From positions 1 through 64,000 of IMG/VR virus record IMGVR_UViG_3300009194_000005: 64,000 nucleotides of DNA; one strand, given 5' to 3'. A program made the translations under genes and the position numbers. Numbering within the stretch: position 1 is the stretch's first letter; each line of letters begins with the position of its first letter. This document shows positions 1 to 64,000 of the stretch, one piece after another. Below the pieces are notes generated by a model, which worked only from the letters and a program-made list of their open reading frames with translations, did no database searches and was not told the origin of the DNA. The stretch comes from a virus.

Positions 1-222
1 GCTGACCCGTTTGCGAGCTGGGCCAGCTACAGCGATGCCGACCTGCTAGTGGAGTACACTCACGGTAACGGCAGCTACAGCTGGTGTCAGGAAACGAATG
101 GGGATAATACCGGCAATCGCGTCACTCGTGGCTACATTGGTGTGTCGTACTTCTCTCGCAATACTGCGGCGGGTACGCATACCAACTTCGGGTGGCGGCC
201 GGCTTTGGAATTAGTGGCCTAA
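1..222 (+). CDS. tail fibre / adhesin, C-terminal end (partial)
   Basis: The frame is open from the left edge and ends at a TAA at 220-222, giving the last 73 residues of a larger protein. The end reads GWRPALELVA, and just upstream is an RGYIGVS segment. The same C-terminal layout (RGY-G ... WRPVLELV) closes the separate gene at 58348-59157, so this looks like a shared receptor-binding or C-type-lectin-like terminal domain. The tail-fibre genes that follow on the same strand support an adhesin role. The rest of the protein lies outside the window, so the call rests on this tail and the context. Confidence 0.6.
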   Translation, partial: ADPFASWASYSDADLLVEYTHGNGSYSWCQETNGDNTGNRVTRGYIGVSYFSRNTAAGTHTNFGWRPALELVA

Positions 223-321
223 CAGACCGCTGAGCGGACGTCGACGATCGTCGGTACTTGGTAGGGTTCTTTGCTAGCGCTCGTCGACATCAGAGCAATA
301 CAAGTAAAAATGAGTACCAGT

Positions 322-341
322 GACCTCCCTATGGGGAGGTC
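322..341 (+). terminator. hairpin after tail-fibre gene, followed by TATGTCGT
   Basis: GACCTCCC pairs with GGGAGGTC around a TATG loop. No U-run follows on the plus strand; instead TTATGTCGTC follows at 344-353. The remainder of the 223-478 gap holds short palindromes (near 230 and 245-255) and no ORF. Confidence 0.5.
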
Positions 342-478
342 CTTTATGTCGTCTACCGGGTAAAGTTACCCAATCCTGTGATCCAGAACGCACGTAATCC
401 GCAAACATACTAACCTGGAGCACGTGAGCTTTTTATCGAACAAAAAGCCGTGAGCCCTCATCGCATGGAGGTGGGGTA

Positions 479-847
479 ATGGATTTAACCCTACGCCAAA
501 CCTATCCGGTCGATATCATCCTCCCTGAAAAGTGGTGGAACCCGGTTATCTACCGGTTAAAAGAGACCTTGTCAATTAACGGCACGCAAGTCCCCTTGGG
601 ATTTGAAACCGATGCCGCAACCACACCACGCTGGATGTGGATCGTGTTTCCTCCCGTGTGTCGGTATTTACCGGCGGCAATTCTACATGACTATCTACTC
701 AAACAAGGCGTAGGCTGGCGCGTCGCCAATCTACGTTTCCGACAAACATTAAAAGCCCAGCGGGTCACCTGGTGGCGGCGTGCCTTAATGGTTGGTGCCG
801 TCGAAGCGTATGGGGCCTATCGGAGAGCATTCCATGGCGACGACTGA
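479..847 (+). CDS. DUF1353-family protein
   Basis: This 122-residue protein has the DUF1353 layout: a GFETDAATTPR segment near residues 41-51 and an LHDYLL segment near 68-73. The family occurs in many phages, often in lysis or tail regions, and has no established reaction. A GGAGGTGGGG stretch sits just before the ATG. The next gene overlaps its end and the endolysin follows, so it is probably co-transcribed with the lysis cassette. A late accessory role is inference. Confidence 0.7.
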   Translation: MDLTLRQTYPVDIILPEKWWNPVIYRLKETLSINGTQVPLGFETDAATTPRWMWIVFPPVCRYLPAAILHDYLLKQGVGWRVANLRFRQTLKAQRVTWWRRALMVGAVEAYGAYRRAFHGDD

Positions 848-1049
848 CTACTTACACTCCCGGTGTTACGATATCCAGTTCATGTTACGTCGCCTGGGCT
901 ATTTTCAAGGCACCATGGCCTGTACCCCTGATGAACGTACGATTCGCGGTGTGAGGGCCTTCCAGCGCGATCTGCGCCTGCCTTACCATGGTCGAGTCGA
1001 TGCCCTGACCTTAACCAAGTTACAACACTGTTTTGACAGCCGGAGGTAA
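834..1049 (+). CDS. stand-alone peptidoglycan-binding domain protein
   Basis: At 71 residues this is little more than one PG_binding_1-type domain: FMLRRLGYFQGT, then DERTIRGVRAFQRDL, then GRVDALTLTKL. I start it at the ATG at 834, which has a GGAG seven bases upstream and overlaps the end of the DUF1353 gene; an upstream ATG has no such site. No catalytic domain is attached. The next gene, three bases on, carries a similar domain fused to a muramidase. It may add wall-binding capacity to the lysin or be a duplicated, detached lysin domain. Confidence 0.7.
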   Translation: MATTDYLHSRCYDIQFMLRRLGYFQGTMACTPDERTIRGVRAFQRDLRLPYHGRVDALTLTKLQHCFDSRR

Positions 1050-1052
1050 TAG

Positions 1053-1907
1053 ATGAGCGAAACACAACACTGGTTTGATGACGTGGATTTTATCCCAGAA
1101 CAAGACATCATGCTGGAGCGGGGAGATTCGGGCCACCAGGTTGAATCCATCCAACGACAGCTGAAAGAAGCGGGATATGACATCACCATCGACGGCGCGT
1201 TTGGTCCCGGTACCGAACGGGTTATCCGTCAGTTCCAAAAAGACGTTGGGTTGGTCCAGGATGGTCGGGTGGGCCCGAAAACCCAATGGCGATTGGATAA
1301 CCATCCGAAAGATCCGAAAGTCCTATCTCAAGACGATATCCAAGATGCCGCGGTCATGTTGGATGTCCCGGTGGCTTCCGTGATGGCTGTCAACGCCGTC
1401 GAGTCTCGGGGGAGTGGGTTTTTCACTGAGGACAAACCGACGATCCTCTATGAACGACACATCATGTTTCGGCGCATGAAGCACCATGGAATTGACCCCC
1501 GCCCATATGTCGATCAATACCCGAACATCGTCAACACCAAAACCGGTGGGTATCGCGGGGGCGTGGCGGAACACCAACGGCTAAACGCTGCATGCCAACT
1601 CCATGAGGAAAGTGGCCTCGAGTCGGCCTCGTGGGGACTGTTCCAAATCATGGGCTTTCACTGGGAACAATTAGGTTACCAAAGTGTTAATCAGTTCGTC
1701 GGCTTAATGAAAGAAAGCGAACGCCACCATTTGATGGCCTTTGTGAAATTCATTCGGGCCGACCAGCGATTACACGAAGCGCTGAAAGAACGCAACTGGG
1801 CCCGTTTTGCACGAATCTACAATGGACCCGCTTACGCGAAGCATAATCCCCCCTATGACACCCGGTTGGCCAGAGCGTTTGATAAATATAGTCAGTCGGT
1901 TGCGTAA
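1053..1907 (+). CDS. endolysin: peptidoglycan-binding domain plus N-acetylmuramidase
   Basis: The protein has 284 residues. Residues 20-83 form a PG_binding_1 domain (LERGDSGHQVESIQRQL, then TERVIRQFQKDVGL, then GRVGPKTQWRL). From about residue 100 a DUF3380-type N-acetylmuramidase domain follows, with AVNAVESRGSGF carrying the expected catalytic glutamate (E117) and ASWGLFQIMG near 190. Known members cleave the glycan backbone of peptidoglycan and are modular lysins of phages of Gram-negative hosts. No signal peptide is visible, so it would need a holin or another release route; a holin-like gene lies at 24777-25190. SD GGAGG is well placed. Confidence 0.85.
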   Translation: MSETQHWFDDVDFIPEQDIMLERGDSGHQVESIQRQLKEAGYDITIDGAFGPGTERVIRQFQKDVGLVQDGRVGPKTQWRLDNHPKDPKVLSQDDIQDAAVMLDVPVASVMAVNAVESRGSGFFTEDKPTILYERHIMFRRMKHHGIDPRPYVDQYPNIVNTKTGGYRGGVAEHQRLNAACQLHEESGLESASWGLFQIMGFHWEQLGYQSVNQFVGLMKESERHHLMAFVKFIRADQRLHEALKERNWARFARIYNGPAYAKHNPPYDTRLARAFDKYSQSVA

Positions 1908-1975
1908 AGATTAACTATTATATGACGTGGTGAGGCATAGCTTCACGTTGGGTCAATGTTAATGAGGAGGCTATT

Positions 1976-4900
1976 GTGGCCAACAGGAAGATTTCTCAAT
2001 TAGAAGCGGCGGGTGGTTTATCCGGCACTGAGATGTTGGAAGTTATCCGTCCTTCGTTTGGTGGCGGATTTGAGAACCTCAGCGCTTATGTGCGCGAGCT
2101 GATCGGTAAAGATGCCTATGAGGTGGCTGTCGATCAAGGTTTTGAAGGCACACGCCAAGAGTGGCTGGACACCCTTGTGGGTCCTGAAGGCCCCCGTGGC
2201 TGGTCTGCCTACAACGTGGCCGTGGAAAACGGATTCACCGGTACCGAACAGGAATGGCTTGACCACCTGATTGGACCGCAAGGCGACCAAGGTATCCAGG
2301 GCGTGAAAGGTGATACCGGTGACCAAGGTCCCCGTGGTTATTCCGCCTATGAGCTCGCCCAACAAAACGGCTTTGTGGGTACTGAAGCTGAGTTCCTGGC
2401 ATCCCTGGTTGGTCCTCAGGGCGAGACCGGGATGTCCGTGTATGACCTCGCGGTCTCTGAAGGTTTTGTGGGTACCCAGCAGGAGTTCCTGGACTCCCTG
2501 GTAGGAGAGACCGGCAAGAGCGCCTTTGAGGTGGCGGTCGATGACGGGTTTACCGGAACCGAAACAGAATGGTTGGCATCGCTCAAAGGCGAGAACGCCT
2601 ACGAGATTGCCGTGGAAGAAGGGTTCACCGGCACCCGTCAGGAGTGGCTGGATACCCTTGGTGGTGAGCGCGGGATGTCCGCGTATGAAATCGCCGTCGC
2701 TGATGGGTTCATTGGTACCGAGGAAGAGTGGCTCGCCTCCCTGCAAGGGCGTACCGGTAACGGCCTGCGTATCCTGGGTAGTTTTGAAGACACGGCATTC
2801 CTGCCGATGCAGAACAACGCCCCGGGTGATGCTTACATCATCGATTACATGATGTACGTATGGGAAGGTACTGAGTGGGAGCCTGTCGGTCAGACCGGTC
2901 CGGACGGTAAGTCGGCCTATGTCCTGGCCGTGGAGCAGGGCTATGAAGGCACCGTCCAGAAGTGGCTGGCAGACCTGGAAGGTGACAGCGCCTACCAACT
3001 GGCCCTGGCTAATGGCTTTGCTGGCAGCGTGAGTGAGTGGCTCGACAGCCTGATTGGTGATAGCGCCTATCAGGTCGCCCTCTCCACCGGATTCGTGGGT
3101 ACCGAACAGGATTTTATTAACTCCCTGAAAGGGGGCGATGCCTACGAAGTGGCCGTGGCTGATGGCTATACCGGCACCCGCGCCGAATGGCTCGATAGCC
3201 TCGTTGGTCCTCAGGGGGATCAGGGTATCCAAGGGGTTCAAGGTCCCAAGGGTGAACCGTCTGCGGCCATCAAGGTCCTGGGCAAAGTCGCCGCTGTGGG
3301 CGACCTTCCGGCATCAGGTAACGCCCCGGGCGATGCCTACTTCATTGGTGAGAACCTTTACGTCTGGGACGACTCCCAGTGGCTGGACGTGGGTCCTGTT
3401 GTCGGTCCTCAGGGCGAGCAAGGCATCCAGGGGGTTCAGGGTCCCAAGGGTGATGATGGTGACAGCGCCTATCACGTTGCCGTTAACAATGGCTTCCAGG
3501 GCACGGAAAGCGACTGGCTGAGTACCCTCGAGGGCGACTCCGTCTATTCCGTAGCGGTGCAGAACGGTTTCGTGGGAACGGAGCAAGAGTTCCTGGACAG
3601 CCTCCAAGGCGCTACCGGTAAGTCGGCCTTTGAACACGCTCAAGACCAGGGATTCAATGGTACTGAGACTCAGTGGCTCCAGACCCTGGTTGGCAAGTCC
3701 GCCTATGAAGTGGCTCTCTCCACGGGGTTCAGTGGTACCGAGCAAGAGTGGCTCGATACCCTGGTCGGCCCGCAAGGTCCGGCGGGTCCGATGGGCACTG
3801 GCCTGAACATCACCGGTGTGGTGGCGACGGAAGCTGACCTCCCGACTGACAGTGCAGACGGCGAAGCCTACGTGGCAGGGTCTGACCTGTATCTGCGTCT
3901 GGCAGGTGAGTGGGTCAATGCTGGTCCGCTGGCCGGGGATAGCGCCTTCCAGGTAGCACTGGATCAAGGCTTCGTGGGTACTCAACAAGAGTGGCTGGAT
4001 AGCCTGGTCGGCGCGTCTGCCTACGAGCAGGCGGTGGAAAACGGCTTCTCGGGCAGTGTGGGTCAGTGGCTCGAATCCCTCAAGGGTGGGGATGCCTTCG
4101 ACGTCGCAGTGGCTGATGGCTTCACCGGAACCCGCAGTGAATGGTTGGCATCACTGGTAGGTGATGATGCTTACCAGGTGGCTGTAGCCAACGGCTTCAC
4201 TGGTACGGCCGGTGAGTGGTTGGAGTCGCTGGTCGGTCCCCAAGGCCCTCAAGGTCCGCAGGGTGACATGGGCGACCCCGGTCCGAGCCTGAATATCGTG
4301 GACAGTGTCGCAACCACTGGTGAGCTTCCCACCTCCGGTACCGTTGGTGAAGGTTATCTAGTGGGTGAGGACCTGTACGCTTGGGTCAACGACCAGTGGA
4401 AGAACCTGGGCACTGTGAAAGGCCCGCAGGGCGATCAGGGTATCCAAGGCGATACGGGTCCGTCAGCCTATGATGCTGCGGTATCTGGTGGCTTCACAGG
4501 TACCGAAGCCGAATGGCTTGAGTCGCTGGAAGGTCCCTCCGCGTATGAGGTGGCTGTTGAGCAGGGCTTCTCAGGTACTGAAACCGAATGGTTGGACTCC
4601 CTGAAGGGGGGTGATGCCTACGCCGTGGCCCTCGATAATGGTTTTGTGGGCACCGAACAGGAGTTCCTGGATTCCCTCAAAGGTGACAAGGGTGACAGCA
4701 ACTACGACATCGCGGTTGCTGGTGGGTTCGTGGGCACTGAAGCCGAGTGGCTCGAGTCGATCAAGGGTGCCCAAGGCGATAGTGCCTACGCCATTGCTGT
4801 AGCCGAAGGGTTCTCCGGAACCAAGGCAGAATGGCTCGACACGCTCGTCGGTCCGCGCGGTTACTCCGCGTATGAAGTGGCGGTTAATGAAGGCTTCGTC

Positions 4901-5869
4901 GGGACTCGTCAGGAGTGGTTGGATAGCCTGATCGGTTTCCAGGGTAAGTCCGCTTACCAAGTGGCTGTCGATGCGGGCTTCACTGGGACCGAGCAGGAGT
5001 GGTTAGATAGCCTCCAAGGTCCACAGGGCGCCGATGCCTTGGGTATCATCATCGAAGGCGAATTGGCATCTCAAGCCGACCTGCCTACGGCGGGGAGTTT
5101 CCAGGGTGAAGCCTACCAGGTGGGTGATCACATCTTCCTGTGGGTAGCCAGTGCGGGCAGCTGGCTCGACATGGGCGATATTCGGGGTCCGTCAGCATAT
5201 GAAGTCTATCTCGAACAGTACCCTGACTATGTGGGTACTGAGATCGACTGGCTGGATAGCCTCAACGGTAACCGCTGGATCGCCCGGGATTACGACCCCG
5301 ACGCCGTGACTGGGGACATCGGCGACTTCGCCATCAACTCAGTCACTAACCAGTGGTTCCAGAAGGTCTCTGATACCACTTGGTCCGCGATGGGTTACCT
5401 GGGTGGCGGTACCGTCTACGAGGCCCCTCAAGACGGCCAACAGTATGTGCGTCTGAATGCCGAATGGGCAGTGCTGACCGCTGAAGTGGAAGAGGCTCCA
5501 GAGGACAATCAGGCTTACGTGCGTAAGAATGGTCTCTGGGAAGTCCAAACCGCTGAGGTGGAAGAAGCCCCTGTCGATGGACAGCAATACGTTCGTATTG
5601 ACGGTGCCTGGGCAATCCTGACTGCCGAAGTGGAGGAGGTGCCCGATACCGACCCGACTCTGACGTATGTGCGGAAAGGTGATGGGACTTGGGTACCGCT
5701 GGGCTTTGCTGATGCGACAGCTGACATGCAACCCAATACCACTGTGGTCGATAAAGCGGTCACCCCAGTAGCCCTGGAAACCTTCCTGCTCGATCAACTC
5801 GGCGTCTACTACGACGAAGCCGCAGGGGATTGGGTCAACGACGAAGGTACCATTGCACCAGCAGTCTAA
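1976..5869 (+). CDS. giant repeat tail fibre, collagen-like
   Basis: This 1297-residue protein starts at GTG 1976 behind GAGGAGG. After a short N-terminus it is almost all repeats. I count about 27 copies of a roughly 25-residue unit of form G-x-SAYEVAV-x-x-GF-x-GTE-x-EWL-x-SL-x-G, broken by Gly-X-Y collagen-like runs and by five modules of about 42 residues containing ADLPT ... GEAY-x-VG ... LYVW ... W-x-x-G. The C-terminus has three AEVEEAP-x-x-x-QxYVR repeats and a VNDEGTI ending. It is likely a trimeric fibre shaft with carbohydrate-binding-like beta modules. It shares its N-terminal RKISQL sequence with the next gene, which suggests a common attachment site. Receptor specificity cannot be read. 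Confidence 0.8.
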   Translation: MANRKISQLEAAGGLSGTEMLEVIRPSFGGGFENLSAYVRELIGKDAYEVAVDQGFEGTRQEWLDTLVGPEGPRGWSAYNVAVENGFTGTEQEWLDHLIGPQGDQGIQGVKGDTGDQGPRGYSAYELAQQNGFVGTEAEFLASLVGPQGETGMSVYDLAVSEGFVGTQQEFLDSLVGETGKSAFEVAVDDGFTGTETEWLASLKGENAYEIAVEEGFTGTRQEWLDTLGGERGMSAYEIAVADGFIGTEEEWLASLQGRTGNGLRILGSFEDTAFLPMQNNAPGDAYIIDYMMYVWEGTEWEPVGQTGPDGKSAYVLAVEQGYEGTVQKWLADLEGDSAYQLALANGFAGSVSEWLDSLIGDSAYQVALSTGFVGTEQDFINSLKGGDAYEVAVADGYTGTRAEWLDSLVGPQGDQGIQGVQGPKGEPSAAIKVLGKVAAVGDLPASGNAPGDAYFIGENLYVWDDSQWLDVGPVVGPQGEQGIQGVQGPKGDDGDSAYHVAVNNGFQGTESDWLSTLEGDSVYSVAVQNGFVGTEQEFLDSLQGATGKSAFEHAQDQGFNGTETQWLQTLVGKSAYEVALSTGFSGTEQEWLDTLVGPQGPAGPMGTGLNITGVVATEADLPTDSADGEAYVAGSDLYLRLAGEWVNAGPLAGDSAFQVALDQGFVGTQQEWLDSLVGASAYEQAVENGFSGSVGQWLESLKGGDAFDVAVADGFTGTRSEWLASLVGDDAYQVAVANGFTGTAGEWLESLVGPQGPQGPQGDMGDPGPSLNIVDSVATTGELPTSGTVGEGYLVGEDLYAWVNDQWKNLGTVKGPQGDQGIQGDTGPSAYDAAVSGGFTGTEAEWLESLEGPSAYEVAVEQGFSGTETEWLDSLKGGDAYAVALDNGFVGTEQEFLDSLKGDKGDSNYDIAVAGGFVGTEAEWLESIKGAQGDSAYAIAVAEGFSGTKAEWLDTLVGPRGYSAYEVAVNEGFVGTRQEWLDSLIGFQGKSAYQVAVDAGFTGTEQEWLDSLQGPQGADALGIIIEGELASQADLPTAGSFQGEAYQVGDHIFLWVASAGSWLDMGDIRGPSAYEVYLEQYPDYVGTEIDWLDSLNGNRWIARDYDPDAVTGDIGDFAINSVTNQWFQKVSDTTWSAMGYLGGGTVYEAPQDGQQYVRLNAEWAVLTAEVEEAPEDNQAYVRKNGLWEVQTAEVEEAPVDGQQYVRIDGAWAILTAEVEEVPDTDPTLTYVRKGDGTWVPLGFADATADMQPNTTVVDKAVTPVALETFLLDQLGVYYDEAAGDWVNDEGTIAPAV

Positions 5870-5879
5870 ACCCACTAAC

Positions 5880-5917
5880 ACATAACAGGGCGGGCCATGT
5901 CGCCCGCCCTGTTATGT
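5880..5917 (+). terminator. 16-bp perfect hairpin between tail-fibre genes
   Basis: ACATAACAGGGCGGGC is followed by a CATGTC loop and its perfect complement. No U-run follows. Both outer edges carry ATAAC/GTTAT, so TATG appears just after the stem on each strand. It probably terminates or processes the upstream fibre mRNA. Confidence 0.6.
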
Positions 5918-5950
5918 TGTGATGTATCCAGTTTGTAAAAGGAGAATCCC

Positions 5951-8110
5951 ATGGCGGGACCGAGAAAGATTTCCCAGCTAAGTGAGTTAGTCGACATCCA
6001 AGGACGCGATGTCTTTATTGAGGTCATTGAACGTAGTGACACCTTCGAACCCTGGCAAAACCGCCGTTACCGCTTGAAAGACATGGTGGGTACCGACGGT
6101 AAGTCTGCCTATGACCTGGCAATTGAACAGGGTTTTACCGGAACAGAAGCGGAATGGCTTAGTAGTCTGGTGGGGCCAGAAGGCCCTGCAGGGCCCGTAG
6201 GACCGCAAGGACCCGAAGGCGATCCGGCAGCAGTGGTGGTGCTGAAAGGGGAGTTACTTTCAACCGCGGAGTTGCCCACCGATGCAACACAAAGCGATGC
6301 GTATTTGATCGACGGTGAACTCCATGTCTGGATAGGAGAGAGCTGGTTAAACGCAGGCGGTATTCAGGGTCCTCCCGGACCCCAGGGACCCACAGGCCCG
6401 GAGGGCCCCCAAGGTCCTCAAGGCGAAATGGGTCTCCAGGGTCCTCAAGGCCCGGAGGGTCCCATTGGGCCAGAGGGTCCCCAAGGCGATGCCGGTATAC
6501 AGGGCATACAAGGCCCTGAGGGCCAGCCGGGCCCTCAGGGGGACCCTGGCCCCTCTTCCTACGATCTCGCCGTTCAGGAGGGCTTCACGGGCGATCTCGC
6601 CACCTACCTGGCATCACTGGAGGGTAAATCGGCATATGCGCTTGCTCAAGAGCAGGGCTTTACCGGGACTGAGCAGGAATATCTGGAGTCACTGAAAGGT
6701 GAACCCGGACCCAGTGCGTATGACCATGCGGTAGAGCAGGGGTATACCGGCACATTAAATGACTGGCTGAACAGCCTCCATGGACAAGATGGTCAGGGCA
6801 TTTATGAATTAGCCGTAGCGCAGGGATTCACAGGTACGGAACAAGAGTTCTTGGATACCCTTCAAGGAGACTCTGCCTACGACAGTGCGGTTGCCCAGGG
6901 CTTTACTGGGACAGAAGCCGAGTGGCTCGATACCCTGAAGGGGGAGAAAGGCGACAGTGCCTATCAGGTTGCCTTAAATGATGGGTTCATGGGCACCCAA
7001 ACCGAATGGTTATCCTCATTGGTAGGTCCGCAGGGCATCCAGGGTGAACAGGGTCCTGTCGGACCTGCTGGGGACGAAGGTCCTATGGGCCCGCAAGGCC
7101 CTACCGGTCCTGAAGGCCCTCAGGGTCCCGAGGGCCCACAAGGTCCCGCTGGCCACGGGTTACAGATTGACGGTCAAGTAGCAACGTTCGGAGAGCTCCC
7201 AACCGACGCAACACAGGGAACCGTCTATCTGGTAGGTACCGACGAGCTCTACTATTTCGATGGAATGAATTGGTTGGATGCAGGCGTCACCAGTGCTGAA
7301 TCTGCCTATGAAATCGCCGTCAATAACGGGTATGTGGGTACCGAAAGCGAATGGCTCGTCTCATTAGAGGGCGACAGTGCTTATGATGTGGCGGTAACAA
7401 ACGGCTTCGTGGGGACGGAGACGGAGTGGTTGACTTCACTTGTGGGTCCCCAAGGTCCTCAGGGGGAGGTTGGTCCCATCGGCCCCGAAGGCCCTCAGGG
7501 TCCCGAAGGCCCCATGGGCCCGCAAGGCGAACCTGGTCAATCCGTTGCGGTTAGTGATGAAGGAACTGAGCTCACCGCCGCGGCTACACACCTTAATTTC
7601 ACCGGAGCGGGTGTCACCACCACTCAAAGCGCAGGTGAGGTAACTGTCGATATTCCTGGAGGGGGTACTTCAGGCGGCACTGCCGGCAGTGGGGTTCCTC
7701 ATGCCCGTGAGTACACATTCACCCATAACGGCGTTGAATGTTTTGTTAACCTGGTGATCTTTGGGTCAGAAACTGACTCGTCCCAGATCACCATTACCCA
7801 AAGTGGCGGGAATACGTTAGAGATTGACAATGTCCCGTCCACCTGCATGTTGAAGAACATCTCGGTGATCTACCATGATGGCTTTAACACCACATCGTAT
7901 TTCAACATTTTCTATAAGGAACCGTTTGGAAATACGAACGTACTGACCATGAATATTCCTTTCTTTGTGGAATACAACCATGCGGTACCGTCTGTACAGC
8001 AGCCCACTACGCTTCAGAACTACACATTGGAACCAGATGGGCGTGTGCGGATTGAAAAGGTTGGTTTGATTGATGGGGAAGGCACCCGCTTTCGTGTGGT
8101 GGTCGTGTAA
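5951..8110 (+). CDS. second collagen-like repeat tail fibre
   Basis: The 719-residue protein starts at ATG 5951 (AAAGGAG upstream). Its first residues, [10 protein letters not shown], resemble those of the preceding fibre. It carries about nine copies of the same SAYEIAV-x-x-G-x-x-GTE-x-EWL repeat, longer Gly-X-Y collagen runs (for example near residues 137-200 and 355-405), and two of the LPTDATQ ... LYYFDG ... WLDAG beta modules. The last 180 residues are non-repetitive and read as a beta-rich tip domain ([20 protein letters not shown]). It is probably a second adhesin using the same tail anchor, with its own tip giving specificity. Confidence 0.8.
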
Positions 8111-8129
8111 CACTTAACTTCACTGTTTA

Positions 8130-8175
8130 GACTCATGGTGTAGATCCCTTTTTAAGTTCTCATCATGAGTCTTTT
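8130..8175 (+). terminator. long-loop hairpin with U-run
   Basis: GACTCATG (8130-8137) pairs with CATGAGTC (8164-8171), followed by TTTTC. The loop is 26 bases, so it is a weak terminator candidate after the second fibre gene. Confidence 0.4.
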
Positions 8176-8195
8176 CATCGTTTAAGGACGACACC

Positions 8196-8906
8196 ATGTC
8201 ACGGCTACATTTTCAGTCCAGGATTGACCTATCGTCTGCCGAACCAGGCACAGAATCCCAGTCGTGGAAATTGACCTTCAAGTTAGTCGACAATGAAGGG
8301 AAGTTCCGCGCGCGGGATGTGACGGAGACAGACGTTTTAGTCCTGGATACCGGGGCCGTCGAGACAGGAACCTTAACGCGCTACACCATCACCCACGTAG
8401 TGAACACCACTTGGGACGGTAATGTCGAAGTCATTGCAGAGTACGATGACGACAACGATAACCAGTACCCTAACCCCAATCTGGGGTATGTCATCGGTTA
8501 TCCGGGGATTATCACCCGACCGTTTCCAAGTGTTGGACTTTTACCTCTATCTTCTGCAGAAACACAAAAGGTCTCTGATCGGTTTGGGTTCTATTTACAG
8601 AACTACAACAGCTGGGTCACCGATCAAGAACTCAAGAAGACCTCTGTGGGTATTGTCACCGCAGAGAATATCTTACCCGATGGCGATGGATATTACGTTC
8701 TCCCGCAGATACCTCTTGGGGATCTGGTGTGGAAAATGGCGATTGCCAACCTCGCCGATGGGAGTGTTGCAGAGATGGTAGGGGTGGATTGGGGCTACAA
8801 CTCGTCTGGGTCAGCACAGCTGATTCTAGACCCAGATGACGTAGCGTGGCTTCATAGTCCAATCGTCAGTATCACCGTGTCCTTTCTCGGCTATTTGAAT
8901 ATTTAA
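8196..8906 (+). CDS. tail-associated protein, unknown
   Basis: This 236-residue protein starts at ATG 8196 with AAGGA upstream. I do not recognise a family. The composition is beta-rich with many Thr, Val and Asp. The first 100 residues read like a small jelly-roll or immunoglobulin-like domain (SWKLTFKLVDNEGKF ... TGTLTRYTITHVV). Both neighbours are tail-fibre-type genes on the same strand, so a fibre-linked structural or chaperone role is likely but unproven. Confidence 0.5.
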   Translation: MSRLHFQSRIDLSSAEPGTESQSWKLTFKLVDNEGKFRARDVTETDVLVLDTGAVETGTLTRYTITHVVNTTWDGNVEVIAEYDDDNDNQYPNPNLGYVIGYPGIITRPFPSVGLLPLSSAETQKVSDRFGFYLQNYNSWVTDQELKKTSVGIVTAENILPDGDGYYVLPQIPLGDLVWKMAIANLADGSVAEMVGVDWGYNSSGSAQLILDPDDVAWLHSPIVSITVSFLGYLNI

Positions 8907-8935
8907 AACCCGCACGTAATCACTCCCTTATGTTA

Positions 8936-8970
8936 TGGAATTCTTTTCTATGGAACGGGGGAGAATTCCA
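8936..8970 (+). terminator. inverted repeat before tail paralogue 1
   Basis: TGGAATTCT (8936-8944) pairs with AGAATTCCA (8962-8970) across a 17-base loop, preceded by TTATGT. It may end the previous transcript or structure the leader of the next. Confidence 0.4.
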
Positions 8971-8996
8971 GTTTCATTCACTTAGGAGGCTTCCCT

Positions 8997-10046
8997 ATGG
9001 GGATCTTGAAGAGAGACAAGAGTATTATTTACGGCTTGTCAGATGACCTCCAGACACTGATCGATGCCATCAACCAAGCAGCCCTGGATCGTGCGGCTGC
9101 CGATGGCGACCTTCAGCTTCTGGAAACCACCAATACCACCGACCTGGTATCAGCCATTAACTCACTGCTGGCTGGCGCGGAAAGTGGTAGTGACGCGTCT
9201 TTGAAAATTGACCAGAACCTGGCCGATCTTCAGGATGTCGCTACCGCCCGTACCAACCTGTCCATCTACTCAATCGATGAAATCAACAATGCGATTGAGG
9301 CAGCAAAACTGGATCTCGGCACCAATGTCGTCGTGGCCACTATTGCTGAGCGTGATGCGCTGATGGACCTGAACACCAATGATCGGGTGTTCGTGGCAGA
9401 CAGCGGTGACGGCACCTGGGCCACCTACAAGCCGACCACGTTTGATGCAGGCACTGGCGCGGTTACCGGTTGGGCGCCGTTAATGACTCAGTATAGTCTG
9501 GAGGCGACCATCAGTGCGTCCGCCCTCAAGACCGAGTATGAGTCCAACGCCGACACCAACGCTTACACCGACGCCGCCAAAGCGAAGGTGGACCTGCTCA
9601 GCGTGACCCAGGCGATTGACCTGGATGATGTGGCACTGAAAGCTGAACTTGGCCAGGACCTCCTGTCCATCGGAGCAGACGCCACCCAGGTACCGTCTGC
9701 TGATGCGGTGACGCCGTACATTCGTGAGTCGGTGCGTCTTGGGGGAACCACTACCCTCAAAGAAACCCTGACTGTTACCGTCAGTGATACCATCACCCTC
9801 ACCTACGCCCCCAAGGGCGGTGTGGCAGGTATCATGAACTTCGGTACGGTACGTTATACCGATATCAATGGCGTGTCATATGACGCTCCGCTGCAGTCCA
9901 CAGCGACCCCGAACGTTTTCACCCTCGTGCTGGAGACCTCCGGTGAGTGGGATGGTTTCGATGTTACCATTCAGTACGCTCATGTCCCACCGTCCGGTCC
10001 GGTCGTCGATGAACAAGGCTACGCCGATCAAGGCACCCTTGACTAA
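8997..10046 (+). CDS. tail fibre-type protein, tandem paralogue 1
   Basis: This 349-residue protein starts at ATG 8997 behind TTAGGAGG. It is plainly paralogous to the next gene: both begin ILKR-x-KSII-x-GL-x-DDL, share a NTTDLVSAIN-type segment near residue 50 and a VATIAERDAL ... NDRVFV module near 120, and end in a beta domain with HAPKGG/YAPKGGVAGI. The central ERDAL module matches the small beta modules of phage fibres that follow coiled coils. It is probably a trimeric fibre or spike subunit. Specific function is inference from context. Confidence 0.65.
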   Translation: MGILKRDKSIIYGLSDDLQTLIDAINQAALDRAAADGDLQLLETTNTTDLVSAINSLLAGAESGSDASLKIDQNLADLQDVATARTNLSIYSIDEINNAIEAAKLDLGTNVVVATIAERDALMDLNTNDRVFVADSGDGTWATYKPTTFDAGTGAVTGWAPLMTQYSLEATISASALKTEYESNADTNAYTDAAKAKVDLLSVTQAIDLDDVALKAELGQDLLSIGADATQVPSADAVTPYIRESVRLGGTTTLKETLTVTVSDTITLTYAPKGGVAGIMNFGTVRYTDINGVSYDAPLQSTATPNVFTLVLETSGEWDGFDVTIQYAHVPPSGPVVDEQGYADQGTLD

Positions 10047-10099
10047 CGGTTAAATCTTAAGTCAAGTCGTTTTATCACACGCTAAAAGAGGAAAGTCCC

Positions 10100-11113
10100 A
10101 TGGCAATTTTGAAGCGCCATAAGAGTATTATCATCGGCCTTACCGATGACCTGAACCAGATCAATCAGGCCATCACCGATGAGACCACCGCCCGTCAGAC
10201 CGCCGACGGTGACCTGAGCCTGCTCAACACCACCAACAAGACCTCCCTGGTTCAGGCAATCAACGAAGTGAACACTGCCGCCTCTACCGGTAGCAGTGAA
10301 TCCCTCAAGATTGCCAACAACCTGAGCGACGTCGCGGACGTTCCGACCGCCCGTACGAACCTGAACGTGTACTCCACCACTGAAGTGGACGACGCGATCA
10401 CCGCCGCCGAGCTGTCGCTGGGCACCAACTACAACGTCGCCACTATCGCCGAGCGTGATGCGCTCACCAACCTGGACACCGCTGACCGCGTGTTCGTCGT
10501 CGATGACGGCGACACCAAGTGGGCCATGTACAAGCCGGGCGCTGTCGATGTCAACGGCGTGGCCACCTCGTGGATCAAGCTCTCTGATCAGGACGCGCTG
10601 GAAAACTCCATCAACGCGGCCAGCATCAAGACCACCTACGAGTCCAACCCGGATACCAACGCCTACACCGACGCCGCCAAGGCCAAGGTGGACTTTCTGG
10701 CGGTTACCGCTGCTATCAACCTAGATGACGCCGTCCTCAAGGCTGAGCTGATTCAGGACCTGGAAGTCTCCGCTCCGGCCGATCAGGCACCCTCCTCTGC
10801 AGCCGTCAAGGCATACGCTGACGAGGAAGCCCGTACCGGCGGTCCGGAGGTCATGTTGGAGTCCGTGGTGGTCAACCAGAGCACCACCGCGACTGACACC
10901 ATCGTGCTGACTCACGCACCGAAGGGCGGCATCGACGGCATCCTGAACTTCGCCACCGTACGCTACATCGATGGCGCGACTGGTGCCGCGTATGATGCCC
11001 CGCTGGTGGCCACCGTCAACAGCAACGAGTTCACCATTGACCTGGATACCTCCGGTCAGTGGGATGGCAACACGGTCCAGGTTCAGTACCTGTACGTTGC
11101 TCCGATCGCCTAA
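10100..11113 (+). CDS. tail fibre-type protein, tandem paralogue 2
   Basis: The 337-residue protein is the tandem partner of 8997-10046 with the same layout from start to end. It starts at ATG 10100 (AGAGGAA upstream). Its codons are markedly more C-ending (GAC, ACC, AAC, GTC) than those of its partner, resembling the capsid gene, which suggests high expression. The two copies may form hetero-oligomers or alternative fibres. It is followed by a GAAA-capped hairpin. Confidence 0.65.
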   Translation: MAILKRHKSIIIGLTDDLNQINQAITDETTARQTADGDLSLLNTTNKTSLVQAINEVNTAASTGSSESLKIANNLSDVADVPTARTNLNVYSTTEVDDAITAAELSLGTNYNVATIAERDALTNLDTADRVFVVDDGDTKWAMYKPGAVDVNGVATSWIKLSDQDALENSINAASIKTTYESNPDTNAYTDAAKAKVDFLAVTAAINLDDAVLKAELIQDLEVSAPADQAPSSAAVKAYADEEARTGGPEVMLESVVVNQSTTATDTIVLTHAPKGGIDGILNFATVRYIDGATGAAYDAPLVATVNSNEFTIDLDTSGQWDGNTVQVQYLYVAPIA

Positions 11114-11131
11114 CGGGTAACGGGGCATAAG

Positions 11132-11153
11132 CCGGTGGGGGAAACCCCACCGG
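11132..11153 (+). terminator. GAAA-capped GC hairpin
   Basis: CCGGTGGGG pairs perfectly with CCCCACCGG around a GAAA tetraloop. GGGGCATAA sits just upstream. There is no strong U-run, so it may stabilise or partly terminate the fibre message. Confidence 0.5.
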
Positions 11154-11184
11154 TCTAATCAATACCAACGTAAGGAGAACGGTT

Positions 11185-11607
11185 ATGGCCGGTCCTGCTT
11201 TTCGTGTCAAATTCCTGCGGGGCTCTGAAGCCTCCAACAACAACTACACCGGTCCTGCCGGTGAGATTACCATCGATACCACCAACTGGCGTGTGCGTTT
11301 GCATGATGGACTGACTGCCGGTGGTCACGTCGTCCCCAACATGACCGATGTCGGTTCTGGCGGCGGTGGTGCGGTGGATTCCGTTAACGGCCAGACTGGT
11401 GTGGTGGTCCTGGGCGCCACCGATGTGGGTCTGGGTAGTGTCGACAACTACCCCACCGCGACCCAGGTCGAAGCGGAAGCTGCCGACAGTGCTGCCCACT
11501 TCATGACCCCGCTGGCCATGCGTCAGTTCATGGAATCCATGGGCTTTACCCAAGACGTCGGTACCGGCGAGTGGGTGATGGATCACGGCACTATTCAGGC
11601 CGCATAA
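11185..11607 (+). CDS. short adhesin-like protein with phage RGS/GEI-type N-terminus
   Basis: The 140-residue protein starts at ATG 11185 (TAAGGAG upstream). Residues 5-45 follow a pattern common at the N-terminus of phage fibre and spike proteins: RVKFLRGSE, then GPAGEITIDTTNWRVRLHDG. The same pattern opens the gene at 58348-59157 (TRFLRGTTAEN ... EGELSIDLEKKAVRLHDG). A Gly-rich linker and VNGQTGVVVLGATDVGLG follow. The end, TGEWVMDHGTI, resembles the VNDEGTI end of the first fibre. It is likely a short tail fibre or fibre adaptor. Codon use suggests strong expression. Confidence 0.6.
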   Translation: MAGPAFRVKFLRGSEASNNNYTGPAGEITIDTTNWRVRLHDGLTAGGHVVPNMTDVGSGGGGAVDSVNGQTGVVVLGATDVGLGSVDNYPTATQVEAEAADSAAHFMTPLAMRQFMESMGFTQDVGTGEWVMDHGTIQAA

Positions 11608-11611
11608 AACA

Positions 11612-11635
11612 CAGGGAGGGCAAACGCCCTCCCTG
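11612..11635 (+). terminator. perfect GC hairpin followed by TATGTCG
   Basis: CAGGGAGGGC pairs with GCCCTCCCTG around AAAC, then CTATGTCGAT follows. It belongs to the recurrent CCCTCCC-type hairpins of this genome. Confidence 0.6.
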
Positions 11636-11680
11636 CTATGTCGATAATATGACTCAATCGCTTAAAGGGAACGAGGAACA

Positions 11681-11832
11681 ATGGGCATTATTCCATTGAG
11701 GTTTATAAAGGGATTTATCGAGAAGCATGGGACCTGGACTATCAGGTAGAACAGGCCACCCAGTTATCGGAACTCCCGGTTATTCCGGTGAGTATCACCG
11801 ACTTGGTATTAGCGGAAATTAATGCCAGTTAA
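11681..11832 (+). pseudogene. possible frameshifted small gene
   Basis: An ATG at 11681 has GAGGA just upstream, but its own frame stops after 22 codons. The neighbouring frame, open from 11652 to the TAA at 11830-11832, lacks a start codon yet reads like protein (GHYSIEVYKGIYREAWDL ... TQLSELPVIPVSITDL). Joining the start to that frame would give about 50 residues and needs a single-base shift near the fourth codon. This may be a decayed gene, a programmed shift or a sequence error. No family is recognised. Confidence 0.3.
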
Positions 11833-11856
11833 CAACCACTATACGCGAGAACCACA

Positions 11857-12291
11857 ATGAAACATTTTTTTGTCGGGGTATTCCTTTGGGTATTGTCTTT
11901 CACTGCCCAAGCCGCTTTCATGTCAGATGCGCCGAGTTTTGATGAACTCGAGCAAGTTCAGTATTACAATGCCACGTTATTAAACGTCGTCGACGCTGAT
12001 ACCATGGATGTCAGGCTCGATATGGGACTTGGAATGTTAATGGATGTGCGGTTACGTATCAAGGACTACGATGCCCCAGAAACCTGGCGTCCGAAGACTG
12101 AAGCCGAAGCGGCACATGGAGAAGCCGCTACCGATTTTGCTATTCAATTACTTCCTGACCGTTTTACCATCCGGTCGTATGGGTGGGCGGTGTATAATCG
12201 CGTCGAAGCCGATGTCTTATTACCGGATGGCCGTAATTATTCCGTGATCATGATTGATCAAGGTTTTGTGAAGCACGACAGTTACGAGTAA
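11857..12291 (+). CDS. secreted thermonuclease-like (SNase fold) protein
   Basis: This 144-residue protein begins with a clear signal peptide (MKHFFVGVFLWVLSFTAQAA) likely cut after residue 20. The mature part follows the staphylococcal nuclease pattern: NVVDADTMDVRL near 43-54, VRLRIKDYDAPE at 64-75 and YNRVEADVLLPDG near 113-125. The arginine-glutamate-arginine set expected for catalysis (R65 or R67, E75, R115) seems present. SNases cut DNA or RNA using calcium. A phage copy exported to the periplasm is unusual. It could attack incoming DNA or serve a structural role. Activity is untested. Confidence 0.65.
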   Translation: MKHFFVGVFLWVLSFTAQAAFMSDAPSFDELEQVQYYNATLLNVVDADTMDVRLDMGLGMLMDVRLRIKDYDAPETWRPKTEAEAAHGEAATDFAIQLLPDRFTIRSYGWAVYNRVEADVLLPDGRNYSVIMIDQGFVKHDSYE

Positions 12292-12299
12292 AAAAAAAA

Positions 12300-12319
12300 G
12301 CCTCCCCAACCGGGGAGGC
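12300..12319. terminator. bidirectional terminator between converging genes
   Basis: GCCTCCCC pairs with GGGGAGGC around AACC. On the minus strand it is followed by ten T residues, a classic intrinsic terminator for the portal gene. On the plus strand it follows the nuclease stop and is trailed by CTATGTCGT. Confidence 0.8.
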
Positions 12320-12333
12320 GACTATGTCGTGGT

Positions 12334-15003
12334 TTATTTTGTTTCGTCTTCACTGTCATCGTCAGACTCTTCCTCCTCTTCTGTTTCTTCGGATTCCTCT
12401 TCTAGTTCGCCTTCCTCTTCAGACTCTTCACCGAAGTCGTCGGTTTCCTCACCGAAGTCATCATCCGCATCAGACGCCTCTTCACCGAAGTCATCCCCTC
12501 CTTCATCACCGTCTCCAAACTCATCGGTGGTGGCATCGTCGCCGAATCCGGAAGCGGCTTCCTCTTCCTCTACCTTCTCACCGTACTTCTCCGCCCATTT
12601 CTCTTTGGACTTCTCAATGCCCTCCATGTACTTCTGAATGGCATTCCCTACGGACTTGAACTGTGCCTGCTGAATATCCAGTAGGCTGAAGCCGGGTTTA
12701 CGTCCATCCATCTCCGTGAGCTGACCCAGTTGCGGCATGACGTTATTCTGCTCAAGCCACAGACGCTGGTAATAAGCCCGCACAACGCTGATGACGTGGT
12801 TCACCGTATCCGGTTCTCGTTCCAGCATCTCGGCAGGGAACAGATCAGGTGTGATGTAGGCTTCCAGACTACGATCCAGCAGATTACTGTATTGCTCGAA
12901 GGCCTGGAGTTGTTGATCGGTACGGGTGGTATCCGGTGCCGGTAGGGTAGCGGTTACCGCCGCCACAAAGGCTTCGATCACTTCGTCATCCGACAGTTTC
13001 TTATGTTCAGTGATCAGCTTTTGTTTATTGCCTTTCAGCTCTTCTCTGAGTTTGTCTAAGAGCGTTGAACTGTGCAGGACGTAGGTCTGGATGAACTGCG
13101 TGAGAAACGCTGTGAAACGCTTCTGGTAGCGCAATACGCGACGGGTCATGATCAGGTTGTTGTTCACCACACTGGTCGCAAAGTCCGGCGACTGGGTGGG
13201 GTCTACCAACTCCGGGTTCATGCCCCATGACGAGATTTGCATCCGACGCAGACGGTCTTGAAGTTCCGGGTTACCGCCGTTGACATTTGTGTTGTAGTCA
13301 TCAAAATCTACTTTGGTAGTGGGGTAATTATCCGACTCCACATTGATCGAGAAATCAAACCCAGCACGGTTAAGGAAATCCAACGTCTGTGCGGGATCGG
13401 GTGACGCTAACGGGAAGCCTCGCTTCGACCCTTCCAGGATCGCATTCTGGATGTCACTGATCGTCTTTTGGGGATCGGGGTCGTCTGGGTCAACGTTGAT
13501 GTTGGCTTTCTTACGACCCACTGCATTACGCACTCCCGACATGGTCTCAGCGAACAGCAGGACGCTACGCATGCTGGAGAGAATCTTGGACTTCGTCAGT
13601 AGGGTTTGACCAATGCCGAACTTGTTGAAGTCAAACGCCATGTAGGTCATCAACTCGGCGGGGATATACAGAAGCTGAGTCCGCTGGCCTTTCAACGAAC
13701 GATGAAGCATGATCCGGTAGAGTTCTTCGGTAGACCCCAAAGAGAACTCTTCTTGGTAAATCCCATTACGCAGGCGATTGATCAGATCGTTCTCAACGAT
13801 GGTGCTATACGCTTGCTGGACGCCATCCACATCCAGGTCTTCGCTGGCGCCTATGCCCCCCATGGCCTCCCGCGTTTGACGAACCAGCTCCGAGGTATTG
13901 TCCTGCTGATTACCCCGGAAGCTCGTGCGCAGTTCCCCGTAATAATCCTTCTGGTCATCACGCACTACAGGACGACCATTCTGATCGATCATTACAAAGT
14001 AACCCACATGTTCCTCAGGCTGTCCGGGTGGGAATACCGGGATCACCGACTCCACAGGTAGTTTCATCACCAGCGGGTGTCCTACTGAGGGTCGATCCAT
14101 GTACTCCTGAGGGATCACCGTATGGAGCTGCTGTGCCTGACCTCTCGGGCGATCATAAAGTGCATCGATCTGTTCGGGAGTCATGCCCTTGCTGGCCGAC
14201 TCCATGGAGGCCGTATGACGTCCCAGTAGACTACCGATGGCATTGGCGCGACCACGCTTTTGGATTTCAGGGGTTTTCAAAAGATCGAAGTTGTCACTGA
14301 CTGCCACATGCGGTAGCGTCACGGATTTCTCGCCACGCCGGGTAGCGACACTGCCTTGGATGGATTCTACCCCACGATCGCGACCACGGAACGACTCCAT
14401 GGAAACGCGTGCTTCACGAGGATGACCCAAGAAACCCAAGGGTAGGCTTTTCTGGATACGTGTCACTGCCTGCTTATAGTGTTCGACGGAAAGACGACTC
14501 TGACCGTTGATGATACGATCCAAGTTATTTTCCGGCAGGACTGCTTGAATGTACGCGCCTTTGGTAAACAGAATCTCCTCGAGCATCCGATCGAGCTGCT
14601 CGTCAATCTTATAGTCCTGTTTGAAATGGGTTTCGATCACTTCGAGCATCGACCGCGCCACTTCGCTGTCAAACAGTCCTTCTTCGACTTTAAACCCGAG
14701 TTCCACATGGGTCATGTCCTTGGGAGACAGAATACTTCCCACCAGGATCTGTTCGGCTAATTCGACATCCGGAAGCAGCTGAAATACGTTATCGGCATCC
14801 GCTGTATCTTGTGCTGTCGATTTCGAGAGTTTGGTAAACAGATCCCTCGACACATTCAGATGTGGATTCTCCGCTGTCTTCCCCCTTGGCTGGTCAGGAT
14901 CACGGGTGAGTTTCCCCATGATGGCCTTGACCTGGTCAGGTGCATTGCGATTGTACGCAAGCTTGGGATAGATCGGTTGATTGCGTTGGCGTCCGATAGC
15001 CAT
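12334..15003 (-). CDS. portal-like protein with long acidic tail
   Basis: I start this 889-residue protein at the ATG at 15003, which has AAGGAG five bases upstream; a GTG two codons earlier overlaps that site. Size, and placement ahead of the capsid gene with the same set of neighbours, fit the portal protein of phiKZ-like phages (gp129-type). The portal is the dodecameric ring at the capsid vertex through which DNA is packed and ejected. The final 75 residues are almost all Glu, Asp, Ser and Gly with repeated DDFGEE units, which is not a usual portal feature. The portal call rests on size and synteny from memory, with no diagnostic motif seen. Confidence 0.55.
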   Translation of the reverse strand: MAIGRQRNQPIYPKLAYNRNAPDQVKAIMGKLTRDPDQPRGKTAENPHLNVSRDLFTKLSKSTAQDTADADNVFQLLPDVELAEQILVGSILSPKDMTHVELGFKVEEGLFDSEVARSMLEVIETHFKQDYKIDEQLDRMLEEILFTKGAYIQAVLPENNLDRIINGQSRLSVEHYKQAVTRIQKSLPLGFLGHPREARVSMESFRGRDRGVESIQGSVATRRGEKSVTLPHVAVSDNFDLLKTPEIQKRGRANAIGSLLGRHTASMESASKGMTPEQIDALYDRPRGQAQQLHTVIPQEYMDRPSVGHPLVMKLPVESVIPVFPPGQPEEHVGYFVMIDQNGRPVVRDDQKDYYGELRTSFRGNQQDNTSELVRQTREAMGGIGASEDLDVDGVQQAYSTIVENDLINRLRNGIYQEEFSLGSTEELYRIMLHRSLKGQRTQLLYIPAELMTYMAFDFNKFGIGQTLLTKSKILSSMRSVLLFAETMSGVRNAVGRKKANINVDPDDPDPQKTISDIQNAILEGSKRGFPLASPDPAQTLDFLNRAGFDFSINVESDNYPTTKVDFDDYNTNVNGGNPELQDRLRRMQISSWGMNPELVDPTQSPDFATSVVNNNLIMTRRVLRYQKRFTAFLTQFIQTYVLHSSTLLDKLREELKGNKQKLITEHKKLSDDEVIEAFVAAVTATLPAPDTTRTDQQLQAFEQYSNLLDRSLEAYITPDLFPAEMLEREPDTVNHVISVVRAYYQRLWLEQNNVMPQLGQLTEMDGRKPGFSLLDIQQAQFKSVGNAIQKYMEGIEKSKEKWAEKYGEKVEEEEAASGFGDDATTDEFGDGDEGGDDFGEEASDADDDFGEETDDFGEESEEEGELEEESEETEEEEESDDDSEDETK

Positions 15004-15042
15004 GATCACTCCTTAAATGAATTTACCCGTAATGGATGACAA

Positions 15043-17190
15043 ATGAGCAATAACACTTACTTTCGTTTATACCGCGACGAGATCATTGATTTCGCCCGCA
15101 CTTTGGTCGTGAAATGTACCGGGAGTGCCGAAACCCTCAATCGGGAACTGTCAGCCATTGGGGTCGAGGTGAAAGAATCCCAGCCAGAGACTTGGAAATA
15201 TTACCTGAACCTGGCGGGTGAGTATCACAGTACCGATATCCCCATGACCGTGCGCTCCATTGACACGCTAGAAGAGATTGCGTTCACCAAAGACAACTTG
15301 CGAATCCATCGCGCCACGTTTCGGGAATACCAGTTTGGTACCCGGTATTACATGGAGTTGACGCGACGTTATCCCAATCAGGTGGCTTTGATCAACGGCA
15401 TCCTGTCCCCGGTGGATATAGCGAAAGCTATTGATGCAGATGATGGGGAACTTTTGTATTATGATCCCACCTTTTTGGAGCCCAATGAGACAAATGTTAT
15501 TCCCCGTCTCCAACAGTGGTTGTATGCCTATTTTGCGCGGTGGTACAATATCCAATACGCCCTGACGGACGATCTGTACATCCCCTCTTTTCTTGGGGTC
15601 ATGTACGTCAACCTCCCCTATGTGGTTCAGTTAATCCGTCTGCGTAATGCCAAAACCCCCCAGGCACACAGCTTCCATGTACGGGAATACCTAGCTTCCA
15701 ATGGTCGGTTGGATCAGTACCTGCCATTCTTGAACAAGCTCCAACAGCTTTACCTGTACCGTAATCTGCGCTACATCAACCGGAATGTCGGGAAACAAGA
15801 GATCTTCGACAACTTGGTCGAGAACATCCTCACCAAACGGGGACTCCCCTTAGCGGCGTATAAATTCCAACATAACACGGAAGAGATGCCGGATAGCATC
15901 TACCCTGAAGTCGAGTTGGCTAAATATCCGCTGAACTTCGGTTATAACCAAAGTGGACGGGATACGACTTCTGTCCATACCATTCTCAATCGAGAGCGGG
16001 ATATTGCGCGTGAGAACGCCATTGTGCAATATGATGCTGAGTTAGAGATCACCGAAGCGGTCGAAAGTTCTCAGTTCAGTAGTCTCCCCACCAAAGTGTT
16101 GGAATCCGAGGTGGTGGACCGTTCTAACTCATCGGTTCGTTCCCTTGGGAGTATCCTGCTCTATGAATGGTTGTATTTGGCCACACACAATCGGTACAAC
16201 GCCTTTGTGAACGTTCCCAACCCGGGAACCGGCCAATACATGTCGATGTCAGTACGTGATGCCTTCATCGTGGGCCTGTGGGCCTTCAACAAGGCACGCG
16301 GTATCGAATTTGATACCATCCCTAGGGTCATCGCTTACGACGTCCTGAGAGACCCTCTACCGAGCCACAGCGAGCTTGTGTCCATCGTCGATCGAAAGTA
16401 TGTCCCGGAAGGTATGATCCAAGCGATTCGGGATCGAATCACACCGCTGGGCTCGTACATTACCACGGAGAAGTTTTTTAACGACTGTGCCAATCTCCAC
16501 CGTGAGTACCTGAAACTGTGGGAGCTGTACTCTTTCCAAGAACAGTACATGAATCGTGGGATGGCTGAACAACTGGTCCGTCGTCACTTCATGCACATTA
16601 AATGTAGTTTGGTCGATGAGGTGATTTCCTTTGAACAGTGGTTCAAGGAGAAAGGGTATGGTGTTGCTGATCTCTCCCCCTTGGACTTAGAGCAGCTATA
16701 TGTGGATTGTGTGAAAACGGCTACCGGCGCCGACCTTGTTAATCGCATGACCCTCTCTGAACTCCAGAAAGCCCTATTGGGTCTAATGCGCCAGCTCTCC
16801 TCGTACAGCGTACAGTATTTACGCAACATCAATGAGGAGGATTTCTGGTACATTGGTATGCCGGTGATTCGCCTGGGGGACATCTGGGGAGAAGAAGCCA
16901 GTCGTTTCCGGACACCCGTGTCGCGCATCACGGCAAAGCGTGTGGGACTGAAAACACAAACCCATCTGGATACCGATCAAATAATCAATGAACCGCCCTT
17001 GAGTTGGGACGCACATATTGAACCCCATTATCATGTCGACCCCACAGTGGGGATGTGGTTGAAACAAACCGAACTTGGCCGTGTGAAGTTAAACGTGGCT
17101 AACGTGGGGGTGCGTGCCATGTCTTTTGTGGTGGATCACGACGATCCAGATACCAATGACCTGGGCCATTATCAGTACCCGGAAAGTTAA
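15043..17190 (+). CDS. large virion protein, phiKZ-type, unknown role
   Basis: The 715-residue protein is divergent from the portal gene, with only 39 bases between the two starts, so the promoters must overlap. It is largely alpha-helical, rich in Tyr, Arg and Leu, and has no signal or membrane segment. The N-terminus reads YFRLYRDEIIDFARTL. No domain is recognised. Position between portal and other large structural genes suggests a virion or assembly protein. The next gene follows closely on the same strand. Confidence 0.5.
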   Translation: MSNNTYFRLYRDEIIDFARTLVVKCTGSAETLNRELSAIGVEVKESQPETWKYYLNLAGEYHSTDIPMTVRSIDTLEEIAFTKDNLRIHRATFREYQFGTRYYMELTRRYPNQVALINGILSPVDIAKAIDADDGELLYYDPTFLEPNETNVIPRLQQWLYAYFARWYNIQYALTDDLYIPSFLGVMYVNLPYVVQLIRLRNAKTPQAHSFHVREYLASNGRLDQYLPFLNKLQQLYLYRNLRYINRNVGKQEIFDNLVENILTKRGLPLAAYKFQHNTEEMPDSIYPEVELAKYPLNFGYNQSGRDTTSVHTILNRERDIARENAIVQYDAELEITEAVESSQFSSLPTKVLESEVVDRSNSSVRSLGSILLYEWLYLATHNRYNAFVNVPNPGTGQYMSMSVRDAFIVGLWAFNKARGIEFDTIPRVIAYDVLRDPLPSHSELVSIVDRKYVPEGMIQAIRDRITPLGSYITTEKFFNDCANLHREYLKLWELYSFQEQYMNRGMAEQLVRRHFMHIKCSLVDEVISFEQWFKEKGYGVADLSPLDLEQLYVDCVKTATGADLVNRMTLSELQKALLGLMRQLSSYSVQYLRNINEEDFWYIGMPVIRLGDIWGEEASRFRTPVSRITAKRVGLKTQTHLDTDQIINEPPLSWDAHIEPHYHVDPTVGMWLKQTELGRVKLNVANVGVRAMSFVVDHDDPDTNDLGHYQYPES

Positions 17191-17206
17191 GCGAGGACCC
17201 TATGCA

Positions 17207-17653
17207 ATGAACACGACCGAAACATTGTTACAATACCCACCATGGGAGGCGTTAATTCGAATGGTGAATCATCACTACCGGATGACGATTGATCCCCGAA
17301 TGGCGGAGTTGGTGGAACAGGAGACACTAAGTGACAACCGATTGGAAGTCACACTGGCGTTGAAACCCAGCACCTCGCTGCGTAATCTCCTCCCACCAAC
17401 AGAACAACTCACGGTGGTCTACCAACGGTTAAACCTGGGAACCTACTTTGGGGGAACATATTCTCTGACGGGGAGTGAATACCCCGACACTACCTTAAAG
17501 ATTACCCGGCAATTAGGGAACGACTATGGAATCGTGTTTGATCGGGATGACGTGTTCCATGAAACCATTCCAGTGGGACTCAACACGTACACTTTGAAGG
17601 CCCATCCTCGTTCCCTGCGTTGGGTAGGGGAGCTGGAAATTACCTTACCGTAA
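17207..17653 (+). CDS. conserved-looking small virion protein, unknown
   Basis: This 148-residue protein is started at the ATG at 17207, which has GAGG nine bases upstream; the longer reading back to 17114 overlaps the previous gene and lacks a good site. The N-terminal half is helical (LLQYPPWEALIRMVNHHY) and the rest is beta-rich (NRLEVTLALKPSTSL, GTYFGGTYSLTG). No family is recognised. It is probably translated with the upstream 715-residue gene and ends at a bidirectional terminator. Confidence 0.5.
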   Translation: MNTTETLLQYPPWEALIRMVNHHYRMTIDPRMAELVEQETLSDNRLEVTLALKPSTSLRNLLPPTEQLTVVYQRLNLGTYFGGTYSLTGSEYPDTTLKITRQLGNDYGIVFDRDDVFHETIPVGLNTYTLKAHPRSLRWVGELEITLP

Positions 17654-17666
17654 CAAAAAAAAAGAG

Positions 17667-17687
17667 CCCTCCCCAACACGGGGAGGG
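17667..17687. terminator. bidirectional terminator between converging genes
   Basis: CCCTCCCC pairs with GGGGAGGG around AACAC. On the minus strand CTC and nine T residues follow, ending the 731-residue gene; on the plus strand CTATGCCGT follows. Confidence 0.8.
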
Positions 17688-17766
17688 ACTATGCCGTAGA
17701 CCTTCGGCAAACACCAAGGGTGCGCCAGGCCAGCCACACCCCTGGTAATCAGGTAGTGATGTGGAC

Positions 17767-19962
17767 TTACAGACGCTTGATTAGAATCGAATCCTCCATC
17801 AACCATCCACGGAACGCTTCCAGGTAATGGCCATCTACGGTGATCAGGCGCAGACGACGACCTTTCAGGTTACCGGTTTTGGCATGGCGCTTGAAGGTCT
17901 GACGAAGGACGTTGGCAATGGTGGGGTGCGTTACACCACTCACCACCACTGGCTCATCACTCAGTGTCAGTGAGGCCAGGTCCTTGTACTCCCAAGGCAG
18001 CTGGAAGTTCATCGCTTCATCGAGCAGGTACAACGTCTTCTCTTCCCCATCCACTTCCTCCTTAAAGTTCAACCAACGGGTCAGGATGTTCTGGGTTTGG
18101 GCGTGAAGGATGGTAGAGAGATTATCCCCATGATTCTCCCGCAGATAGTCGAACAGATCATCGATGTCTTCAACGAAGCTGTCGATGTCGATATCCAACG
18201 AGAGGTTATCCTTCAGGGTGGCGTTCACCGCATCCGTCATACGGCGGTTAAAGAACAGGAAGTAACGCTGGGAAATCGCGCCGTCATTCACCGCTTCCAC
18301 CAATGCCGTGGCCAGACGTTTCAGAGAATCGCTGGTGGCCATGGCCTGAAGGCGATCTTTCCCTTCCTGCGGGACGTTGATGGGGAATACCTGGGCACTG
18401 GTGTATTCATGTGCCGGCACTTTCGCGTTCTCCTCAAGCCCCAGCTGCTCCATCACCTGGAGACGTGCTTCCTCCTCGTTTTCCAGTTCGCTGGTAGCGG
18501 TGAAGTAACCGTCAAGCTGGACTGGGTTTAGCGCATCTTTAGACGCCAGTCCTTCGTCCAGGGCCTTACGGACTTCTTCTACCGGCTTCACCTGGGCTTC
18601 CACGTCCATGTCCAGCACCTTATGATGACTGGCCACCACTTTCCCCTCAGGCTTAATCTTCTCACCACGCAGCTTAGCGTCGATCTCATGTTGCAGGTAG
18701 TTCATGGTCTTCATTGTGCTTTTCTCCACAATGAGCTCATCGACGATCCCATCCGGCCATTTTACATAGAACAGGATAAACCGCTGGGGGTCGTACGCCA
18801 CCGCATAGGGTTTCTCGTCCCTACGAGTGCGTTTCCAGTCCGTTAGATGGGCAGGGCGTACCTCGATACCCCCCGGGATGTGAATCACGTCCCAGGGGCG
18901 TTCTGAGGCGTTCTCGTCGACATAGTCGCTCAGGTTGATGTCTTCCACACAATTGGGGACCGATTGAGAGGTTCCCTGTGTCTGTTCGTCGTATGCTGAC
19001 AACAACGACGCACTGGGCTGTGGTGTCCCATTCCCGTTATTGAAGCTCGGTGGTGTGATCCCACCCACGGGGGACGCCGGTGTTTGGCTCGCCATCCAGG
19101 TCTGTTGGCTCGGACCTCCTTGGGGAGTAGGCTGAGCTTGATTCGGCCGGTTGTCCAAATCAATGTAGCGACCGGCGCTGGGCGAATTGGTCGATGTGAC
19201 CGGGTTAGGTTGACCTTGAGGACCACTTCCGTAACCTGCCGGCCCCTGGAGTGGAGCCTGCTGGGGCATCGGCTGTCCTTGGGGTTGGCCGTAACCCACC
19301 GACTGATTCGGGAAATGGGGGTTCAGATGAGTGGGCGGTAGCTGTTGAACCCCACCTCCCTGCTGAATGGGCTGTTGATAAGTACCACCATACTGCGCCT
19401 GTTGTCCCTGCTGACCCCATTGCATTTGTGTGGGACGACGTCCATTAGCGTGGAACTGTTGGATATCGCGAATGATGCTCTCCAGCTCTTGACCGAACTG
19501 GGGAATTTCATTGCGTTGTTGGTGGGTAAGCAGACCCTGGAGCGTCGGATACTGGGCAGTGTACATAGCCATCGCGCCAGCATAGATCAGCTGAACGGCT
19601 TTCTGAACAGCCTGCTCCGGTTGGTAGCTCCGTGCGACGATCAGAAACTCAGTGAAGTCCATGGCCCGTTGGAGCCAGGCGACATACTCCTGGTTCTGAA
19701 AGTAGTTCTGACTCCACATGTTGTAGGTGAACATGTGAAGCGGGGTGCGGTTCACCCGTTGTTGGGCGGCGAAACGGAACTCCGCCGCAATCCGATCCAT
19801 GATCCGACCGTCCAGGTTAGGCGGTTGGTTTACCGGGGGCGTGACGTCGTTCTGATTGGGGAGGTTGGGGTTGAACGTGTTCTGGTCATAACGGTCGGCG
19901 GGGACCGGCAGATTGGTCGGCTGCTGGGGCTGACCGTACTGAGTGTTGGCCTGGTAGGACAT
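17767..19962 (-). CDS. large protein with Gln/Pro/Gly-rich linker, unknown
   Basis: The 731-residue protein starts at ATG 19962 (GAAGGAACG upstream). Residues 1-50 and about 185-330 are low-complexity, rich in Gln, Pro, Gly and Asn. Between them lies a helical segment (about 55-180). The C-terminal 380 residues look globular, with PWDVIHIPGGIEVRPAHL near 355 and a helical end. No catalytic motif is recognised. It lies directly upstream of the terminator and downstream of the RNA polymerase subunit gene. A virion or transcription-related role are both possible. Confidence 0.45.
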   Translation of the reverse strand: MSYQANTQYGQPQQPTNLPVPADRYDQNTFNPNLPNQNDVTPPVNQPPNLDGRIMDRIAAEFRFAAQQRVNRTPLHMFTYNMWSQNYFQNQEYVAWLQRAMDFTEFLIVARSYQPEQAVQKAVQLIYAGAMAMYTAQYPTLQGLLTHQQRNEIPQFGQELESIIRDIQQFHANGRRPTQMQWGQQGQQAQYGGTYQQPIQQGGGVQQLPPTHLNPHFPNQSVGYGQPQGQPMPQQAPLQGPAGYGSGPQGQPNPVTSTNSPSAGRYIDLDNRPNQAQPTPQGGPSQQTWMASQTPASPVGGITPPSFNNGNGTPQPSASLLSAYDEQTQGTSQSVPNCVEDINLSDYVDENASERPWDVIHIPGGIEVRPAHLTDWKRTRRDEKPYAVAYDPQRFILFYVKWPDGIVDELIVEKSTMKTMNYLQHEIDAKLRGEKIKPEGKVVASHHKVLDMDVEAQVKPVEEVRKALDEGLASKDALNPVQLDGYFTATSELENEEEARLQVMEQLGLEENAKVPAHEYTSAQVFPINVPQEGKDRLQAMATSDSLKRLATALVEAVNDGAISQRYFLFFNRRMTDAVNATLKDNLSLDIDIDSFVEDIDDLFDYLRENHGDNLSTILHAQTQNILTRWLNFKEEVDGEEKTLYLLDEAMNFQLPWEYKDLASLTLSDEPVVVSGVTHPTIANVLRQTFKRHAKTGNLKGRRLRLITVDGHYLEAFRGWLMEDSILIKRL

Positions 19963-19999
19963 AGGACGTTCCTTCTCGTTGGCTCGTTGACGATTAAGA

Positions 20000-21625
20000 T
20001 TAACGCATCATGCGCTTTTGGACGGAGTCGATCAATACTTTCCGGTCTGGGTTACGTTGAATCAATCCCTCCACCGTGGTGTGTACATTGGGATTCAGAC
20101 GACTGCGCCCATCCGGATTGTTCTTCGGTTGGTTGTTGAACTGACCGACTTCGGCAATCGAAGAGTGGAGGAGACGTGAGGCGTCTTCAATCAGCCCCTT
20201 CCCATACCCTTTCGATTTCTTGGCTTTATCCTGCGGTATCGCCATACAGGTAATCCGGAACATTTTATTGTCTCCCGGATAACTCACAGTGTTGATCTCA
20301 CCGTGGGTACTGGTCAGGCGCGACACACAGGTGTTGAGTTTGAAATGGTGTTTGAGATTATCGTTGATGTTCTGGGCATCCCACACCTTTTCACGGTTGG
20401 ACTGGAAGCTGTAACCAAACTTGGAGATGACGTTATTGAACTCCTCCATGACGTAGCGCAGGATTGTCATGCGTTTATTGTACATGGAGGATTCATCACT
20501 GCTGGTTTGGTAGAAATGTCCGGAAAGGTCAGTCATGATCACGTGAAACAACTCCCAGACACTGTCCACGTAAATATCCCGACCCCGTAGGTCATCCCGG
20601 GTGATCTCATCAAGATAGTTCTCAATGGAGATCATGTGTTTCTCGACGTCTTCTTGAAGGGTACCCGACCCTTGGAAGTCACCAAAGATCACATTCCCGA
20701 GCAGCAGCTGCCAGTGAATCGTATTGTCCACCCATTCCGGTTCACGGAAACGATCCGGAAAGGTATCCACCACGTAGAAGAATCCCCCGACCAACATCCG
20801 CACAAAGTCGGTGTCGTCGCTCTTCGGCACGACCACCACCAACTCACCTGTGGGATGACGATCCTTTAAGTTAGTGGACTCAAAGATCGTGTAGTGGTCA
20901 CGAGGATAGTCCTTGAGGGGAAAGTCTTTCTTCCACCCCACCATGACGTTGGCATTCGCCCATTGACGGAAGGTTTCCGTCACTCCATATCGCGCAAAGA
21001 AGTAATGGGCAAGGCATGACTCGATTTCCCGTCGGTTATCGAGATCCCGCTTGTTGAGCTTGTTTTTCTCATGATGAATCGTACTCCAAATCACATACAC
21101 GATTTCACGACGCCCATCGGCATAAAATGCATGGTCTACCCGATTGAACGTCAGTTTCGTACGCTGAAAAGGAATAAAGATACTGCCCTTGAGGACAGAG
21201 AAACCCACGTCAGCTAATACCGGGGAGATATTGTACAGCGCCCCGTTAAGGTGAAGAATACTCCCGTCCCGAACAAAGGGAAGGAGAATATAGCGTGGAA
21301 ACAGCATTTCTCCTTTAAAAGAAAACTGGTACTTCACCATGAAGGTGTCGTGTTTGGCGATGTTGGCTACCCGCTTGGAATTGTACTCACGCGTTACCTC
21401 CTCGAACTGCTGCACCGGACTGCAGACCTGACTGCCCTCATAGACCAGACCCTCCGGAAACAGCTCCTGAGTGATGTGTATCAGACGGTCAATGTACGAC
21501 ACGACAGAAAGCGTGCCCGTCTCGGGAGAACGGGCCATGAGGTGCTCGACTGCCAGACCGTTCGCCACGGACGGGTTAAACTTCGGCGTGACCGCCTTAA
21601 CCCGCTCCAATAACACGTTATCCAT
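20000..21625 (-). CDS. RNA polymerase beta-subunit-like protein, N-terminal part
   Basis: In this 541-residue protein, residues 114-141 (LLPFVRDGSILHLNGALYNI and on) line up with the beta-subunit region [20 protein letters not shown]. Residues 147-160 (GSIFIPFQRTKLTF) match the ARIIPYRGSWLDFE region, and the C-terminal KHHFKLNTCVSRLTS segment resembles the rif-pocket KEFFGSSQLSQFMD region. phiKZ-like phages encode split RNA polymerases. The position between capsid and portal genes matches the phiKZ non-virion beta N-terminal subunit (gp123) as I recall it. It would act with a beta C-terminal subunit, not in this window, and with the beta-prime piece at 62420-63739. Confidence 0.7.
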   Translation of the reverse strand: MDNVLLERVKAVTPKFNPSVANGLAVEHLMARSPETGTLSVVSYIDRLIHITQELFPEGLVYEGSQVCSPVQQFEEVTREYNSKRVANIAKHDTFMVKYQFSFKGEMLFPRYILLPFVRDGSILHLNGALYNISPVLADVGFSVLKGSIFIPFQRTKLTFNRVDHAFYADGRREIVYVIWSTIHHEKNKLNKRDLDNRREIESCLAHYFFARYGVTETFRQWANANVMVGWKKDFPLKDYPRDHYTIFESTNLKDRHPTGELVVVVPKSDDTDFVRMLVGGFFYVVDTFPDRFREPEWVDNTIHWQLLLGNVIFGDFQGSGTLQEDVEKHMISIENYLDEITRDDLRGRDIYVDSVWELFHVIMTDLSGHFYQTSSDESSMYNKRMTILRYVMEEFNNVISKFGYSFQSNREKVWDAQNINDNLKHHFKLNTCVSRLTSTHGEINTVSYPGDNKMFRITCMAIPQDKAKKSKGYGKGLIEDASRLLHSSIAEVGQFNNQPKNNPDGRSRLNPNVHTTVEGLIQRNPDRKVLIDSVQKRMMR

Positions 21626-21633
21626 GTTGCGTC

Positions 21634-22827
21634 CTAATTCGAGTTTTTCTTGATCACTGCATAGAGTGATAGCCCCGTGGTCACAAGACCCAACATGATC
21701 TTGGCCATGTCCAGCAATGCCTTGGTTTGCTCGGAGTGATCCTTACGATCCCGAGACCGCATGTCATATTCAAACTTTTGACGTTCACTAAACGTCTGGC
21801 GTTCGTACTCCATGCGTTCTTTCTCGAACTTCATGCGTTCTCGTTCGCGATCGAGTTGATCTCGCTCTCGAGCCAGTTGGGCCTCGTGCTCCGTCTTCTC
21901 TCGTTCCCTGCGATCTTCCTCGGCGCGTTTTTCACGTTCCATCTCATGGCGCTCACGATCGACCTGTTGCTTCTCTCTCGCCAGTGCCACCTTGTCGCGC
22001 GCTATCTGCTGCTCCGTTTCTTTGAGTTCCGCTTTGAAACGTTCCTCTGGACTACCAAAGGCCTCCGCTTCAGCACGACTGCGGTATAAACCAAAGGTCT
22101 TTTCAGCGACCTCATACGTGTGGTGTTCGGTAGACGGTTCTCCCGAACGGTGGTGAAACACAGTAAGATAAAACCCATCCTGTAGTGACGGGTCTTCAAC
22201 TGGTGTCACCTCATATACCCCAAAGCCCGTGTTGATCCAACGAGGACCATTAACACCGGCATTATCCACCAACACCATGCGTTGCTGAAACCCTTCTGCG
22301 GGATCAACCGCATTGCTCATTCGCTCCCGTTGACCCGGAGGCGAATAGGGATGGGTAGCATCGCTTGCATGTTTGGCAAAACCCACGACCAGATCGACGT
22401 CATTCAGATACGCCACACCGCCAGCGGCTTCTAGCCGTTCACGGTCAATGCCTAAGGTGTAGGTAAATTTACGCTGATGGTGCCATTGGGGCTCACGTTC
22501 AAGCGACTGCAGCGCTTCATATATCTGCTTTCTCTCGGTGTGGTTCTCCGGGAGATCCAACTCATTTAATAACTCACGCGCGTCAATCTTTACACCGGGA
22601 TCGAACTCGTATTCAATCGTAATGTAAAAATACTCACCTGCCGTGGTCGATGCACTGGGTGGTTCATGTACAACCATGCCCAAAGCGTTACGCCAAAATA
22701 AGGGGACCCGCATGGTATTGCGGATCTCCATACGGAAGGCACTGCAGGTATGACGGCCTTGCTGTTTCGTTGGACCCGGCACCACCTCCGAGGTAAGCGA
22801 CGCAAAGAGGTGTTGTAGTTGTCGCAT
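21634..22827 (-). CDS. coiled-coil protein with C-terminal membrane anchor
   Basis: The 397-residue protein has a globular N-terminal half (about 1-240). A long, highly charged coiled coil follows (about 245-370; runs such as REKQQVDRERHEMEREKRAE), then one hydrophobic segment near the end (MAKIMLGLVTTGLSLYAVI) and a KKNSN tail. That layout is of a tail-anchored membrane protein with a rod. The start ATG 22827 has AAGGA upstream. It sits eight bases upstream of the RNAP subunit gene. I recognise no family; a scaffold or membrane-tethering role is possible. Confidence 0.5.
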   Translation of the reverse strand: MRQLQHLFASLTSEVVPGPTKQQGRHTCSAFRMEIRNTMRVPLFWRNALGMVVHEPPSASTTAGEYFYITIEYEFDPGVKIDARELLNELDLPENHTERKQIYEALQSLEREPQWHHQRKFTYTLGIDRERLEAAGGVAYLNDVDLVVGFAKHASDATHPYSPPGQRERMSNAVDPAEGFQQRMVLVDNAGVNGPRWINTGFGVYEVTPVEDPSLQDGFYLTVFHHRSGEPSTEHHTYEVAEKTFGLYRSRAEAEAFGSPEERFKAELKETEQQIARDKVALAREKQQVDRERHEMEREKRAEEDRREREKTEHEAQLARERDQLDRERERMKFEKERMEYERQTFSERQKFEYDMRSRDRKDHSEQTKALLDMAKIMLGLVTTGLSLYAVIKKNSN

Positions 22828-22830
22828 GTG

Positions 22831-23493
22831 TTAATCCTTGGGTGGGTTAACCTCGATACGGACATCCAGGAGTGTCAAGTCCAACGCTTTAGGAACTACG
22901 GAAGGGGGCGGAACGTCCTTCCGTACCGCTTGCGACCGTGGCGACGTTTTCCCAACAAGGTCTCGTGCTTGGGCCGTTTCGCGATGGACGACTTGACGAT
23001 AGGTGTCGATGGGCGGACAGAGGTGGTGGATTTCCCCTGCCCGCCCGGTAAATTTTTGGAGGGGATCTCCCTTTTGGTAAGATCTTTCATTCGGTGGGTC
23101 CTCAGTGGGACGAAGGTCGTGGATGGTATTGCGCAGCTGAGTGGCTGACTCCATCGACATGGCACATTGGATACGAAAGGTATAGTGGTCCACATCGGGA
23201 GTGGGCTCATCAGTTTCATCGTCGAGACGGGGGATGGGCTCTTCGTCGGCGGAAATTTCCTCCTCCGGTTGGGGAGTCTCTTGGGGCTTCTCTGCCACCA
23301 AGGTGCGGGCACCATTGCGGAATTGCATCAGCCATTGGGTAGCGACCCACATAGGGAGGTCATCGAGGCACTCAAACACCTCATCCAGCAGGTCATCTTC
23401 ACGCAGTGTGATGCTGTGCTGCGTCGGTGTCGGGCGGTACGACTTAAGTGTCGGGAGGTAATAGGCCTCCAGCCCCAATTTACGGTAAGACAT
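22831..23493 (-). CDS. unknown acidic protein
   Basis: I start this 220-residue protein at ATG 23493 (GGAG eight bases upstream), not at the earlier in-frame start. It has a structured N-terminal part (SYRKLGLEAYYLPTL), an acidic Pro-rich linker near residues 70-105 and a second region with HYTFRIQCAMSMESATQL. No family is recognised. It is the first gene of a minus-strand run into the coiled-coil and RNAP genes. A 19-base element shared with the region near 35.6 kb lies about 40 bases upstream. Confidence 0.45.
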   Translation of the reverse strand: MSYRKLGLEAYYLPTLKSYRPTPTQHSITLREDDLLDEVFECLDDLPMWVATQWLMQFRNGARTLVAEKPQETPQPEEEISADEEPIPRLDDETDEPTPDVDHYTFRIQCAMSMESATQLRNTIHDLRPTEDPPNERSYQKGDPLQKFTGRAGEIHHLCPPIDTYRQVVHRETAQARDLVGKTSPRSQAVRKDVPPPSVVPKALDLTLLDVRIEVNPPKD

Positions 23494-23532
23494 CGTCAAT
23501 CTCCATGTCAGTACATTCGGTACGGTCACGAA

Positions 23533-23551
23533 GATAATGTAGATGTCAAAA
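23533..23551 (-). promoter_or_regulatory. 19-base repeated promoter-like element
   Basis: On the minus strand this reads TTTTGACATCTACATTATC and is identical to 35602-35620. Both copies lie a short distance upstream of a minus-strand gene start, so a phage promoter is the simplest reading. TTGACA and CATTAT are too close for a host sigma-70 promoter. Confidence 0.45.
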
Positions 23552-23628
23552 TGAATGGACTTACCTAAGTGACGGCATAGTCCCTACCCGTTATGTGGGT
23601 AGTGTTTTTGTTATGGTGGCAACATAAC

Positions 23629-23646
23629 CCCTCCCCGTAGGGAGGG
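23629..23646 (-). terminator. terminator hairpin at 3' end of the large RNA
   Basis: On the minus strand CCCTCCC pairs with GGGAGGG around TACG, then GTTATG follows. A second small hairpin (GTTATG/CATAAC, 23610-23628) follows directly. It plausibly marks the 3' end of the structured RNA transcript. Confidence 0.6.
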
Positions 23647-23654
23647 TATTATGC

Positions 23655-24425
23655 GGATAATGTCCGGCTGTAGGGCGTGAGTTACCTCACCCCATCGATC
23701 TCCGGTTTCCCGGTCAATCCTTCTTCCGGACAATCTCCCAATGCAGTACCTGCCTCTAAGGGAGAACGCTCTCCTAAACGGTGCATTATCGCGCTACCCA
23801 GTTACCCAGGTGCATTAGGTCAGGCTCCCAACTCACCGTTCTAGTGCCTTGTATGCGGTTCTCCAGTCAACCGCATGTTCATCAACAACTGTGCTGGAAC
23901 ACAGGATCTGTGGCCCACACGACGTGGTACCACTATCACTCCGCGTTACTTAAGTAACATCCGGAGTTGATTAGGCCCGCCGCGAGATGGGATGCTTTCG
24001 TACTGACATCGGGTGATTCACCCAACAGCAGCCTACTCACCGCCCTATGTCGCCCAATAACTTCCCACGTTAAAGGAAGACGCCCCGCGACTTGTCCAGT
24101 CTCAGCTTCCTAGGTCGGTATGTATCGGACCAGCATACCTGACCTCTCCCTTTCGCTATCGGAATGGCGGGAGTGTATCTTTTACCCCACACCGTTGTTG
24201 AGGGTGCTTTTTTTTTTCAGCACCTGGCATGCGGCTTACCGATAACTAGTCGGTTTATGCGTAATCCTCAAGACAACCGACAATCTTGAGGATGGGAAAG
24301 TGAAGGTTTCGGTCGCATTGTGTGGGGCTGTCCCCGAAGCGTGTTCCACACCTACGCCATCCGCTCGTTCTTAGTTGGACGGACTATCCCTAGTGATCCA
24401 CCTTCAAGCTTCCTGGGTTCTTTGA
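23655..24425 (-). ncRNA. large ornate structured RNA (GOLLD/ROOL-class candidate)
   Basis: No credible ORF occupies this 770-base stretch, yet on the minus strand it is packed with stable helices. Examples are a perfect 10-bp hairpin at about 24264-24293 (ATCCTCAAGA and its complement), CTCCG...CGGAG enclosing GTTACTTAAGTAAC (about 23940-23965), and ATGCGGTT/AACCGCAT (about 23850-23875). Others are AGGTC/GACCT enclosing GGTATG/CATACC (about 24110-24146) and an A-rich loop closed by GGTGCT/AGCACC. The 3' domain is closed by GTCCGG/CCGGAC (23726-23731 with 662-667) and holds two GNRA-capped hairpins, CCGG-GAAA-CCGG and GTGAG-GTAA-CTCAC. It lies directly downstream of a tRNA gene on the same strand and ends at a terminator. 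GOLLD and ROOL RNAs are phage-borne RNAs of this size found beside tRNAs; membership is inference. Confidence 0.65.
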
Positions 24426-24436
24426 AATCGGGAGGG

Positions 24437-24736
24437 TGCCCCGAGCCGAACTCGAATCGGCACGACCATACGGTCGGGAGATTTTCTTACCCACTATAGC
24501 TTTCACTACCGCACCTGAATGCGTTTGGGGTCTGGACTATCCCTCAAGCATATCCATTACTGGACGTAGCCCACTCCCGTCTAGTCTCTGCACGTTCCTC
24601 TGTCGAGGCTTCGCTCAGGATTGCCATCAGCCGAACTGGAAGGTTTCCCTGAATTTGAGAGTGTGTGCAACCACAGGTTTCCCCATGGAGGCTCAGTTAC
24701 CAAAGTCTCCTGTGTCTACCATTCCACCACCGGGGC
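24437..24736 (-). tRNA. tRNA-Leu(UAA), split by a group I intron
   Basis: The 5' half reads GCCCCGG-TG-GTG...CAC-A-GGAGA-CTT and the 3' half AAAA-TCTCC, then a long variable arm (CGACC-GTAT-GGTCG), the T arm GCCGA-TTCGAGT-TCGGC and acceptor TCGGGGC-A. Joined, the anticodon loop is CTTAAAA, anticodon UAA. The acceptor pairs fully with one G-U. The long variable arm is typical of leucine tRNA. The mature tRNA is 83 bases without CCA, which is not encoded. The intervening 217 bases are the intron listed separately. The holin-like gene ends 40 bases upstream and the large structured RNA starts just downstream, so all may share a transcript. Confidence 0.9.
24486..24702 (-). ncRNA. group I intron in tRNA-Leu(UAA) anticodon loop
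   Basis: The intron starts after U34 and ends in G, as group I introns do. Core elements in order on the minus strand are CTCTCAAATTCAGGGAAACC, GGCAATCCTGAGCGAAGCC, GTGCAGAGACTAGACGGGAG and GGGATAGTCC. P4 pairs TCAGG with CCTGA. P7 pairs GACTA (24586-24582) with TAGTC (24539-24535). A GTAGTGAAAGCTAT hairpin precedes the 3' site. These blocks closely follow the cyanobacterial tRNA-Leu(UAA) intron (subgroup IC3) as I recall it, where P7 is GACTC/GAGTC; here both sides changed together. No endonuclease ORF is present. Confidence 0.9.
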
Positions 24737-24776
24737 AGTTTCCCTCATTACATAGAGGCTCCGAGTATTTTTAGTT

Positions 24777-25190
24777 TCACTTACTGGGACGGCGTGTTTT
24801 CCAGCGTTCCAAGATACCCTCAGCCACACCCCCACCAAAGTACAGAGAGAGGACCAACAGGGCGGGCCACTCTAACAGTTCTCGATTGAGGGTGGTGATC
24901 CGATCTGCGATACTAACCAAAATGGTGGTGTCGTGACCTGCCAGTGACGCAATGCCTGCCCAGGCGAACAAGCCAACGCTCAGTATCCAAACTCCCACGT
25001 AGGTAAGGATCACTACGAGTGCTAAGAAGCGCTGAATGAGCTTAAAGGGCTCATAGGTGCGCATCACCCCAATGAGTCCCTGGGTCCTATCGTCGTCGGT
25101 TAAATAGTCGGCTTCTTTCCCTGTGAGTCGTTCATACAGAGGATCAACAACCGAAGGGTGGGCAAAGAGTTGTTTCATTAAACGTAACAT
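24777..25190 (-). CDS. holin-like membrane protein (3TM family candidate)
   Basis: The 137-residue protein has a soluble N-terminus (residues 1-45), one long hydrophobic stretch (LALVVILTYVGVWILSVGLF, extending to about 80) and a second (WPALLVLSLYFGGGVAEGIL, about 108-128), ending in a basic tail. The LYFGG-x-x-AEGI segment recalls the GTA_holin_3TM family. If so it would form membrane lesions letting the endolysin at 1053-1907 reach the wall. The start ATG 25190 has AAGGA nine bases upstream. It lies immediately upstream of the tRNA-Leu gene. The holin call is tentative. Confidence 0.45.
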   Translation of the reverse strand: MLRLMKQLFAHPSVVDPLYERLTGKEADYLTDDDRTQGLIGVMRTYEPFKLIQRFLALVVILTYVGVWILSVGLFAWAGIASLAGHDTTILVSIADRITTLNRELLEWPALLVLSLYFGGGVAEGILERWKTRRPSK

Positions 25191-25239
25191 GATACGAATC
25201 CTTAAATGGGTGTCATATCATGTTTGATAAAACGATCGT

Positions 25240-25551
25240 TCAGTAGCCGTCGTTTGGTTTTGTTTTAACAATGGTGGGCTCCCGACCACCTACCGGACCA
25301 CAAACGCATAAAGATTTTCCGATGTTGAAACATTCTCCCTTGGTATTAACACACCAGATGTTTTGTTTAGGACATTCCAGTAAGAATCCATCGGTGCCCT
25401 GAAGGTGTCTTTCGACGTCCACAATATAGGCACCGCTCGGTGGAGCATCAATGTTCAGGAATGTACTTTCATTATCATCGTATTTTAAATAACGTCCATT
25501 GGGGAGTGACAAATACCGAACGCCGCATAACCTGACTGGAAAGATAAACAT
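25240..25551 (-). CDS. small protein downstream of capsid gene, unknown
   Basis: I start this 103-residue protein at ATG 25551 (GAGG seven bases upstream) because the longer frame runs back through the capsid-gene terminator. It has a short hydrophobic N-terminus (MFIFPVRLCGVRYLSLPNG), several cysteines (CPKQNIWCVN, GECFNIG, SLCVCG) and a basic end. The cysteines could bind metal or form disulfides. No family is recognised. It follows the capsid gene and precedes the holin-like gene. Confidence 0.45.
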   Translation of the reverse strand: MFIFPVRLCGVRYLSLPNGRYLKYDDNESTFLNIDAPPSGAYIVDVERHLQGTDGFLLECPKQNIWCVNTKGECFNIGKSLCVCGPVGGREPTIVKTKPNDGY

Positions 25552-25614
25552 AACCACACCTCGTATAAGTGATTGTTTCTCATAAGAACATAACCAATAG
25601 TAAAATATGGCATA

Positions 25615-25638
25615 GAGGCCGCCCCGGAAGGCGGCCTC
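25615..25638 (-). terminator. terminator of the major capsid gene
   Basis: GAGGCCGCC pairs with GGCGGCCTC around a six-base loop, followed on the minus strand by TATGCCATATTTTAC. The identical 24-base hairpin ends the inner-body gene at 40874-40897. Confidence 0.7.
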
Positions 25639-25668
25639 CATTATCACTGTTTCACACTAACCTAAGGG

Positions 25669-27939
25669 TTAGGGAGAAGTAGTGGTGGTGTCGGTGATTT
25701 CTACTTGCTCAGTCTGGAAGCCCGGGAGGCTGTTGTACTGAGAAGAACCCATCACCTTGTCCAGACCCACAACGTCGATCTCGATAGCGAACGGGATGTT
25801 GTTGACGTGCAGGTTGAACGGCACGGCAGCAATCTCACGAGAGATCTGACCGTTACGGCTGATCGGCAGGTCCGCGATGATGGTCGGCACGTAGTAGAAC
25901 TGACCGAAGTTGAGGATGTCGTTCTCAACCGGGTTCTCACGGGTCGGCACGATCACGATCTTACCGTCGAAGCGCTCGTTGTTGGTGCTGACGATGTCGT
26001 ACTTCAGGTAGGAACCCAGAGTACGGTCGTCGCCGACACGCATCAGGTAGTGAGCGATCTCCTTATCGGTGGCGATGATGAACTTGGGACGCTCATCAGC
26101 ATTACCGGTGACGGTCTGGAAGGCCGCCTCGATGTTGGAGTCACGGTAGGCCGGGAACAGCAGGCTCTTGATGGTGTTGAGGATGGTCTCGCAGACGTCT
26201 TCCCAACGATCCTTGGAGCGCACGGTGTCGATGGCCTGCTCGAGATCCAGGGTGCCAGACCGGTAGGTCGGACGGATCATGGCGGACAGGGCACCTTCCA
26301 CAGCACCGAATTTCGGACGGTCGTAACCAGAACGCACCACTTCGCGCAGCTGAGCCAGGTAGTTCAGCAGACGGGTCACCGCGTTGTTGCTGTTGCGGAT
26401 GTTGGTGGCCACGGTCAGGGTCTTGACCACGTCGCCCGGGCCGGACTCGTCCATGGTGGACATCGGCAGGGTGATCGGGCTGTGCATCGGGATCGGGTAG
26501 CGGAACTGCAGAGTACGAGTCTGCACCAGCTGGCCACGCTCACGACGGTTGGAGTTGGTGAAGCGTGCATCCAGGTCGTAACCGAGAACGGTCATGTCAC
26601 CGAAGGCATCGGCCACGGTCTTGGCATCGCCAGCGGACTTGTCCAGCTTCTGACCGGCGTCGTCGAAGATGTCTTCGATCACGACCGGGGTAGCGTTGAT
26701 CCAGGCATCACCCTTGGACAGGGAGACGGAACCGGAAACGCCCACGGACAGCCGCATGGTCCAGCTGCGGTTGACGATCTCGTCGATAGCCGCGTTGGTG
26801 GAACCATCGATGGCCTTGGTGGAGGCGGACACGACCAGGTCTTCGGTGGTGAAGTTCAGCTGCGCCAGACGGGTGTCGTTGGTCAGGCTGGGCTGGAACA
26901 CCGCGGTGGGCATACGCTCAACGGTGAAGCGAACCACTTTCGGAGTGGTGCCACCCAGACGCACGTACAGGTGCTTCAGGCGCATGGCCGGATCGATGGT
27001 GTCGGATACGTCCAGCAGGTTGCCAGCGATCAGTTGCTGACGGTTGGACACACCGATAAGGTCGAACTTCTCACCGATCTTCAGCGGAGCGGTCTTGACG
27101 GTACCGCCTTTCTCGAGCTCGATGTCCTGCGGTGCGATAACGGCGGGATCAACGAACACACGAGCGTTCTTGTCGGCGTCGTCAACCACGGGCACCAGCT
27201 TGGTGCTGGCATCTTCCAGGACGGACGGGTCACGGAAGGCTTCGACCATGTTCACTTCACGGGTGTCGAACAGCGCACCGGTGACTTCGTGGAACACGTC
27301 TTTCAGGACAGCAGCGTAGGTCAGGTTCTGGGTCACACCGCCTTCGGTGGGGTTGACCACCACGGTGGGATACAGGGCTTCGCCAAAGGCGTCCTGACGA
27401 GCAGCGGCCAGGTTGTAGGCCACAGAGATCACACGGAAGTCACGCTGGGACTTCTCGTTGTAGTTCTCCAGACCGGTGTTCTCGGAGAGAACGGGCATCT
27501 GACCGTGCGGGCCGTCGATCATCGGGGAGATGGCGATGACGTTCGGGTTGTTGGACTGCGGGACGCTACGCATGCCCTGCAGGGAGCGCTTGTAGCGAAC
27601 TTCGTCGTTACCGGCGATGGCAGCCAGGGTCGCGGACAGGACCTGGTTCTCACCCACACGCTGGGCGTCGGCGCCACGCTTGGCATTGAAAGACTCGAAG
27701 CCTTCACGCTCGAGCATCTCGTGCATGGAAGCGTACAGCTCCTGACAGGAGGCCGCTTCTTCGGTGCCGATATCACCGAACGCTTCGGTGGAGATACGAC
27801 CGACCAGTTCCTTACCGCCAGCCAGGGGGCTGCCCACGGTATCGGAGTGAGACTCCAGGGAGGCGACGAACTCGCCGATCTGGAAGTCTTTGCTCATCGC
27901 GTCGTGACGAGCAGCAAACAGCTTCTTGAGGTTACTCAT
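25669..27939 (-). CDS. major capsid protein, phiKZ type
   Basis: This 756-residue protein matches the size of the phiKZ major capsid protein (gp120, about 750 residues). It has strong codon bias toward C-ending codons, typical of the most abundant virion protein. An N-terminal region with SLE at residues 27-29 could carry prohead-protease sites. Middle segments such as FDLIGVSNRQQLIAGNLLD and YDRPKFGAVEGALSAMIRPT look like HK97-fold capsid sequence of this lineage. It forms the icosahedral shell. It has its own strong terminator. The start is ATG 27939 with AAGGAA upstream. The call comes from recognised similarity, not a search. Confidence 0.8.
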   Translation of the reverse strand: MSNLKKLFAARHDAMSKDFQIGEFVASLESHSDTVGSPLAGGKELVGRISTEAFGDIGTEEAASCQELYASMHEMLEREGFESFNAKRGADAQRVGENQVLSATLAAIAGNDEVRYKRSLQGMRSVPQSNNPNVIAISPMIDGPHGQMPVLSENTGLENYNEKSQRDFRVISVAYNLAAARQDAFGEALYPTVVVNPTEGGVTQNLTYAAVLKDVFHEVTGALFDTREVNMVEAFRDPSVLEDASTKLVPVVDDADKNARVFVDPAVIAPQDIELEKGGTVKTAPLKIGEKFDLIGVSNRQQLIAGNLLDVSDTIDPAMRLKHLYVRLGGTTPKVVRFTVERMPTAVFQPSLTNDTRLAQLNFTTEDLVVSASTKAIDGSTNAAIDEIVNRSWTMRLSVGVSGSVSLSKGDAWINATPVVIEDIFDDAGQKLDKSAGDAKTVADAFGDMTVLGYDLDARFTNSNRRERGQLVQTRTLQFRYPIPMHSPITLPMSTMDESGPGDVVKTLTVATNIRNSNNAVTRLLNYLAQLREVVRSGYDRPKFGAVEGALSAMIRPTYRSGTLDLEQAIDTVRSKDRWEDVCETILNTIKSLLFPAYRDSNIEAAFQTVTGNADERPKFIIATDKEIAHYLMRVGDDRTLGSYLKYDIVSTNNERFDGKIVIVPTRENPVENDILNFGQFYYVPTIIADLPISRNGQISREIAAVPFNLHVNNIPFAIEIDVVGLDKVMGSSQYNSLPGFQTEQVEITDTTTTSP

Positions 27940-28005
27940 GGTGTTGATTTCCTTACGCGTAGGAAGTTACAGGGAGACACACTTCGACATATCATCACGA
28001 CACTC

Positions 28006-28533
28006 TCACGCAGCTTGTGCGGGAAGAGCTTTCAGATAATAGGTGAAGAGGTTAGTGCTACACACTCGTTCGAACGAATGAAGGTGTAAGGTTTGCGCCA
28101 TTAACGCGTCAAAGAACGCGTGATTGGACGAGAGTAATTCGCGATGTGGATCGCCTTCCCGTGAGTCCTGCCTCTGCAGCACTGCGACCCAAAGTGTCTC
28201 GTCTACAGGATATAGCGTATAGACAGGGGTAAACGACTCACGCTCGGCGCTTTCGCGGAGTGTTAATGTCTCAATACGCTCATTAAGTCGTTCATAGAGT
28301 GTACGACTCTCCGACGATTCCGCTAACTCCACCAGCGGCGATCGGGCGAATTGAATTTCAAGGGATTGATCAAACTCAAAAGGGAACTGCTTTTGAGCCA
28401 TATGGATTTCGGCCATATCATGTACGGACAATGCCCCACTCATCGACTCAACATCTTTGAGGATCGAGTAGGGTATCCCCTCTCGAATGAGCATGGTCAT
28501 GATGGCCTCAGGTACCACCAGTAAGCGGACCAT
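28006..28533 (-). CDS. unknown protein upstream of capsid gene
   Basis: The 175-residue protein is started at ATG 28533 (GGAG seven bases upstream). It is mostly helical with a hydrophobic beginning (VRLLVVPEAIMTMLI) and ends in a hydrophobic KALPAQAA tail. No catalytic motif is seen. It is 67 bases upstream of the capsid gene on the same strand and divergent from the helicase gene, so it may be a head assembly or scaffold-type protein. I recognise no family. Confidence 0.4.
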   Translation of the reverse strand: MVRLLVVPEAIMTMLIREGIPYSILKDVESMSGALSVHDMAEIHMAQKQFPFEFDQSLEIQFARSPLVELAESSESRTLYERLNERIETLTLRESAERESFTPVYTLYPVDETLWVAVLQRQDSREGDPHRELLSSNHAFFDALMAQTLHLHSFERVCSTNLFTYYLKALPAQAA

Positions 28534-28692
28534 AGGTAACTCCACGATTTATACAGCTAACATAGCATGGGGACAGAAAAGAGACGTTTCATACACATAT
28601 GGGGAAAACTACCTGAGTTTCTTATGATGTGCCTGAGCGAGGTAACGAATTCTTTCTTTCCGTTTCGTGTAACCGGTAAGGACACGACTTAC

Positions 28693-30228
28693 ATGTTTTC
28701 ACCTAAGCAATTATTAATTACGTGTACGAGCCTACTGTGTCTCGAACACCGCGATGGGGTCGCCACCTCCCCCTCTAATGAGTTGATCAATAATATTCTT
28801 GAGACCTTGCCGATCCCCGAAGCTAGCGTGGATCACGACCATAGTCGTCAAACCTTCCTTGAACTACGCAATCTGGTTATGTGGCTCAACAGTCGCGGAG
28901 ACGATAACTTCCCCAGTGAGACTGAAGTGCTTCAGCAGGTTCAAGTCGCTTGTCGGGAAGAGAACTTCCTGTATGAAGCGGTGATGACGGCATTGATGGA
29001 AAAACACGAGTCTCCGAAAGAGACCGTAAAGATAATTCAGTCATACCGTAACAACTTGTCCCAGTTCTTAAACGATGAAAAGATTGTCTCCCTCTTAAAA
29101 GAGACCCACCACCGTATGGTCTTCCAGCGCGGTAAGGTGAATGATATCGTGGAAGAGGTTACCATGCTGGGAGAACGACTGGAACCGTTTATCAAAGCCC
29201 GTAGCCGGCAGAAGCATCCGGCGTTGATGGGTAGCATGGACTTTGCCGAACCCGAGGAACTCGAAAAGCTCTTTGAGGACGTGAAAGTGACAATGTCGAC
29301 TGAAGGTGCTCTGCAGTTTGGTTGGAAGGGTCTTAACCGGGCACTGGGTAAGGTTGGTGCGATTAAACGCGGGGAGTTTGCTGTTGTTGGTGGTCTACAA
29401 CATCACTTCAAATCCGGTTTTATGCTCTCACTCTTCACACATGCAGCGCTGTTTAATAAACCCTATCTCCGTGATAGCACCCGTAAACCGCTATTGCAGT
29501 TCATCACTTTCGAAAACGAGATCCCAGATAACCTTCTGTGGATTTATAAATACCTCAAGGAAAATGACACCGGAGAAGCGGTAGTTGACTCTGAAGTTGA
29601 CGTCAATGAAGCATCGGCTTATGTTTCGGAGCGGTTAAGAGAAACCGGGTTTGAAATCCGTATGGATCGCTTTGATCCGACCGATTTCAGTGCGGCATCT
29701 CTGAAGGGGTTCCTGGATGGTCTTTATGCAGACGGGTACGAAATCATTGGTCTTTTCATCGATTACCTAAACATGGTATCGAAGGCCGGGATTGACGCTA
29801 AAGTGGCGGGTGATGATATCCGGCTATTGTTCCGCCAACTCCGAAATTACACTGCCACGCGAGGCATTACTTGCATCACACCACATCAGCTCAGTTCGGA
29901 CGCATTACAGCTTACCCGTGAAAATGTTGAGGACTTTGTTAAGGTCGTCGCCAACAAAGGCTACTACGATGGATGTCGTCGTTTGGGCCAAGAACCCGAC
30001 CTTGAGTTTTTCATTCATAAGGTCGTGATTAATGGCGAGTCGTTCTTAACGGTACAACGGGGCAAGCATCGTAACGCCGTAACTGATCCAAAAGACCAAT
30101 ATTTCGTTCTTCCCTTTAAACCCGTTGGGACGATTCCATGGGACATTGATAAAGACTATGAGGTGACCCTCGCCATGCCCGGTGGTGGCGCCCTGGGTAC
30201 TGACGATGAAGTTGCCTGGTGGGCTTAA
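28693..30228 (+). CDS. DnaB-like replicative helicase
   Basis: I start this 511-residue protein at ATG 28693 (AAGGAC upstream, MFSPKQLL); the frame extends upstream without a good site. Residues 1-120 resemble a DnaB N-terminal helical domain. From about 210 a RecA-like core follows: KRGEFAVVGGLQHHFKSG (residues about 225-242) in the Walker A position, FITFENEIPDN with the catalytic glutamate, LFIDYLNM (about 353-360) as Walker B and ITPHQLSSDA as a DnaB H3-type motif. The P-loop reads GGLQHHFKS rather than GxxGxGKS, an odd variant also possible in phiKZ-like helicases. It would unwind DNA at phage forks with the polymerase at 55.1 kb. Confidence 0.75.
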   Translation: MFSPKQLLITCTSLLCLEHRDGVATSPSNELINNILETLPIPEASVDHDHSRQTFLELRNLVMWLNSRGDDNFPSETEVLQQVQVACREENFLYEAVMTALMEKHESPKETVKIIQSYRNNLSQFLNDEKIVSLLKETHHRMVFQRGKVNDIVEEVTMLGERLEPFIKARSRQKHPALMGSMDFAEPEELEKLFEDVKVTMSTEGALQFGWKGLNRALGKVGAIKRGEFAVVGGLQHHFKSGFMLSLFTHAALFNKPYLRDSTRKPLLQFITFENEIPDNLLWIYKYLKENDTGEAVVDSEVDVNEASAYVSERLRETGFEIRMDRFDPTDFSAASLKGFLDGLYADGYEIIGLFIDYLNMVSKAGIDAKVAGDDIRLLFRQLRNYTATRGITCITPHQLSSDALQLTRENVEDFVKVVANKGYYDGCRRLGQEPDLEFFIHKVVINGESFLTVQRGKHRNAVTDPKDQYFVLPFKPVGTIPWDIDKDYEVTLAMPGGGALGTDDEVAWWA

Positions 30229-30282
30229 CCACCACCGCGGTCCCCTTTGCTAGTTTTTGTTTAGATAACAAATAAAAAAAAA

Positions 30283-30325
30283 ACGGCATAGAACGCCCTC
30301 CCCAAACGGGGAGGGCGTATGCCGT
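30283..30325. terminator. extended bidirectional terminator
   Basis: ACGCCCTCCCC pairs with GGGGAGGGCGT around AAAC, and outside a small bulge ACGGCAT pairs with ATGCCGT, giving an 18-bp stem. On the minus strand ten T residues follow, ending the gene at 30367. It also closes the helicase transcript on the plus strand. Confidence 0.8.
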
Positions 30326-30366
30326 AGCGTGATGACGTAACACGGTAACCGATGCACTACGACATA

Positions 30367-30642
30367 CTATTGGTTACCTCCCCCTAAATAATGATAAACA
30401 ACCATCGGTGTTTTAATGAGGTTTGGGTTATTGGTCACCCATCCAGATACCCGTTCAGCTAATCGCGAACGTTCTTCTACCGTTAGGTTCCGTTCGTGAC
30501 TGACACGATTTACTACATCAGTCACTGTTACCGTGTCGGATTTACCATACGCAACACTTCCCAACCAAAGGAATATCAAGAGGCTTGTTCCTATCAGGAG
30601 TTCTTTCCAATATTTCGCCGTATCGCGCTTGGTCGTATACAT
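30367..30642 (-). CDS. small membrane-anchored protein, unknown
   Basis: This 91-residue protein starts at ATG 30642 (AAGGAG seven bases upstream), inside the end region of the macrodomain gene. It has a basic N-terminus, one transmembrane segment (LLIGTSLLIFLWLGSVAYG, about residues 16-34) and an extracytoplasmic helical domain. The segment could instead be an uncleaved signal. No family is recognised. It is translated after the macrodomain protein and ends at a strong terminator. Confidence 0.5.
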   Translation of the reverse strand: MYTTKRDTAKYWKELLIGTSLLIFLWLGSVAYGKSDTVTVTDVVNRVSHERNLTVEERSRLAERVSGWVTNNPNLIKTPMVVYHYLGGGNQ

Positions 30643-30652
30643 GTGAGTCTCC

Positions 30653-31099
30653 TTATGGTTCATATAACATAACCGGAAGGTCTATCGGGTCAAGGTAATG
30701 ACAGATAAGTGGCTTAACTTGAGTCACCCAATCAAGGCCGCCCAACCCACACCCAATGGCTGGGATGGCGATCGAATCAATGTACATTACCCGATAATTA
30801 TCGACGAGGTAACGGAGTCCCATCTCAATATCGTCTACCTTTGACGCATCGCGCCAATGTCGTTTCGTGTGAAAACATAAAACCTGGCGACCAGGGTATG
30901 CCGTAGCGATAAGTGGGCGGTGAGGATGTAATCCTCCTTCTTCAAAAGCGCGCCGATAAACCCGCCATACGTTAGGATAGCGTTCTTTTGTTGTCTTTGC
31001 TAATCCTTTCCCCATGACACCGACGCAGTTGGTAGGACATGTGATCGTTTGCATTCCAGTAGCAAAGATATCTCCGGCATATACTGATCCAATGATCAT
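30653..31099 (-). CDS. DarG-type macrodomain (ADP-ribosyl hydrolase candidate)
   Basis: The 148 residues form a single macrodomain. Ligand-binding segments are GDIFATG (9-15), TNCVGVMGKGLA (23-34) and IPAIGCGLGGLDW (112-124). FHTKRHWRDAS at 76-86 matches the FPTKRHWRG segment of DarG antitoxins, whose lysine (here K79) takes part in removing ADP-ribose from DNA. DarT/DarG systems block phages by ADP-ribosylating DNA, so a phage DarG-like domain would plausibly reverse that. Alternatives are processing of ADP-ribose-1-phosphate or of signalling nucleotides. It lacks the C-terminal DarT-binding part of full DarG. It overlaps the next small gene and follows a terminator. Confidence 0.75.
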   Translation of the reverse strand: MIIGSVYAGDIFATGMQTITCPTNCVGVMGKGLAKTTKERYPNVWRVYRRAFEEGGLHPHRPLIATAYPGRQVLCFHTKRHWRDASKVDDIEMGLRYLVDNYRVMYIDSIAIPAIGCGLGGLDWVTQVKPLICHYLDPIDLPVMLYEP

Positions 31100-31129
31100 T
31101 GAGAAGAAACCTCAGTGAAGACAAAAAAT

Positions 31130-31156
31130 AAAGGGACGTCAATGCGACGTCCCTTT
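31130..31156 (-). terminator. intrinsic terminator of the small-gene operon
   Basis: AAAGGGACGTC pairs with GACGTCCCTTT around five bases; on the minus strand ATTTTTTG follows. It ends the run of small genes from 33459 to 31165. Confidence 0.8.
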
Positions 31157-31164
31157 GATGACCG

Positions 31165-31332
31165 TTAACTGTTGTTGACGTCAACGATCATCTTAGCAGT
31201 GGCGACCCCGAGCAGGGTCATGCCCACACAGGTACCGACACCCACGGCACCCTTGAATACTTTACCAGCTACTTTGACAGCCTTCTTTTTCTTGCTGTCG
31301 TCTTGCTGAAAATCGGTGGTCTTGGTGAACAT
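31165..31332 (-). CDS. tiny membrane protein 1
   Basis: This 55-residue protein begins MFTKTTDFQQDDSKKKK and continues into a Gly/Val-rich hydrophobic helix (FKGAVGVGTCVGMTLLGVAT) and a short VDVNNS end. A clear AAGGAG site precedes the ATG and the CGAAAGAAC leader motif lies further upstream. The next two genes encode proteins of the same size and plan. No family is recognised. Such single-span proteins in phages can be lysis regulators or host-takeover factors; nothing here decides between them. Confidence 0.6.
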   Translation of the reverse strand: MFTKTTDFQQDDSKKKKAVKVAGKVFKGAVGVGTCVGMTLLGVATAKMIVDVNNS

Positions 31333-31372
31333 GGTGTAACTCCTTATGGTTCTTTCGTTTTAGTGATGACGA

Positions 31373-31540
31373 TTACTTTTTGGTGTACAGGTTGACGGCA
31401 ACATAAGTCAACCCACCCAGGACACCCAATGCGGTACCTGCCATTCCACCGATGGCGGTGGCGTCCAGCGTTTCATGTCCGAAACGTTTGGTGGTGTTGT
31501 AGGCACGCTTGAACTTGGACTTCATGTTGGTCTTGGCCAT
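31373..31540 (-). CDS. tiny membrane protein 2
   Basis: The 55-residue protein has a basic N-terminus (MAKTNMKSKFKRAYNTTKRF) followed by a Gly-rich hydrophobic helix (GGMAGTALGVLGGLTYVAV) and a NLYTKK end. GGAG precedes the ATG and a CGAAAGAAC leader is present. Size, charge pattern and small-residue helix resemble the flanking tiny proteins, which suggests distant paralogy. Function unknown. Confidence 0.6.
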   Translation of the reverse strand: MAKTNMKSKFKRAYNTTKRFGHETLDATAIGGMAGTALGVLGGLTYVAVNLYTKK

Positions 31541-31675
31541 GGTAGTTCTCCGTTCTTTCGATTTTTTGGTTTACTACAATAGAGGGAGTAGTTACCCACT
31601 CCCGGGTCTTGCTTCTGCTCCCTGGCCTGTCCAGGGTAGGTTAGAGGGCGCTCATTTTAGCCCTCCAGGTCATTA

Positions 31676-31885
31676 CTATTCGCCAGTAGCGGCGTCTTTG
31701 ATGTCGCTGATCGCTTCAGCGGCATCAACACCTACACTGCGGCAGGCATAATAAATAGCACCTCCAGCAACGCCAACAGCAACGGCGCCAGCACCGATCA
31801 TAACTTTCTTGCCATGCTTCTTCCAGAAGCCGGTTTTCTTGCTCGGGTCATTGGTGTTCTGCTGGCTGGTGTTTTCGTTGCTCAT
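31676..31885 (-). CDS. tiny membrane protein 3
   Basis: The 69-residue protein has a polar N-terminus (SNENTSQQNTNDPSKK), a basic patch (FWKKHGKK) and a Gly/Ala/Val helix (VMIGAGAVAVGVAGGAIYYA), then an acidic tail. GGAG precedes ATG 31885 and a CGAAAGAAT leader lies upstream. It is third in the run of small membrane proteins. It is larger and ends on the opposite charge. Function unknown. Confidence 0.6.
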   Translation of the reverse strand: MSNENTSQQNTNDPSKKTGFWKKHGKKVMIGAGAVAVGVAGGAIYYACRSVGVDAAEAISDIKDAATGE

Positions 31886-31988
31886 TATAAAAGCTCCATT
31901 CTTTCGTTTGTATAAGAAGCCGTTTATGTGGTTGGCTTCATGTCTGTGATATAGGTCTTAATTTGGTTTGATTCTAGGCATTCCGCTA

Positions 31989-32264
31989 TTAACGCGTAAT
32001 GTCGTCGATCATGTTCATTAGCCTCTGTTGCTGGATATTGATATCCTCCAACTGAGAACTCATTTTGTTGATTAACTCGACGTTGTGTTGAACTGCTGAA
32101 ATAAGTGAGGAGAGTAATGCTTCATTATAACTACAACACTCGCACTTTTCTTCGCCACACGTGGCCCGATCCAGTTCATTGTCGGACTGTGGTGTAAGTT
32201 CATCACGCCCGTTTCCGGAGAGGATTGAACTCAATACAGGGTCCTTAACGGTTTTCTTTTTCAT
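31989..32264 (-). CDS. small coiled-coil protein with cysteine cluster
   Basis: The 91-residue protein has an N-terminal polar part, a CGEEKCECC cluster near residues 36-44 that could bind metal, and a C-terminal helix with coiled-coil character (LLSSLISAVQHNVELINKMS). AGGAGA precedes ATG 32264. No family is recognised. It sits between the tiny membrane proteins and the Ntn hydrolase-like gene in the same operon. Confidence 0.5.
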   Translation of the reverse strand: MKKKTVKDPVLSSILSGNGRDELTPQSDNELDRATCGEEKCECCSYNEALLSSLISAVQHNVELINKMSSQLEDINIQQQRLMNMIDDITR

Positions 32265-32279
32265 GAGATTCTCCTACAT

Positions 32280-32903
32280 CTACGAATGTTTGGCTTTCTT
32301 ACTCACCCGCTGACGCCACGGCATCCGGCGTCGAACGCGTTTCACCGTGGATTCCGGTTTCAGGCTGTCCTGAATGGCTTCCTTCTCTTCGCCCTGGTGT
32401 GAAAGAAAGTGGATATCCGTACCGGCAATCTTCCCAGCGTCCAATGCGTCAAAGAAGATCGAGTACCAGCTACGGTACTCGTTTACTACATGAGCAGGTT
32501 CTACGTAACCACTCCCAAATGCATGGATGGGACCTTCCCGCCACTCCACTTGGGGACGTTCTCGTCCCACGAGTAGTGTCAAGACGGCGTTGCTGAACGG
32601 AATGATCACCTGGCAGGGATCGCCCTGAATTTGGCTGGCAATCAGTTCGAGGTCGTGCTCGTCAATGATACCATCGCGGGTTTGGGCATCGACAACTTCC
32701 CGCCAGAAGTGCACGAACGTTTGGGCGTTTCCACAGTACGCCACTGTGCGGTGAGATTCGTATCCCACTTGGGTATAGTGGATAGGCATCACCATCCTCA
32801 GGACCTTAGGAAAATCCTTGTGAATGGTTTGGGTACCGCCTTTATGTTCCACGGCGTAGGAATCGGCAGTGGTGCGGAATTGATCAACAACGATAAGGGT
32901 CAT
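32280..32903 (-). CDS. HslV/proteasome-like Ntn hydrolase
   Basis: The 207-residue protein starts M-TLIVVDQF, so Met removal would expose a threonine nucleophile as in HslV and proteasome beta subunits. TTADSYAV (11-18) holds the expected aspartate and FPKVLRM (31-37) the lysine, matching HslV D17 and K33 in order. TVAYCGNAQTFVHFW and FGSGYVEPAHVV correspond to the HslV GFAGGTADAF and IGSGGPYAQAA segments. The basic last 25 residues are an addition. Known relatives are self-compartmentalised proteases; phage copies are known but of unclear use. There is no HslU-like ATPase in the window. Activity is inferred from motif order. Confidence 0.6.
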   Translation of the reverse strand: MTLIVVDQFRTTADSYAVEHKGGTQTIHKDFPKVLRMVMPIHYTQVGYESHRTVAYCGNAQTFVHFWREVVDAQTRDGIIDEHDLELIASQIQGDPCQVIIPFSNAVLTLLVGRERPQVEWREGPIHAFGSGYVEPAHVVNEYRSWYSIFFDALDAGKIAGTDIHFLSHQGEEKEAIQDSLKPESTVKRVRRRMPWRQRVSKKAKHS

Positions 32904-32930
32904 GGTCGTTCTCCGTTATGGTTCTTTCGG

Positions 32931-33335
32931 TTATTTATAGCCAATGGCGTGAGTGGGGGTCATGACCACCCACCGGTACTTGCTTTTGAATGCTTCCGGG
33001 GCACTCTGGGGAGTTGCTTTCAACCTGAGGCGCAGAGGCGGGAGCGCCCACTGCAAATCACGTTCTCTGGCAATGATGGTAAGCATGTTGGACAACACCG
33101 GGTCGTCTACATACTCCATATCCCCCTCTGAGAGCGCCACATGGCCCATATAGCCTTCGTTCTCTAGTGCCTGGACGAAGGTACGGAGATGGTAGGACGG
33201 CCCCTCAGACGGCCCCTGCGGGCGTTTTCGAGGGGTAGGACGTTTTCCCCGTAACGCATCAAGGATCTTCATCCACAAGCCGATAGCACCGGCAAAGAGT
33301 AGGATGAGGAGAAGTAACGCAATGACACCACCCAT
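32931..33335 (-). CDS. membrane-anchored protein, unknown
   Basis: The 134-residue protein has an N-terminal transmembrane helix (GGVIALLLLILLFAGAIGLW, residues 2-21), then a basic Pro/Arg linker and a globular end. AGGAGG precedes the ATG, inside the end of the upstream 37-codon gene. It is the second gene of the small operon. No domain is recognised. Confidence 0.5.
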   Translation of the reverse strand: MGGVIALLLLILLFAGAIGLWMKILDALRGKRPTPRKRPQGPSEGPSYHLRTFVQALENEGYMGHVALSEGDMEYVDDPVLSNMLTIIARERDLQWALPPLRLRLKATPQSAPEAFKSKYRWVVMTPTHAIGYK

Positions 33336-33345
33336 GGATCACCTC

Positions 33346-33459
33346 CTATTCTTCTTTCATTTCTCGTTTTGTTGCCACAAGCATCACACGGTACGCCCAC
33401 AGACGACGCCATTGGCGGCCACGAGGACGGTGCTTGTACAGCTTCTTGATAAACCGCAT
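33346..33459 (-). CDS. 37-residue basic peptide
   Basis: ATG 33459 has AAAGGAG eight bases upstream and the frame runs to TAG at 33346. The product (MRFIKKLYKHRPRGRQWRRL and on) is very basic with many Arg and Lys, then AYRVMLVATKREMKEE. Its stop codon adjoins the SD of the next gene, as expected in an operon. A nucleic-acid-binding or membrane-active role would fit its charge, but there is no direct evidence. Confidence 0.5.
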   Translation of the reverse strand: MRFIKKLYKHRPRGRQWRRLWAYRVMLVATKREMKEE

Positions 33460-33526
33460 TGTTGTGCTCCTTTGGGTTTGCATGAGAGTGATATAGGTCT
33501 TAAGGAAAATGGGATCGCGACATAAC

Positions 33527-33547
33527 CAGGGTCCGAAGCGGACCCTG
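33527..33547 (-). terminator. hairpin followed by TATGTCG
   Basis: CAGGGTCC pairs with GGACCCTG around five bases; on the minus strand GTTATGTCGCG follows. It separates the virion gene at 33560 from the small-gene operon. Confidence 0.6.
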
Positions 33548-33559
33548 TAACATTATGCC

Positions 33560-34417
33560 TTACTGTAAATCTTTGCGGCGACGACACGCCAGGAACAACC
33601 CGCCATGCACTGGCCAGCAATGCTCATCGTCGAGCTTGACGTCCAGGGTGTAGCGCAATGCAAAGTTATGTTGGGTATCCGTCCTAAGCATTTGATAGTA
33701 GGGCGTCACGCCAAGTGCTTTTAAATATCGTTCGATCAAGGTAAGGTAGTCCGTCGAGACCCGATACTGGCCTTTGAGGGTATAATAGAAGTCGCGACGA
33801 CTTACTTGTTGAGCAATTTCCCCATCATTGACCTCTGCCTCCCCTGAGGCCAACAGCCAACGAAGGTCTAAGTTGATGTAGGTCGCCTCGTTGTTGGCTT
33901 CCCCAACAGACACCACATGCTGATGGACAGTACCAGAGCGTACAAAGTCCTGGCTGAAGTCCCCCACCCCCAATAGCGGGGTACGACTACCGAGGACATC
34001 ACTCTGATCTGAAACCGTCTGGTGGATCTCGGTGAGGGCCAGCCAAGGGACATCACCCTCTATCCCCAACGTATCCAAGGTTAAAGTTGGTGGCAGCTGA
34101 ATGACGGTCTTGACCAGGGAGTTGCCAGAGGGGTCTTGACGCTTCGGGCGCTTATAACAAAATGCCCAGACCACATTATTGTCGTAATCCAGACACAACT
34201 GACGCGGGTAGTCCCGATCGTACACAAACCCCTTGAACACGTCATCAATTAACTGGCGGAAAGTAGTGTGGGCGGAGTCTCCCCAAGCCATCTTAATACG
34301 CTTTAGCAGCTTCTGACGGGATACCGGTTGCGACATCACCGTAAGGGTTGGGTTCTCATTGGTATCATACGCTTGAACATCAGCAGTGAACACGGTCGGG
34401 TCAAGCATCGACGTCAT
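33560..34417 (-). CDS. virion-region protein, unknown
   Basis: The 285-residue protein starts at ATG 34417 (AAGGA upstream), overlapping the preceding gene by 17 bases. It looks globular and mixed alpha/beta with no recognisable motif. The last gene of a tight minus-strand block reaching back to 40825, it is presumably co-transcribed with baseplate or tail genes. Confidence 0.45.
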   Translation of the reverse strand: MTSMLDPTVFTADVQAYDTNENPTLTVMSQPVSRQKLLKRIKMAWGDSAHTTFRQLIDDVFKGFVYDRDYPRQLCLDYDNNVVWAFCYKRPKRQDPSGNSLVKTVIQLPPTLTLDTLGIEGDVPWLALTEIHQTVSDQSDVLGSRTPLLGVGDFSQDFVRSGTVHQHVVSVGEANNEATYINLDLRWLLASGEAEVNDGEIAQQVSRRDFYYTLKGQYRVSTDYLTLIERYLKALGVTPYYQMLRTDTQHNFALRYTLDVKLDDEHCWPVHGGLFLACRRRKDLQ

Positions 34418-35150
34418 GACAGTTCCTTAGCGTCGTGGAGTGTAGGGCTTGTAATAATACTTCGCGCTGTGTTAGCGGTAGGGGGGTAAAATATTCATCC
34501 AACACAATATCGACCAAAATGTCAGGTGAATATAGCATCGGTGTGGAGGCCAGTAGATAGTTGACCACCATTACATTGATGGACAGTTGGAAATTCTCCG
34601 TTTGAAACATTCCATCAAGGTCCGTCTCGCGTGTAGCGGCCACTTCTTGAACTAGGCGTTTTAGAATCCCGCGCTGAGAAAACGCTAGAGTACGTCGAAC
34701 CCCAAAGTAATCAAAGAAGTATTGCAGTACCCGAGTGTGTCGCGGTGAGGTATTGGCACCATTGACCCCAAAGGTAGGGATAGCGTGACGAGAAACACCA
34801 GCACCACCAAGCTGAATGTCCGTAACCAGATCAGGTGTGTCTAAATAAGATCGGTCTTCGGTCATTAACCACGCTTCGGCTTCCCGGTACGTCCAAAGCT
34901 TAGGCAAAGAAACCACACGTCCATTCCGTAACTCTTGGAGAATCGGTAACATTTTGCTGTGATAATGTCCTCCAATATCGACCGGGTGGTGAATGGGACG
35001 TTTGATCAGTAATGCCTTAATTAGCCGAAGACTGCGATGGTGATGGAGCGATTCTTTGGCCGATGGCCCATCCGGAAACAATGCAGTATCTTTGGCTTTA
35101 TGCCCGGCCCACTGGCATAGTGTATTTAAATAAACATGTGGATGAAACAT
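34401..35150 (-). CDS. virion-region protein, unknown
   Basis: The 249-residue protein starts at ATG 35150 (GAAGGA upstream). The N-terminal part is His-rich (ESLHHHRSLRLIKALL) and the remainder is helical with YFFDYFGVRRTLAF. It overlaps the next gene and lies seven bases from the previous, so translation is coupled. No family is recognised. Confidence 0.45.
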   Translation of the reverse strand: MFHPHVYLNTLCQWAGHKAKDTALFPDGPSAKESLHHHRSLRLIKALLIKRPIHHPVDIGGHYHSKMLPILQELRNGRVVSLPKLWTYREAEAWLMTEDRSYLDTPDLVTDIQLGGAGVSRHAIPTFGVNGANTSPRHTRVLQYFFDYFGVRRTLAFSQRGILKRLVQEVAATRETDLDGMFQTENFQLSINVMVVNYLLASTPMLYSPDILVDIVLDEYFTPLPLTQREVLLQALHSTTLRNCHDVDA

Positions 35151-35157
35151 AGTTCCT

Positions 35158-35544
35158 TCAGCTCAAGTTGTTAATGTGTAGACAGACTCCCGATAAACGC
35201 CCCATTGTGTCAATCACTGGGGTTAGATCATCTACCCATAAATCCTGCGCGGTATAGTACGGCAGTAGAACCCACTCAATGAGTCCTAAAAGCGATTTCC
35301 ATTCCGATAGGAAAATTCCGATAGGAAAATCCAAACTTCCGTAAATTTCCATCACATCTGTCGCGACCTGTGGGAGTGTATCTGGTCCCCACCGGTTAGG
35401 ATGACGTAACGCCAAATGAATAAAATGCGTTGTCATCTCATACAGAGTCTCGATACAATCCGGGTCACCTAAATCCACTTCCTCGTGGATTAGGCTAAAC
35501 CACAACATGGACCATTCTCGGTCAATAGCAAAATACAGTGTCAT
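35158..35544 (-). CDS. small virion-region protein, unknown
   Basis: I start this 128-residue protein at ATG 35544 (GGAGG eight bases upstream). A longer reading would run through a hairpin at 35573-35590. It is helical, acidic and Trp-rich (REWSMLWFSLIHEE). A 19-base promoter-like element lies 58 bases upstream. No family is recognised. Confidence 0.45.
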   Translation of the reverse strand: MTLYFAIDREWSMLWFSLIHEEVDLGDPDCIETLYEMTTHFIHLALRHPNRWGPDTLPQVATDVMEIYGSLDFPIGIFLSEWKSLLGLIEWVLLPYYTAQDLWVDDLTPVIDTMGRLSGVCLHINNLS

Positions 35545-35572
35545 GTTATTATCCTCCCACGTAGAAAAAGAA

Positions 35573-35590
35573 GGCTGCCTCATCGCAGCC
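35573..35590 (-). terminator. small hairpin between promoter-like repeat and gene
   Basis: GGCTGC pairs with GCAGCC around six bases; on the minus strand TTCTTTTTC follows, so it may act as a terminator or attenuator in the leader of the gene at 35544. Confidence 0.45.
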
Positions 35591-35601
35591 TGTATCAAGA
35601 G

Positions 35602-35620
35602 GATAATGTAGATGTCAAAA
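35602..35620 (-). promoter_or_regulatory. second copy of 19-base promoter-like element
   Basis: Identical to 23533-23551 (TTTTGACATCTACATTATC on the minus strand). It lies just after the hub-like gene and before the gene at 35544, which suggests a promoter for the three genes that follow. Confidence 0.45.
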
Positions 35621-35629
35621 AACTACCAT

Positions 35630-36979
35630 TCACACTCCCTGTTCCCGACTTAAAAACACTTTAAGTCGGATACTTGCGGGGTATTGAGAAGCCACACTAC
35701 CCCCCTCTTTAGGAATGCGCTGTTCGTGGACACCTAATAGTACACCGTAAAACACGGACAACTTATCGTTTACTGCCCCCATGAATTTAACCGGCATGCC
35801 TGGGGTTAACAGACTGGCATCCCCATGCATCCATTCTACCATCAGATACCGTCCGTTGCGATGTGCCATCTGGGTATATTGTGGAAATGGGTTGGCCGTG
35901 GCACGTTGTTTTGACCAGCGGGCGTTACTCATCCCACCGTCCATTTTCGGTCCTTCGAACTCAAACACATTATCCTGGCGTCGCAGCTGGGTTTTATTCT
36001 GCTGTGTCTCGCCAAAGGTCAACAACTTCCGAGCGTCGGTAAATCGTACCGCGTTACCGTCATTGAGTTGCTCATAACGTGCGGTATCTCGGGTGTCCAT
36101 TTCTCCAGCAGTGACAATCACTATTTGCTTCTCGGTTTTACGATACGTTCTCTCCGCCCCGTAGTACCGATTAGGGGGAATGTTGAGAATAGTTAATGTA
36201 CGTTTGGCCTGACTGAAGCGTTGTGTGTTGTATGGTGGAAACACATGCCAGATTTTATTTTGTAAGTAGCAAGAAATCCCGGCGCTGTACAGCCCGCCCT
36301 GGTCAGTCTGAAGGATATCAGGTACCTGGAAGAGGGGCGTGCCGTGGGGAAGGATAACATGTTGACGCTGAGTCTGGTTATACCCCTCGGCGATCTCCAC
36401 CCCTTGGATCTGCTGTTGGTTATTTCCATCCACCAGCTGAGTGGTTTCTGTAAACAGTGATTTCAAGGCATCCATTGGACGAAGACTACGGTACAATCGA
36501 CCAATGGTGATCATGCGTGATTGGTAGAGCCCCTCATCCACCAATTGGAGCTCCACCCGTTTGGGAGCGGTTAGGTTAAGGTCCTCTTCTGAGGACGACT
36601 GCGGCGAACGACCCACCAGACCCGGGTTATCCTGGTCCATTAATATTCCCCGGTAAGAACGGGTACGTCGTGGTAAGTCGCTGCGCTGGGCACCGGATGT
36701 CTCATGCAGTGGTGTCGATGTCACCTCGACACGCAGTTGATCCCGGTTGGGGACTAAACGGTAAGCGTACGTCCCAAGACCGGTGATGAACTCCAGCACC
36801 AGTACGTCACCATAACTGTCCTCATAATCCCGTTCCAGAGAATACAAGTCCAAACGGGTGGGGGAGATCCATTCATCCCCGGCTTTAATCCGACATTCGA
36901 CACGGTAGTGACTGACACCCTGACCGCTCTGAGTGATTGCCTCCACTTCCCGCATGAGCAGTGTGCTGTCTACAGCCAT
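35630..36979 (-). CDS. baseplate hub-like protein (candidate)
   Basis: The 449-residue protein starts at ATG 36979 (GGGAGG upstream). A middle segment, THGTP-like HGTPLFQVPDILQ then GGLYSAGISCYLQNKIWHVF (about residues 225-260), has the layout of phage hub proteins, where a small domain with a conserved WxV strand packs in the tail hub. The C-terminus is beta-rich with an OB-like GMPVKFMGAVND segment. It overlaps the upstream 193-residue gene. Hub or tail-tube-terminating structural protein is plausible; alternatives in the baseplate are equally possible. Confidence 0.4.
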   Translation of the reverse strand: MAVDSTLLMREVEAITQSGQGVSHYRVECRIKAGDEWISPTRLDLYSLERDYEDSYGDVLVLEFITGLGTYAYRLVPNRDQLRVEVTSTPLHETSGAQRSDLPRRTRSYRGILMDQDNPGLVGRSPQSSSEEDLNLTAPKRVELQLVDEGLYQSRMITIGRLYRSLRPMDALKSLFTETTQLVDGNNQQQIQGVEIAEGYNQTQRQHVILPHGTPLFQVPDILQTDQGGLYSAGISCYLQNKIWHVFPPYNTQRFSQAKRTLTILNIPPNRYYGAERTYRKTEKQIVIVTAGEMDTRDTARYEQLNDGNAVRFTDARKLLTFGETQQNKTQLRRQDNVFEFEGPKMDGGMSNARWSKQRATANPFPQYTQMAHRNGRYLMVEWMHGDASLLTPGMPVKFMGAVNDKLSVFYGVLLGVHEQRIPKEGGSVASQYPASIRLKVFLSREQGV

Positions 36980-37551
36980 GTCTGGCCTCCCACTAACCGC
37001 TCCTCAATTCGATCCACGATGGACACATAAGGCTTGAGCTCACCCTGATCATTGACGATACGGTTGCGTAAGTAACGCTCGGTACGAACCGGATTACGGC
37101 GACGGTTCATGTTCATCAACCGATCCCGAAGTCCGTTGTCTGTCACTTCGTTGGGTTCGTAATGTTTAGCGGTTTCGTGTAGCGCCATGGCAACCGCCTC
37201 CAGCATTCGGAAATCTTCTAATGGGGGGAAGTCGCCTGGGTGCGCGCCGTTACGAGAAAGACGCTCCCAGTCCCTCAGGTGTTCTTGGATGTCGTCATAG
37301 ATCGTCACACTGTCCCGAATATCGACAATGTCAATCGGTGCCCCTTCCTCATGAAGGATCGCAAGACCGGCTGCCGTTTGACGCACCACCGTCGATTCCA
37401 TCAACCGGTCATTATCAAGACCATGATCGCCCGATACGTGGTAGCCATGTTTTTCGAGATACGGCTTCCCGTACATGAACAGTTGAGGAACCCTAACGGC
37501 GTACTTGATATGGAAAAGTCGCCATGCGGCCGTATGTTTCTTCTCTGACAT
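36970..37551 (-). CDS. virion-region protein, unknown
   Basis: The 193-residue protein starts at ATG 37551 (AAGGAGG upstream). It is alpha-helical and highly charged, with repeated Arg-rich stretches near the end (MNMNRRRNPVRTERYLRNR). No family is recognised. Short overlaps with both flanking genes indicate translational coupling in the baseplate block. Confidence 0.45.
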   Translation of the reverse strand: MSEKKHTAAWRLFHIKYAVRVPQLFMYGKPYLEKHGYHVSGDHGLDNDRLMESTVVRQTAAGLAILHEEGAPIDIVDIRDSVTIYDDIQEHLRDWERLSRNGAHPGDFPPLEDFRMLEAVAMALHETAKHYEPNEVTDNGLRDRLMNMNRRRNPVRTERYLRNRIVNDQGELKPYVSIVDRIEERLVGGQTWL

Positions 37552-37560
37552 GGTACCTCC

Positions 37561-38961
37561 TTATTGTTGACGACCTAACTGAAGTAGAGCAAACAATATC
37601 GGATGATAGTAGAAGCGCTCGAGGTTATCCCAATCCCGACAACGTTCGACCACCGCATCTAACTGGTCGAGGTTCAATGCCTCATTACGAAGGGCTTGCC
37701 AGATCAGCTGTTCGAGCTTCGACTGGTAGTCCTTTTTGTCGCTATAAAAGGCACCGGACAGTGCGTAATATTCGTCCTTGACCACCGGATGAATGTCGGC
37801 TGGGATCTTCCATGGCTCTAAACCATAGCTCATTGGGGTGGTCTGAAAGAAGATCAAGTTTCTTTCGGATTGACTTCTGTGGGTGCCAGATAAAGGACGG
37901 CGTGGACGCCCTTCACGGAATGGGATGCCTTCTGGAACGGAAACGTCTTCACTGTCGTATTGGGAGTCAACATCTGTTGGGGCATCCATGGGATACACCA
38001 GACGAGGAATGCCGGTATACCCGATGGCTTGAAGCGTCGGTCGTCCTTTGAAGTAGTTCGTCGAAAGACACGTCGCCTTCTGCGATACCCCGTACAGACG
38101 TGAATCGTCAAGCCGTAAAAGCGCATCCCAAAAAGTGGGTTGTGACATTACGGGCTCGGCAGTGACATTGAGTTCACGGATACGCCGTACACGCATATCG
38201 TCCTGAGTACCCACCAACGCCAATACCGCCTTCGTGACGAAATGGTCATACGTTTTTCGTAGTTGGTCAGGTACCAGCAGTGTTGAGTGTTCCTGACTCA
38301 AGAAATCCGTCAGGTACCGAGAAATCAGCTCCTGTCGAAGTTCCAGGTACCGACTCGAACGGGTTTTCTCCTGCTCAGTAACAAACGGACCACATCCCCG
38401 GATTAAAGAATCCTGAGAGTAGTGATACGTCTCAATGGTCTTGCGTTCCAGGTCTTTAAGACGGGCCTGGTCAAGCTCTGCGACCATGATGTATTCGACA
38501 GTGTAGACGCTATCACGTAGAATCGTGGAGCGCACCGCCTCGGTCACTGTGAATACCCCTACCCGACCGTCACCGACATCGGCCACAAACATGTCGCCTT
38601 TGTTAGGGACCAGGAAGGGGTAGGTAATGCCCGACCCCCGCACCTCCATATGACGGAGCTGAGGGTCTTGGGTGAATGTCAGCGGGGAGGTGACCTTAAG
38701 GTCCATCCCCTTAATCCGTTTGTACTGCTGGTAGATGGGGTCGCGGTTGATGTCCTGGGGGGTTGGCTCACTATCACTTCCCAACACTTGGGAGAAGTAA
38801 TCCACGGTCCAATTGGACCCTTCCACCCAAGTCAACAATGCCGATGAAGGGGTGTATTCGGTATCAACCGTAATCCCATCAAAGGCTTCGGGATCAATTC
38901 GAGGTTTTACGGCAGGGGGTGTATCCTGCGTTTCCTCAGGTTTGTCGTTAAAAAGTGCCAT
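37561..38961 (-). CDS. virion-region protein, unknown
   Basis: The 466-residue protein starts at ATG 38961 with AGGA upstream. The N-terminal third reads as beta-rich (SNWTVDYFSQVLG, DMFVADVGDGRVGVFTVTEA), resembling baseplate or tail-completion proteins; the rest is helical. No motif is diagnostic. It lies ten bases from each neighbour, within a continuous structural operon. Confidence 0.45.
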   Translation of the reverse strand: MALFNDKPEETQDTPPAVKPRIDPEAFDGITVDTEYTPSSALLTWVEGSNWTVDYFSQVLGSDSEPTPQDINRDPIYQQYKRIKGMDLKVTSPLTFTQDPQLRHMEVRGSGITYPFLVPNKGDMFVADVGDGRVGVFTVTEAVRSTILRDSVYTVEYIMVAELDQARLKDLERKTIETYHYSQDSLIRGCGPFVTEQEKTRSSRYLELRQELISRYLTDFLSQEHSTLLVPDQLRKTYDHFVTKAVLALVGTQDDMRVRRIRELNVTAEPVMSQPTFWDALLRLDDSRLYGVSQKATCLSTNYFKGRPTLQAIGYTGIPRLVYPMDAPTDVDSQYDSEDVSVPEGIPFREGRPRRPLSGTHRSQSERNLIFFQTTPMSYGLEPWKIPADIHPVVKDEYYALSGAFYSDKKDYQSKLEQLIWQALRNEALNLDQLDAVVERCRDWDNLERFYYHPILFALLQLGRQQ

Positions 38962-38971
38962 GAGTCATGTC

Positions 38972-40825
38972 CTATTTGCCAAACACTTTGCGTGTTAAAA
39001 TCTCACTATACATAACGGTCATTGGACCTACCCGCCAACGGTCGATTGGTCCGTTGGGGTTATTTCCGGTTTCTTGAACGGCGTCTTGAATGTCCTTGTC
39101 GGTGATCACCCCCGTGGGGAAACTACCATGTCCGGGGTAATGAATCCCTGGCCAAATGACGGTGTCGTTGTTACCGCCGTCGGTGTCAGAGTAGCTAAAC
39201 TCAGGCCATGGTGTTTCTAACCATCCATCGGGGACGCTCCCTGGCCACGTAATACCAACCCACTCCTCGCCCAACCACGGCCAAGGCCATGTCCCGCCGG
39301 GCCAGTCTTCCCATCCCTTGGGTGGGTCCATAACCCCATTGGGGGGACTGTAAGTCCACTGAGGTGGTCCGATGATGCTACCCTCACCGGGACACTCGTC
39401 AGACACGGGACGGGGCCGTAGGTTCCCCAGGGTTTTCATCATGGTCAGCGGTCGATCGGCTAGCTTAACTCCCACGGCACGCAATGCCCAGTAGGTCACT
39501 GTGGGATACCGACGTAGGCATTGAATTGCGTTCTGAGAGACCACCGTCCAGTTACGTTTCAGCGAGATTTGTAAATGGTAGTACTTGGTCGGGTCAAGGG
39601 CCTCTTTGGATTTGACCGTAACACCATCTAATGTTAACTTCTCAATGGTCCTTAGCGTGTTATTCTCATAGAGTCGGAACTCGAAGATACTGTCGCTACG
39701 ATCGAAAATTTTATCTCCCTGAGTATAGAAGTATTCCAGGAAGAAGGGTGAGAACATCATATCACCCAGGTTGGACAAGTCGATCAAGGTATAAGGATCG
39801 TCCGGGGTGATCATTAACAGGCCAGTAAAGAACGTCAGCCGCTCACTGGGGACAAATTTCGGTACCCAGTCATCAAAATCGGGGTAATGGATGTAGGGTA
39901 CCCCCTCAGCGTCCATCTGAGCCAGCATGGCGTCGAAAGACCCCTTACGGGTACTCACCTTCCGGTCAATGGTCTTAAACGTTTCATACGCCTTCTCTGG
40001 GCGAAATTGGGCATCTACCGGATTATTGTGAATCAGTATTGGATACTGACAGTACATTTGCACCGGACGGTTGTAATGGAGTGTATATGTGATGGACGAC
40101 GTATATGACCCTGAATCATGACTGTCCTTTTCCGGGGTCGGTGGGGTCGCTGTGAAGTCAAACCACCCTAATACCTCATACTGGTGTTCCGGGATCACCT
40201 TGGTGGGGGACGTACCCGCCAGCGTCGTCGCCGTTTTCACCGGGGTCATACGACTGGCTTCAAACCACTCATCAAATGCCTTCCCTGTGGGGGTGGTCGA
40301 TGACTCCATGGTGTCATGGAGATGGTGAAGTAGGGTCCATACTGGCTCGGGGATCGCGTAGTGATACTCTAGATCCTGGTAAAGCTCTGCCCGATACATG
40401 GAAATGCGGGAACGCATCTCATCCACCCAACGTTGGGCGATCGTGATGTTGGGCGCGGTGTATTCCAGGGTAATGGCCAGCGCGACATAGCGGTACACCG
40501 GACGAATGACAATATCGCGATGCTCATCGTGGAATAACGGCATGTGCTGTGGTTTGTTTACCGCGACGGCGAGGACGTTGTCCTCATTGATAGATTCGTT
40601 ATAGCGTACCACCAGACGGGCTTCGGCCGGGTAGCGAACTTTCGGGTCCCAGCATTCACCGAACGAACCACCGTTCATCGGCACACTTTCTGTGTTGCCG
40701 GGCAGATAGACCTGGGTGTCGCCAGGCAGTCGCATTACCTTAGCCAGTTGTTCGGTGGCTGTGACCGCCACCCGTCGGGTCACGGATTCGTAGACGTCGG
40801 GTAACGTCACCAGGGCGTGGGGCAT
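38972..40825 (-). CDS. virion protein with Trp/Pro/Gly-rich C-terminal region
   Basis: I start this 617-residue protein at ATG 40825 (GGAGG six bases upstream). Residues 1-470 look globular, beta-rich, with no recognised family. Residues about 490-580 are extraordinary: Trp, Pro and Gly make up most of the sequence, with runs such as GWEDWPGGTWPWPWLGEEW. A short helical tail follows. Such a region may be an extended, sticky linker or a repeated binding surface in the tail. It is the first gene of the block running to 33560. Confidence 0.5.
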   Translation of the reverse strand: MPHALVTLPDVYESVTRRVAVTATEQLAKVMRLPGDTQVYLPGNTESVPMNGGSFGECWDPKVRYPAEARLVVRYNESINEDNVLAVAVNKPQHMPLFHDEHRDIVIRPVYRYVALAITLEYTAPNITIAQRWVDEMRSRISMYRAELYQDLEYHYAIPEPVWTLLHHLHDTMESSTTPTGKAFDEWFEASRMTPVKTATTLAGTSPTKVIPEHQYEVLGWFDFTATPPTPEKDSHDSGSYTSSITYTLHYNRPVQMYCQYPILIHNNPVDAQFRPEKAYETFKTIDRKVSTRKGSFDAMLAQMDAEGVPYIHYPDFDDWVPKFVPSERLTFFTGLLMITPDDPYTLIDLSNLGDMMFSPFFLEYFYTQGDKIFDRSDSIFEFRLYENNTLRTIEKLTLDGVTVKSKEALDPTKYYHLQISLKRNWTVVSQNAIQCLRRYPTVTYWALRAVGVKLADRPLTMMKTLGNLRPRPVSDECPGEGSIIGPPQWTYSPPNGVMDPPKGWEDWPGGTWPWPWLGEEWVGITWPGSVPDGWLETPWPEFSYSDTDGGNNDTVIWPGIHYPGHGSFPTGVITDKDIQDAVQETGNNPNGPIDRWRVGPMTVMYSEILTRKVFGK

Positions 40826-40873
40826 GGTCAACCTCCATTGTCAAAAGGGTCGGAATCATAAGATCACGACAGA

Positions 40874-40897
40874 GAGGCCGCCCCGGAAGGCGGCCTC
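40874..40897 (-). terminator. terminator of inner-body gene (copy of capsid terminator)
   Basis: Same 24-base hairpin as 25615-25638. It lies just after the stop of the gene at 40928. Confidence 0.7.
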
Positions 40898-40927
40898 GTC
40901 TATACATACGAAAGTCTCAGAGTGTGA

Positions 40928-42331
40928 TCACTCGTCGTCTTTCTTTTCGTCGTCTTCGCCTTTCTTACTTCCGGTGGCACGGCTGGCCAGTTTGAGAGCC
41001 GCCTTTGCCTTGCCCTCAATCATGGAAGAGAGTTGCATGTACGCCCGGGGCGATTCTTTCGCGGCAGCATTTACTAACTGAACCATGGCGTTGAGCGCAA
41101 CATTCTTTTCAGAAGTGTCAACCACTTTACCCTTCTGTTTATCGAGGTAGTTGCCGAAAAGCGCATTACCACGATTTTGAGTGGCCATGGTACCATGGTC
41201 ATCTTTAACTGCCTGTTTCTTAAACGCCTCTGCTTGCTGCTTCAGGTTCTTCTTAGCGTCTTTAGACAACTTACGAAGAAGCTCCGCGTACACTTTGGCG
41301 GAACGTGCAATCGATTCGGCTTGGGCGCGGGTAACGGTGATCTCTTTCTTTTCCTTGGCCTTAACCGGGACGAACACTTTCTTTCCTTTAGCGACTGCGG
41401 ATGTAATCTCCTTAATCTGCTTGGAGTTGATCGCATCGCGCTCGGGCACCACCACATTGACGCGGTAACCTAAAAGGGCCTTGCCCGAAGTCACATTTTC
41501 GGACAGTTCCACGCGGGGGAGTTTCGTACCAATGATGGCTTTTGCGGGACCATCGGGGGCGTCGGCATTGATTGCTTTTACTAACTCCTCCAGTGCTTTT
41601 TCGGCGTACTTACTGGTGGCCGGAAGGAATTTGCTGATCAGAAGGTCGATAGACCGTTGATCGGTAATCATGGCTTTTGCGATGTCGTCGGGAATAACGC
41701 CGTCAAAATTAAATGCTTTAGCCATTCCTCCGGAGAGAGAAATTTTGGTAGAATCCTCAAATGCCCGCTTGTTGAGCAATGCATCTGCTTTCTTGTTGAT
41801 GGCATCTGCCGCACGTTCGTTCGTACCCAGCGACGTGATGGTTTTGGTGAGACCACTGGCGGCAGAAGAAATGGCGTTGCCCATCTTGGAGATGGTTTCC
41901 TTCACCCCTTCCAGCGAGACCTCGTAATAGGCCTGAAGATTATCGTGACCATAGTCTTCAAGCGAAGCGCCCAAGCACTGGTCACCAAAGATGTCGCGAT
42001 ACTGACTCAGCTGATGATTCACCGCCGCAGCGAATTGGGGAGAAAACTGCCCATTCTCCAGACCGAACTCCAGTACTTCCTGGTAGTGTTCGAGAGAAGC
42101 TATTCCGCTTTCGGCTTCGGCCACCATGAGATCAAATGACTCCATGGCCGATTCAATTTCGCGACGTTCACCTTCAGATTCGTCCAGGTGATCATCAGCT
42201 TCGTATTCTTCCTCCTCGGAAACCTCTTGAACTTCCGGGACTTCCACCTCAACTTCGACTTCCACGTTGACGTTCGGGGCATCGTCATCGCCATGGCTTT
42301 CCATGGACAGGTAATCACGAATCAGACTCAT
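40928..42331 (-). CDS. inner-head (inner body) protein paralogue 1
   Basis: The 467-residue protein has an acidic N-terminal region (residues 10-80, with a VEVEVEVEV run), then VSLEGVKETISKMG at 138-151, and a Lys-rich C-terminal half. The SLE at 139-141 fits the (S/A/G)-X-E cleavage rule known for the phiKZ prohead protease, and three nearby genes have the same motif before a similar helix. In phiKZ several such paralogues form the proteinaceous inner body packed in the head. The mature basic part would then sit beside DNA. Assignment is by motif, composition and paralogy. Confidence 0.6.
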   Translation of the reverse strand: MSLIRDYLSMESHGDDDAPNVNVEVEVEVEVPEVQEVSEEEEYEADDHLDESEGERREIESAMESFDLMVAEAESGIASLEHYQEVLEFGLENGQFSPQFAAAVNHQLSQYRDIFGDQCLGASLEDYGHDNLQAYYEVSLEGVKETISKMGNAISSAASGLTKTITSLGTNERAADAINKKADALLNKRAFEDSTKISLSGGMAKAFNFDGVIPDDIAKAMITDQRSIDLLISKFLPATSKYAEKALEELVKAINADAPDGPAKAIIGTKLPRVELSENVTSGKALLGYRVNVVVPERDAINSKQIKEITSAVAKGKKVFVPVKAKEKKEITVTRAQAESIARSAKVYAELLRKLSKDAKKNLKQQAEAFKKQAVKDDHGTMATQNRGNALFGNYLDKQKGKVVDTSEKNVALNAMVQLVNAAAKESPRAYMQLSSMIEGKAKAALKLASRATGSKKGEDDEKKDDE

Positions 42332-42393
42332 GGGAGAATTCTCCTGGTGTGTGTTACAACAAGACCTTATGGTCGGTTAAACCCGCTATAAGA

Positions 42394-43578
42394 TCAGGAT
42401 ACGTTCATTCGACAAACCATCAACGCAGCACGAAGACTCCGTATGTGATTGGCAATCATACCATGGTACGGATTGTTCAACCAATCGTTAACGCTTCTTC
42501 CCGTCTGTACGACCTGTCGGATAAGTTCACGATGACCTTGAGTGTCAGTATCGGTCAGCTGATCTGTCTTTTGGATAAACCTATCCACTGCCATTTCCAT
42601 TTCTTCAAGGCTACGCATCCGCCGTTTCCGCATGGCAGGCTGAGTATGGTGTTTCAACTGGTCAATCGATGTCCCTACCCACTGAAGCAGTTGATCGCTC
42701 TGGATGCGTCCGAACTTCGAGAAGGTGATCTCTGGTGGCATGGGACGTGGGTTGATATCCGAGTGCATCAAACGCAGTGTCTGAGACAGTACACGGGACA
42801 TCCCCCGAGCGTCTCCACCGGGCTGGTAGATCAGTCTCAAATTGCCCATGAGGTGCAGCGAACTATACCGCCGAGATGAGCCTTTCACGGGCTGGAGATT
42901 AAGTGACGTGATGGCGTTCTCAGGAGCCATTCGTCGTAACTCCACCGCCAAGTCTTCAAGATCCGGGGCAAACAACCTTGCTGGATCAAGTTGGCTCACC
43001 CGTACAGCCACACGTCCTACGTTACCCAACATCTGGCGATCAACCAGATTCAGATAATCGCCCATAAAACGGTTCATCATCCGCAGGTTCGAGATCAATT
43101 GACCGATATCGCGTGGCGGTGCGTAGAACACCGAAAGTGACGTAATGCGTCCCTTGATCTTAAACTGACCGCTCTGTTGGCTTGACAACTTAGCTCGGGT
43201 ATCAACTTTCAGGTTTTCACACTGCAGTGACAGTGCATTTAATGCAATGTCCGCTTGACGACCGTCATCCATGATCCAACGCCGTACCGCAGCAAGCCAT
43301 TGCTTGATACGTTCCCACAGATCATGAAGCGTGTCTTTAAACCCTTCAAAGCCCGGTAACAGTAGTCCGTCTTCAATGTCCTCAAACAGCGGAGGGTGGT
43401 AACTCTCAACTCCGTCCATCAGACGTAGGACATGACGTGCTGTGTCGGTGGGCTGTTCAAGGAGCTTTGCTAATCGTTCCGGATCGACGGTGGGGTCATC
43501 GGCGACGGAATCGTATTCTTCCGTGATGGGTTTGGGTTCGTCACGGACGTCGTCGTAATAATCAGCGACGGGGGGCAT
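42394..43578 (-). CDS. inner-head protein paralogue 2 (divergent)
   Basis: I start this 394-residue protein at ATG 43578 (GGGAG upstream). The acidic first 75 residues (YYDDVRDEPKPITEEYDS) are followed by PGFEGFKDTLHDLWERIKQ at 75-93, where GFE then a GF-x-x-T-L helix matches the propeptide junction of the flanking paralogues. The rest is Arg-rich and helical. It is more diverged than its neighbours. An inner-body or other processed head protein is likely. A GC hairpin (43596-43616) separates it from the upstream paralogue. Confidence 0.5.
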   Translation of the reverse strand: MPPVADYYDDVRDEPKPITEEYDSVADDPTVDPERLAKLLEQPTDTARHVLRLMDGVESYHPPLFEDIEDGLLLPGFEGFKDTLHDLWERIKQWLAAVRRWIMDDGRQADIALNALSLQCENLKVDTRAKLSSQQSGQFKIKGRITSLSVFYAPPRDIGQLISNLRMMNRFMGDYLNLVDRQMLGNVGRVAVRVSQLDPARLFAPDLEDLAVELRRMAPENAITSLNLQPVKGSSRRYSSLHLMGNLRLIYQPGGDARGMSRVLSQTLRLMHSDINPRPMPPEITFSKFGRIQSDQLLQWVGTSIDQLKHHTQPAMRKRRMRSLEEMEMAVDRFIQKTDQLTDTDTQGHRELIRQVVQTGRSVNDWLNNPYHGMIANHIRSLRAALMVCRMNVS

Positions 43579-43595
43579 AGGCAACTCCCAACAAA

Positions 43596-43616
43596 GGGAG
43601 GCCCCAAGGGCCTCCC
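43596..43616 (-). terminator. GC hairpin between head-protein genes
   Basis: GGGAGGCCC pairs perfectly with GGGCCTCCC around CAA; TTTGTTG follows on the minus strand. It is likely a partial terminator tuning expression of the next gene. Confidence 0.6.
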
Positions 43617-43633
43617 GTGACACCGATAACGAC

Positions 43634-45028
43634 TTACTCGTCGTCTTTCTTCGCCGGCAGGTTTTCGTCGCCCGCGGTGGCCTCGACCTTGTAAGTCGCA
43701 AGCTGGCGCTCTACAACACCAAGCTGGGCGTTCAGGGTACGCACACCGTACGCGATGATACCGTTGATGGTACCACCGAGCAGGCGCTGAATGGCAACCA
43801 TACCACGCAGGATAGCATCGATGGTCTTCTTCTGCTCGTCGTTGAGCTCAGCCTTATCGGCCTTCTCCTTGAGCGCATCACCTGCCTTCATCAGGTCATC
43901 GACAACCTTCTTGATCTTGTCGCCGTTGGTGCTGGCTTTCTTGATCATGCCGGCAGCGTTTGCGATTTGACCAGCACGGTTGGCCAGTACGTCAGGAGTC
44001 GCCACAGTGATTTCATGGCTCTTCTCACCGGCCTTCGCACCCGGCACGGCCAGCATATCGGCGCGCAGGTTGGATGCCAGCTTCTTGAGGGCGGCGATCT
44101 CGTCGCCCTTCACCGCCGGCTGAGACAGATACAGTGCCATGTTACCCGGCAGGATTTCGGAATGCTTGACTTCGGTATCGCCAGGGAAGCGCTTATCGTC
44201 AGACGGAGAGGCGGTGCCCTTGAAGTCACTGAGCATGGTGTCGGACATCTTCAGTACGGTCGCCGCGGTCTGCTTGGAAACCGACTCGGGCTTGATCTGA
44301 CCCACAGTGTTTGCCACCGATTGGGCGTACTTGATGGCGATCTCCGGGAACTTACCCAGGCCGTAGGTCATGAAGCCGGCAACCATGGATACATCGTCGC
44401 CCTTCCACACGCCATCGGCGTACAGCTTACCGGCACCGGAGATGCTGATCTTGTCTTCCTTCGGGGTCTTGCCTTTGGCCTGCTGAGCTTTCGCCCGCAG
44501 CGCGTTAGCTCGCTTCTCCAGACGGCCGGCGGCGTTGGTTGCCTTGGCATAGACGTCCTTGACGGCGTTGATCAGGGCCGTCAGGGCGCGCTTGATGGCT
44601 TCCCAGGACTTCTTCAGGGTCTCGGAGATGGACTCCAGGGAGACCTGAGTGGAGTGCTGACGAGAGGCGCTACCACCAAAGGCTTCTACGGACGGAGTCA
44701 GCGGCTCTTCCAGGCCGAACATCGCTTCATAGCGCTCCATGCCCAGGCGCATGAAGGCCGCGGCCTGATCGTTCAGACCCCCGTTCTCCAGAGCGTGGCT
44801 CAGCAGGTCGGCGTAGTCTTCCATGGCAGACTGGGCTTCAACCATGGCCTCACAGTCTTTCTGGATTTCGTCCTGGGTGAGCTTGGACTCTTCCATTTTG
44901 GCAAGTTCTTGATCGACGCTCGGCTCAGAGGCCACGTGGACGTCGAGCTTCTGCTCGCCATCAGTCATCTCGTAGTCTTCCAGGCTCACTTGGGACTGTT
45001 CCAGCCAGTTCTTCAGAAGGGTTGACAT
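43634..45028 (-). CDS. inner-head protein paralogue 3
   Basis: The start at ATG 45028 is chosen because GGAGAA lies five bases upstream; an earlier ATG lies inside that site. The product has 464 residues: an acidic N-terminus, TQVSLESISETLKKSWEA at 128-145 with the SLE junction at 130-132, then an Ala/Lys-rich helical body. C-ending codons dominate, implying high expression. It pairs with the gene at 40928 as the clearest inner-body paralogues. Confidence 0.6.
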   Translation of the reverse strand: MSTLLKNWLEQSQVSLEDYEMTDGEQKLDVHVASEPSVDQELAKMEESKLTQDEIQKDCEAMVEAQSAMEDYADLLSHALENGGLNDQAAAFMRLGMERYEAMFGLEEPLTPSVEAFGGSASRQHSTQVSLESISETLKKSWEAIKRALTALINAVKDVYAKATNAAGRLEKRANALRAKAQQAKGKTPKEDKISISGAGKLYADGVWKGDDVSMVAGFMTYGLGKFPEIAIKYAQSVANTVGQIKPESVSKQTAATVLKMSDTMLSDFKGTASPSDDKRFPGDTEVKHSEILPGNMALYLSQPAVKGDEIAALKKLASNLRADMLAVPGAKAGEKSHEITVATPDVLANRAGQIANAAGMIKKASTNGDKIKKVVDDLMKAGDALKEKADKAELNDEQKKTIDAILRGMVAIQRLLGGTINGIIAYGVRTLNAQLGVVERQLATYKVEATAGDENLPAKKDDE

Positions 45029-45061
45029 GTCATTCTCCATCGATAGGTAAAGGAAAAACGC

Positions 45062-45601
45062 TTAGCTGGCGTTTTGTTCCACTTTCAGGGGAAGATCCCC
45101 AAACAGTAGGTTCAAAGTACATACCATATCATCGAACCCATGGGGGTGACTGCACCAGAGCTGGAGCATGGCTTCGATCGACGTGGTCAGTTTCAGTTGT
45201 TCAAACACATCGGCGATTTCATGGCGTTCTGACACGTCGTTCAGACCTGCCACCGGATGGTTACTGAGAAGATCCGGCCACGCGTGAATGCTAATCCGCC
45301 GTTTCCCAGTACCAATGAATCGCAGGGTGTCAATCAGAAACTGGTAGTTATATTCTCTTACCAGCTCATTGGTGTCCTGCTGAATAAACCAATTGGGACG
45401 CCCCGCCAGCATTTGCTTAGCGACCGTGATCGCTTTCCGACGGAACGACCACGCGGAAGATTGGTTATTCGGTGAGGTGTACTGACGCCACAAGTCGGTG
45501 ACGCGGGGGTCACCCCCACGGTTTCTGTGGGTCGGGTCATTTTGTTGCTGACCGCCACTGTAACCGCGAGGAAACACCTTCGTTTTATTGGGCATGCCCA
45601 T
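45062..45601 (-). CDS. virion-region protein, unknown
   Basis: The 179-residue protein starts at ATG 45601 (GGAGG five bases upstream). The N-terminus is polar and Gly/Asn-rich (YSGGQQQNDPTHRNRGG), then a helical globular part follows (AITVAKQMLAGRPNWFI). No family is recognised. It sits between two structural genes on the same strand. Confidence 0.4.
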   Translation of the reverse strand: MGMPNKTKVFPRGYSGGQQQNDPTHRNRGGDPRVTDLWRQYTSPNNQSSAWSFRRKAITVAKQMLAGRPNWFIQQDTNELVREYNYQFLIDTLRFIGTGKRRISIHAWPDLLSNHPVAGLNDVSERHEIADVFEQLKLTTSIEAMLQLWCSHPHGFDDMVCTLNLLFGDLPLKVEQNAS

Positions 45602-45611
45602 GGGTGCCTCC

Positions 45612-46505
45612 TCAGTCGAGTTGATTCTCTTCTTCGATCTTGCTGATGTTGTAATCCAGCTGCTCGATCCGATTCTCCGTGTGGTGAATCAGGTTTTGCA
45701 GTTTCGGACTGGTATTACCCCCGTCCTGGATTTCACGCAGTTCCTGGAGACGAAGCTGAAGGGCTTGGTGCTCTTCTTTGGCCGCCTGGTAACGCTTCAC
45801 CTTAAGTTCGGCAAGGGCTTTCCCGATGGAGAAGATCGGGTTAAACCGGGTGGCGGACAGCCCATGCAGTTTCATGGGGTCAAGTTTGGTCCCCAGCGCC
45901 TTCTGCGCAGTCTCGAAGGTTTCCTCATCCACTTCAGCTGAAGAGGTCTGCTGGAACGTCTTCAGAAGGTCTTTGGAGTCCTTACCGATCGCCGGGTAGA
46001 GCTCCACAAAGACTTTCAGGTTATCGTCCAACCACATCCGCTCGGCTTTGGCCCAGCGCAGCGGGGCCGCACTCCCCAGCGCGATGGCTTCTTCTGCCAC
46101 CAGACGCAGCAGCAGCTTACGGAAGTATTTGGTGTAGAACAACGCTGACTCAATGTAGCGCAGCAGCGCCACACGGTTGTAGGTGATGTTCGCCGTGGAG
46201 AACTGGAAAGAGAACAGTCGCTTGACTTCCTTTTCCAGGATATCCAGATTACCGTCCAGGCGCTCCAATGAGATCGTCAGCAGATCAATGGGACTGCCTT
46301 GAAACATCACGCGCTTACGCAGTGCCTGAGTCAGCTCACGCGAATAGGCGGATTTGAAGGTGTGGTCCATGAACGCCTCTTGGGCGTCTTTGGCAACCGG
46401 CAGGGTATAGTCGCGAAGCTCTTCCCGCAGTTGCTTGAGCACACCCATGACTTCTTTGCGCTCGTACGTCGGGGAAAGGCGACGGACATAATCAATAACG
46501 TTCAT
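45612..46505 (-). CDS. helical virion-region protein, unknown
   Basis: The 297-residue protein starts at ATG 46505 (GAGG upstream). It is nearly all alpha-helix and ends in a coiled coil (LQLRLQELREIQDGG, then NRIEQLDYNISKIEEE). It has no catalytic motif. A tail or head scaffold-type role fits composition and context. Confidence 0.45.
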   Translation of the reverse strand: MNVIDYVRRLSPTYERKEVMGVLKQLREELRDYTLPVAKDAQEAFMDHTFKSAYSRELTQALRKRVMFQGSPIDLLTISLERLDGNLDILEKEVKRLFSFQFSTANITYNRVALLRYIESALFYTKYFRKLLLRLVAEEAIALGSAAPLRWAKAERMWLDDNLKVFVELYPAIGKDSKDLLKTFQQTSSAEVDEETFETAQKALGTKLDPMKLHGLSATRFNPIFSIGKALAELKVKRYQAAKEEHQALQLRLQELREIQDGGNTSPKLQNLIHHTENRIEQLDYNISKIEEENQLD

Positions 46506-46524
46506 TCAAAGACCTCGTCGATGA

Positions 46525-47655
46525 TTAAATGGAGGGAGATGCCCCGAGGGAGTAGGCTTTGAGGATCTCGGTGATGTCCGGTCCTTTACCTTTCTCAGCG
46601 CCCTTGATTTCACGGAAGCTGGCTTCAGTGGGCTGATCCACCCCGCGGTGATAAATGGTCACCCGCTCCCACTGTTCGTCCACCACCACCAGCAGCATCA
46701 GGTACGTCGCATCAAAGATCTGTTTACGGATCTTTAAACTGTCGATCTTACCGTACATGGCACGCCCGATCTCCCGAGCCGTGTCCTTGGTGATGATCGC
46801 GATGTTGGAAGCATCCGCCATTGAGGGGGTGCCAGAGAACATCGCCTTTTGGCTGTTCTTGCGACGTCGATCCGTCATTGTCATGTAGACATTGGAGGTG
46901 TCGTTGATCAATGCCTTGCGGTGTTCATCAATCAGATCCACCGAAAACATCAGATCACGCACCAGACGAATCTGGCCCGCACGCCACAGGTGATACCGCT
47001 CTTTCCAAGAGGCATTACGGGAGGTGGCCGTAAAGATATGAGTCAGGACCTGTGACGGAACGGTGGTGGGCGTCAGTCGAATCAGTACCGGCAGCTTCGC
47101 GCTGTGGTCGCCGTCCTTGAGTTCGACATTGATCAGTTTGCCGACGGCCAGGTTTTCGACCTCATAAAACTTCTTGTACGTTTCATCGTCGACCCCCATG
47201 GTTTGACCGCCGTCATCGCCTTCTACCGAGACCAGCAGATCTTCGCGTTCCATCGGTTGATCAAACGCCTCTAATGACGGAAGACCATTTTCATATGACT
47301 CTGAAGAGAACACGGCTTCCTTAAAGCGTTTCCCAGCACCCCCCATGCTGCGATTGGGGTTGAGGGCATCTAAGGTCTTGAGGGTATCAATACGCCCCAC
47401 GTTCAGAACCAGGGACACCGCCTGAAGGTAGTAGCCGGTGAAGGTCGTCAGAGTAAACTTCATGACATCGTCCATGTAGTCCTGACCTTCCAGTGGTTTG
47501 TCCACCACCACCAACGGCTCGACCCGTGCTGGGCGGGCAATGTCCGCCAAAGATTTCAGTGACTGACCGTTGGCAAGGGCTTGCGCTACCTTGCTAGTCA
47601 TCACATCCCCAATACGAAGTGCCGCACCTGAAGCGGCGGCCGCGAGCATCGTCAT
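46525..47655 (-). CDS. virion structural protein, unknown
   Basis: The 376-residue protein starts at ATG 47655 (GGAAGG upstream). The N-terminal region (AAAASGAALRIGDVMTSKV) is Ala-rich. A LPSLEAFD segment near residue 122 could be another prohead-protease site. The C-terminal half carries charged helices and beta strands (ATYLMLLVVVDEQWERVTIY). Similar-looking proteins occur in phiKZ-like genomes as structural proteins, as far as I recall. No specific role is visible. Confidence 0.45.
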   Translation of the reverse strand: MTMLAAAASGAALRIGDVMTSKVAQALANGQSLKSLADIARPARVEPLVVVDKPLEGQDYMDDVMKFTLTTFTGYYLQAVSLVLNVGRIDTLKTLDALNPNRSMGGAGKRFKEAVFSSESYENGLPSLEAFDQPMEREDLLVSVEGDDGGQTMGVDDETYKKFYEVENLAVGKLINVELKDGDHSAKLPVLIRLTPTTVPSQVLTHIFTATSRNASWKERYHLWRAGQIRLVRDLMFSVDLIDEHRKALINDTSNVYMTMTDRRRKNSQKAMFSGTPSMADASNIAIITKDTAREIGRAMYGKIDSLKIRKQIFDATYLMLLVVVDEQWERVTIYHRGVDQPTEASFREIKGAEKGKGPDITEILKAYSLGASPSI

Positions 47656-47691
47656 AGCGATTTCCTTCCTTTACATGTAGTGGAGTGCACA

Positions 47692-48714
47692 ATGGCACTG
47701 GATGATTATCTTAATCAGATTGCGCGAAACCTGGGGCGCTCACCACGCGACCAAGCCATTTCGGATGCCTTCTATGGGCTGAACATTGTCGGACGCAATG
47801 GACCGATTCCGGTCAATACCGAGAACCACGGGTTTACCTTTTTCACGCGACCGTTAATGAACATGTCATACGATAACTTAATCATCGATCGTGTGATGAG
47901 TAACTTGTTGGTTGAAGAACCCTACAGTGTCCAGCGAATGGTTCGGGCATCGCTTGATCCGAGTCTGTTGGCACAAGGGATTACTTCACCAGGTATCGAC
48001 AATTTAAGTGCATTTATTCCCCTGCTTTCCAACAACTTGATCTCGTTATCAGGATGGCCTGATTTTACGTTGAACACCCACACGTCTCAACCAGGTCTAT
48101 ATCGTGAAGCCTACTCGTATGTTGACGACATACCTTACCATTACGAGACGTATGACCTACAGGCAAGCTTTCGCAATCTGCCGGGTGATCCTATATCATT
48201 CATGATGTTGATCTGGGGTTGGTACATGGGCCTTGTCTATGAAGGAAGGCTGATGCCCTACCCCGACATGGTGTTATACAACGAGATTGATTATAACACC
48301 CGCATTTATCGCCTGATCATGGATAAGTCCCGTCGGTATGTGACTCGCATTGGGGCCACTGGGGCGAGCTTTCCGATGACCGCACCGATTGGTAACATTT
48401 TCAATTTTGAAGGGGATGGTTCCGAGACACCTTTTCCCACGGCGAATGATCAGATCGCTGTCAACTTTCGTTGTATGGGTTTCACCTACTACGACCATAT
48501 CCTGATCTATGAATTCAATCGGGTGGTCGAGCATTTCAACGTGGCAATGAAAGACGAAAACCGGGAACGCTACCTGGTCAAGTTAAAACCCTGGGAGCGG
48601 GAATATTTTAACTACAGCGCTTACCCTCATATCAACGAACTCACCCTTGAGTTAGAGTGGTGGGTATTTAGAGAACAATACGACGCCGAACGAGCCAATA
48701 TTATCGTTCGCTAA
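47692..48714 (+). CDS. virion structural protein, unknown
   Basis: I start this 340-residue protein at ATG 47692 (GGAG seven bases upstream); a GTG four codons earlier overlaps the site. It reads as a mixed fold rich in Tyr, Asn and Pro. It is divergent from the gene at 47655 and followed after eight bases by a large protein, so both are probably expressed together. No domain is recognised. Tail or baseplate structural role is likely. Confidence 0.45.
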   Translation: MALDDYLNQIARNLGRSPRDQAISDAFYGLNIVGRNGPIPVNTENHGFTFFTRPLMNMSYDNLIIDRVMSNLLVEEPYSVQRMVRASLDPSLLAQGITSPGIDNLSAFIPLLSNNLISLSGWPDFTLNTHTSQPGLYREAYSYVDDIPYHYETYDLQASFRNLPGDPISFMMLIWGWYMGLVYEGRLMPYPDMVLYNEIDYNTRIYRLIMDKSRRYVTRIGATGASFPMTAPIGNIFNFEGDGSETPFPTANDQIAVNFRCMGFTYYDHILIYEFNRVVEHFNVAMKDENRERYLVKLKPWEREYFNYSAYPHINELTLELEWWVFREQYDAERANIIVR

Positions 48715-48729
48715 CACCAGGAGATGACT

Positions 48730-51624
48730 GTGAGTAATTTTAAAGACCGTCTAAGTGACGTGCGTTTTAATCCCATGCTGATGCAGAACCTGATGTTGGA
48801 TGAACTCCAATCGCAGGTGAGTGGTGAAGGCGATTACGACATTCCTGACGCCAGCCATCCGTTTGTGTTCCTGATGGAAGGGGCGGTACTAAATGCCAAC
48901 ATGAACGTGGTGGAAGGGGAAGCCCTCCTTCGTCGATTATACCCCAGCATGGCCATTGACACCGAAGAGCTGTATCTCCACATGGCCGACCGGGACTACA
49001 TTGGGCGGTTTGCCACGCCTGCATGGACCACATTCGACATCTACCTGTCATTTGATGAGGTCCTGTCCAAGGCCCTTCCCGTACCGGACAGCGATGTCCG
49101 TAAATTGGTGATTCCTCGCCTGACCCGTTTTCGAGTTGCCGACACCACCTTCACCATGCAGTATCCAATTGAGATCCGCATTATGTCGCACGGCGGTCTC
49201 CAGGTAATGTATGACGGAACTGACACCTCACCAGTACAGACCTTGGAATCCAACATGGTGGACTGGGATGTACTCCGCTTGAACCGGGACCGTCTGTTGG
49301 TGTTGCACGTCCCCGCAGGACAGTTCGCCGTTACCACCTTCACGGAGTCAGTTAACGCCGCCTCCGCTTTCGACGCCGACTTTGGGTTTTCCGATCAGTT
49401 CTATGTGGCGCGGGTGTACCTTTCCGACGGCGGTCAGAACTGGCGGGAAATTCGTACCACCCATACTGATCAGGTTTATGACCCCACCGACGTCACGGCG
49501 GTCCTTCAAGTTCATGACGGCATTCTGAACGTGAAGATCCCTCTGATCTATTTCACCCAAGGTCTGGTGAATGGCGAAGTGCGAGTTGACGTTTATTCTA
49601 CCAAGGGTCCCATTGATCTCGATCTGGGGGGATACCAGGCCAGCCAGTTTGAGATGACGTTGAATGCCATCGATGATAACAGCAGTTTTGTCTCTCCGTT
49701 AAACACGTTCAATCAGATCCAATGCCTTAATGGCAACCGGGTGACCGGGGGCAGTCGAGCGGTGGATTTTACCACGCTGCGCCAGCAAGTGATTAATAAC
49801 ACCTTGGGTGTCAGTCGTGTACCCATAACCCATGCGCAACTGTCAACCGAACTGGAGAGTCGGGGCTACTCCGTTGTCACCAATATTGACAACATCACCA
49901 ATCGTCAGTTCTTAGCCACCCGACGGTTGCCCGCTCCCGAGAGCAGCAGTGTCTCAGGGGGAATGGGCTGTACCATGGGTCAACTTCAACTGAAGATTGA
50001 AGACATTGCACTGTCCGATCACACCTACGACAATGGAGAGCGTCTGACGATCAAACCGTCGATGTTGTACCGTTATGTCGACGGGAAGATCGAAGTGGTG
50101 CGTGATAGCGTTATACGGGACGTGATGGCCATGTCTCCTGATGCCCTCACACGGCATGTCAATAACGAACGCTATTTGTTCACGCCCTTCCATTACGTCC
50201 TGGATGTGACCGACAACCAATTCGATGTCAGGCCCTACTATCTGGATGCCCCCACCATCATGCGTAAGGTATTCGTTGAGGAGAACGACACTGCCCAGAT
50301 TCAGGTGGGAATCGACACATATGACATCGTCCGTATTGACGAGGGCTATCGGATCACCGTGAAGCTCAAGTCCGGCGATCGGTTTAAATCCATCAGTGAC
50401 GATGACATCGTGGTGCAGATGGGCTATCAGCCTAATGGGGAAAACAGCTACGCCTCCATCAATGGGACGTTCATCGGCACTGAGGACAAAGAACGTCTGT
50501 ACCAGTTCGATATCTACACCCGAATGGATCTGGATAAAGACCACGGTCTGCACACCACTAACCTCTCCATGTTTGATGAGGTTCAAACTGACTTCGCCAC
50601 ACCGTTGGAGCATGACTTTGACTTCACGTTCATTGCCCTGAACCAAGACCTTCGGAATTATCGAGAAGGGGATCTGGACTTGATCGTTCAAACCCATCTC
50701 CTGCCTGAAGGGTTCATGGCGATTTCCCGTGAACGACTGAGGGTCCATTTTGGTCAAGAGTTAACTCAGTTGTGGCGGAGAAACCGTAGTCTGATCTCCT
50801 CTTATGCATACAAGCGTCATGAGGAGAACATCCCCTACACCTACGATGCCCCGGTGTATGAGCGGGATGAAAACGGACAAATCATTCTGGGAACCGATGT
50901 GGACGGTAACATCACGTACAATATCCTGCACGCTAAAGGGGATGTGAAGGTCGATGAGGACGGTAATCCCGTCTATCGGTACCTGAAGGGCGACGTGGTT
51001 CTCAATGCCAACGGCGAACCTGAATTAATTGGTCCCCGGAAGATTGTTCGTGAGTTTGTCTTGATGCTACTCGATGGGGTGTATTACTTTGTCAATGACC
51101 GGGAATCGACCGACTACCGTCAAGCCGTACCCCAAACCATTGTGGGGTGGATCAACAATGACGTCGGTTTGATTGAGCAGCGGCTGCTTGAGCAGAGTGA
51201 GTTATACCTCTACCCCACCGTGACGCTAGGGGACACCACAGCCACGGTCAGGGAGGGCCTTAAATCAACCCTGTCACTGGATCAGCATTTCTACGTGAAC
51301 TACTATCTGACGGATACCGCTTACGGCAATGTGGGGTTACGTGAAGCATTGACCGAAAGTACCCGTGAGATTGTCAATGAGATGTTGGGGCGCCGGACGG
51401 TAGCCGTATCGGACATTATTGCCCGCTTGAAGGCAAATGCTGGGGAAGACGTCATCAGTATCGAGGCTGGAGGACTCGGGGGCGATAACGACTTCAGTAC
51501 CGTGAGTATCGAAGATGATGCCGTGAGGCTGGCCTTGCGTCGCCGGCTGATTGTGTTGGCTAACCAGTTCCTGGCCGCACAAGACGATATCGACATCAGC
51601 TTCTTACGTCATACGGTGAGGTAA
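48730..51624 (+). CDS. large beta-rich virion protein (baseplate candidate)
   Basis: The GTG at 48730 has AGGAG six bases upstream, while an ATG at 48724 directly abuts that site, so I use the GTG (964 residues). The protein is rich in beta-strand sequence and has no signal or membrane span. The central region (VKIPLIYFTQGLVNGEVRVD, about residues 285-304) recalls baseplate wedge proteins. A charged region near 710-770 may be a flexible insertion (ENGQIILGTDVDGNITYN). Size and partner gene suggest a baseplate or tail component. No family is certain. Confidence 0.45.
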   Translation: MSNFKDRLSDVRFNPMLMQNLMLDELQSQVSGEGDYDIPDASHPFVFLMEGAVLNANMNVVEGEALLRRLYPSMAIDTEELYLHMADRDYIGRFATPAWTTFDIYLSFDEVLSKALPVPDSDVRKLVIPRLTRFRVADTTFTMQYPIEIRIMSHGGLQVMYDGTDTSPVQTLESNMVDWDVLRLNRDRLLVLHVPAGQFAVTTFTESVNAASAFDADFGFSDQFYVARVYLSDGGQNWREIRTTHTDQVYDPTDVTAVLQVHDGILNVKIPLIYFTQGLVNGEVRVDVYSTKGPIDLDLGGYQASQFEMTLNAIDDNSSFVSPLNTFNQIQCLNGNRVTGGSRAVDFTTLRQQVINNTLGVSRVPITHAQLSTELESRGYSVVTNIDNITNRQFLATRRLPAPESSSVSGGMGCTMGQLQLKIEDIALSDHTYDNGERLTIKPSMLYRYVDGKIEVVRDSVIRDVMAMSPDALTRHVNNERYLFTPFHYVLDVTDNQFDVRPYYLDAPTIMRKVFVEENDTAQIQVGIDTYDIVRIDEGYRITVKLKSGDRFKSISDDDIVVQMGYQPNGENSYASINGTFIGTEDKERLYQFDIYTRMDLDKDHGLHTTNLSMFDEVQTDFATPLEHDFDFTFIALNQDLRNYREGDLDLIVQTHLLPEGFMAISRERLRVHFGQELTQLWRRNRSLISSYAYKRHEENIPYTYDAPVYERDENGQIILGTDVDGNITYNILHAKGDVKVDEDGNPVYRYLKGDVVLNANGEPELIGPRKIVREFVLMLLDGVYYFVNDRESTDYRQAVPQTIVGWINNDVGLIEQRLLEQSELYLYPTVTLGDTTATVREGLKSTLSLDQHFYVNYYLTDTAYGNVGLREALTESTREIVNEMLGRRTVAVSDIIARLKANAGEDVISIEAGGLGGDNDFSTVSIEDDAVRLALRRRLIVLANQFLAAQDDIDISFLRHTVR

Positions 51625-51636
51625 AAAAATAGCATA

Positions 51637-51660
51637 GGGTAGGGCCATTCGGCCCTACCC
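51637..51660. terminator. bidirectional terminator between converging genes
   Basis: GGGTAGGGCC pairs with GGCCCTACCC around ATTC. On the minus strand TATGCTATTTTTTTAC follows; on the plus strand TTATGTCGT follows. Confidence 0.75.
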
Positions 51661-51678
51661 TTATGTCGTCGCTGGGAA

Positions 51679-52965
51679 CTATCGAATTCCCTCTTTCTTA
51701 AGTTTCGCCTCCACGTCGCGATAGATCCGCTCGAAGGTTTCCGCTTGACGCGTATCTACGGCATTGGTGGTGACATCCTTATAAAGCGCATTTAGTGCTT
51801 TCATCTCGAAGGTCACGAGCTTCTTTAACGTCACCACCTTCTGGCGGTTTGTGTTGTGGAAGAACGACGCTAACTTAACGAGATAATCGACATTCTTACT
51901 CAGATCCCCAAGAACTCCCGACACCTTGTCAACTTGACTATCATCAATATCGATATTACGGATATTGTTGAGTTGCTTGGTGAGTTCCTCATGCATGACC
52001 ATAAGGTAATCGTAAGGAGACAGCGTAACTGATACACTGGGAATTGGCTTCGTCCCCAATACATCGACGGCGACGTGCTTCTGGAGATAATTTCCCTGGG
52101 GCATCTCTGCCGTGAAAATATCGATTTCTTCTTGGAGGATCTTGCCCGCAATGCTCGTTCCTTCTGCATTGACTTGGGTGCTACGTTGGGGACTGTTGCC
52201 GAGAAGAAAATCAATCTCATCGACTTGGCGCTCTACGGTCTGCGTAAAGGAAAACGCATCCTTCTCGAGCGTGCGTAAACGAGCAGCTTGGTCGGGCTCT
52301 CCCAGCAGTGCGAGCTGCAAAGGACTCCGTTTGAGTTGAGAATCCTTGATCAATTCATTTAATGCCCTCTCGATAGCCTTGTCATACTCCCGACCCCGTC
52401 CAGCCGCACTGGCGTCTTTGAGGCGCTTCTGGGCATCACGAAGTACCATGAACAGTTCTTGGTAGCGTTCAAGAAAGGGCGTGAACTTATCTTCCGACTT
52501 AAGGTGTTGTTTCACCCAACGGTACATCTTCTTGATGTATTCTACCAACTTACGAATCCACAGCTTAACGGTCTCAACGATAGTGCGTGAAATACTCTCT
52601 AGACCTACATCTAAATTGACGCTGCTGCGGTCGCTGGTATAACTACCAATCGGGTAATGTTCCAGGGCGGGGGTCGGGGCCAGTTCGATGCCAACATCTG
52701 CTAGCGTGCCTCGGATCTCCCGCAGGGCCTTCATATCGTGGGAGGACACCCCACGGCGCGCTACCGTATCCCTGAGATCGGTTAGCCACTCCATGGACAT
52801 GCTAATCTGAGAGATGACTTGTTGTTGAGACAGGGGGTAATCGGCTTCCTCTTCCTCATCCATTTCCACCTCAGGGTGTTCGAGTTCCTGTCCTTGCTGT
52901 TCCTCAGGGAGATCCTCAAGCTTCTCATGTGCGTCTTCTTGTGAAACGACAGTGTCAAACGTCAT
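51679..52965 (-). CDS. inner-head protein paralogue 4
   Basis: I start this 428-residue protein at ATG 52965 (GGAGG seven bases upstream). It has a very acidic N-terminal region (EMDEEEEADYP near 34-44), DVGLESISRTIVETV at 119-133 with GLE at 121-123, then a basic helical body. The junction matches the paralogues at 40928 and 43634. It likely is processed by the prohead protease and packed in the capsid. It overlaps the upstream gene by 11 bases. Confidence 0.55.
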   Translation of the reverse strand: MTFDTVVSQEDAHEKLEDLPEEQQGQELEHPEVEMDEEEEADYPLSQQQVISQISMSMEWLTDLRDTVARRGVSSHDMKALREIRGTLADVGIELAPTPALEHYPIGSYTSDRSSVNLDVGLESISRTIVETVKLWIRKLVEYIKKMYRWVKQHLKSEDKFTPFLERYQELFMVLRDAQKRLKDASAAGRGREYDKAIERALNELIKDSQLKRSPLQLALLGEPDQAARLRTLEKDAFSFTQTVERQVDEIDFLLGNSPQRSTQVNAEGTSIAGKILQEEIDIFTAEMPQGNYLQKHVAVDVLGTKPIPSVSVTLSPYDYLMVMHEELTKQLNNIRNIDIDDSQVDKVSGVLGDLSKNVDYLVKLASFFHNTNRQKVVTLKKLVTFEMKALNALYKDVTTNAVDTRQAETFERIYRDVEAKLKKEGIR

Positions 52966-53278
52966 TGTTGGTGCCTCCATGTAAAATACCGGCCTCAAAG
53001 AGCCGTTGACGTAACAGGTACTGTTCGCGTGACTTTACCCGCTTTAATGCATTCTTCCGGGCCTGTCGACGACCAATCTGAGGATCAAATTGCTGTGGGT
53101 TAGCACATGCTGCCTCCCCGGACAATTCCCATCCATTCCGAAGCACCAGACAACAAACAGTCAAGCGGGTTTGGGGAAACTGGTGGTAATCCTCGTGAAC
53201 GATCATCGACTCCAAGTAATCATCGGTTAACCGCGGGACGGGGAGTTCCCGTCCCGGCGTTTGTGCGTCATCACTCAC
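52955..53278 (-). CDS. N4 gp49 / Sf6 gp66-like protein
   Basis: I use the GTG at 53278 (GAGG six bases upstream), overlapping the previous stop; the product is 107 residues. It fits the phage gp49/gp66 family: TRLTVCCLVLRNGWELSGEAACANP, then FDPQIGRRQARKNAL, then REQYLLRQRL (segments quoted separately near residues 36-95). The family is widespread in phages, with no known reaction. It lies between inner-body and small genes on the same strand. Confidence 0.65.
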   Translation of the reverse strand: MSDDAQTPGRELPVPRLTDDYLESMIVHEDYHQFPQTRLTVCCLVLRNGWELSGEAACANPQQFDPQIGRRQARKNALKRVKSREQYLLRQRLFEAGILHGGTNNDV

Positions 53279-53705
53279 TGTCAGCCTCAAAGGCATCGCG
53301 CACTGAGAGTAGAGACTGACCGAAATTCGGACGACTCGCCACTGCGTTCAGTGCGGCCTGTTGATCATCGGTCAGACGAGTAGTAATGCTATCACTGGAA
53401 AGACAGGCTTTCAGAAGGGTGGTGTCAGCCACTGATTCCACTACCTCCTTGCGGGACTTAACCAACTTCTCCAAGAAGGCGAACGTCAATTTAGTATCAA
53501 GCACCAACATCTCATTGACGTCATTGATAACGACTTTCCAATCGGACATCTTCTCTTGGATATATTCTTCCGCGGTTAAACCGGTGGGGAGGTGGCCTTG
53601 GTAGGCCAGCGCCTGGGCCACATACATGGCACGCATTTCCCGCTGATGGGTTTCGGGAAAGTCCAGAGTCTTGATCTGTTTGGCTAAGGCAATACCGAGT
53701 TTCAT
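53271..53705 (-). CDS. helical protein, unknown
   Basis: The 144-residue protein starts at ATG 53705. It is predicted helical throughout (QREMRAMYVAQALAYQG) and acidic at the end. No family is recognised. It is followed with overlap by the gp49-like gene and preceded by the metallopeptidase gene on the same strand. Confidence 0.4.
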   Translation of the reverse strand: MKLGIALAKQIKTLDFPETHQREMRAMYVAQALAYQGHLPTGLTAEEYIQEKMSDWKVVINDVNEMLVLDTKLTFAFLEKLVKSRKEVVESVADTTLLKACLSSDSITTRLTDDQQAALNAVASRPNFGQSLLSVRDAFEADSE

Positions 53706-53731
53706 GGGGTGTTCTCTCTGTGAACGGTGGA

Positions 53732-55006
53732 TTAACGACGGAATCGGTCCGCCTGTAGGAAGAGGTCGTTATTAAGTAACGACTCCAGGAGCTCTTCATG
53801 TTTGAGCTGCTGACGACTACGTCGATAGCCGGGGATTAACAAATACATCATTGCCATCACCAAGGTGGTGCGATCTTTCATGGTTTTCAAAAGATTATCG
53901 ACGACTTTAATATCATCGTCGATAATGGCACGACTTGTTGGATTTGACGACGCATGTTTGAGTTGAGCAATGAGGTCCTGGCGGATCTTAACAAGTCGCT
54001 GGTAGTCGTTGTCGTACACGCCGCCGTTGCTGCTATCGCCGAACTCCATTGCCACGTAGGCATACAGGAGGATTGGTGACGCAAGCGGTACAGTGAGTGA
54101 TCCAGCTACAGCAAACCCACCAAACAATAACTTCACAATCTCTATCGCGGTGTGGTATGCCGTCCCCCGATAAAACCTACCGGACGGCGACTTCTTCAGC
54201 TTATAAAAACCCGTTGCCAGATGTCGGGAAAATCCCATGCGGGAGGCGAACATGTCCGCGAGCTGTTCGTCGCGTTTTTCGCTGCCCGCCTTTGACACCA
54301 GGTGAGTTCGCGGCGAACGACGGTGAGCAATCAGTAACGCGCGGCGATAGTTTGCTTCCGTGGGATCTTTTACCAGTCGCTCAACTTCTTCTTTTGGGAG
54401 TTCTTTTTTGAGATACGCTGCATCGAAAACGTCGATTTTATATTTGTTCGGCTTCTTCCCAAGAAGTACGTCGGCCCCATCGGTCAGATAGTAGTTAAGG
54501 TAGACATACTCCCCGAGCGTGGCCAGGCTGAAAAATGCGTGACCTACCTCATGAAGGATAAAGGCGGTGATTTCTTCGGGGGTGAGGCCCGTCTTGCCGG
54601 AAAAATCTGCTTCAGGTAGCACCAGATAGAACGATACCTTTTCGAACTGTCCAGTGACTTTGACCTTGTCGAGATCAATGGTCGACGACATCCACTTATC
54701 ATAGAACTCGGTATTTTTTCCTGAGGTACTTCTATCCCCATGGAAATTTGAGATACCGCTATGTCCGACAGGCTCGTTTATCAGTACCCCCATCGTCAGG
54801 GTATCGGTAACCAACGGTTTAAAATTGAGGTTGGTTCTTTTTATAATGATCTCGGTGATGGCATTATAGTCCGATTGGCTTAACGTAACTCCTTTATCGC
54901 GTACCCTGATACAGAGTTCTTCTACCTTGGTCAATAATTCGACACCAAGGATTTTGCTTCCGCCGATGTTAATGAATTCCTGAGAAATCTGTAACACTTC
55001 AGACAT
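53732..55006 (-). CDS. zinc metallopeptidase (HExxH)
   Basis: The 424-residue protein has ILHEVGHAFF with HEVGH at 152-156, a zincin signature, and DEQLADMFASRMG at 246-258, whose glutamate could be the third zinc ligand. A hydrophobic stretch near 300-325 (GGFAVAGSLTVPLASPILLY) could embed in a membrane. The C-terminus is a helical basic region. Metallopeptidases of this kind in jumbo phages are little studied. Substrates could be a phage head protein or a host protein. It does not resemble the phiKZ serine-type prohead protease. Start ATG 55006 has AAGGA upstream. Confidence 0.65.
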   Translation of the reverse strand: MSEVLQISQEFINIGGSKILGVELLTKVEELCIRVRDKGVTLSQSDYNAITEIIIKRTNLNFKPLVTDTLTMGVLINEPVGHSGISNFHGDRSTSGKNTEFYDKWMSSTIDLDKVKVTGQFEKVSFYLVLPEADFSGKTGLTPEEITAFILHEVGHAFFSLATLGEYVYLNYYLTDGADVLLGKKPNKYKIDVFDAAYLKKELPKEEVERLVKDPTEANYRRALLIAHRRSPRTHLVSKAGSEKRDEQLADMFASRMGFSRHLATGFYKLKKSPSGRFYRGTAYHTAIEIVKLLFGGFAVAGSLTVPLASPILLYAYVAMEFGDSSNGGVYDNDYQRLVKIRQDLIAQLKHASSNPTSRAIIDDDIKVVDNLLKTMKDRTTLVMAMMYLLIPGYRRSRQQLKHEELLESLLNNDLFLQADRFRR

Positions 55007-55083
55007 GTGGTAGTCCTTATAGGTGGGGAAATCAATTCTAGATCATACAAATAAGACGGCTTCCCAGAATACAGGCATAAAGG

Positions 55084-55100
55084 GAGGCCTGAGGCCTCTT
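55084..55100 (+). terminator. GAGGCC hairpin in polymerase leader
   Basis: GAGGCC pairs with GGCCTC around TGA, followed by TTTTACTT. It lies between the divergent metallopeptidase and polymerase genes and could be an attenuator for the polymerase or a relic. Confidence 0.35.
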
Positions 55101-55148
55101 TTACTTACCTTACCTATCCTGTGCAGAGACCACTAAGGAGTTTGCCCT

Positions 55149-56624
55149 GTGAGTCAACCCGAATATACTAAAGAAGATGTGGTAGGCTTTGAACCTAAGC
55201 ACATCACCTACGTAAAAGCCCAAGATGGGTCAAATCACGATCTGTTACTCGCCAAAGTCTACGTCCATCTCAAAGATGGGCGGCGTATACCCCAACTCCG
55301 CCCGCACGTGGATTACCAGCGTCCCTTCTGGGTGACTCAGAAGGGTCGTCAGACCCATCGCGACAAGAAGGACTACGAATACACCAAGAACTGTACCAAG
55401 TACACCACCACCCAGCTAGAGCTCCCGAGAGCGGCTGCGAGAGCGCTAAACGACTACTCGTCGGGGCCTAACCCACCCCTGAAGCGTTTGGCCCGTAGCC
55501 CCTACCTGTATGGTGCTGACGTGAGCTCCGCCTGCCTGCTCAAAGCGGAGTACAAAGAACGCTGGCCCGGACTGATTAGCTTCAACAGTGTGGCGGCGGG
55601 GGATATCGAGACTAACGTCCACTCCAAGGACGGTGAGATCATTTGTATGTCCGTCACCTGTAAGAAGAACGCCAGTCTGTTCTACCTCAGGGAGTGGGTC
55701 AGTGACATTGATGATCCCGTCGGCAAGACCCATGAGTTAGCCCACAAGTACATTGGTGAGACCTTACGGTCCCGTAACATTAACCTCGAAGTCGTGATTT
55801 GTGATACACCCGGACAGATCGTCGTCGAGTCCGCTAAACGGCTCCATGAATGGAAACCTGATTTCTACACCTTTTGGAACATGGACTTCGACGTCACCAA
55901 CATGGTGAAGAACCTGGAGCGGGAGAACATTGATCCGAAAGACGTGTTCTCTGACCCAGGAATCCCTGAACTGTATCGGTACTTCGACTACCGTCGGGGC
56001 CCTGCGCAAAAAGTGACAGCATCCGGGAAGACCATGTCGATCAATATCGAGGATCGTTGGAACTGGGTCACCCATCCGGCCTCCTTTCAGTTTATTGACT
56101 CTCTCCCGGTCTATCGGATCTTGAGGATAGCCAATGGGAAGGATAGCTCGTATGCCCTGGATTATATCCTCAATAAAGAACTGGGACTCACCAAGCTAAA
56201 GTTCAAAGAGACCGAACACCTATCGGGACTGCGTTGGCACGAAGTCATGCAGGAACGCTATAAGATCGAATATGGGGTGTATAACATCTTCGATAGTATC
56301 TCACTGGAGTTACTGGACGAGAAAACCAATGACCTTGCATCTAACATTTCCATGTTCTCGGGAAACTCCGACTACAAGAACTTTAACTCGTCACCAAAAC
56401 GACTTTGCGATAGCATGCACTTCTGGTATCTTGATCGACCAGAGCCCTGTGTGATTGGCACCTCCTCTGACGATCCGGTGGATGAACTCGACGAGTATGT
56501 GGTGGGCCACGAATCGTGGATAATCACACTACCCAGTTTTATGGCAGGTCCCAATGGACTAAGCTGTGTAAAAGAATTCCCCGGCTACCGGACCCTGTTG
56601 TACTCGCATATCGCTGATATGGAT
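55149..56624 (+). CDS. family B DNA polymerase, exon 1 (exonuclease and motif A start)
   Basis: Exon 1 has 492 codons from GTG 55149 (AAGGAG upstream). Residues 152-154 of AGDIETN give exonuclease motif I (D152, E154), FWNMDFDV near 243-250 is exo II, and YNIFDS near 378 is exo III. The last codons read ADMD, the first half of polymerase motif A. An unspliced message stops two codons on, at 56628. Family B polymerases replicate the phage genome with 3'-5' proofreading. Together with exon 2 the gene gives 599 residues, which is short for the family; see the separate observation. Confidence 0.85.
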
Positions 56625-57074
56625 AAATGATATTTGTAATGTAATACTCATTTCATTACATTCGTGACAATATCGATGTCCCTTCAGACTGGAAGGTCTG
56701 AATGCAAACCCTTCTAATTGCTGGGAACCCCTAAAGCTACCTCACCACAGGTACCCCGAAAGGAGGTATCGATGGTTTAACAACGAGGTGGATGCGTCCT
56801 ACGGGACAAAATGGGCAACCGTGGGGTCTAAGACCCCCTGTAGCAGCGAAGCCCCTACAGGGCCTCTTAGGAGGCCTACGGGGAACGTTCAACGGCTATC
56901 GAAAGGCACCTTATGGTGAACCGAGTAGAGTAGGGACCAAGTGGTCCCGAAATGGAGGGCGTCCCACGGGGACGAAGATATAGTCTCACCTGCATGGGAA
57001 ACCTGCAGCAGCCTGCCCTGTCGTGAGACAGTCTGGGGCGAGTAAGAAGGTAGCGTTTCTTACTGAAGATAGTG
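56625..57074 (+). ncRNA. group I intron in DNA polymerase gene
   Basis: The 450-base intron begins after a U and ends in G, restoring frame exactly. P1 is extended: exon GGAU pairs with GTCC, and GATATTTGT and AATGTAAT pair with ACAATATC and ATTACATT. The core carries AATTGCTGGGAACCCCTAAA (P4/Q), GTTCAACGGCTA (R, 56888-56898) and AAGATATAGTC (S, 56975-56985). P7 pairs GGCTA (56894-56898) with TAGTC (56981-56985). Several GC hairpins (GGGGTC/GACCCC, CTGTAG/CTACAG, GGCCTC/GAGGCC) make an elaborate P5-P6 region. These elements indicate subgroup IA. No endonuclease ORF lies inside. Confidence 0.9.
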
Positions 57075-57398
57075 CTTGTCAGCGCGTATCCAAATTGTTC
57101 TCAGTACCTGAACATTTCACGAGAAACCTGTCAGATGGAATTCTCGATGATGGAAGGCATCTCGGAGCACCATCGTCGGGAAGTCGGGGTCAATCTCACC
57201 GGAGGGAAAACCAATGCGGTGGAGATCTGCGAAAAGATTCTCTCGGCTCCATCGCTGGATGACATGTTAGCGGAATTCCAGAAAGAGAAGGGCTTGCCTG
57301 TCGATCCTCCTTCCCGTCATGTGGAGGTGTACACAACAGAACGTAAACGAGTTGAGGTCGAAGAAGAGTTACGGGACGATTCCGTGATGGAGGATTAG
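57075..57398 (+). CDS. family B DNA polymerase, exon 2
   Basis: Exon 2 begins CTT GTC AGC GCG TAT CCA AAT, so the joined motif A reads DMDLVSAYPN, close to the DLTSLYPS form of T4 polymerase, followed by YLNISRE. The piece ends after 107 residues at TAG 57396-57398. Polymerase motifs B and C are absent. The end is very charged (ERKRVEVEEELRDDS). It may therefore be the N-terminal subunit of a split polymerase whose other part lies outside the window. The next gene continues in the same frame after the TAG. Confidence 0.75.
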   Translation, partial: LVSAYPNCSQYLNISRETCQMEFSMMEGISEHHRREVGVNLTGGKTNAVEICEKILSAPSLDDMLAEFQKEKGLPVDPPSRHVEVYTTERKRVEVEEELRDDSVMED

Positions 57399-57434
57399 CT
57401 AACCTTTCAGTGGGAGCGCTTTGGTGGCTATGAG

Positions 57435-57779
57435 GTGAGCACGAAAGGGGATCGGCGTTTCTCAGCCTTCAATGCCTATTTGGACGATGGTTTTAGTATA
57501 GAAGACCATTACCAGCTTACGGTAAAGGGTCGGGGCGTATTAGGACGAGATACCTGGCGGGAAGGCAAGGGGAAACCACCTCTGGGAAAATTCACCGGGG
57601 ATGAACTCTACCTGGCCTATCGGCGTCTGTGGGAGGCGTGGGCTCAAACCCACCCTACCCTCATGATGGAGCTACGCGAGCGTGCATTGGCTCACCAGGG
57701 CGTGCTCTCGGACCGCTTTGCGTCCTCACCGGTTAACCAAGCAAGGGCGTTGAGTGATCTACTGAACTTAGGGTTTTAA
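57435..57779 (+). CDS. phage protein with ERFGGYEV...RFSAFNA motif, unclear start
   Basis: The best start I can give is GTG 57435 (114 residues). The same frame is open back to the TAG that ends the polymerase, and those codons spell FQWERFGGYEV, which looks like the natural beginning. No ATG, GTG or TTG covers them. The body has KGDRRFSAFNAYLDDG and IEDHYQLTVKG, a pattern I recall from uncharacterised phage proteins. It may be translated by readthrough of the TAG, from an unusual start, or be N-terminally truncated. Function unknown. Confidence 0.5.
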   Translation: MSTKGDRRFSAFNAYLDDGFSIEDHYQLTVKGRGVLGRDTWREGKGKPPLGKFTGDELYLAYRRLWEAWAQTHPTLMMELRERALAHQGVLSDRFASSPVNQARALSDLLNLGF

Positions 57780-57783
57780 TGTC

Positions 57784-57990
57784 ATGGATATTACGGCATG
57801 TCCGTTATGCGGTTGTACAGCCAACGTTACGGATACACCCAATACCCTTACTGATGTTGGGGTATTGGGGATTGTAACCGAATGTGGACTACGGTTAGAG
57901 GACGAGTACTTTATTGGGAATTACACCAAGGGAGATCGGGACAAAGTACTTAAACGCCTTATTCACCAATGGGAGAAACGTGTCTCATGA
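57784..57990 (+). CDS. Lar-like small zinc protein
   Basis: The 68-residue protein begins ITACPLCGCTANV and has a later ECGLRLED segment and a QWEKRVS end, the outline of Lar-type restriction-alleviation proteins (CPxCG ... C ... W). The second zinc pair is reduced to one visible Cys, so zinc binding is uncertain. Lar proteins modulate type I restriction. This assignment is by pattern only. The next gene overlaps its stop by ATGA. Confidence 0.45.
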   Translation: MDITACPLCGCTANVTDTPNTLTDVGVLGIVTECGLRLEDEYFIGNYTKGDRDKVLKRLIHQWEKRVS

Positions 57991-58199
57991 ACATTCGTTA
58001 TCTATTCAAAGGGTACGTATTGTTGATGTTTGCGTTGTTCGCCTTAGCGGTACTGGACCTGATTCTTTCCTATACCCCCTTCATCACCCTGTATGGCTAC
58101 GTCAATCATGCGGGTGCTGCCCTACTCGTGGTGTGGGCCGTGGTGACCCTCTTCGTTCTCGGTTGGGCGACATGGCGTTACATCTTCCACTATACTTGA
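57987..58199 (+). CDS. two-span small membrane protein
   Basis: I start this 70-residue protein at ATG 57987, which overlaps the preceding stop (ATGA), typical of coupling. Two hydrophobic helices (YVLLMFALFALAVLDLIL and AALLVVWAVVTLFVLGWAT) are joined by a short loop. Size and plan fit a holin, antiholin or an accessory membrane protein; no family is recognised. Confidence 0.5.
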   Translation: MNIRYLFKGYVLLMFALFALAVLDLILSYTPFITLYGYVNHAGAALLVVWAVVTLFVLGWATWRYIFHYT

Positions 58200-58213
58200 T
58201 CAACGCATAAAAT

Positions 58214-58234
58214 GCCCTCCCCATTGGGGAGGGC
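58214..58234. terminator. terminator between converging genes
   Basis: GCCCTCCCC pairs with GGGGAGGGC around ATT. On the minus strand ATTTTATG follows. The gap to 58348 holds no gene. Confidence 0.65.
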
Positions 58235-58347
58235 CAATCTACCGTAAACGAGCAAAACAAAAGAAGGACACGCCGCTCTTTCGCCATCGCCAATACCGTA
58301 CCAAGAAGGACAGCCTTGACTATAGTATTAGGGACACTCTGGGTGGG

Positions 58348-59157
58348 TTATTGAACGAGTTCGAGGACAGGGCGCCAGCATCCGCTTGATGATCTCCATT
58401 GCGGTATGTTTGACGACATACCGAGTAAACCGTGATAGCCCCTCATTATGCGGGAATAGGTGGTGTGTGTATGGGTCTCTTTCACAAAACTGTATCGGTT
58501 TAGTTTTATGTCTAGAAATTCGTTGGTGTATGTAGGCCAGTCACCGCCAGGAGAGTAATCGGAATGTACACGTTTCAACAATTCGTCCCATTCGGAACCT
58601 GGGCCATCGGTAAACACGTTAACGTTACGCTCAGCTCCGCTAGGGTCGTTGACTGAACCATTGAGGAGGCGAACCTTGAAGGTAAGGTTATTTTTAGTTA
58701 ACAAGGTGTTCTGGTTAACACCGGTTGTCGGTGGGAATGCCCCTACTGTGTCAGTCCCGTATACTAAACCTAAATTGTAAAGCTCGTTTACGGTCACATT
58801 ACTGCGGACATTTTTGCTGGCAACAAATAAAATTTTTCCGTTAAATCCAAACTTAAGCCAAGAGAAACCGGCATCGCTAAGCTCAACTCCCGAAGACATT
58901 CCTGTAATAGTCGATAACTCAGTCCTTGTAAAAAGCTCAGTGTCGGGGACCTCCCCATAAAAATCGACAACTCCATCAGTAGCGATTATCTGACTTCCAC
59001 TCATTACCGATTGAGTCCCCACCACTTCAAACCCACCCAGGGTTTGGCCATCATGTAAGCGGACTGCCTTTTTCTCTAAGTCAATCGACAATTCCCCTTC
59101 CGGGAGCGTCAACCCATTATTCTCCGCGGTCGTCCCGCGTAAAAACCGTGTACGCAT
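58348..59157 (-). CDS. detached tail adhesin-like protein
   Basis: The 269-residue protein opens with TRFLRGTTAENNG and EGELSIDLEKKAVRLHDG, the same N-terminus as the short adhesin at 11185. It ends with a MRGYHG segment and CWRPVLELVQ, matching the C-terminal domain of the fibre fragment at 1-222. In between lies a domain with no repeats. It thus joins an attachment-type start to a receptor-binding-type end, but sits on the minus strand far from the other tail genes. Start ATG 59157 has AGGAG upstream. Confidence 0.6.
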   Translation of the reverse strand: MRTRFLRGTTAENNGLTLPEGELSIDLEKKAVRLHDGQTLGGFEVVGTQSVMSGSQIIATDGVVDFYGEVPDTELFTRTELSTITGMSSGVELSDAGFSWLKFGFNGKILFVASKNVRSNVTVNELYNLGLVYGTDTVGAFPPTTGVNQNTLLTKNNLTFKVRLLNGSVNDPSGAERNVNVFTDGPGSEWDELLKRVHSDYSPGGDWPTYTNEFLDIKLNRYSFVKETHTHTTYSRIMRGYHGLLGMSSNIPQWRSSSGCWRPVLELVQ

Positions 59158-59184
59158 TATCTATCTCCTAATATGACTTTCGTT

Positions 59185-59493
59185 TTACTCAGGTAAACGG
59201 GGAAGCGTTACCGTCTTACCCGCTAAGTGGTGGTCACTATCCCCACAGAACTGAATGTTTCCCTGACGGATAAAGTAGTGACACTGGGTACTGCCATCTC
59301 GATTATAAACCCGAATCGACGGGTTAAACGTGGGTTGGTCAACATTACCGTCCCAGCACCATAACGCGGTCACCTTGGTATTGCTGTCGGGGTGACGAAC
59401 ATGAATCGGATGGCGTTCTCGACAGCCGGGACACCAGTGCCAGAGGATGCCCGGAATGGGCTGGTGAAGCACAGCTGATAAACGAGTTCCCAT
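59185..59493 (-). CDS. DUF6527-like zinc protein
   Basis: I start this 102-residue protein at ATG 59493 (AGGGG upstream); the longer frame runs through a terminator. It has WHWCPGCRERHPIHV, then WCWDGNVDQPTFNPSIRV, CHYFIRQGNIQFCGDS and HHLAGKTVTLP, the pattern of the DUF6527 family. The cysteines and histidines suggest zinc binding. Members are common in phages and have no known reaction. Confidence 0.65.
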   Translation of the reverse strand: MGTRLSAVLHQPIPGILWHWCPGCRERHPIHVRHPDSNTKVTALWCWDGNVDQPTFNPSIRVYNRDGSTQCHYFIRQGNIQFCGDSDHHLAGKTVTLPRLPE

Positions 59494-59518
59494 TCGTTGA
59501 CCCCTATTAACAAAAAAA

Positions 59519-59538
59519 GCCCTTCCCGGAGGAAGGGC
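59519..59538 (-). terminator. intrinsic terminator
   Basis: GCCCTTCC pairs with GGAAGGGC around four bases; on the minus strand seven T residues follow. ACGGCATA precedes it. It ends the gene at 59607. Confidence 0.8.
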
Positions 59539-59606
59539 GTGTATGCCGTAATCCCTGAGCGGTAGCGAATCACTCAGATAACGGTCCATAAACGCTCTCT
59601 ATACTA

Positions 59607-60719
59607 TCAAGCGTAGTTCTTGAAATAGTCGGTCAGGCGATCACTCACCGCAGGAGAGTAACCGGAAAGCATGTGGCGGATGTCAATCTGCTTACGCTTA
59701 GCGCCGGCATTGCGGTCAGTGATGATCAGGAACAGCTCAATCAGGTTCACATGACGCTGCTGAGCCTTACGGTCCCCTTTGAGGAGGTGGGTAAAGCGGT
59801 AGGCATAGCTGGGTGAGAACACCCCCTCACGCTCCTTCACTACCCGGCGCTTGATCATGTCCAGGGCTTCGGGGAGAGCAGGGCCTTCCATGCGCATGAC
59901 GTAGTTGAACAGGTTGTCCAGATCGCGTTGGGCTTTACCCCCTTCGGCTTCGGTGATCTGCTTACCGGGCGCCACGGCCGCCACGTAACGGTCCAACACG
60001 CCTTCAATAAAACTCAGGTTCATTTCGGTTAATGCTCCATTATAGGTCGAGGTCGTCTCAGCCCGCTCCAGGAGGCCTTCCTGTTCCGACACGGGGGTAG
60101 CCTCCTCTTCGGGTTGATCGTCGCCGAATTGGCGGTTATAGGCCGCGAGAATCGCGCCTACGGTATCCGCCTCTGCGTTCAGGGTGTGGCGCTTCTTGAG
60201 TTCAATCGCCAGCTTGATGTCGGTGGTCTTACCCACCGCTTTGAGCTCCCCTTCGGCCCAGGACATGAGCTCTTCAGTGCTCCAGTCCTGTGCTTGACGC
60301 TGGGGACGCGTCCGGTCATAGACCCACGCGCCATAAGAGGTCTGCTCCGGCGTGATACCCTTCTGGAAGTAATCCAGGACCTGCTGGTCACTCCAAGCCT
60401 CTTCCAGATCCTCCCGGCGGCGGTATTCATTGATTAGTTCACTGCGGCGTTTATTGGAGACACCAATCAGTGCGCCTTTCAGGTATGCGAGGAGTTCCTT
60501 GCTTTCCCAGTCGGCGGGTTTACGCTGTGCGCGAGTCGGATCAAAGCGGAACACGCCGTCTTCGGTGGTCTCTTCCTCTTCGTTCTCCATGGTCTTGATC
60601 CACTGTTCGACCTGCGGATCGGTCCACGCTTCCGGGAGGGAGAATGCGTCACGTGCTGCCTCGACCGGAGAGAGTTCTTCTAGAGTTTCACCTTGCGGAT
60701 CTTGGGTTTCATTACTCAT
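59607..60719 (-). CDS. protein with two tandem 80-residue repeats, unknown
   Basis: The 370-residue protein starts at ATG 60719 (AAAGGAG upstream). Two repeats of about 80 residues share EAW-(T/S)-D-x-QV, then (F/Y)D-x-TR-x-QR, then DW-x-(S/T)-(K/E)-EL (near residues 34-115 and 115-185). The C-terminal 150 residues form a helical domain (LFNYVMRMEGPALPEALDM) that looks conserved. The gene lies 20 bases after the zinc protein at 60739. No function is recognised. Confidence 0.5.
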   Translation of the reverse strand: MSNETQDPQGETLEELSPVEAARDAFSLPEAWTDPQVEQWIKTMENEEEETTEDGVFRFDPTRAQRKPADWESKELLAYLKGALIGVSNKRRSELINEYRRREDLEEAWSDQQVLDYFQKGITPEQTSYGAWVYDRTRPQRQAQDWSTEELMSWAEGELKAVGKTTDIKLAIELKKRHTLNAEADTVGAILAAYNRQFGDDQPEEEATPVSEQEGLLERAETTSTYNGALTEMNLSFIEGVLDRYVAAVAPGKQITEAEGGKAQRDLDNLFNYVMRMEGPALPEALDMIKRRVVKEREGVFSPSYAYRFTHLLKGDRKAQQRHVNLIELFLIITDRNAGAKRKQIDIRHMLSGYSPAVSDRLTDYFKNYA

Positions 60720-60738
60720 GGTAACACTCCTTTATGGA

Positions 60739-61005
60739 TTAAGCCGCCTTCGCGGCATGAGCACTGTCTAAGGTGGCGTGAAACTGTTCCACGTTCCATT
60801 TCGCCGTACACCCACACCGACAGCGAATTTCTAAGCGCGTTCCGACTAAACAGAAGCTTGCCGTCATACGATCACGCCGATACCAATTGTGACACAAGGG
60901 ACACATCCGATCCCAGGTACGGTTCATGTAACTGTTGAAGTGATATTTTGCCCACTGACGTCGGTTAAGATACCCCCTCACCCGACCGATAATCCCCTGC
61001 GCCAT
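60739..61005 (-). CDS. small zinc-ribbon protein
   Basis: I start this 88-residue protein at ATG 61005 (AAGGAA eight bases upstream). A CPLCHNWY pair near residue 36 and a CRCGCTAKW cluster near 64 make a likely zinc ribbon. It overlaps the end of the endonuclease gene by 41 bases. The fold could bind nucleic acid. No family is named with confidence. Confidence 0.5.
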   Translation of the reverse strand: MAQGIIGRVRGYLNRRQWAKYHFNSYMNRTWDRMCPLCHNWYRRDRMTASFCLVGTRLEIRCRCGCTAKWNVEQFHATLDSAHAAKAA

Positions 61006-62317
61006 GATGTACATTTCCTTCTGGTTCGATGCCGTAATATTCTTTTAGAAAGTGGCAATATAGGTGGTAAAGTTTTGGTTTGTTTTCGACTTCGCGGTTA
61101 TTGGCTTTCAGTACATCCAACGGTAATGGATTCTCAGGGAAGAACACGCCCGGACTATTTTGATCATTTGCTCGATTACGGAGTAATAACTCCGACACCC
61201 CGAGTGTCCGACTTGCATCCTTAACGGAACCGAAATAACGTGGGCCAATGCAGATTTGCTTGGCAAAGGGATTCCCCGCACCGCGACGGTTGGCTCTACG
61301 TTCGGGGTCACTCCACATCTCCCGCATCCTCTCACCCATCTGCTTACGGTATTCTGGAGATTCTTGGCGTTTCTTTAGTGACGCTTTACGCTTCGCAATA
61401 ACCTCTTCAGAAAGCAAAATACTACTAATAGGCGACTTAGCATTCTTGGCGATATTCACGCAGTTCTCGTCACCGCCCATTTCATCAATCATTTTTTGTT
61501 CGAGCAAGAAGGCTTCTTCCCGGTCCCTAGTTGGAAACTCCTCAACAACAAACTCATCGCGGTCCCCATTCCATACCTCCTGGAGAAACCGGTTTTGGTG
61601 TTTCCCCGTTTCCATTTGGTTGAAATGTGACGTAATGCGCCAAGGAATATCCTTAGTGCTGCCCACGTAGAAACGGCCTGTGGGTTTATGGATCAGTTTG
61701 TACGCACCGGGTATCTCGCGTTTCACCCTATTAACCTTCATGTTATTGAGGATCAGTCCCGTGTCCCAGTATTCGTCAAACCACTTTTGGGCGTACTCGC
61801 GGGCTTCCTTTCCGTCTTGGGTTCGGATAAACTCAAACGTAAAGTCGTCCGAGCCGTTACTCTCATTAAACACTTGTTGAAATGCCTCGTTGCGATGGTT
61901 TCCCGCGCGAAGCATGATCATGTTGTGCTTGTGGAGTTTGACGACATCTACCGAGTGACCCACAAAGAATTTCCCTGAGGGGCGATGGATGATGCGGTAC
62001 GCACCAGGGACTTTAGGGAAGTCGCTCCCATTGAGTAGTTTCGGGTTAGTGTAATGTTCGATCAGTAACTCATGGCGCTTTGCCCGCGCCTCCTGACGGT
62101 CTTCGCATTTGATGAAATCAAACTCAACGGCGTCGATACCTGTCTTAGACACCAGTTCCTGCAATGAGGGATTGTGGTGAGAGCCGATTTGCAGTACGTT
62201 GTATGTATGACGCGCCGTATATTGGAGTGAATCCGCCACGGCGTAAAAGAAGTTACCGGTGGGGGTATGGGTTACTTCCAGGATGCCGCAACCTTTCGGG
62301 AAATGATCGAAATTCAT
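60965..62317 (-). CDS. homing endonuclease with three GIY-YIG-like repeats
   Basis: The 450-residue protein has three related segments: residues 9-95 (GILEVTHTPTGNFFYAV), 104-190 (GAYRIIHRPSGKFFVGH) and 203-290 (GAYKLIHKPTGRFYVGS). Only the third has a full GIY-YIG set (Y206, Y217-V-G, R227, E273 in FLLEQ); the others have lost the arginine or glutamate. A NUMOD3-like stretch (ESPEYRKQMGERMREMW, 319-335) and a HTH-like NUMOD1 segment (YFGSVKDASRTLGVS, 361-375) follow, as in known homing enzymes. It is free-standing and cuts DNA to spread itself or to act on a neighbour. Its ribosome site lies in a hairpin listed separately. Confidence 0.8.
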   Translation of the reverse strand: MNFDHFPKGCGILEVTHTPTGNFFYAVADSLQYTARHTYNVLQIGSHHNPSLQELVSKTGIDAVEFDFIKCEDRQEARAKRHELLIEHYTNPKLLNGSDFPKVPGAYRIIHRPSGKFFVGHSVDVVKLHKHNMIMLRAGNHRNEAFQQVFNESNGSDDFTFEFIRTQDGKEAREYAQKWFDEYWDTGLILNNMKVNRVKREIPGAYKLIHKPTGRFYVGSTKDIPWRITSHFNQMETGKHQNRFLQEVWNGDRDEFVVEEFPTRDREEAFLLEQKMIDEMGGDENCVNIAKNAKSPISSILLSEEVIAKRKASLKKRQESPEYRKQMGERMREMWSDPERRANRRGAGNPFAKQICIGPRYFGSVKDASRTLGVSELLLRNRANDQNSPGVFFPENPLPLDVLKANNREVENKPKLYHLYCHFLKEYYGIEPEGNVHHGAGDYRSGEGVS

Positions 62318-62324
62318 CTACGAG

Positions 62325-62358
62325 GTCTCCTTAACAGATGGGTACATATTAAGGAGAC
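62325..62358 (-). promoter_or_regulatory. hairpin sequestering endonuclease ribosome site, TATG in loop
   Basis: On the minus strand GTCTCCTTAA pairs perfectly with TTAAGGAGAC around a 14-base loop that begins TATGTACC. The SD AAGGAG sits in the 3' arm, nine bases before ATG 62317. Transcripts from upstream would fold and block translation; one starting in the loop would not. T4 endonuclease genes use this plan with a late promoter in the hairpin. Confidence 0.7.
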
Positions 62359-62419
62359 GCTCAGTATTTTTATACATCGCTCATGGATGCAAGCATTAAG
62401 AAATAAACCTCCTAAGGCA

Positions 62420-63739
62420 TTAGGTTAACCTTTTGGTCCTATCCCATTTATTTGTATTAACAGCGCCAGCTGAGTGCATCTTTTTGAGCATACTGTTCAA
62501 GAAAATTCCTCCTACTGCAGCAGCCGCTGCTGGAATACCATCGGGTAACTCCGCTAGGGCCTCACCCACACAACGCCGACACACGTTGCGTCCTTCGGTC
62601 TTACAGGTGACCGGACTTCTCAGTAAGAGATCCTTACCAATATACGACTGGACGTTGTCTTTGGTGAGCAACACGGATTGTTTCCCATCAATCACCCAAA
62701 AGTCCACCATCCCTTTGGCGTTGTCTTCTTTAATCCGTACTGGGATGCCCAACGAGGTACCGCAGTCGTCTTCCTCAATGCGAATCGTCCCCACCATCCG
62801 GTAGATGGTCTTGGTGGATTCCCCACCTAACTGAGTTTGAGACCCGCGACTGTAAGACCCGTAACGAAGACCGTTGATCATCTCTGGGAGTTTCTCGGGG
62901 TCAATGCCCTCCTCCAATGACTTGGTAATCAGAGTTACCGCAGAGCCATCCGTAAAGGCGGACTCACTACCGAACAGATAAAAGAGCTTGTTACGAACCG
63001 CCCCGAAGCCTTTCTTGCCCTTGGCTTCGTAGAAGTCATACGCGGCATCACCTTCCAACCATTCACGATCAAGGGCTTCCATCTCCTTACCAATCTTGGC
63101 TGCCACAATCGGATCAGTGAGTTTGTCCTTATTCTCCTCTAACAGCTCCTGTCGGCGCTTACGGGCCTTGGGATTGGACTGGAGTGCCTTCGGTGTGACA
63201 GAGACCACCGACATGGACGCGTAGGCAACCAGGGAGAGGGCATACTCAGAAAACTGCAGGTACTGCCTGACGTAGAGTTTTCCGTCTGGGGCGTGAGAGA
63301 CTCCATCGTCGTCTTCCGGGTTATCAATGAGACGCCCGAGGATTTCCTCCTCAATCTTCTTGATGGAAAAGTGTCCGGTTTGGAAAGGGAAAAGGTCGCC
63401 AAACGGAAGCACCAGAAGTAGGTAATTGACGAAGACATTCCCATACGTGGTCGTGAGCGGCCCATCCCCCTGGTAGTTGGGAAGGTCTCCTGACTGAAGC
63501 ACAAAGGCTTCACGGAAGTCACACAGCGGCTGATCCGCCTTGCGTTTGGTATTGATAACAAACTCGTCTCCCGTATCGGCATCACGGGCCACGCGTTGTC
63601 CCTTCTCATTCCAGTACCAACGCCCTAAAATCCTTTCGTCATTCGGGGGTTCGGTGACGGCGAATATGCTGTTCACCCACGCCCGCTTCTTACCCGCGCC
63701 TTGTTTTAGCGCCCATAAGAAATAGTCCCGCTTGTCCAT
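62420..63739 (-). CDS. RNA polymerase beta-prime-like protein, C-terminal region
   Basis: The 439-residue protein carries beta-prime motifs in order: PLTTTYGNVFVNYLLLVLP at 94-112 (the TTxGR region), a SYSRGSQTQLGG segment at 295-306 (cf. GYLTRRLVD), EEDDCGTSLGI at 322-332, RSPVTC at 374-379 with VCRRC at 386-390 (zinc), and AVGGIFLNSMLKKMHSAGA at 408-426 (cf. GEAVG...FHTGGA, the first trigger helix). It ends 13 residues later, so the rest of the trigger loop and C-terminal domains are missing. It forms part of a phage non-virion-type polymerase with the beta piece at 20000-21625. The stop is followed by the endonuclease leader. Confidence 0.85.
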   Translation of the reverse strand: MDKRDYFLWALKQGAGKKRAWVNSIFAVTEPPNDERILGRWYWNEKGQRVARDADTGDEFVINTKRKADQPLCDFREAFVLQSGDLPNYQGDGPLTTTYGNVFVNYLLLVLPFGDLFPFQTGHFSIKKIEEEILGRLIDNPEDDDGVSHAPDGKLYVRQYLQFSEYALSLVAYASMSVVSVTPKALQSNPKARKRRQELLEENKDKLTDPIVAAKIGKEMEALDREWLEGDAAYDFYEAKGKKGFGAVRNKLFYLFGSESAFTDGSAVTLITKSLEEGIDPEKLPEMINGLRYGSYSRGSQTQLGGESTKTIYRMVGTIRIEEDDCGTSLGIPVRIKEDNAKGMVDFWVIDGKQSVLLTKDNVQSYIGKDLLLRSPVTCKTEGRNVCRRCVGEALAELPDGIPAAAAAVGGIFLNSMLKKMHSAGAVNTNKWDRTKRLT

Positions 63740-63741
63740 GG

Positions 63742-64000
63742 TTATACCTCTCCCCAGGTCGCTTCAATCGCTTTCTCGATACGGACCTGTTCTTGGTAAT
63801 CATCGGTAAATTCCTGAATCGCATCTTTTAAGGCGCCGCCGAGCGCTTCCGGCTCCACGCCACTGAAGAACACCAGACCCAGGAGTTCCAGGGCGGCCTT
63901 CTCCGTCGGCATGCCATCGAGGGCCTCAACTGACGTCTCCAACAGAGTGTCGAGAGGTTGTCCTGAAGGGACACCGGATTTCGCCAGTTCCACCACGAGG
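63742..64000 (-). CDS. C-terminal end of protein upstream of beta-prime piece (partial)
   Basis: The frame is open to the right edge and ends two bases before the beta-prime-like ORF, so it belongs to the same operon. The visible 85 residues are acidic and helical (KAALELLGLVFFSGVEPEAL). No motif is seen. It could be the end of another polymerase-linked protein, but this cannot be decided here. Confidence 0.4.
   Translation of the reverse strand, partial: LVVELAKSGVPSGQPLDTLLETSVEALDGMPTEKAALELLGLVFFSGVEPEALGGALKDAIQEFTDDYQEQVRIEKAIEATWGEV

Follow-up and report, generated by a model that had tools for sequence, protein, structure and literature searches.

Does a phage carry a genuine group I intron in a leucine tRNA gene, and if so, how is it related to the intron in the same gene of cyanobacteria? 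The tRNA-Leu intron is a textbook ancient intron. Kuhsel and Xu are said to have described its antiquity in 1990 (Science), Besendahl reportedly argued for its vertical transmission in 2000 and Rudi for its horizontal transfer in 2002, and we know of no vector for such transfer. The locus considered here lies in a window of 64 kb (the whole stretch of DNA that was analysed, 64,000 nt, to which positions refer unless stated otherwise). An initial annotation had read it as a leucine tRNA gene split by the cyanobacterial/plastid intron in a jumbo phage.

Positions 24437-24736 on the minus strand form a tRNA-Leu(UAA) gene whose exons are separated, after U34, by a group I intron of 217 nt. Its parts are as follows.

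24703-24736, minus strand: tRNA-Leu(UAA) 5' exon, 34 nt, ending ...GACUU at U34 (ARAGORN with introns, sequence and splice geometry)
24486-24702, minus strand: group I intron, 217 nt, ending ...GUAAG with G as its last base (RF00028 and leave-out model R2)
24437-24485, minus strand: tRNA-Leu(UAA) 3' exon, 49 nt, beginning AAAAUCUCC at A35 (ARAGORN with introns; spliced exons typed as Leu(taa))

Run without introns, ARAGORN found no tRNA in the 64-kb window; with introns allowed it returned one tRNA gene in the 64 kb, tRNA-Leu(taa) at c[24434,24737], whose anticodon holds an intron of 217 nt. The predicted mature tRNA has 83 nt (24703-24736 joined to 24437-24485), with a 7-bp acceptor stem, a discriminator A and a long variable arm. 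The gene model agrees with the initial annotation in giving a complete leucine tRNA with anticodon UAA and in joining 24703 to 24485, and together with alignment A1 (see below) it places the intron at U34|A35, the site of the cyanobacterial tRNA-Leu intron, as had been proposed.

A search with the Rfam Intron_gpI family, which had been suggested as a check, gave the only above-threshold Rfam match in the window: RF00028 at 24513-24712 (-), 51.0 bits, E 5.1e-10, covering 253/253 model positions (cmscan), with a thin margin of 1 bit over the gathering score of 50. A further covariance model, R2, was constructed from 16 tRNA-Leu introns (11 from phages and 5 from cyanobacteria) that did not include the window intron. 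R2 matches 24472-24716 (-) at 158.4 bits (E 8.2e-49); across 118 kb of this phage the runner-up reaches 17.8 bits, which rules out a chance match. A AGGGATAGTCC repeat in the non-coding stretch 3' of the tRNA was considered as a partial second intron and is taken as an alignment artefact: with lax filters, the best cmscan path (52.6 bits) extends the intron to 24149 and would thereby pass over the 3' exon of the tRNA, and another covariance model, R1, run with filters off, found nothing above 5.1 bits in 23400-24440.

The structure was assessed in alignment A1, which comprises 44 introns: the window intron, 29 other phage introns and 14 cyanobacterial tRNA-Leu introns. The group I structure, P7 included, has 47 pairs, with 98.0% of cells paired and changes on both sides in 29 of the 47. 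Covariation scores 0.554, compared with 0.181 ± 0.008 for shuffles and no more than 0.109 for slid controls. P3, P4-P6 and P7 are 100% paired and P8 is 99.4% paired in the 44 sequences, each of P3, P4, P5, P6, P7 and P8 shows changes on both sides, and the anticodon helix is preserved in 97.7% of cells. The elements of the window intron that define this fold are listed here.

24692-24694, minus strand: internal guide GAG; its partner is exon CUU, and a U-G pair marks the 5' splice site (A1 columns 12-14 / 45-47)
24657-24662, minus strand: P3 5' strand ACUCUC (A1 columns 78-83; 100% paired, both-side changes in 6/6 pairs)
24573-24578, minus strand: P3 3' strand GGGAGU (A1 columns 192-197)
24647-24652, minus strand: P4 5' strand UCAGGG (A1 columns 88-93; 100% paired)
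24615-24620, minus strand: P4 3' strand UCCUGA (A1 columns 125-130)
24582-24586, minus strand: P7 5' strand GACUA (A1 columns 184-188; pseudoknot with P3/P8)
24535-24539, minus strand: P7 3' strand UAGUC (A1 columns 258-262)

The three pairs between exon CUU and guide GAG (C-G, U-A and U-G) occur in 44 of 44 sequences. The locus thus has a pseudoknotted P3-P8/P7 core with covariation, a U-G pair at the 5' splice site and a terminal G, and comparative sequence analysis confirms that this phage tRNA-Leu(UAA) gene holds a genuine group I intron; the subclass is presumably group IC3. By itself, the intron folds with an unremarkable energy (z -0.23; 78 of 200 shuffles equally low), so that covariation and homology, not stability, carry the evidence. 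That ordinary energy, together with a fourth P1 pair (at the first intron base) that is U-U here and in no other of the 44 sequences, might point to a decayed intron in a pseudo-tRNA that has lost splicing. We consider this very unlikely, given that P3 to P8 are intact, the exons form a complete tRNA and the locus is unchanged in two records of the phage (which may come from one population).

The intron would self-splice, as judged from its homology to tRNA-Leu introns that do so; for the Anabaena intron, self-splicing has reportedly been demonstrated. The transcript would fold so that exon CUU pairs with guide GAG, and a guanosine bound in P7 would attack after U34. The freed 5' exon would then attack after the last G of the intron (24486), so that U34 is joined to A35 and the UAA anticodon is restored; the usual enzymes would mature the ends of the tRNA.

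The window is part of a 116.5-kb virus contig, a fragment of a phiKZ-like phage. A second record of the same phage (149.9 kb) is identical over the 1597 bp compared, intron included. The phiKZ-like genes encode a major head protein (phrog_3231), a DnaB-like helicase, an RNA polymerase beta subunit, an internal head protein and phiKZ gp119. These genes fit the description of the carrier as a jumbo phage, a size that is deduced from them, since the two records reach only 116.5 and 149.9 kb.

25669-27939, minus strand: gene for the phiKZ-like major head protein, lying upstream of the tRNA gene (phrog_3231, E 5.4e-233)

Of 227 phage records that encode a related head protein, the best 12 all belong to jumbo Pseudomonas phages (55-57% identical). 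The interval between the head protein and polymerase genes, in which the window phage has its tRNA-Leu, contains no annotated tRNA in Psa21. A Macro domain protein is encoded at 30653-31099 (-) (PF01661, E 5.6e-10).

Directly 3' of the tRNA, a stretch of 907 nt (23530-24436, minus strand) contains no convincing gene. It folds at -344.7 kcal/mol, compared with -294.65 ± 9.43 kcal/mol in shuffles (z -5.3; 0 of 20 as low), and has no Rfam match to other families at E ≤ 1, nor a blastn match among phages at E ≤ 1e-3. The fold prediction makes it a candidate large structured RNA. GOLLD and ROOL are large phage RNAs that likewise adjoin tRNAs.

The group I intron family matches the phage record at six places, and four of these matches, including the tRNA intron, exceed the family cut-off.

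G000:C1 (phage contig) 89997-91118, minus strand, and 76195-76500, minus strand; window 56633-57008, plus strand: five other group I intron matches, three above the cut-off

Three of these five lie within 1.2 kb, and the one at window 56633 comes after a DNA polymerase ORF. With so many candidates in one genome, the tRNA intron might be a copy of one of them that jumped into the tRNA; the other five nevertheless have a different core (AATTGCTGG- or AACTGCTGG-like, and AAGATATAGTC- or AAGATATGGTC-like) and nothing besides the tRNA intron scores above 17.8 bits with R2 in the 118 kb, so such an origin seems extremely improbable.

Related introns are widespread in viral sequences. A pattern of the intron 3' end was found in at least 120 IMG/VR stretches, and R2 matches all 120 listed stretches at E ≤ 1e-6 (97/97 and 23/23 sources in two runs); ten of these introns are in R2 itself, one stretch is the other record of the window phage and five are cut by the contig end. 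An anticodon-UAA tRNA resulted from 95 of 100 spliced viral candidates (a set that includes the window gene and two records of the phage collection) and none from the other five. Among 75 candidates extracted by script there are 55 distinct intron sequences. In the first pattern scan most listed stretches have an uninterrupted anticodon stem; 11 of the 17 flagged match R2 at E ≤ 1e-6, and L045 from that scan matches R1 only (38.7 bits). Both pattern scans are lower bounds, from which no prevalence can be derived.

In nine candidates (L149, L163, L175, L177, L193, L194, L203, L223 and L229) this intron occupies the same position in a tRNA with anticodon UAA whose body is short (73-75 nt) and lacks the long arm that leucine tRNAs have. 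Locus L438 (G129:C1:44001-64000) combines 14 tRNAs, a terminase match and a split tRNA-Leu(UAA) in a genome drawn as cyanobacterial. With a phage-like intron (L428/L438) in an array of 14 tRNA genes and a terminase on the contig, we read it as a phage contig in a metagenome-assembled genome (MAG).

The carriers do not appear to be close kin of the window phage. Of 20 IMG/VR records tested, other than the two of the window phage (G000 and G005), 9 encode terminase TerL (PF03237) and 0 match the head protein of the window phage, which, for records that are fragments, speaks against close kinship. Named carriers are Agrobacterium phage Atu_ph07, which is cultured, and the 735-kb huge phage LR756501. 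In blastn searches of 50,697 phage records with five family introns, Atu_ph07 and LR756501/LR756503 were the only whole-length kin among the matches listed, and with the window intron no match among those listed covered 80%. The family thus looks rare, by sequence similarity, in the collection of named phages. The split tRNA-Leu(UAA) gene of Atu_ph07 lies at MF403008.1 112925-113230, where the record has no tRNA annotated and a hypothetical protein is annotated across part of the gene. The Atu_ph07 paper reports 33 tRNAs, and the word "intron" does not occur in its main text (PMC6102473).

Cyanophage S-CAM1 has a tRNA-Leu-TAA gene without an intron, to which the tRNA-Leu exons of L106 are 90-94% identical. 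Pelagiphage HTVC105P was rejected as an empty site for L072: beyond its 38-nt match the sequence differs, and an integrase gene is close by. The match may therefore be an attachment site and was not used as an intron-free gene.

Some members of the family are associated with possible homing functions. HNH-type genes lie within introns L039, L047 and L142 and adjoin introns L106, L174 and L198; their Pfam HNH matches have E values of 2e-5 to 0.01, most under the curated cut-offs, with only the L142 protein passing one. The window intron contains no homing endonuclease gene within its 217 nt, and 0 of 7 ORFs around it match endonuclease families, so that mobility of this copy is unsupported. The lineage is also not bound to tRNA genes, as a related intron (L359; 162.6 bits with R1) lies outside any tRNA in HTVC120P (MH598807.1, ~19.6-19.8 kb), between two ORFs that are both annotated as capsid protein; capsid and tRNA introns therefore share it.

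We hold with high confidence that the tRNA-Leu(UAA) gene of the window phage carries a group I intron that is compact, has no endonuclease, presumably splices itself and belongs to a phage family probably spread by homing. The family occupies the same base in the tRNA-Leu(UAA) genes of many phages, and its spread from phage to phage would have been driven by the HNH endonucleases inside or beside some copies. We propose that it persists because splicing makes the intron harmless and the UAA anticodon loop is a highly conserved target; it may even benefit the phage. That such a phage would be a vehicle for moving the intron between bacteria, as the initial annotation suggested, is a fair hypothesis; the comparisons made here revealed no transfer event in which this phage took part.

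These tRNA-Leu(UAA) introns apparently constitute a large, undescribed phage family, as far as sequence searches and the literature go. A 2014 review places all phage introns known so far in protein-coding genes (PMC3984707). No phage tRNA intron appears in the accessible parts of PMC7162821 (where the word "intron" is absent), PMC7886860, PMC12350094, PMC11878797, PMC13096335 or PMC12908238, and the literature matches listed, comprising titles and the starts of abstracts with most subscription journals outside their range, include no group I intron in a phage tRNA. Outside cyanobacteria, tRNA-Leu-TAA introns are described in Beggiatoaceae (BOGUAY and Ca. Thiomargarita nelsonii; PMC4853749). 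Those introns differ in residing in bacterial genomes, and they are set beside the phage introns by description only.

How does the window intron relate to the cyanobacterial one? Our lineage comparison covered the cyanobacterial copies. The two share the gene, the U34|A35 site and the helices, and they can be aligned end to end with identities of up to 0.658. Several differences stand beside these similarities. (i) The last pair of P7 is A-U in the window intron, as in 29 of the 30 phage rows of A1 (the lone U-A being that of the 735-kb huge phage), and C-G in 14 of 14 cyanobacterial rows. The paired change in P7 that had been pointed out is thus real but not private to this intron. (ii) The window intron has AGTCC-AGACC and a 3' part GGTAAG where cyanobacterial tRNA-Leu introns have AGTCC-AATTCT and GAATG, so that neither the C-G end pair nor the AATTCT...GAATG part typical of that lineage is present. 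(iii) Cyanobacterial rows have a long P5 region; it is short in the window intron and absent from 28 of the 29 other phage rows.

Across 27 columns that separate cyanobacterial from phage tRNA-Leu introns, the window intron is cyanobacteria-like in 10, phage-like in 12 and neither in 5, with the cyanobacteria-like states mostly 5' and the phage-like states mostly 3'. The core blocks that the initial annotation had matched to the cyanobacterial intron are therefore real, mostly 5' and part of a whole-length alignment, but they sit beside the 12 phage-like columns. This distribution invites the explanation that the intron is a recombinant, with a 5' half derived from a cyanobacteria-like tRNA-Leu intron and a 3' half from a phage-like one. 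Of the diagnostic columns up to intron position 104, 8 are cyanobacteria-like, 1 is phage-like and 3 are neither; from position 112 the counts are 2, 11 and 2. The split point was, however, picked post hoc and paired columns are not independent. Phage intron L152 is also mixed (11/27 cyanobacteria-like), L215 has the same rare 5' states, and most phage-like states on the 3' side are likewise the most frequent ones in tRNA-fMet introns, so that the 3' states of cyanobacterial tRNA-Leu introns may simply be derived. We judge recombination unlikely.

The main tree contains 79 introns (41 phage Leu introns, the window and HTVC120P introns, and 15 Leu, 14 fMet and 7 Arg introns of cyanobacteria) over 202 columns, with the Arg root for drawing only. 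The window intron, on a long branch (0.51), groups with phage intron L195 (95/95). Cyanobacterial Leu (100/100), fMet (96/97) and Arg (100/100) introns form clades, the Leu clade lying apart from the window intron, and phage introns are spread between them. An earlier tree had 88 rows, after 18 of 106 alignment rows were dropped (from ten loci that endonuclease genes split or that aligned badly, together with one of the two L363 matches); removal of a further nine rows, distant or poorly aligned, gave the 79. In the 88-row tree the window intron and L195 (92) fall near L152 and the cyanobacterial Leu introns with weak backbone support, L424 and L425, introns of another tRNA, lie inside the cyanobacterial Leu clade, and Arg introns lie among phage introns.

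AU tests did not reject a single clade of the window intron and cyanobacterial Leu introns (p 0.249; p 0.446 with L195 added), of phage introns (p 0.163; 0.188 for the same split from the cyanobacterial side), of all Leu-site introns (p 0.090) or of phage Leu introns without the HTVC120P intron (p 0.083). Since none is rejected, neither a phage reservoir nor a plain two-clade history is established by the trees. The claim of a cyanobacterial/plastid intron accordingly holds for the site; the intron itself groups with phage L195, although one clade with cyanobacterial Leu introns is compatible with the AU test.

Direct capture, in which the phage or a recent ancestor took an intron-bearing tRNA-Leu gene from a cyanobacterial host, would account for the cyanobacteria-like blocks of the 5' half (10/27 diagnostic columns), whose exact pattern matches, among viral contigs, only the other record of the window phage, and it accords with the AU results of p 0.249 and 0.446. 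It fits less well with the 12 phage-like columns and the 5 that are neither, with the best tree, in which L195 is the partner and cyanobacterial Leu introns are separate, and with best identities of 0.658 to a cyanobacterial Leu intron versus 0.715 to a phage intron. The listed capsid relatives, moreover, infect Pseudomonas, and most named records come from gammaproteobacteria (best 12 of 227). Direct capture thus appears decidedly unlikely.

In two overlapping draws of genomes, 73 of 244 and 173 of 338 genomes were matched at E ≤ 1e-6, counts that include tRNA-fMet and tRNA-Arg introns. The matches listed in the scan of genome contigs comprise only cyanobacteria and L261 (JACCVJ010000252.1), a cyanobacterial-type tRNA-Leu intron in a MAG named Tatlockia sp. 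(Legionellaceae). We dropped L261 as a gammaproteobacterial carrier. Many genomes of its class had already been drawn as cyanobacteria, so that GTDB evidently places L261 among them, which suggests that this MAG is a mislabelled cyanobacterium.

Two further groups bear on the ancestry of the family. Cyanobacterial tRNA-fMet(CAU) introns, whose identity was assigned from exon letters, share with phage tRNA-Leu introns the core, AGTCCAGACCaCAAAC and the common 3' end GGTAaG, and they are nested among the phage introns in the tree; they differ in the tRNA, in the splice position and in forming their own clade. The HTVC120P intron extends the same lineage to phage protein genes. Judged by alignment and trees, the phage tRNA-Leu introns share ancestry with the cyanobacterial tRNA-Leu, tRNA-fMet and tRNA-Arg introns. 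Phages might be the main reservoir, perhaps even the source, of group I introns in tRNA anticodon loops; the cyanobacterial Leu intron (and through it plastid trnL) and the fMet and Arg introns would then be separate captures from a diverse phage pool homing into the UAA anticodon loop. We offer this tentatively, as a possibility that is on the doubtful side.

As a single case, the window intron varies a known kind of intron, and the main interest lies in the family and in the direction of intron movement. This ancient tRNA-Leu intron has a large pool in viruses that has apparently been overlooked. The at least 120 IMG/VR stretches, a cultured phage and the HNH-type genes make homing into tRNA anticodon loops directly testable. 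As default ARAGORN misses the window tRNA and the Atu_ph07 gene has a hypothetical protein instead of a tRNA annotated across part of it, tRNA counts of large phages can miss genes. If phages are indeed the source, the plastid trnL intron of plants would trace back, via the cyanobacterial tRNA-Leu intron, to a phage pool.
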